DNA of 32,179 nucleotides from Chrysochromulina tobinii. Lineage: Eukaryota > Haptophyta > Prymnesiales > Chrysochromulinaceae. Below are positions 1 to 32,179 of the stretch, in pieces. The DNA lies in NCBI GenBank assembly GCA_001275005.1, contig JWZX01002060.1, positions 1 to 32,179 on the forward strand, given 5' to 3'. The notes under the pieces were generated by a model that did not search any database, was not told the DNA's origin, and was given only the letters and a program-made list of their open reading frames with translations. The translations under genes were made by a program, and so were the position numbers. Numbering within the stretch: the first letter of the stretch is position 1; the number at the start of each line of letters is the position of its first letter.

Positions 1-1623
1 CGGGTGGGTGGGGTGGTGGGGGGGGTGGCGGCGATTCCGGGGCGGCGTCTGCTTTGGGTGGCGGCGGCGCGAAGGCGGCGTCAGCGGCCTCGATGGCGGC
101 GATCGCGGCCGCGGTCGCCTCGCGCGCGCGCTGCCCGAACGTGTCGAGCAGTTTCGTCACGAGTCGCTCGCAGAGCACCTCGGAACGCATCCGGAGCAGC
201 GCCTCGTTCTTCTGCCTCTCGGCCGCACAGAGCGCGACGAGCTTGGCTTGCGCCTCAGCGGCGGCTGGCCCGTCGCCCATCGCGATGCTCTTGAAGCGGC
301 GCAGCGCACTCTCCAGAAGGCGTGCATGCTCCTCGTGCCAGTGCAAGCTATCCACATCGAGCGGCGCGTCCGTGTCGGCGGGAGCGAACGCGCCGACTCC
401 CTCGATATATACTCTCGCCCCCTCCTCCAAGGCGCGGTTGCACTCGGCCACGATGACCGCCGTGAACGCGTTCGAGATGTTGGGCAGCGCGCCCTCGTTG
501 ATTGCATCGCAGTACATGCCCGCCAGCTGCAGCAATGGGGCCGACCGGTACGCGCCTCATTCGCACAATTCATTTCGCACTCATTAGCACTCATTCGCAC
601 TCATTCGCACAGCAATGGGGGCCGACCGGTACGCGCCGCGGTGAGAGTGCACTCAAGGGCACTCGAGGGCACTCATTCGTACAACTCAAGGGCACTCAAG
701 GCAAGAGAGCACACCTGCAGCAGCGTCCGGCCGGTAAGCGCCGGCCCGCCCACGCCGAGCGTTTTGGACCGCGCCCCTCCGAAGAGCCGCGTCTTGAGCA
801 GGTTCACGCCGGAGACGAAGTCGGCGTTGAGCGCGCTAAGCGGCGTCTTGTCGAGCTCCCGGAGTGCCGAGGGAGGCAGCCCTGTCCCGAGCGTTGGGTG
901 CGGGAGCGCGATGCATGCACGCTCCTTAAAGAGGGATCGGATCGCCTCCCGGGTCGCATTCTGCTCCTGGATGGCGGCGGAGGTGCCCTTGGAAGGGTGG
1001 AGGCACTCCTCGAGGTACGCATCCGTCGACTGCGCGGCGCCGTGCACATCGACCAACTCGAGACTGAAGTCGCGCAGCAGCCACGTGAACTTGGGGAAGA
1101 ATGGCGCAAGCCTGTCCGCGCCGCCGCCATCATTGCCGTCCTCAGTGCGCACGACGATGCGCTGGGTGAGCTGCGCGACGAGCGAGAGCTGGTCGATGGC
1201 CGCATTGTTGATGGCCTCCTTGGAGTTGTACACGAACGCGGACGCGAGCAGGATCGCGAGGGAGAAGATCTTGGCGTCATGCCCCTCAGTCTGGTCGATC
1301 GACTGCAGGCCCTCGGTGTCGAGCAGGAGCAGCTCCTGGGGAGCGCCCGGGCCGCTCGCGTCGTTCGGCCCGAGGCGCAGCGGCTCGCCCCAGATCCAGA
1401 TGCCCTTGGTCTTCGCCTGCACGCTGTTGCCTACGCCGAATCCCGTGCCCGTGGTGCCTGCCAGTTGATTGAGGATGAAGCTCTTGCCCGTGCGGTAGAT
1501 GCCTGCGACGGCGACGACGCCAACGGTGGTCTCTACCTGATTGAGGTATGCGCGCGCCTCGTCGGTGATGACCAGCAGACTCGAGACCGGATCCACTTGA
1601 ATGAAGGGCACCGGGGCGGCCAT
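1..1623 (-). CDS. Guanylate-binding-protein (GBP/atlastin-like) large GTPase, C-terminus off the left edge
   Basis: Two exons are visible, 1623..715 and 526..1 (open at the window edge), with the intron at 714..527; both junctions are phase 0. Exon 1 carries the GBP-type GTPase domain: P-loop GIYRTGKS at residues 41-48, DTEG at 102-105 and the family's guanine-specificity motif in the form LLRDF near 182-186. Exon 2 begins LAGMYCDAINEGALPNI, which matches the start of the helical domain that follows the GTPase domain in GBPs, and then becomes a long charged helical region ending in a proline-rich stretch at the edge. Family members hydrolyse GTP and remodel membranes or act in cell-autonomous defence; the role here is not shown. 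An in-frame ATG at 1701 would add 26 residues rich in S, A and R that could be a targeting peptide. The gene is divergent from NPRL3, with about 240 bp between starts. Confidence 0.87.
527..714 (-). repeat. GBP intron with duplicated 3' splice region and TGCGAATGAG repeats
   Basis: The intron is GT-AG (GTGTGC ... TTGCTGCAG). On the + strand a 27-28 bp block starting CAGCAATGGGG is present at 530-556 and again at 610-637, differing by one extra G. Between and around the copies are short repeats of GCACTCATTC. The 3' end of the intron also resembles the end of the upstream exon: both read GCGC.TACCGG.CGG followed by TTGCTGCAG or GCTGCTGCAG. Confidence 0.75.
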
Positions 1624-1860
1624 TGAGGTGTGCACGCGCGCCGCAGAGGGGCCTCCGAGACGTTTCGAAGCTGTGAACGAGCTGAGCGACGCTGTGAACA
1701 TAAGGGTGCTGACGAGAGTGGTGTGGACTGTGTACAGTAGTGTTTGCCCAGAGCCTTTCCTGTGCCCCCGCGCCCCGACTCTCGTGTGTGCCGAGCGACA
1801 CAAGCTGCCGGAGGACGCCACTCTCCGTTCTCGACCCGTGCGCGGTCGGTTACGCGAAAC

Positions 1861-3730
1861 ATGGACGGCGTGCGCCTCACGACGCCGACCATCTTGCAGA
1901 ACGTTCAAAACTACTCGTGGGGCTTTGGAGGCAGCCAGAGTCCGACACTGCCCGCCGAGGCCGCGCCTTCCTCCGTGCTCCTCGTCGTGGCTCAGGGCGG
2001 CCACCGCATCGCCTACCACCACCCCAACACGGGCGAGGCACTACCGGCGCCGCTAGCACGCGTGCCTGGCTTCGATCCCATCGTGCTCGCCGATCTGCTC
2101 ATGACCAAGGCGGGCCGATACGAGCAGCTGCTCGACCTGACGGTCGGCGACTGCCGCCTGATCGGCTGGCCCGTCGCGCTGACCCTCGAGCCGTTCATGC
2201 GCGCGAGCGCTCCTGCGAGCGGCAAGGGTGCACCGCTCAGCGCGCTCAATGTCGTCTTCACGCTGGCGGCGGCGGCCGCGCCGAGCGACGAGGCCCGATA
2301 CGAGCGCGTGGTGGCCGCCTGCAAGAGCGCGACTGAGCAGCTCGCGCTTGCGTTGCAGCGCGAGGAGGCATGCGGCGGCTTTGTGAGCCGGCACGTCTTT
2401 GGCGTCGAGGAGGCGGCACACGCGGGTGTGGGCGCCGTTGCGGGCGCCGATACGAGCGCACGGAGCACGATCGACGAAACTTGTATCTCAACTTGTATCT
2501 CGATGGGCAGCGGCTCGTGCGCGAGTGCGAGCGCGAACCTCACCGCTTTGGAAGGGGGCAGTGTCACGAGCGGGGGCGCGAGCGAGGCGCGTGGGCACGC
2601 GCCAGCCGCGCGCGCCCCGCTGCCATCTGGCTCTATCCCAGGCGTGCTCGAGACGGCGCTGCTCAGGACGGCGCTGCTCAGGACGGCGCTGCCATCTGGC
2701 TCTATCCCAGGCGTGCTCGAGGCAGCCTTCTATGCACTTCGAGAGGGACGACCCGTCACGTTACGTGTAGGCACGCGCGCCGAGGTCGCCGTGTGCACGC
2801 CGCCGCTGCCGACGCCGCGGCCGCGCCTCGCCGCGGCCCCGGGCGCCATGCCGCCGCCGCCAGCGCTCCGTCCGTATCTGACTCTCCTCCTTCTCGAAGG
2901 TGTGATCTCCCTTGATCTCCCTTGATTGGCCTGGATTGGCCAGGTGTAATCTCCTTTGATTGGCCTGGATTGGCCTGGACTGGCCAGGTGTGATCTCCTT
3001 TGATTGGCCTGGATTGGCCTCTGACCGTCCGTATCCTCCCCTCGCCCTTCTCGTAGAGCCCGAGGAGATCATTCAACAGCTGCCCGCCGATGCGTCTCCG
3101 TTACTCGTGCGTCTTGTGCACTGCGCCAACCCTCTTCGTTCGCTCGAGCAGCTCGCGGACGAGACGGGCATCGAGATGGGCGTGCTGTTTGGCATGGTGC
3201 AGCACCTTGAGGTGTGGGGCAAGGTGCGCTTGATCCACACGCTCACGCACGAGAGCGTTCTCTGCATCCACCCGAACGCGCCGCTCCGTCCACCGGCCGA
3301 TCTTGGGCGATTCGGTTCGGAGTTCGGATCGGAACCCGGCTACGCGGCTCTGCTCGCCCTCTTCACACATGGGCAGCGCTTCGGAGCGGTGCTACGGGCG
3401 GCGGAGGACTTGCAGGTGCCCAAGCGCCGTCTCGTGCAGATGACGCTCTACCTCTTGCAGCAGGACGCGCTTCGCGAGCTCCACACGTACGTGCACTGCG
3501 TTGGCGAGCCTTCCCCTCCCGACGAAGCCGATCGCTCCGCAGCCGGGGAGGCGGCGCGCGCGCGCTGGCGCCTCTTCCGGAGGCTCCGCCCGATGTTCCA
3601 CGGAGAGCACCACCTAGAGGAGATCATGTGGCAGGAGCGGCTGAGCCGCGACGTACTCATGGACCTGCTTCAGGCGTACGAGGAGCTTTTGGTGTGCGTC
3701 GTCACGCACCTGGATGTGACGGCACTGTGA
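1861..3730 (+). CDS. NPRL3: NPRL3, GATOR1 complex subunit
   Basis: CDS join(1861..2899,3057..3730), 570 residues. The splice is phase 1 and rebuilds a GAG codon. The N-terminal longin-like part has SSVLLVVAQGGHRIAYHHP, followed by GFDPIVLADLLM and DLTVGDCRLIGWPVALT, which match the NPRL3 signature (FdxxxLAxLL, FDLxixdlrFVGhPv). After the intron, LLLLEEPEEIIQQLPADASP, LEQLADETGI and HLEVWGKVRLIHTL match the C-terminal winged-helix region. The end (FHGEHHLEEIMWQERLSRD) is the highly conserved NPRL3 tail. In known systems NPRL3 joins NPRL2 and DEPDC5 on the lysosome or vacuole as a GAP for Rag GTPases, restraining TORC1 when amino acids are scarce. Residues about 200-300 are low-complexity and contain an in-frame 23-codon duplication (2619-2721). 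Confidence 0.92.
2619..2721 (+). repeat. In-frame 69-bp direct duplication in NPRL3
   Basis: A 34-bp block (2619-2652) is repeated exactly at 2688-2721, an offset of 69 bp or 23 codons. Both copies encode LPSGSIPGVLE. Between them the 15-mer ACGGCGCTGCTCAGG occurs twice in tandem. The reading frame is kept. The segment lies in the poorly conserved linker between the longin-like and C-terminal parts. Confidence 0.9.
2900..3056 (+). repeat. NPRL3 intron made of a 44-bp tandem repeat
   Basis: The donor context AGGTGTGATCTCC (2898-2910) recurs at 2942-2954 (one mismatch) and 2986-2998, a period of 44 bp. The rest of each unit is TTGATTGGCCTGGATTGGCC-like. Each unit therefore carries a potential 5' splice site. 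The last 32 nt of the intron (3025-3056) resemble the last 32 nt of exon 1 (2868-2899), both beginning CCGTCCGTATC and ending CTTCTCGNAG. Confidence 0.9.
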
Positions 3731-3995
3731 TCGCATTCAGCTGTACCACCGTAGGATACCCGCTGTGTGGGTGCGGTGTCTTGTGGACTTGTGGCGCAGG
3801 CATGGGCGCAGGGCACAAACGTCGCTTTTTTCGCGGCTTTCTCGCTCGTGGCGGAACACGAGGACCTCCGTCAACCGGAGAACATGCTAACAAAACCTCG
3901 AGCGACTCGGAAGACACGAGTCGAACGGAACTGAATAACAGGCAAAAAACTGCTGCCTCCGGTCCACCTAATTTGGGCATCTGTTTGAGGACGCG

Positions 3996-5787
3996 CTATT
4001 GAGAGCGCGCTCTCGGCGGCTCTTGCGCTCTCAACGCGAACAGTGACACGCAGCCGCAGCACAATGCGCTCGTCGTCACGATGGCAGCGCCGCAACTTGT
4101 CACATCCGCCTGCGCGCGAGAGCAGGGGCCACACTTGTAGATCGAGGAGCGCACGCGTTGGGGCAGAGGGCACAGGCGCGCTTGCGAGGCACCCAGGGAA
4201 GGGCAGTCACAGCAAGCGCTCGTAGCATGCTTTAGAACGCGAGCGTTTGAGCGCCATGTCGAGCGCACCAGGATGCCTAAGGCTATCGGCGCCATCAGTG
4301 AGCCAATGTCGCCTGAGGTGCGCGAGACGGCGTTCGCCTGGCCGCGCTGCGTGCGTGGGAGTACCTGATGAGGGAGGCAATCACACGATGAGGGAGGCAA
4401 TCACACGATGAGGGAGGCAATCACACGATGAGGGAGGCAATCACACGATGAGGGAGGCAATCACACGATGAGGTGGGAGTACCTCCGCTGTGAATGCCCC
4501 GAGTGCCGGCCCAATGACGGCTGATGAGAGGCTCGACAGCAGTAGGAGCGCGTAGAAGGCCTCGCGCGTATCGACGAACGCAAGGCACGCGAAGCTAATA
4601 TGAGAGAGCACGAGGCCTGGGATGATGAGGGCTTTTCGACCGGTACGTGCAGCGAGCCAACTGCCGAGCGGCATCCCCGCCTGCATGCAATGAGGGAGGC
4701 CATCAGAATGCAATCAGAGGCAATCAGAGGGATGTGCTCCGGCGAGGCCCACCACGGCGCTGATCCCCGTGAGCGAGAACATCGCCCCTAAGTCGGCTGG
4801 GCTCGCGCCCCAAGCCTCACGGGCGTGAAGCGTCAACACCACCATGAAGCACCCTTGGCCCAGGGAGGCGGAGGCGGCGAGGGCCGAGAGCGCTTGTACA
4901 TTGCTCGAGCGCAGCAACGGTAGCATCGCAGCAATTGCGCGCTGTACCGGTAGCGTGCGTTCGCTCAGCAAGGGCGAAGGGGCAGTGCCGCCGCCGCCGC
5001 CACCCACACCACCGTCGCTGCTGCCGGCACCGGGGCGCTGCTGCCGTAGCTGCAGCGTCTCGGGAAGCTGTGCGTAGCCGAGGGAGCATAGTCCAATGCC
5101 CACTCCCGCCAGGTAAAAGTTGTTACGAACCCCGTAGGCTTCCGCTAGGACACCACCGAGCATCGGTCCGGCCACCCAAACGCCGGAGAGCACGAAGCTC
5201 TGGAAGGCCATGAGCTGCGCACGGTGCTGTGGCGCACGGTCCGTCAGGTCCTGCATCATCGCCGACGAGCCCGACATTGAGCTGGCCGAGCCCGCGCCGA
5301 TGAGCAGCCGCATGCCGAGCACCGCGGGCAGACCGCTTGTCATCACAAGCCCGGTGCCGAACTGGCCCGCGGCGGTGATGAGCGTGCCCCAGCGCATCAA
5401 GGGCTTCCGACCCACCGTGTCCGCCAAGCGGCCGAGCGGCAGATTCACGGCGAGCCTGGCAAAGGCCGGAGCAGAGATGAGCAAGCCAGTGCCCGCAGCT
5501 CCGAGGCCCATCTCCGTCGCCAGCAGCGGGAACACAGGGACCACCTGCGCGACGCCAATGTTTAGCATCATTTGCGAGCCAACGAGGATGCCCACATCCC
5601 GACGGAGCGCCACGTCCTCCCATATCGAGCCTGACGAAGAGGCTGATTTCGAGCCTTCATCGGCCTGCGGCGGCGGCTGCCCAGACATGCTCCGGAGCCC
5701 GACGCGCACCGGAGAAAGATGCTGATTCGATCGACGGCAGCAGCGGCTCGAGGCCTTAAGGTGCGAGGAGCCCCGTCGCGCGAGCAT
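3996..5787 (-). CDS. Major facilitator superfamily transporter
   Basis: Four exons on the minus strand: 5787..4738, 4680..4483, 4364..4269 and 4109..3996, all phase 0, giving 485 residues. The MFS motif A is clear at residues 119-130 (GRLADTVGRKPL) and is repeated in the second half as GSWLAARTGRKALIIPG. RGQANAVSRTSGDIGSLMAP precedes the last helices, and joining GIL to ADVTSCGAAIVTTSALCCG restores the usual final transmembrane segment, which is why I prefer a third intron to reading through. The order resembles bacterial-type multidrug or sugar efflux MFS proteins; the substrate is unknown. The N-terminus (MLARRGSSHLKASSRCCRR) is Arg/Ser-rich, compatible with organelle targeting; an internal Met at residue 34 is an alternative start. 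A Gly-rich stretch sits in the central loop. Intron 1 appears to use a GC donor. Confidence 0.85.
4365..4482 (-). repeat. MFS intron 2: five 20-bp tandem units between 12-bp direct repeats
   Basis: On the + strand the unit GATGAGGGAGGCAATCACAC starts at 4367, 4387, 4407, 4427 and 4447, with a partial copy at 4467. The intron is 118 bp. The sequence GTGGGAGTACCT occurs perfectly at 4355-4366 and 4473-4484, exactly one intron length apart, spanning the 3' and 5' splice junctions. In the sense strand both junctions read AGGTACTCCCAC, so the first bases of the intron duplicate the first bases of the next exon. Confidence 0.95.
4681..4737 (-). other. MFS intron 1, 57-bp GC-AG intron
   Basis: Sense strand reads GCC GGA | GCACAT ... 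TTGCATGCAG | GCG GGG. Removing it in phase 0 yields VVGLAG-AGMPLGSW, the expected helix-to-motif-A transition. The only nearby GT donor would delete VVGLAG. The body has CTCTGATTGCC and CTGATGGCCTCCCTCAT, the same vocabulary as the HECT gene introns. Confidence 0.65.
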
Positions 5788-6017
5788 GTGACGAGTCGGT
5801 TGTGCGCGCGGTCGGCACGCTTCGGACGTCTGTGCGGTCTCGTTCTCCGCGGAGGTGCGGGAGACGCGCGATCTCTCGTTTAGAACTTGAGGCTAACGTG
5901 AGGCTCAATGTACGGTACGACTCGCGAGGCTTCCTTTACTGCAGGGATCTGGATTTGGATGAAGTCCTGTTTCAGCCGTTTCAGCATTCCGCAGGGCTGT
6001 AACGGACTTTTTTCATC

Positions 6018-9000
6018 ATGTTCGCCGAGTTGCAGGAGCGCCTGGCCTCTCGCCGCTCATCCGCACAGACAGAAGGCTCCGAGGAGGCCGAGAACGCTGC
6101 AGCGACCTCAGCGGCGTGCTCTCCGACGAGCTCTCCGCGGGCGCGGCCGCAACCGCTACCAGCCTCCCGCATCAAATGGCTCGAATCGGCCTTGAGCTTG
6201 CCGTCCACCGCGGCTCTAGCGCCGCCGCCACCGAAGGCACCGACGCCGTCAGCAGCTCCCGCGGCAGTGCAACCACTGCCAACGGGCCTGCGCCGAACGG
6301 CATCCGCTGCGGATGTCCACCGTGCAGCACTGATTGATGATCATTCTGTACCTCCCAAAGCTGCGGAGTTCTCTGGTTCCAAGAAGGCCGAAGAGGCTGC
6401 AGCCCTTCGCCGATCCGCGTCTGCCAAGGAGTTTGATCGACGGTTCAATAGCAGCCATGCGGCCGATGATTCGAGCCATTCAAGCGGCCCTGCCGCGGCG
6501 TTGGCCGCACCATCACCGCTGCCCAAGTCTCGGATTCAATGGCTCGATTCGGTCTGGAACTCGCCTTCAGCGACGCCGCTGCCACCAAAGGTACCGAGGC
6601 CGTCGGCGGCGGCAGCAGCGCCGCCTCTGCCCCAGGCCCTACGCCGAACGGCGTCTGCAGAGGAGTATGATCTCCACGCAGCCAAGGTGGCTGGGGCCGT
6701 ACGTCGCCAAGCTGCCGGGATGCACGAGTTGCGTGGTGTAGAGGAGGCTGAGAAGGCTGCAGCCCTTCGTCGATCCGCGTCCGCCAAGGAGTTTGATGTC
6801 CACGCAGCTGTGGTGGCGGGCTCCACCCGTCGCAAGGCAGCCGAGCTCGCGCTCGTACGCTCCCAGCGCGAGCAGGAGATGGCGCGTGGACCTCAACCCG
6901 TGGCTGCGCTTCGGATTGCCGACGAAGGGTTGCGAAGCGCAGCCACCTTCACGACGGGGCTGCGAGCGCTACGCCCAGTGACGCAGCGGCCGCCTTCGCC
7001 GTCGAAGCCAGACCCGCACCATTCCCCGCTCTCCATCACAGCTCTCCATTCACAGCTCTCCATCACGGACTCGATGGGGGGCGCCTCTTGGTCCAAGCCA
7101 GCCGCCGCGGCATTCACAGCTGCCGCGGCATTCACGGACTTTCTCGCGGCCTCCGATGCACTCAGCGTACTCTCCACGTACGAGGCGCTCCTCGCTTGCC
7201 TCGGGCTCGAGCATGCACCGTCGCTTCACAAGCTCTCTTCACAGCTGTCACAGCCGGGACTGCCGCACCGTGCGAAGCAGCTCCTCGGCTGCCTCGAGAG
7301 CCGCGGCGCCGCTCCGCAGTATCGGTGCGGCCTCAAGCTGAGCCATCAGCGAGGCATGCGGAGCACCGTGCACGCCGTCGTGATCGGGGCCGGCCCTGTC
7401 GGCTTGCGCTGCGCCATAGAGCTCGCCTTCGTGGGGGCACGGGTGGAGGTGCGAGAGGCGCGCTCGCACTTCTCGCGGCTTCAGGTACTCCATTTATGGG
7501 AGTGGGTCGAAGCCGATCTGATTGAGCTCGGCATAAAGCACATCGATCCGTCCATCTTTGCAACGGCCGATCTGCGGCGCTGCTCGACTGCGCAGGTGAG
7601 TGCCGTGGATCGGCTTTTGATGGCAGTTGATTGCTCCGTGTCGACAAGAGGAGCCCAGACACATCTGATTGGCTTTTGATGGCAGTTGATTGCTCCGTGT
7701 CGACAAGAGGAGCCCAGACTCATCTGAGTGGCAGCGGTCCACGTACTGACGCATTCTTGTCGCTCGAGCGCGCAGCTCCAGCACTCGCTGCTCAAGGTGG
7801 CACTCCTTCTTGGCGTGCGCGTGCGCCTCGGCTGCGACGTGGACGCGCTCAATACGGCGCTCAAATCTCCGGCGCAGCTCGATGCACTCGATACGGCTCT
7901 GCCCGACCAGCGACGACTGGCAGCCTTCAGCTCGAAGGGTGCGGACTGGAGGCTCGATGTGCTGGTCGACGCCTCGGGCGGGCGCTGTTCGATCTTTGAG
8001 CAACTTGGGTTCGCGCAGACGGTGGCGCTGCGCTCGGCGCGCGCGATTGGGATCGTCATCAGCCTCGTCAACCGCAAATCTCCCGCCGAGCTCGAGCTGC
8101 GCGAGAGCACGTGGTCCGCCCAGTACTTCCAGCACGAGTTTCGTCAGCTCGAGCTCACGGCCGGCGTCGTGCTCGAGAACCTCGTCTACTACCGCAGCTC
8201 GGGCGCCTTTGCCGACGCGGCCACCCACTACTTCGTGATGACGACCTCGCAGGACGCATTGCAGGGGTTCGGCGCGCTGCGCGACCCGCGCGTGACCGAG
8301 GTCGCGAGCGCGTGCGCCCCCGCCAACGTGGACGCTCAACGGCTCGAGGCCTATGCCCGTGCGGCGATCGTGGCCTTCGTGCCCGCCCTCGGAGAGCAGC
8401 CGCTCGTCCCCGGACAGCTGAGCGTCTTTGACTTCTCTTCGCGACGGCAGTCGAGCCAAGCGGCGGCGGTGGTGCCCGGCGCCGTGCTGGGCGGGCGTCA
8501 AGAGACCTGCTGCCTTGTGACGCGCGTGGGCGACGCGCTGCAGGAGCCGTTTTGGCCCGAGGGCCTCGGCATCAACCGCGGCTTCTTCCACGTCCTCGAC
8601 TGCGCTGACATGGTGCAGCAGGCGGCGCCGTTGCTCTTCCCGGCGCACGGGCAGCCGCCCACGACGACGGAAGCCTTTACCGGTATCCTTCGGAGGCGCG
8701 AAGAGCTCTATGGGCTCACCAAACGCCTCTCCGGCACCAACCGGCTGCAGGAGCTCAAGCCGCACCACGACGGCGCGCGCCGCTTCTGCTATGGCCTGGA
8801 TCCCGCCACGAGGTATGCGGCTTGGGTGGATGCTGTGCCTGCCACGTGTCCATACGTGCCTGCGACGCCCGTCACGACGCCCTCCCTCGCACTCGGTGCC
8901 CCCTCACTGGTGCGTACGTCGTCGAGCCGCCCGCGCATGGCTTTCCACGTGGGCTGCCACAGCATACATGGCGCTATGGTCAGGGTGTGAGGCCGATGCT

Positions 9001-9076
9001 GCCTCTTGACGAGCGCGGGCGCAGGGAGGGGTACTCCCCAGGGTCATCCTCACTCACAGCGGAGAATCCCACCTAG
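6018..9076 (+). CDS. MICAL-like FAD monooxygenase with repetitive N-terminal extension
   Basis: Preferred model join(6018..7595,7776..8825,8963..9076), 913 residues. HAVVIGAGPVGLRCAIELAF (near residues 452-471) is the FAD-binding motif. FSRLQVLHLWEW, the junction AQ-LQHSLLKVALLLGVRV, THYFVMTT, GDALQEPFWPEGLGINRGF and YGLDPATRY follow the MICAL flavoprotein order closely. MICALs oxidise actin methionines with NADPH and depolymerise filaments; this is known for the family and only inferred here. No CH or LIM domain follows. Instead about 440 N-terminal residues hold repeats of LRR(T/S)ASA followed by KEFD-like text, and two copies of an SRI(K/Q)WL(E/D)S block. The third exon is chosen because TRYAAW-HTWRYGQGVRPMLPL restores the family's VRP after TRY; read-through would instead end at 8990. 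Confidence 0.85.
7596..7775 (+). repeat. MICAL intron 1 with a 59-bp tandem duplication
   Basis: A 59-bp unit beginning GGCTTTTGATGGCAGTTGAT starts at 7612 and again at 7671 with very few differences. The intron ends GCTCGAGCGCGCAG while exon 1 ends GCTCGACTGCGCAG (12 of 14 identical), so the upstream exon end is echoed at the 3' splice site. Splicing is phase 0. Confidence 0.88.
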
Positions 9077-9231
9077 GGTAGTTCGTTTAGAGAACCTTTC
9101 GACGTTTCGAGCATTGCCGTGTGCATGCGACGCGTGATACCCCAAACTTGCGACGAAACGCGCGATGCGCCGTCGATGCACGCCGTCGAGAACCCTCTGA
9201 CGGGCAACATTGAGGCATCACGATTCATTCG

Positions 9232-11250
9232 ATGATCATGAGCCGCAACGAGGCCATGCTGCGCGACGTCCACGTGATGCTGCTTCGCCTCGTGTGCTGC
9301 GATGCGCATGCGCTCACCCTTCCGTCCTCTTCGAAGATGGCGCTGAAAGAACCGATGGAGCACCTCACAACGTCAACGACGGCTGAACGAGAGGACGTAG
9401 AAAAAGCCGTGCGCGCTGCGGTGGACGCGTTGTGGTTCGAACTTGACGAGGACGAGATGCCGTTCAGCCCCCCGAAGCTCGTACCGCTGCTCTCGGCGAT
9501 CTTCGAGAAGTATGATGATCAGGACGATGAGATGCCACCGAAGACGCAGCGGTGCGGGCGCCTCCGGGAGCGGTTTGGGAGGCGTGGTGCTGCTGCACTG
9601 GAACGGGCTAAGGAGGCATATACGGCTGCGGCGGCAGAGAGGGCGGCTGCGGCGGTGAAGGCGGCGGAGGAGGCGGCGGAGAAGGCGGCGGCGGCGGAGG
9701 AGGCGGCGGAGAAGGCGGCGGCGGCGGTGAAGGCGGCGGAGAAGGTGGCGGAGAAGGCGGCGCAGGAGGCGGCGGAGAAGGCGGCGGAGGACGCTGCGGC
9801 CGTCGACGCGCAGCGTGCTGACGAGCTTCGTGAGCGTTACAGTCGGATGAGCGTCGAGGAGCTATGCTCGGCGCTGCGCACGCTTGGCCTCACGAGCGAC
9901 GGCACCAAGCCCGTGCTCATCGGGCGCCTGATCGAGATGGCGGGCGCGGCGGCGACTGAACCGGCGGCGGCGACCGAGCTGGATGCAGCCGAGGCGGTGG
10001 CGACAGAGAAGGCGGCACCCCTTTATGAAGACTTCATGCCCATCTATGAAGACGAGGAGGCGTTGGTGTCACCTCTCCCACGCAAGCCCATGGACCTCAT
10101 CGAGGAGCTCTTCTCATTCTTCGCACCGCTCGCTGCGAAGATGGCAGAAATGACCTCGACGCTCCTGGCTGCTCAGATGACCGGAATGACTACAGGAAGG
10201 AGTTCTACGTCAGACGAGCAGTCGACGCCAAGCGCAGCCGGTGCGGAATGCGCCGGCGACACCGCCAGCCCCAGCAGTGAGCACCAGAGCTCGACCGTCG
10301 CAGCACAGTGCACAGTGCTCCTGGGTGGGTGGGTCGAGCTCTCTCTGCAGACGGTTGCTAGCCGGCCGTGCCATCATTCGCGCCGAGCGGAGGCGCTTGC
10401 ATTCCCAAAGGTGCCGGAGACACCCGACTTTGCGAGCATCATGCTGGGTCCGATCGTCAGCGGCAAGGAGACCTTCGACGCGTGTAGAATGCTCTTTGAT
10501 GCTCCTCGGATCGGACCTCGGATCGGAACCTTGCAACCGAAGAAGATCACGGATTGGGGACCATCGCCAGCGCCATCCGATGGCATGCTCCGTCAGGATG
10601 ACATTGCATGCATGCTCCGTCAGGATGACATTGCATGCATGCTCCGTCAGGATGACATTGCCACGCAGCAGGCGAGGGAATTTGAGGTTTCGGGAGAGCC
10701 AAGCGGAGAGCCCGCAATGCCCGAGCAGGCTGAGGCCACAGAGCAGACGTATGAGCTCGAGGTGCCGCCGAACGTGAGGCCTGGAATGAAGCTCAAGCTT
10801 TCCCTCCCGGAAAGGGTCCAAAAGGTGGTCATTACGGTGCCTGCGGGCGCGGCACCCGGGCGCATTCTCTCCGTCTCGATGCTCTCCAGCAAGGAAGAGG
10901 CCCAGGTCAAGTTGCACGACAACGGTGGCGACGGGCTCGGGGATCAGGCTGCGGCTGTATCGGCTGCGCTCCCAGCGGTGGTTGCACCAGGGTCACCAGA
11001 GGGGACCAAATCCACACGCCACAACAAGTGGCACGGGCAGCGGCGGGAATGCACCGCCTCGGGCGGCTTGAGGAAGTTGTATCGCCGAGTGTCCCCGGGG
11101 GACATCTTACATATCCCACGGCATATGCGGCCCGATGACCGGGACTTGCGTGTGGACGCTTCCTCGGCCGAAGAGCGCGCAACACGTCTGGCGCGGGCGC
11201 GGGCCCACAAGCGGGCGCGCCCTTATCTGGACACTGGAGTGTCAGACTGA
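9232..11250 (+). CDS. SAP-domain protein with Ala/Glu/Lys helix and VPPNVRPG motif
   Basis: Single-exon ORF of 672 residues; in-frame ATGs at 9238, 9256 and 9337 are alternative starts. Residues about 125-195 are an A/E/K-rich repeat (AEEAAEKAAAA) likely to form a long helix or coiled coil. Residues about 203-236 (MSVEELCSALRTLGLTSDG, then TKPVLIGRLIEM) fit the SAP motif, a short nucleic-acid-binding helix-turn-helix found in chromatin and RNA-processing proteins. A nine-residue unit MLRQDDIAC/T occurs three times in tandem (27-bp repeats, about 10585-10665). Near 507-550, YELEVPPNVRPGMKLKLSLP followed by ITVPAGAAPG resembles a small beta-rich repeat common in algal proteins of unknown role. 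The C-terminus is basic (RARAHKRARPY). Nuclear function is an inference. Confidence 0.72.
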   Translation: MIMSRNEAMLRDVHVMLLRLVCCDAHALTLPSSSKMALKEPMEHLTTSTTAEREDVEKAVRAAVDALWFELDEDEMPFSPPKLVPLLSAIFEKYDDQDDEMPPKTQRCGRLRERFGRRGAAALERAKEAYTAAAAERAAAAVKAAEEAAEKAAAAEEAAEKAAAAVKAAEKVAEKAAQEAAEKAAEDAAAVDAQRADELRERYSRMSVEELCSALRTLGLTSDGTKPVLIGRLIEMAGAAATEPAAATELDAAEAVATEKAAPLYEDFMPIYEDEEALVSPLPRKPMDLIEELFSFFAPLAAKMAEMTSTLLAAQMTGMTTGRSSTSDEQSTPSAAGAECAGDTASPSSEHQSSTVAAQCTVLLGGWVELSLQTVASRPCHHSRRAEALAFPKVPETPDFASIMLGPIVSGKETFDACRMLFDAPRIGPRIGTLQPKKITDWGPSPAPSDGMLRQDDIACMLRQDDIACMLRQDDIATQQAREFEVSGEPSGEPAMPEQAEATEQTYELEVPPNVRPGMKLKLSLPERVQKVVITVPAGAAPGRILSVSMLSSKEEAQVKLHDNGGDGLGDQAAAVSAALPAVVAPGSPEGTKSTRHNKWHGQRRECTASGGLRKLYRRVSPGDILHIPRHMRPDDRDLRVDASSAEERATRLARARAHKRARPYLDTGVSD

Positions 11251-11943
11251 GATGCAGATGCAGGCGAACAGTAGACACCTGGTTTCGGGGCGCAGACGAG
11301 TGCGGTGCGCGAATGGTACTTATAGTATGATTAAGGATCAGCTTTTTTACGTTGTTCCTGCATGCAAATATTTCAAGAATTGAAAGGTTCGCCGTAATGA
11401 GGTTGCGTAGTTTTGCTTGTGTTCCACTCCCTCGTCGTACCTCGAAAGCGCTAGCAGTCTTGCACCTCTCTCCTGACTCTCTCCGGTTCCTTCCCTATCA
11501 ACTCGCGCCGACTAGCGCCGTCCTGTGCGCTGCGGCTGCTTTATGCCACGGGAATAGCGGGCCGTGACCAGCGAGCGGCACGTTCACACACCTCGGATCG
11601 CGGCGCCGCTCCTCACGGCGCGCTCCATGCTGCTCACACTAAGCGCTCGCACTACACACACGTCAGAGCTCTCATCACTAAGAGGGTATGACCTAGGTAG
11701 GACCTCCACACGGTGTATTCTGTACACACTGTAGCAGGTCCCAGGAGTGGGCGGCGGCGCTCCACGCTGCTCACAATTACCCCCGTAGCCCGCCTCTGCT
11801 GCCATGCTCCTCCTGTCCCTAAGTCCGTCCCTCCCCTCCAACTTCCCTCCCCCCAACCGCCAGCAGCGCGGGCGCCGTCGCCCCGCACCACTAGCACTAC
11901 CTCGTCGTCCTCGAGGTCCGCGACCATGTAGTGCTCGCCTCTA
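11251..11943. other. Convergent intergenic region (about 690 bp)
   Basis: This lies between the 3' ends of the SAP gene and the dynamin gene. Only short ORFs with no recognisable content are present. I see no tRNA, snRNA or repeat element. It presumably holds both 3' UTRs. Confidence 0.5.
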
Positions 11944-14103
11944 TCACTTGATAGCCCGCATAATCTTGAGCGACTCCTTGAAGCGCGTGATGGTAAGCTC
12001 TAGGCGCTTGCGCTTTGAGGCCTTCACGGGATCCTCGGCCATCAGCTCCGCGAGATTCGCCGGATCCATGAGTTCCTTCTTGACGAAGCTCGAGAGCTCA
12101 ACGTTGACCGTGTACAAAAGCTCGCTCCACACGAGCTTTGGCACGTCATCAAGGATGCACTTGAGCAGAACCTTGCTGTAGGAGAAGATAGAGAGCTGCA
12201 TGTCTATGACCGCCTGATCGGAGTTACTCTGACCCTTAGTAAAGATCTTGGCTGCGTCCTCTATGAAGTCCCCCGTCACGCCTTCGATGGCCTCAGCTCC
12301 GAGCAGTTGCAGTAAACCATTATCGTATACTGTTTGAGCTGTGCCATCATCCCAAAAAATGTCCACCTCCGCTGTCGAGTCAGGGTTGCACTTGACGACA
12401 GTGCCCTTGGAGTCTTTGCCCTTCGAAGCATTTCCCTTCGATGGCGTCACACGGTCGCCAACTCTCAACGCCTGGTCCCTCGATCCGACCATCATAAGTG
12501 AGCGGGAGCGCGACATCACGCCATTGCGCACTTTGTTGAGCGTGTCCATGTAGTAGTGATTGAAAGTGAAAGGTTTGGCCAGCTCCGCCTTCAATATCGC
12601 CTCGAGATGATGAACGACCACGCGTGACTGGGTCTTGAGCAGCTGGGAGATGCGGTCCTTGACGTGATCGTTGAGACGAGGGAATTCAGTAATGTACTCG
12701 TCCACCTTGGCATCGAGCGCCTCCTGCATCGCATCCTGCATCTTAGAGACCATCGTCTTAGCAGCGGAGAAAAGAATGCCGCCGACCTCGTTCGCCGAGG
12801 TCGCCGTCTTGAAGAAGGCCGCCACGAGGCTCTTGCGGAAGATAGGGTACATCATGAAGTTTTGAGGGGACACGCCCTGCACCTCCTTGAGGCTCACCTT
12901 CAGCATCTCCTTGTATTCGGCAGAGAGGTAGTCAGGCGTCGCAGAGTGGATCACCTGGCCAAACTCCTCGGCGAGGTCAACCCACACCGTTGGCAGGTGA
13001 AGCTTCTTGTCGTCGAAATGCCGTGCACCCGTGAGGATGTCGTGCAAGTCAAGATCGATGCGGCGAATCATTTCGTTCATTCGCGAGCTACGCGCGGCGT
13101 CGCTCGCACACGCAGGTGCGAGCCGTTCGGCCTCAGCTTCGGCTTCCATAAGGCGTGTGCTGAGCAGCTGCTTGATCTCAGGGATGAACGCCTCGACTCG
13201 ATTCGCTTGCACCGCGACAATCTGTCGAACAAGCGTGCGCAGTCCCCACTGAGCAGGTGCCAGCTGCGAGAGGAGCTCATCCTTTTCGAAGAGCCTATGT
13301 TCTGAAGCCATCGCTTCAGCACGGGTGATACCCTCCTTTACCTCGCCAGGCGTGCGGCACCGCAACGCGATGAAGCCAAGTTCGAGCTGGATGTTCTTGC
13401 CCTCCATCTTGATGCGCTGCACAATGTCGCTATCCGGTTTGATGAGGTCGGACTTGGTGACGACGCCAAGAGTCCGCAGTCCGTACGGATCGTACTTCTT
13501 TGCAAGTTTGAGCGCTTCCGCGTTCCCAAAGTCGTCGGTCGCTGGGATCACGACGAGGATGACCATGTTGGGATCCTTGATGTAGCTCTCGACCATACCT
13601 TTTGTGATCTCGTGGACGTCAGCCTGCCCGTCAGCGGTCATGTGCGTGATGCCTGGGATATCGATGAGCGTGAATGTCGGACCCGACGGCCGCACGACCG
13701 TCACATAGATTGGCTCTGTGGTGATGATTGTAGTGCCCTTGCCCATCTTCGAGGTTAGAGTGTCTGTCAACTCTACAATCTTAGGACCGAAGTTGGAGAG
13801 ATCATCGATTCGTTCCCGTCCCTCACATTTCGCCTCGAGGCCGACTAAGGCGTAGGCTTCTTTTATCGTCGGGTCGGCGGCGAGGCTCACGATGGTCGGG
13901 CAGCGAGTGCACGTGTTCTCGGCCCGGGGAAAGTTTAGATCGGATAGGTACTCCATCACAGATGACTTGCCAGCAGACTGCGCGCCGCAGACCACGATGC
14001 CTGGCACGGAGATGCCCTCTTTATTCAGATCGCTTCGCACTTGCTCTAGCGCCTCGAGCTTCGGACGCAGCCTGCTGTCAAATTCCTCATTGAAGTCCTG
14101 CAT
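11944..14103 (-). CDS. Dynamin-related protein with an SH3/Tudor-like insert in place of a PH domain
   Basis: Intronless, 719 residues from the first ATG of the frame (14103); the frame stays open upstream to about 14230 without an ATG, so an upstream exon is possible. GTPase motifs: GAQSAGKS at 40-47, CPT near 68-70, DIPG at 148-151 and TKSD at 216-219. The middle/stalk region runs to about 520 and includes the NHYYMDTLNK signature. The GTPase effector domain is at about 632-719 (IDMQLSIFSYSKVLLKCILD through ITRFKESLKIMRAIK). Between stalk and GED, residues about 547-600 (LRVGDRVTP, KGTVVKCNPDSTAEVDIFWD, DNGLLQLL) look like a small SH3-fold module of the Tudor/KOW/MIB type. Dynamins self-assemble on membranes and drive fission; the target membrane here is unknown. 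Confidence 0.93.
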   Translation of the reverse strand: MQDFNEEFDSRLRPKLEALEQVRSDLNKEGISVPGIVVCGAQSAGKSSVMEYLSDLNFPRAENTCTRCPTIVSLAADPTIKEAYALVGLEAKCEGRERIDDLSNFGPKIVELTDTLTSKMGKGTTIITTEPIYVTVVRPSGPTFTLIDIPGITHMTADGQADVHEITKGMVESYIKDPNMVILVVIPATDDFGNAEALKLAKKYDPYGLRTLGVVTKSDLIKPDSDIVQRIKMEGKNIQLELGFIALRCRTPGEVKEGITRAEAMASEHRLFEKDELLSQLAPAQWGLRTLVRQIVAVQANRVEAFIPEIKQLLSTRLMEAEAEAERLAPACASDAARSSRMNEMIRRIDLDLHDILTGARHFDDKKLHLPTVWVDLAEEFGQVIHSATPDYLSAEYKEMLKVSLKEVQGVSPQNFMMYPIFRKSLVAAFFKTATSANEVGGILFSAAKTMVSKMQDAMQEALDAKVDEYITEFPRLNDHVKDRISQLLKTQSRVVVHHLEAILKAELAKPFTFNHYYMDTLNKVRNGVMSRSRSLMMVGSRDQALRVGDRVTPSKGNASKGKDSKGTVVKCNPDSTAEVDIFWDDGTAQTVYDNGLLQLLGAEAIEGVTGDFIEDAAKIFTKGQSNSDQAVIDMQLSIFSYSKVLLKCILDDVPKLVWSELLYTVNVELSSFVKKELMDPANLAELMAEDPVKASKRKRLELTITRFKESLKIMRAIK

Positions 14104-14826
14104 CTGGACCGAGTAGTAGGCTTCGGCCAACGTCTGGCCTGTCTGGCGTCCGGCCAATCTGGTGCCCGACCTGTCAATCGTGTCCGGCGTCCGTGAGGAA
14201 GAGCGAGAGACAGATCGCGATCATCGATTGAGTTTGCAGACTGTGAGTGTTGAGAAAGCGAGACTATATTCGTCTTCACGGAGACACAACTCTCCCCCGT
14301 ATGACGTTACACATGAGATGACATTAACGATACACATGATTGCATGCTTGTTCAGTACATTCACAGTTCCTCTCAGCTGTTCACGGCATGCCCATTACCA
14401 GCTGTCCGTCAGTCCGCGGGCCAGGACGCGAGTTTAGAAACTTGGAGATTGGTCTGACGCGGCGCGATGATACTAGCTTCTCCTTCGAGACACTCGTCAT
14501 AGGCAGAAGTTGTATGAGGTTGACTTTTTACGATAACTTGTGGAGAACGCAATTGCGCGAACGAGAACGTGAAATTGAGGACACAACAAACGTCGACTGC
14601 TGCGTTCGAGGCCTGTGCTAGTTCCTGTGGACTAACACAAAGGATCGGACCCCCCACCCCCCAACACGAACTCGCTACATCAGGCGGCTTGGAGCCAGGG
14701 CGGCTTCGAGGACTTCCGTCGCGTTGTCTTGGGCGCCGCCCTGTATGTATGTGCCTCATACTTCACAATCGTCGCTGTCCGGACGCGTAAAGCGCGTTGT
14801 GCCTGCCCCAGCGTTCAGCTCCGGGC
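14104..14826. other. Divergent intergenic region (about 720 bp)
   Basis: Located between the dynamin gene (-) and the ARM/polyQ gene (+). Composition is less GC-rich than the flanking coding DNA, in keeping with two promoters and 5' UTRs. I see no convincing TATA box, tRNA or snRNA. The frame upstream of the dynamin ATG is open for about 40 codons without a start. Confidence 0.5.
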
Positions 14827-15386
14827 ATGCTTTCACCCGCCTCCTCGAACAAGCTGAAGCAGATTGCCAACTCTCTCAACGAGCTCGAGGGCGATGGCTC
14901 CCTTGGCCGGAGAATCAAAGCCGCGCAGGAGCTCTCGCAGGCGCTCGAATCGATCACCGACGGCGACCGCGGCGTGACGCGGCTGTGCGGTGGCCGCGGT
15001 GTGGCCTCGCTGCTCGTCGCGCTCATGGACGTGTGCGGCGAAGAACGCGACTTGACGCGCAACACCATCCTGTCGTCGCTGGCGCGGCTCGTCTTCTTTA
15101 TCAACAGTAGCGAGCTCCTGGAGGACGCGCGCGTGTGGGCGCTCCTGCTGCGCATGCTGTACCAGCGCGACGAGACGAGCGTGTGCCATGCGCTCACCGT
15201 CATGCTGCGCATGTCGCGGGACGATGCGTGCGTGCACCACCTATGCGATTCCCGCCGCCTCAGCTCTGCGACATCGCAGCTCGCCGCCTCCAACAACGCG
15301 CGGATTGCCGAGCTCGCGGCGGAGATTGCTGTGAACGTGTCTCACGCACGCGAGGCCGCGGAGGGTACCGCCGCCAACGCACAGCA

Positions 15387-15449
<63 letters not shown>

Positions 15450-17772
15450 GCGGCGGATTTCGTCGCAGCCGGGCGGCGCGGGTGGCAGCCAGGAGCAGCT
15501 GCCCCGGGAGCCCCTCCAAGACGAGGAGAAGCGCCAGCGGCGGTGGCGACGGCCACGCGCAGTCTCGACGTTGGCCGAGGGGCCGTTGCTTGGCGAGGCG
15601 GATCCGGACAGCGCCGCCTCCTCCTCCTCGCCCGCGGTGGCCACGTCGGCGGTGACGTCGGCGGTGACGTCGGTGCCCTCCAGCCGACGAGAGAGGATGA
15701 TCGCGGACCTCAAGAGCTGGCGTGGCCAGATGACGAGTAAGCTCGACCAGTCGGGCGCCGAGTCGGGCGCCGAAGCGCCAAGCGCCGAGGCGAGCGCCGA
15801 GCCGCCCGGCGCCCTCATCGACGAGATCGTCGATCTCGACCGCAACCGCCGCGAGATCGTCGATCTCGACCGCGACCGCCGCGAGATCGTCGATCTCGAC
15901 CGCGGCCGCCGCTCGACGATGAGCAAGCTGGTCAGCCTCCGAGGTCGGCTGCCTTCCTCGCGAGGCAGCCGTGAGGACCGAGGCGCCGTCCCGGGCGCTC
16001 CTCCTCCCCGTCAGAGCGCCGAGCTGAGCGCCGAGTTGAGCGCCGACCTTCGCCCCGAGCCTTCCCAGACGGGCCGTGCCGTGGCATCTGGCGCCACCTC
16101 CAAGCAGCACTCCTCCGCCTCCTCCTCCTCCTCCTCCTCCGCCGCGCCGGGGGGCGGCCCGCCTGTGCGCCCTCCCCGATTGCTCGGTCGGCCCGCGATG
16201 CTCAGCGGCGCGAACCCTCGTCGAGGGGGGGCGGCGGCGGCGACGACGGCGGCGGCGGGAACGGCAGCCGATGAGGCGAGGCGAAGACGTCTTGAGGCGG
16301 CGCGAGCGGCGGCGGCGGTGGAGGACGAGGCCACGCAGGAGGATCTCCATGAGGATCTCGGGGTGGAGGGGCAGGGGGCGGCTGCGCAGGAAGCAGCGGC
16401 AGCAGCGGCAGCGGCAGCGGCCGAGGAGGAGGCGGCGGCGGAGGCGACGGCGGAGGCGGCGGCGGCGGCGGCGGATTCGAGCCGCGCGTGGCGCGCGCGT
16501 GTCGGCTGGGACAGTGCAGCGTCTGAGGAGGCGGTGGCCGACGAGGCCGCGGCGACGGGCGCGGCCAATCTCGTCCCAATCTCGGCCAATCTCGGACCAA
16601 TCTCGCCCCGCAGCACGCCCATGTTCTCCGTCGCCCCGATCGCCCGTCGGCCGGTGCCACGCGCCTGTGCCACCTCCGACGATCTGGGAGCGATCTCGCT
16701 GCGTGCAGGCGCGAGTGCGAGCTCCGCCAGCGGCGCGTCGGCGCGCAGCGAGATCGCTCCCAGATCGTCGGCGCGCAGCGAGATCGCTCCCAGATCGTCG
16801 GCGCGCAGCGACTCCTCTTGCACAGCCTCTTGCACGGAGGACCCTCGGCGGCGGCGCCGCCTCGCGCGCGCAGCTGCCTGTGGTACAGCGGCATGGGAGG
16901 AGCCGGAGCAGCGGCCGCTGAGCTCGACGTACCACGACCCCCCGACGTACACTGCACGAGGCTTCGAGGCCGCCTACCAGCCAGAGGAGGACTTGGGTGG
17001 TGTGGAGGCCTCCTACCAGGACGAGGTGGATGCGCCCTACCAGCCACGTGGCGCTGTCTTGGGCGCGCGCCTCGCGGCCACCGTCGGGGGCGAGTACCGG
17101 GGGAGCGCTGTGTTGGGCGAGCACCGGGGCGAACGCGGGCGGGGAGGGAGCGCCCAACACAGCGCCTCGCCGCTCGACGAAGGGATAGACGAAGAGGAGC
17201 TCGACGAACCCGACGGGGGGAGCGACGGGGGGAGCGACGAGGAGCTGCTGGCGACGAGCTTTGGGCGCGAAGACTGGCCCGAGACGGCGGCCGCCTATGC
17301 GACCGCCTGTGCGAGGAGTCGCACCTCGAGTGGCGGCGGCTCGGGGAGCTATGACGGTGGCGCGATGGAGTACGCGGCTGGAGAGTCGTATGCCGAGGAG
17401 AGCTACGGAGCGAGCACCGCCCTCGACGACGCCGCACAGCGCTCCCTCATCTCCGCCATGGGCGCGGCGGGATTCGCTCCGACGGCGAGCCACGACGGCG
17501 CGCGGCACGCCCACGACGGCGCGCGGCACGCCCACGACGACGCGCGGCACGCCCACGACGACGCACAACACGCCGTCGCCGCAGACGAGTGGGTCGATAT
17601 GCCGAGGGTGGTGGCACGCGCGACCTTTTCGCAGATCAAGGCCGACGGCGCCACGGTCGGCGACTCGCCCAGGCCGCCGACGGCTGCTGCCGAGGGCGCC
17701 CCGATCAATGTGGCCGACTCGAAGCGACGGCAGCGCCGGCAGAGGTTCGAGGCCGCGGTCACGTTCGAATAA
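14827..17772 (+). CDS. ARM/HEAT-like N-terminus plus polyQ and long low-complexity region
   Basis: Single-exon ORF of 981 residues from the first ATG. Residues 1-180 look alpha-helical and ARM/HEAT-like (KLKQIANSLNELEGDGSL, GRGVASLLVALMDV, VWALLLRMLYQRDETSV). From residue 189 there are 19 uninterrupted CAG codons (15391-15447). The remaining 770 residues are compositionally biased and probably disordered: REIVDLDR three times (30-bp repeats near 15823-15910), poly-Ser near 16115, Ala/Glu-rich tracts near 16380-16470, ARSEIAPRSS repeats near 16740-16805, and H-A-H-D-(G/D)-A-R units near 17500-17565. The C-terminus (SKRRQRRQRFEAAVTF) is basic. I do not recognise the family. Neighbours give no functional clue. 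Confidence 0.7.
15391..15447 (+). repeat. (CAG)19 microsatellite encoding polyglutamine
   Basis: Nineteen perfect CAG codons in frame, preceded by CAGCAGGAG and followed by CGG codons. A pure run is expected to be length-variable by replication slippage. Confidence 0.97.
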
Positions 17773-17901
17773 CGCAAACTCATTCACATCCGCCGGTCGG
17801 CGGGCAAACATACCTAACTGGCTCAGGAAACAAAGGGCTCGAGAAAAGAATAGCATGTGCTACATTAGGAACTTTGTACGGTACGTATTGAATCAAACAG
17901 G

Positions 17902-18876
17902 TCACAAGGGGACTCGGCGACGCAGCCTCCGCCACATGACGCTCGCCATCAGCAGAAGCGCACCCACCGATGCAGCTGGCCCCACGCCTGCCCTCCAACC
18001 TCCAATCACGTCATGCGGAGGTAGCAGCAGTGGCGTCTGGCGCGGCGACGGCTCGTATGGAGACCTAAGAGGGCGTTCTGCTCGGCCGCATCCCCTGCAC
18101 GGCGTGCCTTCGGCACTCGGCCGCTCATTCGTCCCTCGCGCGTGCCTTTTGCGACGGTCGGAGGGCAGCCCAGAGCGGAAGAGAAGCGCCACCTGTTCCG
18201 GGAACAGGGCACGCGACCATACGGCCACCTCGCCCAACGCGCTGCCTGGGGAGCCGCCGCCGCCCTCGTGTTCACTCGAGGGCTCCACGCCGCGCATGCC
18301 GTCGCCGCTGCCGCCGTCGTGGATGGCTTTGCGGCCGAGCAACAACGGAGCCTCGTTGTCCAGGGATCCCAGGTGGCGCAAGCGAGACGCGCGAAGCGAG
18401 AGCGACTCACTGAGCTTTCCATCGACATACACAGCGAGCTGTGGCCTGGGTGGACGGCTGAGCACGACACAGGCGTGGTGCCACTGCCCGTCGGCGAGGT
18501 TGGTGCGGCCGAGCTCCTCATGTGCCGACACTCCGGTCGCGTCGGCCAAGCTGACGCCGAGGCCGCGATCCTCGCCGAGCTCGATGCTGAAGCCTCGCGT
18601 CGCGCGACCAACGCGAGACAGCTTCGAAATGAGCGCGGTGCCGCGCGTGGCTGAGCGGAAGCGCGCACACGCCGTCAGGGAGCCTGAGCCGAATGCGAGT
18701 GATGCCGAGTGCGCGGCGATGCCGAAGCAGCCGCTCAAGCTGAGCGCGCGCGTGCCAATAGCGTGCCCATCAGTCCAGCTGCAGTTGTAGCCGCGCAGAG
18801 CGATGTCGCCTAGTGAAGATTGCACCGAGCCGTCGAGCGGCCAGGCCGCCTGCGGCGATGGCAAGCCGGTGCGCAT
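17902..18876 (-). CDS. LamG/concanavalin-like protein with C-terminal membrane anchor
   Basis: Single-exon ORF of 324 residues; an in-frame stop immediately precedes the ATG at 18876. AAWPLDGSVQSSLGD at the start, DGQWHHACVVL, PQLAVYVDGKLSES and LGEVAVWSRALFPEQVALL are the hallmarks of the laminin-G-like (LamG/jellyroll) fold, which usually binds glycans or proteins at the cell surface. Near the C-terminus a hydrophobic segment (VGPAASVGALLLMASVMW) is followed by the basic tail RRLRRRVPL, as in a single-pass anchor. No signal peptide is visible, so either an upstream coding exon is missing or the protein is inserted as a tail-anchored protein. It is convergent with the polyQ gene (130-bp gap). 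Confidence 0.72.
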   Translation of the reverse strand: MRTGLPSPQAAWPLDGSVQSSLGDIALRGYNCSWTDGHAIGTRALSLSGCFGIAAHSASLAFGSGSLTACARFRSATRGTALISKLSRVGRATRGFSIELGEDRGLGVSLADATGVSAHEELGRTNLADGQWHHACVVLSRPPRPQLAVYVDGKLSESLSLRASRLRHLGSLDNEAPLLLGRKAIHDGGSGDGMRGVEPSSEHEGGGGSPGSALGEVAVWSRALFPEQVALLFRSGLPSDRRKRHARGTNERPSAEGTPCRGCGRAERPLRSPYEPSPRQTPLLLPPHDVIGGWRAGVGPAASVGALLLMASVMWRRLRRRVPL

Positions 18877-19029
18877 TCATCTTTTTCTGTTCACACCAGC
18901 TCCGAGTGTGAATAAAAGAAGATTACAGACTGCCACGCGCGTGGGCGGCGACGGAACGCTCGAACGCCTTATGTTTGCCGTTATGAATAGCGCGCTCTCG
19001 CGCACTCCAAAACGTCAGTTTTTGTTTTG

Positions 19030-19797
19030 ATGGCTTCTGGTACCCGCACCTACGTCGGCAGCGGTGTGGATGCACCTCCCAAGTTGGCCAAGTCCTCGTC
19101 CGTGACCAAAGTCATCGGCGCGAATCGTGGCGATCCGTTCGCGATCGTGAAGGCACCTCCTGCGCCAGGGGAGCTTCGGCTTGGGCAGTTGTCAGTCGAG
19201 TACGGCCCACCGCTCACTTGGGAGCAGCTCAAGGCTGGCGAGCCCGCACGGACCACGGTGGCGGCCTACGAGCGCCTGAAGCGATTCTTGGCTTGGTGTG
19301 CAGAGCGGAAACACACCGAGCTCGAGTTCGTCATGGCCACGGTCTTCTGGCACACGGTGGAGTCAGATTCCACACTCACAGTCCACGGAGAGCTCACCAG
19401 CATTACTTCGGAGCTCACCGTCGCCCTTGAGCCAAACGTGTGTCCTTGCCATGTCACACCCGACATCGAGCACTGGTCGCTCTGGTACCATCCCAAATGT
19501 GCGGCTGCTACTGCGGGGCTGGATCCGGGCGTGTGCCATGCGCTTCTACGTCACTTTCTACCATCGCTGGTGCCCGAGGATGAGTTGGTCGCTTTCCAGG
19601 CAAGGCCTCAGTTCCGGTCGAGGCTCTGCCCCAATGCCGACATCGGAACTCAGATGGCGCACGTGCACGTCTTCCTGAGGCCGCGAAGCGAGGGCACCAC
19701 GAGCGCCCTGACCAACCTGCGGCTCGAGCGCCGCTTGCGATCGCCGTGGGCTGAGGCTGAGCGGCTGGGCGGCCGCGCGAGCGAGGTGGGCTTTTGA
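19030..19797 (+). CDS. Conserved hypothetical protein, possibly DUF3605-like
   Basis: ORF of 255 residues from ATG 19030. [20 protein letters not shown], then LKRFLAWC, an aspartate-and-proline-bearing middle ([19 protein letters not shown]), and a final AHVHVFLRP resemble the spacing of DUF3605 proteins (W-E-L start, I-x-H-x-x-x-W centre, H-x-H-V-F end). I made this comparison by eye and it is weak. There is no signal peptide or membrane segment. The gene shares its orientation with Sm-G, whose ATG lies 185 bp downstream. Confidence 0.68.
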
Positions 19798-19981
19798 ACG
19801 TGTATCAAACTTAGCCCAGCTTTCCAGAAGGCCCATGAAAAAAAATTCACGCCCATCACGACGCTTCTGCGGTCACGAGACCTCTCGGCTCTCAGGGCGC
19901 GCGCTTCTGCACTCGCGGCTCGGTCCACCCAGCTCGAGCAGGGCTGCGCTTCGTTTCGCAGTCGGCTGCCCAGGCAGAAAG

Positions 19982-20218
19982 ATGCCCTCAGGTGCTGGCC
20001 CGGACCTCAAAAAGTACATGGATAAGCGGCTAGCCATCAAGCTGAACGGCAACCGAACCATCAATGGCACATTGCGTGGCTTTGATCAGTTCATGAATTT
20101 GGTGCTCGACGAGACGGTCGAGCAGGTATCTGCCACAGAGCAGAACAGCATTGGCATGGTGGTGATCCGGGGCAACTCAATCGTGATGATTGAAGCGCTC
20201 GAGAAATTGTGGGAGTAG
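19982..20218 (+). CDS. SNRPG: Small nuclear ribonucleoprotein Sm-G
   Basis: A 78-residue protein, the family's usual length. It begins [20 protein letters not shown] and continues [20 protein letters not shown] (Sm1 motif), then [18 protein letters not shown] (Sm2 motif). These residues distinguish Sm-G from other Sm and LSm proteins. Sm-G sits in the heptameric Sm ring on U1, U2, U4 and U5 snRNAs and is needed for pre-mRNA splicing, consistent with the intron-rich genes here. The frame stays open upstream to about 19835, but the alignment supports ATG 19982. Confidence 0.96.
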
Positions 20219-20852
20219 CGCAGATACTGGGGCAGCCGCTGCGCTACTCTGCTCACGCGCTCGACTCGACAGCATCGCCCAAGTACCTGCCCACTGAGCC
20301 ACCAGAGGCACCGACGTGTGGATGCGCTGGGGGGGGCAGTGTTCTGGGGCCTTGGGCGTCCTGGAGCTGTGCGGTGGTCCATGCTGTCTCTCTTGCCGTT
20401 GCGCTGGGTCCGCGGTCGGGCTCACTCTGCTCTGCCAGCAGGTGGAGAGCTCACAGTAATGCATCTCAGGTTGGGCTCGTCGAGCGGCAGTGCGCGAGTA
20501 CGTAACAGCATACACGTTTCTGTGCACACCATGCTTGAGATGCACCTTCTCTGAGACACGATTTCGATTATTTGTAACGTGTCGTTCGCGCCGGCGCCGG
20601 CGCGGCCGCGCGGAGGGCGCGCGCGCGCGCCCAAAGCTACACAGTACACGACATAAGTCACGCACGGGGCACCGCACGACAGCGCACTCACGGTCGCACA
20701 GCGGACCATATGGGCCATGATGCACAGCCGACTCTCACAAGAGCGTAAACAGGGCACAGCGGTCAGCGCTGCGCCGTGCGCGGGCCATCCATCAAGACCT
20801 TAATTGAGTCTGTCACCGCCCATGCGGCTTCGCCTCACAGTCACCTCCACAG
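20219..20852. other. Convergent intergenic region (about 630 bp)
   Basis: Lies between the ends of the Sm-G gene and the minus-strand membrane-protein gene. It contains a short GC/CG-alternating stretch near 20590-20630 that could adopt Z-DNA. No gene, tRNA or repeat family is recognised. Confidence 0.5.
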
Positions 20853-21617
20853 TCACCTCCTCAACCTGTCCAGCTTTGCTTCGATCCGATCGAGCCGCTC
20901 ATAGATGCCTCCAGCACGCGGCTGACGGCCTGGCACCTGCTGCCCCAGGGTGTCGAGAGCCTCCTGCAGACGCAGGAGCGTTGCCAGGCGTTGAAGCTCT
21001 CGACCTGCCGCGGACGTGGAAAGCTCCTTCCACAGATCTCGCCAGCCGAGGCGGTCCCAGCCCGCCTGGACGGCGATCTCATGGATGGCCGAGCTCGGCA
21101 ACGCGTAGTGAGCCGCGGCAAGGAGCCAAGCGAGTGAGACGCATCGGGCTGGGTGGATGGCAGCCTGTCGGAGAGCATACAGCAAGCTCCATGCCACCCA
21201 CGCCGCCATGCGCACCCGGACGAAGACGCTCAGCAACCCAATCGAAAGCATGAACTCTGTCGGCAACGTCGCAAACCCATAGCACATCCCCGCCACGTAC
21301 GCAACATTGGCAGGCCCCGCAAGCTGCTCGACTGCCTGAGTAATGGCCTGCGATGCGGGGCCAGCTAACGTCTGTCGCACCTGCGACAGTCTACTCCAAG
21401 TGTTCGCCAACGTGCCAGCAGAGGGTGTCCGTGGAAGCTCGGTTGTCAAGGCGGCCGAGCGCAGCGCTCGCTGGATAAAGCTCGGTTGCGCTCTGGAGCA
21501 GAGCGACCGCTGGTTGAGTGCTTGCATGTTTGCTGGTAGTTGGCGCCATTTGAGGAGGGTGCTCGGCGTTCCGACTCGCCCGATCGTCGGCCGGCTGGCC
21601 GACCAAAGGAACGCCAT
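20853..21617 (-). CDS. Hypothetical membrane protein with C-terminal coiled coil
   Basis: ORF of 254 residues if the ATG at 21617 is used; an in-frame ATG at 21668 would add 17. Hydrophobic segments occur around VAYVAGMCYGFATLPTEF, MLSIGLLSVFV, AAWVAWSLLYAL and SLAWLLAAAHYAL. The tail (IYERLDRIEAKLDRLRR) has a heptad pattern. I do not recognise the family. The same frame runs on antisense through the HECT gene's ARM array, which is an artefact of that repeat's codon structure; only this downstream part looks protein-like. It is divergent from the HECT gene. Confidence 0.5.
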   Translation of the reverse strand: MAFLWSASRPTIGRVGTPSTLLKWRQLPANMQALNQRSLCSRAQPSFIQRALRSAALTTELPRTPSAGTLANTWSRLSQVRQTLAGPASQAITQAVEQLAGPANVAYVAGMCYGFATLPTEFMLSIGLLSVFVRVRMAAWVAWSLLYALRQAAIHPARCVSLAWLLAAAHYALPSSAIHEIAVQAGWDRLGWRDLWKELSTSAAGRELQRLATLLRLQEALDTLGQQVPGRQPRAGGIYERLDRIEAKLDRLRR

Positions 21618-21828
21618 TTTCTGTGGGTGTGAATGCACAGCGACGTCCCCAAAAACTCGATAAACCATTGCGTGTGTAACAATAATACTGCTCCAGACGA
21701 GCATCTTACATGTACCATATTTGGAAGACATTAATGTTGGAGCCTGCTTGGTGAAAAGCGACCCTGAGGCAAAGTGGGTGCCAGAGGCCAAAGCGCCGCG
21801 GCTGAGGAGGTGGTTGGGCCGTGCAAAG

Positions 21829-24800
21829 ATGCACGCAGCGCTGGCGCTTGCGAACGTCGCAGTCAACAACGACATCAACAAGGTCGCCATCGAAGGCCGC
21901 ATCACGCCGCTCGTCGCAGTTGCCGCATCAGGCACGGAGGAGCAAAAGGAGTACGCGGCGATGGCGCTTGCAAACATCGCAGTCAACGCCAACAACAAGG
22001 TCGCCATCCGCCGGGAAGGCGGCATCGCGCCGCTCGTCGCACTTGCCGCATCAGGCACGGAGAAGCAAAAGGAGTATGCAGCGATGGCGCTTGCATACCT
22101 CGCAGTCAACGCCAACAACAAGGTCGCCATCGCCGAGGCAGGCGGCATCGCGCCGCTCGTCGCACTTGCCGCCTTAGGCACGGAGAAGCAGAAAGAGAAC
22201 GCAGCGCTGGTGCTTGCAGACCTCGCAGCCGGCAACGCCAACAACAAGGTCGCCATCGCCGAGGCAGGCGGCATCGCGCCGCTCGTCGCACTTGCTGTAT
22301 CAGGCACGGAGAAGCAAAAGGAGAACGCAGCACGGGCTCTTGCGTACCTCACAGTCAACGCCAACAACCAGGTCGCCATCGCCGAGGCGGGCGGCATCGC
22401 GCCGCTTGTCGCACTTGCCGCATCAGGAATGGAGAAGCAAAAGGAGTACGCAGCGCGGGCGCTTGCAAACCTCACATTCGACCACGCCAACAACAAGGTC
22501 GTCATCGCGAAGTCGGGCGGCATCGCGCCGCTCGTCGCACTTGCCGCATCAGGCACGGAGAAGCAAAAGGAGTACGCAACGCAGGCGCTTGCAAACCTCG
22601 CAGTCAACGACAACAACCAGGTCGCCATCGCCGAGTTTAACGGCATCGCGCCGCTCGTCGCACTTGCCGATTCAGGCACGGAGGAGCAAAAGGAGTACGC
22701 AGCGCTGGCGCTTGCGAACCTCGCAGCCGGCAACGCCAACAACGAGGTCGCCATCGCCGAGGCGGGCGGCATCGCGCCGCTCGTCGCACTTGCCGCATCA
22801 GGCACGGAGAAGCAGAAGGAGAACGCAGCGCAGGCGCTTGCAGACCTCGCAGTCAACGACAACAACCAGGTCGCCATCGCCGAGGCGGGCGGCATCGCGC
22901 CGCTCGTCGCACTTGCCGCATCAGGAACGGAGGAGCAAAAGGAGAACGCAGCGCTGGCGCTTGCAAACCTCGCAGTCAACGACAACAACCAGGTCGCCAT
23001 CGCCGAGGCGGGCGGCATCGCGCCGCTCGTCGCACTTGCCGCATCAGGCACGGAGGAGCAAAAGGAGTACGCAGCGCTGGCGCTTGCAGGCCTCGCGGGC
23101 CTCGCAGGCCTCGCAGGCAACGCCAACAACAAGGTCGCCATCGCCGAGGCGGGCGGCATCGCGCCGCTCGTCGCACTTGCCGCATCAGGCACGGAGGAGC
23201 AAATGGAGTACGCAGCGATGGCGCTTGCAAACCTCGCAGTTAACGTCTACATCAAGTTCGCCATCGCCAAGGCGGGCGGCATCGCGCCGCTCGTCGCACT
23301 TGCCGCATCAGGCACGGAGAAGCAAATGGAGTACGCAGCGCTGGCGCTTGCAAACCTCGCAGTCAACGACAACAACCAGGTCGCCATCCCCGAGGCGGGC
23401 GGCATCGCGCCGCTCGTCGCACTTGCCGCATCAGGCACGGAGAAGCAAAAGGAGAACGCAGCGCTGGCGCTTGCAAACCTCGCATTCACCGCCAACAACC
23501 AGGTCGCCATCGCCGAGGCGGGCGGCATCGCGCCGCTCGTCGCACTTGCCGCATCAGGCACGGAGGAGCAAAGGGAGTACGCAGCGCTGGCGCTTGCGGG
23601 CCTCGCAGGCCTTGCAAGCCTCGCAGGCAACGCCAACAACAGCATCGCCATCGCCGAGGCGGGCGGCATCGCGCCGCTCGTCGCACTTGCCGCATCAGGC
23701 ACGGAGAAGCAAATGGAGTACGCAGCGCTGGCGCTTGCGAACCTCACATTCGACAACGCCAACAACAAAGTCGTCATCGTGAAGTCGGGCGGCATCGCGC
23801 CGCTCGTCGCACTTGCCGCATCAGGCACGGAGAAGCAGAAGGAACACGCAGCGATGGCGCTTGCAAACCTAGCATTCGGCAATGCCAACAACCAGGTCGC
23901 CATCCCCGAGGCAGGCGGTATCGCGACGCTTGTCACACTTGCCACCTCAGGCACGGAGGCGCAGAAGGAGAACGCAGCGCTGGCGCTTGCAAACCTCGCA
24001 GACGATGCCAACAATGATGTCGCCATCGCCGAGGCGGGCGGCATCGCGCCGCTCGTCGCACTTGCCGCATCAGGCACGGAGAAGCAAAAGGAGTATGCAT
24101 CACATGTGCTTCTGCACTTTCGATACAGCCGATCAGGCAGAGGCGCCGCCTCGGGCGTCATCACAGTTGACGCGCACGACGACGAGCATCTCTCGGACAA
24201 AGAGCCTGTCCCCGACGACAACATGCTCGAAGAGCTCGGACGACGTCTATGTGAGGCTGAGGCGTTGGCCCTTCAGCTGCAGATTCAGTTGGACTGCGAG
24301 CGGCAGAGTGCTCGGGAGGCATTAGAGCGTGAGCGGCAGAGTGCTCGGGAGGCATTAGAGCGTGAGCGGCAGAGTGCTCGGGAGGCAAGGGAGGCTTCCC
24401 TTGGGCGGCGGCTAATGGCTCTTGAGGCGCAAATCTCGCGCACCACGGAGCTGCTCCATCAGGTGGGCTCACCCTCTCCACGGACTGCCATTGATGACCT
24501 CTGATGACCTCTGATGACCTCTGATGACCTCTGATGACCTCTGATGACCTCTGATGACCTCTGATGGCCTCTGATGGCCTCTGATGGCCTCGGATGGCCT
24601 CGAATTGCCTATGTGTGCCTGGGATTGCCGCTGATGCGCCATCAGATGAAGCGCAAGGAGTTGTCCAAGCCGCTCACCCTGCAGCTGCGTCGGAGCTCCT
24701 TGGCTGCGGACTTGCTGTATGAGGCGGCGACCAAGCTGCAGCCGGCCCACATGCTCTTCGCCCACGTGCGCGTCGAATTCGGCCAAGAGGAGGGACGTGA

Positions 24801-27800
24801 CGAGGGCGCGCTCACCATCAACGCGTTCGGCTCGTTCCACACGTCCCTGTACACGACGCCCGCCACGGCGCGCTTCTGGCAGACCACGAGCTCGGGCAGG
24901 TGAGTGCCGGTATCTGATGACCGCTGATGACCACTGATGACCACCGATGACCACTGATGACCTCCCTCATTAGGTACGTACCGGTATCGGAGGCCAGCAT
25001 AGCGCACAGGCTGCCGCTCATGCTGCCTTTCCGCGAGGGGGACGTGATCAAAATCCGAGCGCGGGCGAGATGGATGGGGCGGAGGCGGTGGCGACGGCGA
25101 CGGCAGTGGTGATGGCACTGGCGGCGGCGGCGGCGGCGGCGGGGGGAGCAGCGACGGCACCACAGCTGTGAATGTGAATGTCGACGGCACCGACATCCGT
25201 GCCCACAGTCGGCAGCGTGGTCACCGCTCGTTGGAAGGCGCGAGGATCGAAATGGTTTGGAGCACGCGTGAAAACTATCAATGATGACGGCACCTTTGGG
25301 ATCATGTATGACGATGGCGACGAAGATCACAAGGTGAGCATATGATGACCTCTGGTGGCCTCTGATGGCCTCTGATGACCTCTGATGACCTCTGATGACC
25401 TCCGGTGGCCTCTGATGACCTCTGATTGCCTCGGATGACCTCTAATGGCCTCTGATGACCTCTAATGACCTCTGATGGCCTCCGATGACAGGTGACCAGA
25501 AACAACATCCGCGTGGGACACGAGATGGTCGCCGCCGCAGGCTCGGCTTCCGCCGCGCCACCCGCCAAACGTCAGCGGACGGGCGGCGCCGGGGCCTCCA
25601 CCGCCGCGGGTCGTGTCGACGGTGACGAGGGTGATCGAATGGCGTGCGATGCGGAGACGGTCTACCGGCTGTGCGGGCGAGTGCTTGCCAAGGCGCTCCT
25701 TCAGGTGGGCTGCCGCTGATGAGCACTGATGACATCCCTGATTGGCGCTGATGACCACTGATGACATCCCTGATTGGCGCTGATGACCACTGATGACATC
25801 CCTGATTGGCGCCGACTGTCACTGATGGCTCGATGTGATCGGTTGCAGGGATGCGACTGTTGCGTGGACGACCGGCTGCCGCTCTACGTGCTCGAGTACG
25901 CTGATGAAAGCTGATGACCATCCATGACCTCTGATGACCACAATGATGACCTCTGATAATCTCTGATGACCACGATGGTGACCACAATGGTTACCTCAGA
26001 TGACCACCAATGGTGACCTCTGATAATCTCTGATGACCCCTGATGACCTCCCTCATCAGGTACCTCGCCACCGACAACTGCACGTCGCTCAACGCGCTCG
26101 ACACGGCGCTCGAGCAGCTGCGCGCGGTGGACGCGGCGCATGCAACCTTCCTCGAGAGGATCCACACCGACGGCGTCGCGCGCACCACTGCCGCCATCAC
26201 CGGCGAGCCGCTACGTACGTGCGACCTCTACACGCTGTACTCGGAGTTGGGCGTGGCCTGCCCAACTTGCACTGCGGCGACGCAGCCTATGCAAAGGTTG
26301 ATCTGCCCCCTCCTCGACCCGGCCACACCCGTCCCACCCCAGCTCCTGCTCGATGTGATCCATTACACGCTGGTAGGCAGGTGAGGGCTGCCACTGATTG
26401 CCACTGAAAGCATCCCTGAAGGCCGTTGATTACCATTGATGGCACTGATGTGATCTCTGAGTGCCAGCAATTGGCACTGATGACCGATGTGATCCTTAAC
26501 ACTGATGACCGATGTGATCCGTCACACGATGTGAGCAACGGTCGTTGATTACCACTGATGACCGATGTGATCCGTTACACGATGTGGGCAGCCGGCGTGC
26601 GCATCTGACGGCGCTCAAGAACGGCTTCCAGGGCGCCGACCAGCTCGAGGGTGTGAATTCACAGTCCTCGTTTGGCTTCTCGATGTACGACTTCTCAGGC
26701 GAGTGGCTGATTGCCACTGATGGCCACTGATGGCCTCTGATGGCCTCTGATGGCCTCTGATGGCCTCTGATGGCCACTGATTGAAACTGATTATACTACT
26801 GGTTGCCACTGATGCTTCTCGACACCACAGCGGCCCTCGCGACGCTCGCTCCGGACGAGATCGCACTGCGGCTGCGTGGCCGGGCGGTTGGATCTGCCGA
26901 CGAGCTCGCGGGTCTACTCCGCTACGAGATGCACCCGACGACTCCCGTGGCCGCGGACGTGTTTGATTGCATGTGCGAGTGGTTCAGTGCGCTCATCCGA
27001 AAGTTCGACTCGGAGCAGCTCGCGACTTTTTTGAGCTTTGCGACGGCGAGGCGGAACTTCCGCTCCGCGCCGGACGAGGCGCGTGCCTTTTGATGACCTC
27101 TGATGACCTTCCGATGACCTTCCGATGACCTTCTGTGATGACCGCTGATGACCTCTGATGACTCCTGATGGTGATGGATTGCCCCCCTCATCAGGAGCGT
27201 GATGCTGTCTTCGTGTGCATGTACCCGGACGAGAAGGCACGCGCCCCCTTAGCGCTCGACCAGGTGCGGCTCACCCTAAGCCTGTTTGAAGACGAAGCCC
27301 TCTTGACGAAGCCCTCTTCACGAAACCCTCTTGAATCCTAAGCTCCACCCTAATCCTAATCCTAAGCCTACCCCGACCTTAATCCCCGACCCCTACCCTC
27401 ACCACAATCAGGTGCGGCTGGGCGCGAATGCCGACGCGCTCACCGCGTCCACGTGCAGCCGTCGTGTCTACTGTCCGTGGCGCCCGGGGATGGACTCGAG
27501 GGCGCTCGAGCACACGGTGAGGCCTTCCACCTCCACCTTCTCTGCCGTTGCTCTCACCGCCACCGCTCTCGCCCCCGTTCTCACCGGCACCGCCGACGTT
27601 TCCTCCGTCGCTACCCTCACCTTCGCCACATCGCCAATAGCGTTCCACAGCTGATGGCCTCTGATGACCACTCGGAGGACCTCTCTGAGGACCTCTCTGA
27701 GGACCTCTCTGAGGACCTCTCTGAGGACCTCTCTGAGGACCTCTCTGAGGACCTCCGTGATGACCTCAGACTGATGACCTCTCTGATGACCAACCTCATC

Positions 27801-27877
27801 AGGTGCTGCACACGCTCGAGATCTTTGCCAACGAAGAGAGGCACACCAAGGGAGGCGCTGCGTTTGGCTACGAGTGA
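21829..27877 (+). CDS. ARM-repeat HECT E3 ubiquitin ligase with Tudor-like insert
   Basis: Twelve exons with consistent phases: join(21829..24462, 24646..24899, 24974..25087, 25216..25333, 25492..25704, 25849..25895, 26060..26380, 26592..26698, 26831..27078, 27195..27263, 27412..27516, 27803..27877), about 1434 residues. Exon 1 holds about 17 full armadillo repeats of 41-42 residues (PLVALAASGTEEQKEYAALA), then a coiled coil with three ERQSAREAL copies. The HECT N-lobe starts LTLQLRRSSLAADLL (about 886), with VRVEFGQEEGRDEGAL, YRLCGRVLAKALLQ and HYTLVGSRRAHLTALKNGFQ. The C-lobe has LAPDEIALRLRG, and the catalytic cysteine is in TASTCSRRVYCP (residue about 1390, codon 27454-27456), 44 residues from the end GFGYE-like tail. 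Exon 4 carries a Tudor/Agenet-like module inside the N-lobe. HECT ligases accept ubiquitin on this cysteine and pass it to substrates; ARM repeats would bind substrate. The start and the exon 3/4 junction (donor 25088, 25106 or 25109) are uncertain. Confidence 0.88.
21910..24100 (+). repeat. Tandem ARM-repeat array, about 123-126 bp per unit
   Basis: About 17 full units plus a partial one, highly similar at the nucleotide level (GGCGGCATCGCGCCGCTCGTCGC recurs in nearly every unit, written here as the core GGCATCGCGCCGCTCGT). Two units (near 23085 and 23595) carry an extra LAGLAGLAG-type expansion of CTCGCAGGC. The uniformity suggests recent unit duplication or gene conversion. Confidence 0.95.
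24463..24645 (+). repeat. HECT intron 1: exact 10-bp tandem array
   Basis: GT-AG, phase 0. From about 24491 the unit CTGATGACCT repeats with a strict 10-bp period, drifting to CTGATGGCCT, CGGATGGCCT and CGAATTGCCT over about 14 units. The upstream exon ends CCATCAG and the intron also ends CCATCAG. Confidence 0.95.
24900..24973 (+). repeat. HECT intron 2 with junction duplication and 3' hairpin
   Basis: A 74-bp intron of TGATGACC repeats. Its 5' junction AGGTGAGTGCCGGTATC (24898-24914) and 3' junction AGGTACGTACCGGTATC (24972-24988) match at 14 of 17 positions. The last 20 nt read CTGATGACCTCCCTCATTAG. Confidence 0.9.
25334..25491 (+). repeat. HECT intron 4: TGATGACCTC array
   Basis: A 158-bp GT-AG intron, phase 0, almost entirely 10-bp units of CTGATGACCT and CTGATGGCCT. 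The junctions AAGGTGAGCA and CAGGTGACCA are similar. Confidence 0.9.
25705..25848 (+). repeat. HECT intron 5: 32-bp tandem repeat
   Basis: The 32-bp unit starting GACATCCCTGATTGGCGCTG begins at 25731, 25763 and 25795. It includes CTGATGACCACTGATGA, linking it to the other introns. Splicing is phase 0 (ALLQ-GCDC). Confidence 0.9.
25896..26059 (+). repeat. HECT intron 6: TGATGACC/TGATAATC array with 3' hairpin
   Basis: The junction rebuilds a GAG codon (VLE-YLATDN). Units of TGATGACCTC alternate with ATGGTGACCA and TGATAATCTC. The end CTGATGACCTCCCTCATCAG (26040-26059) has a perfect 7-bp stem (CTGATGA/TCATCAG) with a 6-nt loop. Confidence 0.9.
26381..26591 (+). repeat. HECT intron 7 containing copies of the upstream exon end
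   Basis: Exon 7 ends CGATGTGATCCATTACACGC plus TGGTAGGCAG (26351-26380). The intron ends CGATGTGATCCGTTACACGA plus TGTGGGCAG (26563-26591). Further partial copies of GATGTGATCC lie near 26490 and 26512. Splicing is phase 2 (LVG-S-RRAHL). Confidence 0.93.
26699..26830 (+). repeat. HECT intron 8: GC-AG intron with TGATGGCCTC array
   Basis: The donor is CTCAG|GCGAGT. Exon 8 ends in phase 1 and exon 9 (CG GCC CTC) enters in phase 1, giving DFS-AALATLAPDE. The body is 10-bp CTGATGGCCT units. Confidence 0.85.
27079..27194 (+). repeat. HECT intron 9: probable GC-AG intron
   Basis: Only the donor GAG|GCGCGTGCC keeps the frame (phase 0) into GAG CGT GAT; the nearby GT donor would be phase 1. The body has TGATGACCTTCCGATGACC units, and the 3' end is CCCCTCATCAG. 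Confidence 0.75.
27264..27411 (+). repeat. HECT intron 10 with 11-bp direct repeats and telomere-like tract
   Basis: CAGGTGCGGCT occurs exactly at 27261-27271 and 27409-27419, spanning the two splice junctions. The body lacks TGATGACC and instead has GAAGCCCTCTTGAC-like repeats followed by CACCCTAATCCTAATCCTAA. Confidence 0.95.
27517..27802 (+). repeat. HECT intron 11 with a 12-bp tandem array
   Basis: GAGGACCTCTCT repeats with a 12-bp period from 27675 to 27758 (six exact copies plus a variant). It is flanked by TGATGACC units, and the intron ends CTGATGACCAACCTCATCAG (27783-27802). Confidence 0.93.
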
Positions 27878-28309
27878 GGTCGGAAGATGGGACACACTGC
27901 CAAGGACTTGTTGTAGTGAATGTAGACAGTGGCCGATCGGGAAAAATGGTTGCGCCTTTGCAGCCTTGCTTGGATACAGGCTGGAGAGAACGACACGCTG
28001 AAATCGAGTTGGTGTTCAGATGAGAGATCGAGTGTTATGAATCGAGTTTTGTTTTGCTCACTGATCGGATTGTTCAATCAAGAAGGCTACCGTGTAAGAC
28101 TGAGTGGCGGCGGCAAGAAAGCTCACATCAAAACTTAGTTGATTTCATCGTTGCAACGTTCTTCTGTTTCAATTGGACCAATTGCATGCACAACACGTCG
28201 ACCAAGTTTTGTGAAGAAATGCCAAGGCCAAGTGCGCTTCAGCTCCTCGTCGCTGGAGCCAGTTTTGGCTTTTGCGATCGAGCAATCCATTGCTCGCGCT
28301 CGACCGCAC
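27878..28309. other. Intergenic/5' region (about 430 bp)
   Basis: Between the HECT stop and the methyltransferase ATG. It is noticeably lower in GC than the genes. The methyltransferase frame is open from about 28139 without an ATG. No RNA gene or repeat is recognised. Confidence 0.5.
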
Positions 28310-29456
28310 ATGCACCAGGGAGACTTTCTGCGCATCATGGAGGAGTCCTTTTCAGCCCATGGCTGCACAAAGCAACATCCGAGCGGCGGCCAGTGCAAAC
28401 GCTACCTCGGCACGCTGCACATGCTCGAGCCATATCTGAGGCCCAACATGCACGTACTCGACGTCGGCGCCAACGATCAAATGATGCAGCGTTTGTTCGA
28501 CCACTACGAGCTGGGCATCACCGTAGAGAATCTTGTGGGGGACATTCGATATCCGTGGAGAGTGAAGCGAGACCGGTACAATTTGGTCATCTCGATGGAA
28601 GTGATCGAGCACCTCAAAGACCGGCCGATTGCTGGCCTGAACGAGCTGCAACTCGCGATCGCCTTCCACTACATCGGCATGTGGAACTTTTTCATCGAGG
28701 CGCGCAATCTGCTGCAGGCGGAAGACCTCCTGCTGGTGACCACGCCCAATGCTGGCTCCTACCTCGCACTGTACAATCTGATGGCGCACCAGTCGCCCGA
28801 CATGTACTACATCCACGTGCGCGAGCTCTCGATGCTCGAGCTGATCAGCTTGCACGAGGGCGCGGGCTTCAAGATCCTCCGCAAAGAGGCCAGGTACGCT
28901 AATCGCCACTGATGGCCTCTGATGGCCTCTCTGATGGCCTCTGATGGCCTCATACGCCTCTGACGGCCTCCGTTGACCCCTGATGGCCTCCCTCATCAGG
29001 TACTTCTTTGCCCCGAGTCTCGAGGGAGGGCACTTTGCGCGCAAGGCGGCGGCATTCTTCGACGACGCGCGTAGGCATCTCGACTCGTCAGCGCGCCGTC
29101 GGCACAGCAGCGCGCAGCTGATCAACTTCAGTGCCTATCGAGGGGACGACCTTCTCTTCCTTTCCACACCGTCCTCTCGGCCGCCCAAGCATCGCCTCGA
29201 CATGGCACCAAAACCAAAGATGGGAAACACTAGCGTGGTGCACGTCATCTGCCGTGCTGATGAGCCTGGTGGTGGAAGCAACGCACGCGAGCAGCGTCAA
29301 CCCTCATCCTCCGCACCGAGCATGCAAACCACGCTCCGTCAGCAGCGCCCAACGCAGCGCCTTGCAGCTCCACCGTGGGGCGGCTCGCTTCGACCTCTTG
29401 AAGACTGTGCTCTTTCGTGGCGGCTGGGCTGGGCCTTTGCACGTTTTGCCCACTGA
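28310..29456 (+). CDS. Class I SAM-dependent methyltransferase
   Basis: CDS join(28310..28893,29000..29456), 346 residues, phase-2 splice giving KEA-R-YFFAPS. The SAM-binding motif I is HVLDVGAND (residues 48-56). It is followed by NLVISMEVIEHLKD (91-104), LLVTTPNAGSYLAL (141-154) and HVRELSMLELISLHEGAGFK, the usual order of Methyltransf_23-like enzymes acting on small molecules or glycans. The substrate is unknown. The C-terminal 110 residues after the intron are low-complexity and may be partly non-homologous. The first in-frame ATG is 28310, just upstream of the catalytic domain, so an upstream exon could add a targeting sequence. The intron belongs to the same family as those in the HECT gene. 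Confidence 0.8.
28894..28999 (+). repeat. Methyltransferase intron: TGATGGCCTC array with shared 3' end
   Basis: A 106-bp GT-AG intron of CTGATGGCCT units. It ends CTGATGGCCTCCCTCATCAG (28980-28999), one base different from HECT intron 6. The junctions CAGGTACGCT and CAGGTACTTC share CAGGTAC. Confidence 0.93.
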
Positions 29457-29728
29457 TGATGGCCTGCTGGACTCTGTCGTCGGGACCCACCCGACTTGCG
29501 TGCGGTGTTGCCTATGCCCGATGGGCCCCTGACACCGCGCCCCACCACAAGGAAAGCGCCGCCCTAGAAGAGCGCCGCCTTATAGCGCCGCGCGCCCTGG
29601 CAGGCCTTTCCCCCAATAAATGTGTCCCTCCTGAGTTTTCACCTCGAAAAACTTGTGTCGGCCTCGGAAAAGTGCCGAAAACTCACAGAGAATTTTCCGT
29701 TGGGAGGGAATCATAGACGATCTCGTTC
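29457..29728. other. Methyltransferase 3' flank
   Basis: No gene is recognised. AATAAA at 29615-29620 could act as a polyadenylation signal, but it is unproven in this organism. Confidence 0.35.
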
Positions 29729-29980
29729 TCAGCTTTTATGGACGAGGGGACACCTCTGCTGGCCCTTCAGGAGGTGTCGAAATCGGCCGGGAAGAGAGCG
29801 CGTGCTGGTACCTACTTGAATCTTGATCATATTCGTCGCCAGCATATGACGAATATGATCCATCTCGGGCTGGATTGTGGCCTTCCGAGCAGCACGTCGG
29901 TGGTACCGCCGCCGTGTTGCCTCTCGGGCTCCACGCAAGAAGGCCGTCGCGCGACGGAGGCCATTCAGGATGGCCTTCAT
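29729..29980 (-). CDS. Small basic ORF overlapping its upstream neighbour by ATGA
   Basis: Eighty-three residues, strongly basic in the first half (LRRATAFLRGAREATRRRYH then RRAARKA). The start codon overlaps the stop of the preceding minus-strand ORF in ATGA (29980-29977). It is not recognised. The opposite strand is also open here, so coding is uncertain. Confidence 0.3.
   Translation of the reverse strand: MKAILNGLRRATAFLRGAREATRRRYHRRAARKATIQPEMDHIRHMLATNMIKIQVGTSTRSLPGRFRHLLKGQQRCPLVHKS
29825..29860. repeat. Perfect 13-bp inverted repeat with 10-nt loop
   Basis: GATCATATTCGTC (29825-29837) and GACGAATATGATC (29848-29860) are exact reverse complements separated by GCCAGCATAT. It is AT-rich in a GC-rich neighbourhood. 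Confidence 0.95.
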
Positions 29981-30513
29981 GCGAGCACGTGCATTCCGTG
30001 CCCCAGCAGCAGCAGCGGCGCCGCCGGCAGCAGCAGCACTATGGCCCCAGCCTCCAGCATCACATCTTTGGGAAGAAGCCCGCTATACGCGGTGCATCCT
30101 TGCCCAGCAGGAGGCCCATACACTAGGCTCACGGTCTCCAATGGCCACCTGGGACGTGGGCCACCAAAGTGGCCAGTCCCAACAATCACCGGGTTGTTTT
30201 TCACTTCGAGCTTTGTTCCATGTTCCAAGTCGGACATATAGGCGAGAGTTGGCGATTCCGATTGCTGGTGGCGATCAAGCAAGGCGGGACTAAAAAACCG
30301 GCTTCTTACATATGCGATCGGACTGATCGCGTGAGGAAGGAGAAGCAAGTTAAGAAGCAAGTTGGTGCTCACGGGAACCGGCATCGAGAAGGTGAGACGA
30401 GGGCGGAGGCCGATCAGCGAGTAGCCATTGCCAATGGGCATGCGTCTGAGGCTGACTACAGGAAGGCCCGTGAAAGGGCTTACGCCAAAAACACGGCGCC
30501 CCAAGGGAGTCAC
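29977..30513 (-). CDS. Hypothetical ORF, 178 residues, C-terminal hydrophobic segment
   Basis: It contains MSDLEHGTKLEVKNNPVIVG and a late hydrophobic run (EAGAIVLLLPAAPLLLLG). Base composition is less GC-rich than nearby genes. An internal Met before SDLEHG may be the real start. No family is recognised. Overlapping plus-strand ORFs (29738-30241, 30169-30630) make strand choice uncertain. Confidence 0.3.
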   Translation of the reverse strand: MTPLGRRVFGVSPFTGLPVVSLRRMPIGNGYSLIGLRPRLTFSMPVPVSTNLLLNLLLLPHAISPIAYVRSRFFSPALLDRHQQSESPTLAYMSDLEHGTKLEVKNNPVIVGTGHFGGPRPRWPLETVSLVYGPPAGQGCTAYSGLLPKDVMLEAGAIVLLLPAAPLLLLGHGMHVLA

Positions 30514-31424
30514 AAGGCCATCATACGACTGCGGCTGGTGCCATGTTGCAGCTCGAGCATCTTCGGTCTATCGCGTGGAGTGGAGAAGACACTGGTGCTG
30601 ATGGGCGTGTGGCGTGCATTCCGCTCGTGACCGGTCCGACATGGAGGTCGTTACGGCGGAGGCCGCGCCTCCTACCCCGGGCGCCCAGTGGAACGTCGAC
30701 GCCTGGCTGGACGGCGCCGCTCGCGTCGATACATGGGCGTGGTCGATACACCTCTCTGCTCGATACACCTCGATGGCGCGCGACTACAACATGACCCACG
30801 AGGCGCTGGAGTTCACCACGAACGTCTACGGCTGCACGACGAGAACCAACCAGCAGCGGGTGAGGCAGCCCACATCATCGAGGCAGCCCTGGCTGCGCTC
30901 CCGCCACAGGTCTTTGTCGGATTCGCCCACCAGAACAAGCATTGGTATAAGCCAGCAACCTTTCGCCACATCTTCGAGAAAGGTTTCTGGCCCCTCGGCG
31001 CCACCCAAGCCGCGGTTGCAACCATCGAATCAGCCCTTCCGCTGGGCGGGCGCGTGGCGTTTTGCGTACGAGATTGCGTTCACGAACATGGACTTCTTCG
31101 TGGACCAGGACGCGAGCATCTTCAACCTCCCCGAGGATGCCCCATGGGGCATCTGGGTTTCGCTCACCCTTGGGGGCAGGATCTCCGAACTAGTAAACGG
31201 CTAAAACCACCGGCGTGAGTGTTCAGTCGATGCCAAATTGCCGTGTGAGCCGGGGTAGTTGGGTAGAGCGATTCCTTGCTCTTCTCTCGCCCCTTCCCTC
31301 CCCCTTCCCCCCCTTCCCCCTCTTGCATGCTCGCCAAACTCTGGACCGGTAGGCGTCGTCGACGGAGCGCCGCCTAGGCGCCCGCGACTACGACGCTCGC
31401 GCCGTCGACGAACAAGACGAAATC
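30514..31424. other. Unresolved stretch with possible plus-strand coding fragments
   Basis: Two plus-strand frames carry protein-like text. One (about 30640-30860 and again 31040-31204) has MTHEALEFTTNVYGCTT and FAYEIAFTNMDFFVDQDASI. The other (about 30840-31050) has PPQVFVGFAHQNKHWYKPAT and FRHIFEKGFWPLG. They could be exons of one gene or a frameshifted relic. No function is recognised. Confidence 0.35.
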
Positions 31425-32179
31425 ATGAGCCTCCTCTCGGCCGTGCTCGGGGGCGGCGACGGGCTGGACCCCGATGCGACGCTGCTCGTCAAGAAGCTCG
31501 GCAAGCGTGACACAATTTCCAAGGTCAAGGCGCTCGGCGAGCTCCGTGAGGCGCTCGAAGCGCACGGTGCAGATTGGTCGGCCGCGCTGCTGCCGCACTG
31601 GGTCATCATCTTCTGCCGGCTCGCCGACGACGGCTCGTGGCAAGTCCGCGAGCAGACATGCTCGGCGCTCAATCTTTTTGCCCAACAGGTGCGTCGGCAG
31701 CTCGCGCCATACCTCAAGCAAATCATCGCGCCGTGGCTGCGCTGCCGCTTCGACCCGCAGGAGAATGTGCGACGGGCAGCGATGGCAGCGTTCACGAGCG
31801 CCTTTCCAGGCGATGGAAAGTACTCGCAGGCGCTCGCTTTCTGCCAGGAGGACCTCGTGCGCTCGCTCGGCGAGGCAGCTCTGGCGCCGCCGGCGCCGCG
31901 GCCTTCGGATGAGGATGCGGCAGCCGAGGCCACCGAGGCGTATAAACGGCTCGTGTCGACGGCTCTGCAGGCGCTCGCGCACCTGATCGCCACGGCCGCA
32001 CCGACCGACACGACGCTCTCCTCGACCATCGAGCCGTCAGCGCCGGCAGCGTCTGGACCGCGCTTCGCTCTCTGTTCGCTCCTCGAGGCAAGTGTGCTGC
32101 TGCCGCCCCTCTGGCGAGTGGGCGGCGGCGGCGGCGGCGGCGGCAAGGAGGGCGGCGGCGGCGGCGGCGGCGGCGGCGG
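31425..32179 (+). CDS. LTN1: Listerin (LTN1), N-terminal part, runs off the right edge
   Basis: About 250 residues are visible from the first ATG; the frame is open upstream to a TAG near 31350 and an upstream coding exon is likely. LDPDATLLVKKLGKRDTISK followed by VKALGELREAL, LLPHWVIIFCRLADD, VREQTCSALNLFAQQVRRQL, APYLKQIIAPWL and FPGDGKYSQALAFCQEDL match the HEAT-repeat N-terminus of Listerin. Listerin is the RING E3 ligase that ubiquitinates nascent chains on stalled 60S subunits in ribosome quality control; its N-terminus contacts NEMF and the 60S interface. The RING domain would lie far beyond the window. The visible end runs into a poly-Gly-coding GGC tract. Confidence 0.87.
   Translation, partial: MSLLSAVLGGGDGLDPDATLLVKKLGKRDTISKVKALGELREALEAHGADWSAALLPHWVIIFCRLADDGSWQVREQTCSALNLFAQQVRRQLAPYLKQIIAPWLRCRFDPQENVRRAAMAAFTSAFPGDGKYSQALAFCQEDLVRSLGEAALAPPAPRPSDEDAAAEATEAYKRLVSTALQALAHLIATAAPTDTTLSSTIEPSAPAASGPRFALCSLLEASVLLPPLWRVGGGGGGGGKEGGGGGGGGG
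32115..32179 (+). repeat. GGC repeat at the window edge
   Basis: Two runs of GGC separated by AAGGAG, read in the LTN1 frame as poly-Gly. Such tracts often break assemblies, so continuity beyond this point should be treated with care. Confidence 0.9.

Follow-up and report, generated by a model that had tools for sequence, protein, structure and literature searches.

Chrysochromulina is a haptophyte, and the 32,179-nucleotide stretch of its genome analysed here (the window; contig C986 of an assembly of 53.15 Mb in 2,253 contigs) raises the question of why predicted introns of unrelated genes are filled with the same short tandem word, TGATGRCC, and how such introns could have arisen. The first-pass annotation of this DNA regarded them as introner-like, an idea which proved mostly right; it placed the family at 24463..28999, a range that does not include the two transporter introns (4365-4482; 4681-4752). 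The introns concerned belong to a HECT gene, a methyltransferase gene and a transporter gene and are the following:

HECT intron 1, 24463..24645, plus strand: GT-AG; array of TGATGACCTC and TGATGGCCTC with 10 TGATGRCC words; ends in CATCAG.
HECT intron 2, 24900..24973, plus strand: GT-AG; array of 4 words; ends in CCTCCCTCATTAG.
HECT intron 3, 25334..25491, plus strand: GT-AG; 8 words.
HECT intron 4, 25705..25848, plus strand: GT-AG; compound 32-bp units, CGCTGATGACCACTGATGACATCCCTGATTGG.
HECT intron 5, 25896..26059, plus strand: GT-AG; ends in CTGATGACCTCCCTCATCAG, the same end that reads MTSLIR in database protein P0108.
HECT intron 6, 26381..26591, plus strand: GT-AG; 25-bp units in which TGATGACC is mixed with the exon word CGATGTGATCC.
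HECT intron 7, 26699..26830, plus strand: GC-AG; 6 words (TGATGGCCTC).
HECT intron 8, 27079..27194, plus strand: GC-AG; 4 words; ends in CCCCCTCATCAG.
HECT intron 9, 27264..27411, plus strand: GT-AG; rich in CCTAA, without a TGATG word; the 11-bp CAGGTGCGGCT on both sides.
HECT intron 10, 27517..27802, plus strand: GT-AG; array of the 12-bp CTCTGAGGACCT with 5 TGATGRCC words; ends in CCTCATCAG.
Methyltransferase intron, 28894..28999, plus strand: GT-AG; 5 words; ends in CTGATGGCCTCCCTCATCAG.
Transporter intron A, 4365..4482, minus strand: GT-AG; five 20-bp units GTGTGATTGCCTCCCTCATC flanked by two copies of AGGTACTCCCAC (12 bp).
Transporter intron B, 4681..4752, minus strand: GT-AG; words CTGATTGC and CTGATGGCC; ends in GCATGCAG.

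Removal of the ten HECT introns (eight GT-AG and two GC-AG) gave a protein whose second part matches Pfam HECT at 8.9e-7; no Pfam match was obtained for its first part. The model is incomplete, the reading frame changing at about 25050-25210, and at least one further HECT intron must be missing from it. The transporter and the methyltransferase match Pfam MFS_1 (5.3e-41) and Methyltransf_23 (3.7e-6) respectively. The best named database match of the transporter is from Prymnesium parvum, at 57%, those of the dynamin reach about 32-35% only, and the four HSP90 genes are consistent with one eukaryote.

The arrays have a period of about 10 bp, with the units TGATGACCTC, TGATGGCCTC and CTGATGACCA as well as longer compounds; TGATGACC or TGATGGCC forms the basis of those at 24492-28990, and the minus strand has, at 4367-4473, 20-bp units containing TGATTGCC. 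Nine of the ten HECT introns in the model contain two or more TGATGRCC words, and the array likewise fills the intron of the methyltransferase gene, in keeping with the original description of these introns as tandem TGATGRCC units, but the description fits the transporter introns only loosely, as they consist mainly of TGATTGCC units and are not arrays of the strict word. The word had also been described as essentially absent from exons, and 53 of the 56 plus-strand words of the window do lie inside 11 introns totalling 1,722 bp, the remaining three standing at 1209, 1566 and 29457; within the window, where the comparison was made, the word is not equally common outside introns. On the minus strand there are four words, one of which (4698) falls within a transporter intron. 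Different repeat words fill other introns of the window, at 574-610 and 2898-3020.

A search of the whole assembly, which the first-pass annotation had proposed, was carried out with the strict three-unit pattern TGATGRCCNCTGATGRCCNCTGATG and gave 3,447 exact matches in 53.15 Mb (1730 + 1717), whereas the reversed pattern gave none (0 + 0), which excludes chance as the origin of the arrays. Their spread over the genome is uneven, as six contigs picked by number alone (60 kb) contained TGATGRCC nine times as a single word and never as an array; L047, the only cluster in these contigs to pass the word count, is a chance GATGATGATG run. The unit vocabulary is wider than TGATGRCC, including also TGATTGCC, TGAGGACC and TGATTACC, and units from one contig resemble each other slightly more in composition than others do (19 of 1,000 permutations), a weak likeness that counts against an explanation by cassette insertion. 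A viral origin of the arrays was considered and rejected on two results from viral_contigs, a collection that may lack records near this genome: the array pattern had no match there, and for the HECT protein a relative could not be confirmed in it.

The predicted introns were then set against related database proteins. P0111 and P0112, which match the transporter at 98% (over the whole query) and 95% respectively, are continuous across both of its predicted introns, at AEVLPRTQRG for A and GISAV-AGMP for B, the placement of B having been set by the P0111 alignment (GISAV/AGMP). In the same way, P0109 runs uninterrupted where the window has HECT introns 3-10, as does P0110 at introns 1-5 (introns 1 and 2 by eye). 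P0108 starts with MTSLIR before YLATDNC, which is a reading of ATGACCTCCCTCATCAGG, the end of HECT intron 5, and is continuous thereafter over sites 6-10; P0110 ends with YSLMTTDDH, a reading of the array ATGACCACTGATGACCACTGA, at a site that has no intron in the window. P0108 and P0110, which agree at 54 of the 59 residues where they overlap, each have their translated array end at a different HECT site; this may represent either presence and absence of introns between relatives or transcripts that each kept one intron.

The arrays have a preferred orientation and often a common 3′ end. Among 60 clusters with coding flanks that could be called, 58 are in sense, one is antisense and one mixed, with 39 of 99 left uncalled. 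The 3′ ends of type CATCAG or CATTAG share a module of consensus CTGATTGCCTCCCTCATCAG, obtained from 63 distinct ends (four of 67 having been dropped for the same downstream bases), with an A at -17 in 60 of them, the regular expression used partly imposing the TGAT and CATCAG letters. The exon that follows starts with GT in 52 cases, GC in five, GA in four and GG in two, its first G being wholly imposed by that expression. The pattern TGATKRCCTCCCTCATCAGGT of the module has 822 exact copies in the genome and none in the control. Modules are slightly more alike on the same contig and strand (0.795 vs 0.738; 14 of 2,000 permutations), most clearly on contig C90, where the five modules listed all contain TGATTGCACTC. 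Each array unit contains CTGAT, which we take to be a putative branch-site-like word fitting the branch-site consensus.

The sequence on the two sides of the arrays was compared in 101 array-word clusters with enough flank, from 28 of 33 sources (the window and 32 other loci), most of the loci having been picked for holding arrays and the chance run L047 being counted among the clusters. Array words were masked, each upstream flank was scored for its best match, without gaps, to the downstream one, and flanks from different sources served as control. A score of at least 12 was reached by 45 of the 101 clusters compared with 0.81% of 2,836 mismatched pairs, and a score of at least 20 by 19 clusters compared with 0.04%; with unmasked flanks, 54 of 101 clusters scored at least 11 against 7.1% of mismatched pairs. 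The direct repeats measure 12-47 bp with a median of 20, the lower bound being fixed by the threshold of 12. The score of 56 clusters is below 12, which counts against an explanation by cassette insertion. In the window, the threshold is reached by only two of 11 clusters, which likewise counts against it; the repeat of one (26635/26896) lies away from intron edges, and some introns have short repeats only. HECT intron 1 is flanked by just about 7 bp, CCATCAG, and GTGAGTGCCGGTAT at the start of intron 2 is similar to GTACGTACCGGTAT at the exon start (both by eye). For HECT intron 6, a 19-bp repeat lies at 26351 and 26563; the script found no AG|GT within the aligned 19 bp, and an AG stands further on.

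A junction AG|GT or AG|GC is present in 34 of the 45 repeat-bearing clusters: it stands at the repeat's left edge in 16, within the repeat in nine and at its right edge in nine. In the other 11 the script found none, a further point against cassette insertion. Its position within the repeat is irrelevant to the product, as removing one copy together with the array leaves the same predicted mRNA. At locus L043, 34 identical bases stand on both sides of the insert (8444-8541); at L039, on the minus strand, CTGCTCTGCCTGAGCCTCGACCAG stands on both sides, with GT coming from the insert and AG from the repeat; at L060, L043 and L057, an exon piece and array units are repeated together in tandem. AG|GT occurs 31 times at offset 0-2 from repeat edges compared with 0-15 times for twelve other pairs, a moderate enrichment in a count that mixes both strands and chance repeats, and the mismatched-flank control was relied on instead.

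It was of interest to see how the reading frame behaves across these inserts. In 52 repeat-bearing cases (unmasked repeat score of at least 11, repeats made by the array dropped), no frame was open with the insert and 26 were open without it. By a codon model trained on long open reading frames of the same loci, both flanks scored best in sense in 31 cases, of which 22 were frame-consistent, and 14 of the 15 confident pairs (both scores at least 0.1; counted from the individual rows) were in one frame. The gene at L043 reads through 908 codons without a stop once its five introns are removed, compared with 32-38 stops per frame when they are kept.

A second cassette, unrelated to the TGATGRCC arrays and with no copy in the window, consists of GCATGCAAGTGCTCACCACGGCGC, a free stretch and CCCCACAG. 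Its full pattern has 229 exact matches (control 0), and its 22-base core, with up to three mismatches, 2,377 copies (control 1). A direct repeat was found in 14 of 16 readable copies compared with none of 240 mismatched pairs, with aligned blocks of 16-43 bp in these 14, and the predicted introns measure 68-99 bp. Only five of the 14 copies have a length before the cassette that is divisible by three, which disfavours the first exon copy as coding. The frames agree in five of 13 tested copies, many upstream flanks being unlike coding sequence or holding other introns, and therefore the frame test alone gives this family no support. The array introns and the second cassette, as predicted introns, present the same architecture in one genome.

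Splicing and the mechanism of insertion are what we infer from these features, that is, arrays common to unrelated genes, direct repeats that flank many of them and vary in length, their sense orientation, the restored frames and the 3′ module. We propose that the TGATGRCC arrays make up the bodies of predicted introner-like spliceosomal introns and that cassettes were likely pasted into exons at staggered two-strand breaks, a proposal to which the sequence gives about an even chance of being correct. A cassette, often with the 3′ splice signal of consensus CTGATTGCCTCCCTCATCAG ready-made, would enter an exon at such a break, which would be filled in on both sides and so leave an exon piece of about 12-47 bp on either side, the exon copy often supplying the 5′ splice site; the filler would be copied from an existing intron. 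Placed between exon copies, the cassette would be an intron immediately, given a first copy that starts with GT or a repeat containing AG|GT, and splicing would select which insertions persist. The 10-bp units would multiply afterwards by slippage, and this expansion would be harmless to splicing because every unit carries the putative branch-site-like CTGAT. Fill-in of staggered breaks with a copied filler fits better than an enzyme whose stagger is fixed, because the repeats vary in length, two unrelated cassettes are involved and exon words occur within the array of HECT intron 6. Breaks with 46-nt overhangs are reported to give tandem duplications in mouse cells (PMC5730883).

The published comparison is with introners, as described in the main text of a survey of 3,325 genomes (PMC9860276, Gozashti et al. 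2022). In both cases sequence is common to introns of unrelated genes, copies number in the thousands and GC donors occur, and in one of the arrangements described there a duplicated target gives the 5′ splice site and the element carries the 3′ site, as here. Target site duplications in that text are 3-9 bp and the bodies single-copy, unlike the 12-47 bp repeats in 45 of 101 clusters and the tandem arrays found here. The Chrysochromulina introners reported there have a 4-bp duplication, carry the 5′ splice site and co-opt the 3′ site, so that the left-edge arrangement, the commonest one here, is the reverse of theirs. The survey asked that similarity extend to both intron ends and removed low-complexity or repetitive families by hand, and its main text does not contain the word "tandem". 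Similarity among introns of unrelated genes is found here in the HECT, methyltransferase and transporter introns and in clusters of 27 other loci; the likeness does not reach both ends, the 3′ module being conserved and the 5′ part often being a local exon copy, and the arrays of about 10 bp are of low complexity, a property that the survey used as a filter and that is not a biological one. The introner-like reading of the first-pass annotation holds in that introns of unrelated genes share sequence, almost always in sense where this could be called, and in that the word is scarce elsewhere in the window. It needs amending in that the shared part does not extend to both intron ends: a conserved module often forms the 3′ end, but the 5′ end is often an exon copy, many insertions lying between long repeats of variable length.

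We tentatively put forward, at slightly less than an even chance, a new mode of intron creation, in which integration of a short cassette bringing a 3′ signal only would be accompanied by duplication of about 12-60 bp of exon, and the host exon would become the first half of the intron and donate its 5′ site; that at least two unrelated cassettes followed the same route would point to host machinery and not to a transposase, one of the two having grown into genome-wide 10-bp arrays. Rather unlikely, on the same evidence, is a conventional introner, that is, a non-autonomous DNA transposon with a transposase that leaves unusually long, ragged target-site duplications; tandem growth would be secondary, and the CTGATGA with which the array starts and the TCATCAG with which it ends would be short inverted ends. 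The thousands of copies agree with it, as do the fixed 3′ end of the arrays, the fixed ends of the second family and a duplicated target that supplies the 5′ splice site, which is also the case for introners having target duplications (PMC9860276, main text); however, repeats of 12-47 bp are unlike the short fixed duplications of such elements, an unrelated cassette has the same repeat lengths and the array start varies.

Quite improbable is tandem duplication of an exon piece bearing AG|GT, after the Rogers model and the amphioxus mirages (PMC3087553), followed by growth of the array and its homogenisation between genes. As in the accessible account of that system, exon-intron border pieces are duplicated here in a minisatellite-like manner with AG/GT as the proposed source of introns: exon copies stand on both sides, 34 of the 45 clusters with a repeat having AG|GT or AG|GC at its edge or within it, exon pieces and array units recur in tandem at L060, L043 and L057, and exon words lie within the array of HECT intron 6. 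That account describes no sequence common to unrelated genes, unlike what is found here, and tandem duplication leaves unexplained the recurrence of one module and one word in unrelated genes and a second cassette with fixed ends, in addition to the foreign insert, shared array or cassette, that sits between the exon copies. Very improbable is minisatellite growth in old introns, with likeness between genes due to chance or composition and no mobility. The 10-bp periodicity, the much varied units and the other repeat words at 574-610 and 2898-3020 would suit it, but the sense orientation of 58 of 60 clusters, the zero of the reversed-pattern control, the exon repeats adjoining the arrays and the single 3′ module speak against it.

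The proposed insertion of cassettes at staggered breaks also has a relative in the neointrons of Daphnia, which in the accessible part of the report (PMC4202315) have repeats of 4-12 bp and no described family of shared cassettes, as opposed to 12-47 bp in 45 of 101 clusters here, where repeats below the threshold went uncounted. Among titles and the beginnings of abstracts, a search outside which most subscription papers lie, no paper was found on introners made of repeat arrays or on introners with repeats longer than 9 bp; the novelty of the predicted introns lies in the flanking exon duplications.

Taken together, these observations bear on the old question of how introns originate on a large scale, to which transposon insertion and break repair have so far been separate answers. 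Here, one genome with very many copies combines features of both answers, namely a shared, mobile-looking sequence and readable exon duplications. Surveys that drop low-complexity families would miss introns made of arrays. Were the proposal correct, each of these introns would consist of two halves of different origin, and insertions could be dated by comparing the free copy of the repeat in the intron with the constrained copy in the exon.

In the HECT gene, the intron at 27264-27411 of the window is rich in CCTAA-like words and lacks TGATG, and CAGGTGCGGCT is present on both of its sides. The reading frame of the HECT gene model shifts within 25050-25210, where at least one intron devoid of TGATG words is probably missing from the model. 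Immediately upstream of the HECT exons lies a tandem array of about 18 coding repeats of 123 bp (21833-24099), which appear ARM-like as read from their translation rather than from tool output.

Two other stretches of the window are filled with repeats built of units other than TGATGRCC:
537-637, 10-bp units, TTCGCACTCA
2868-3057, units of the 44-bp TGATTGGCC type
These stretches have direct repeats, 20 bp and 11 bp long, and are probably introns of the same build as the array introns.

Elsewhere in the assembly, a second intron cassette takes the form GCATGCAAGTGCTCACCACGGCGC-N-CCCCACAG and is flanked by long direct repeats; its core has 2,377 copies genome-wide at three or fewer mismatches. 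Its listed occurrences are all at loci outside the window:
L007, L039, L040, L041, L042, L052, L061 and L067-L070

The array word is nearly absent from six contigs picked by number (L045-L050); hence either array introns occur mainly on some of the contigs, or more than one source is mixed in the assembly.

At three further loci, the whole unit of exon piece and array is tandemly repeated:
L060, 1405-1740, minus strand
L043, 7811-7982
L057, 1673-1910
Unequal exchange between repeats would give such a pattern.
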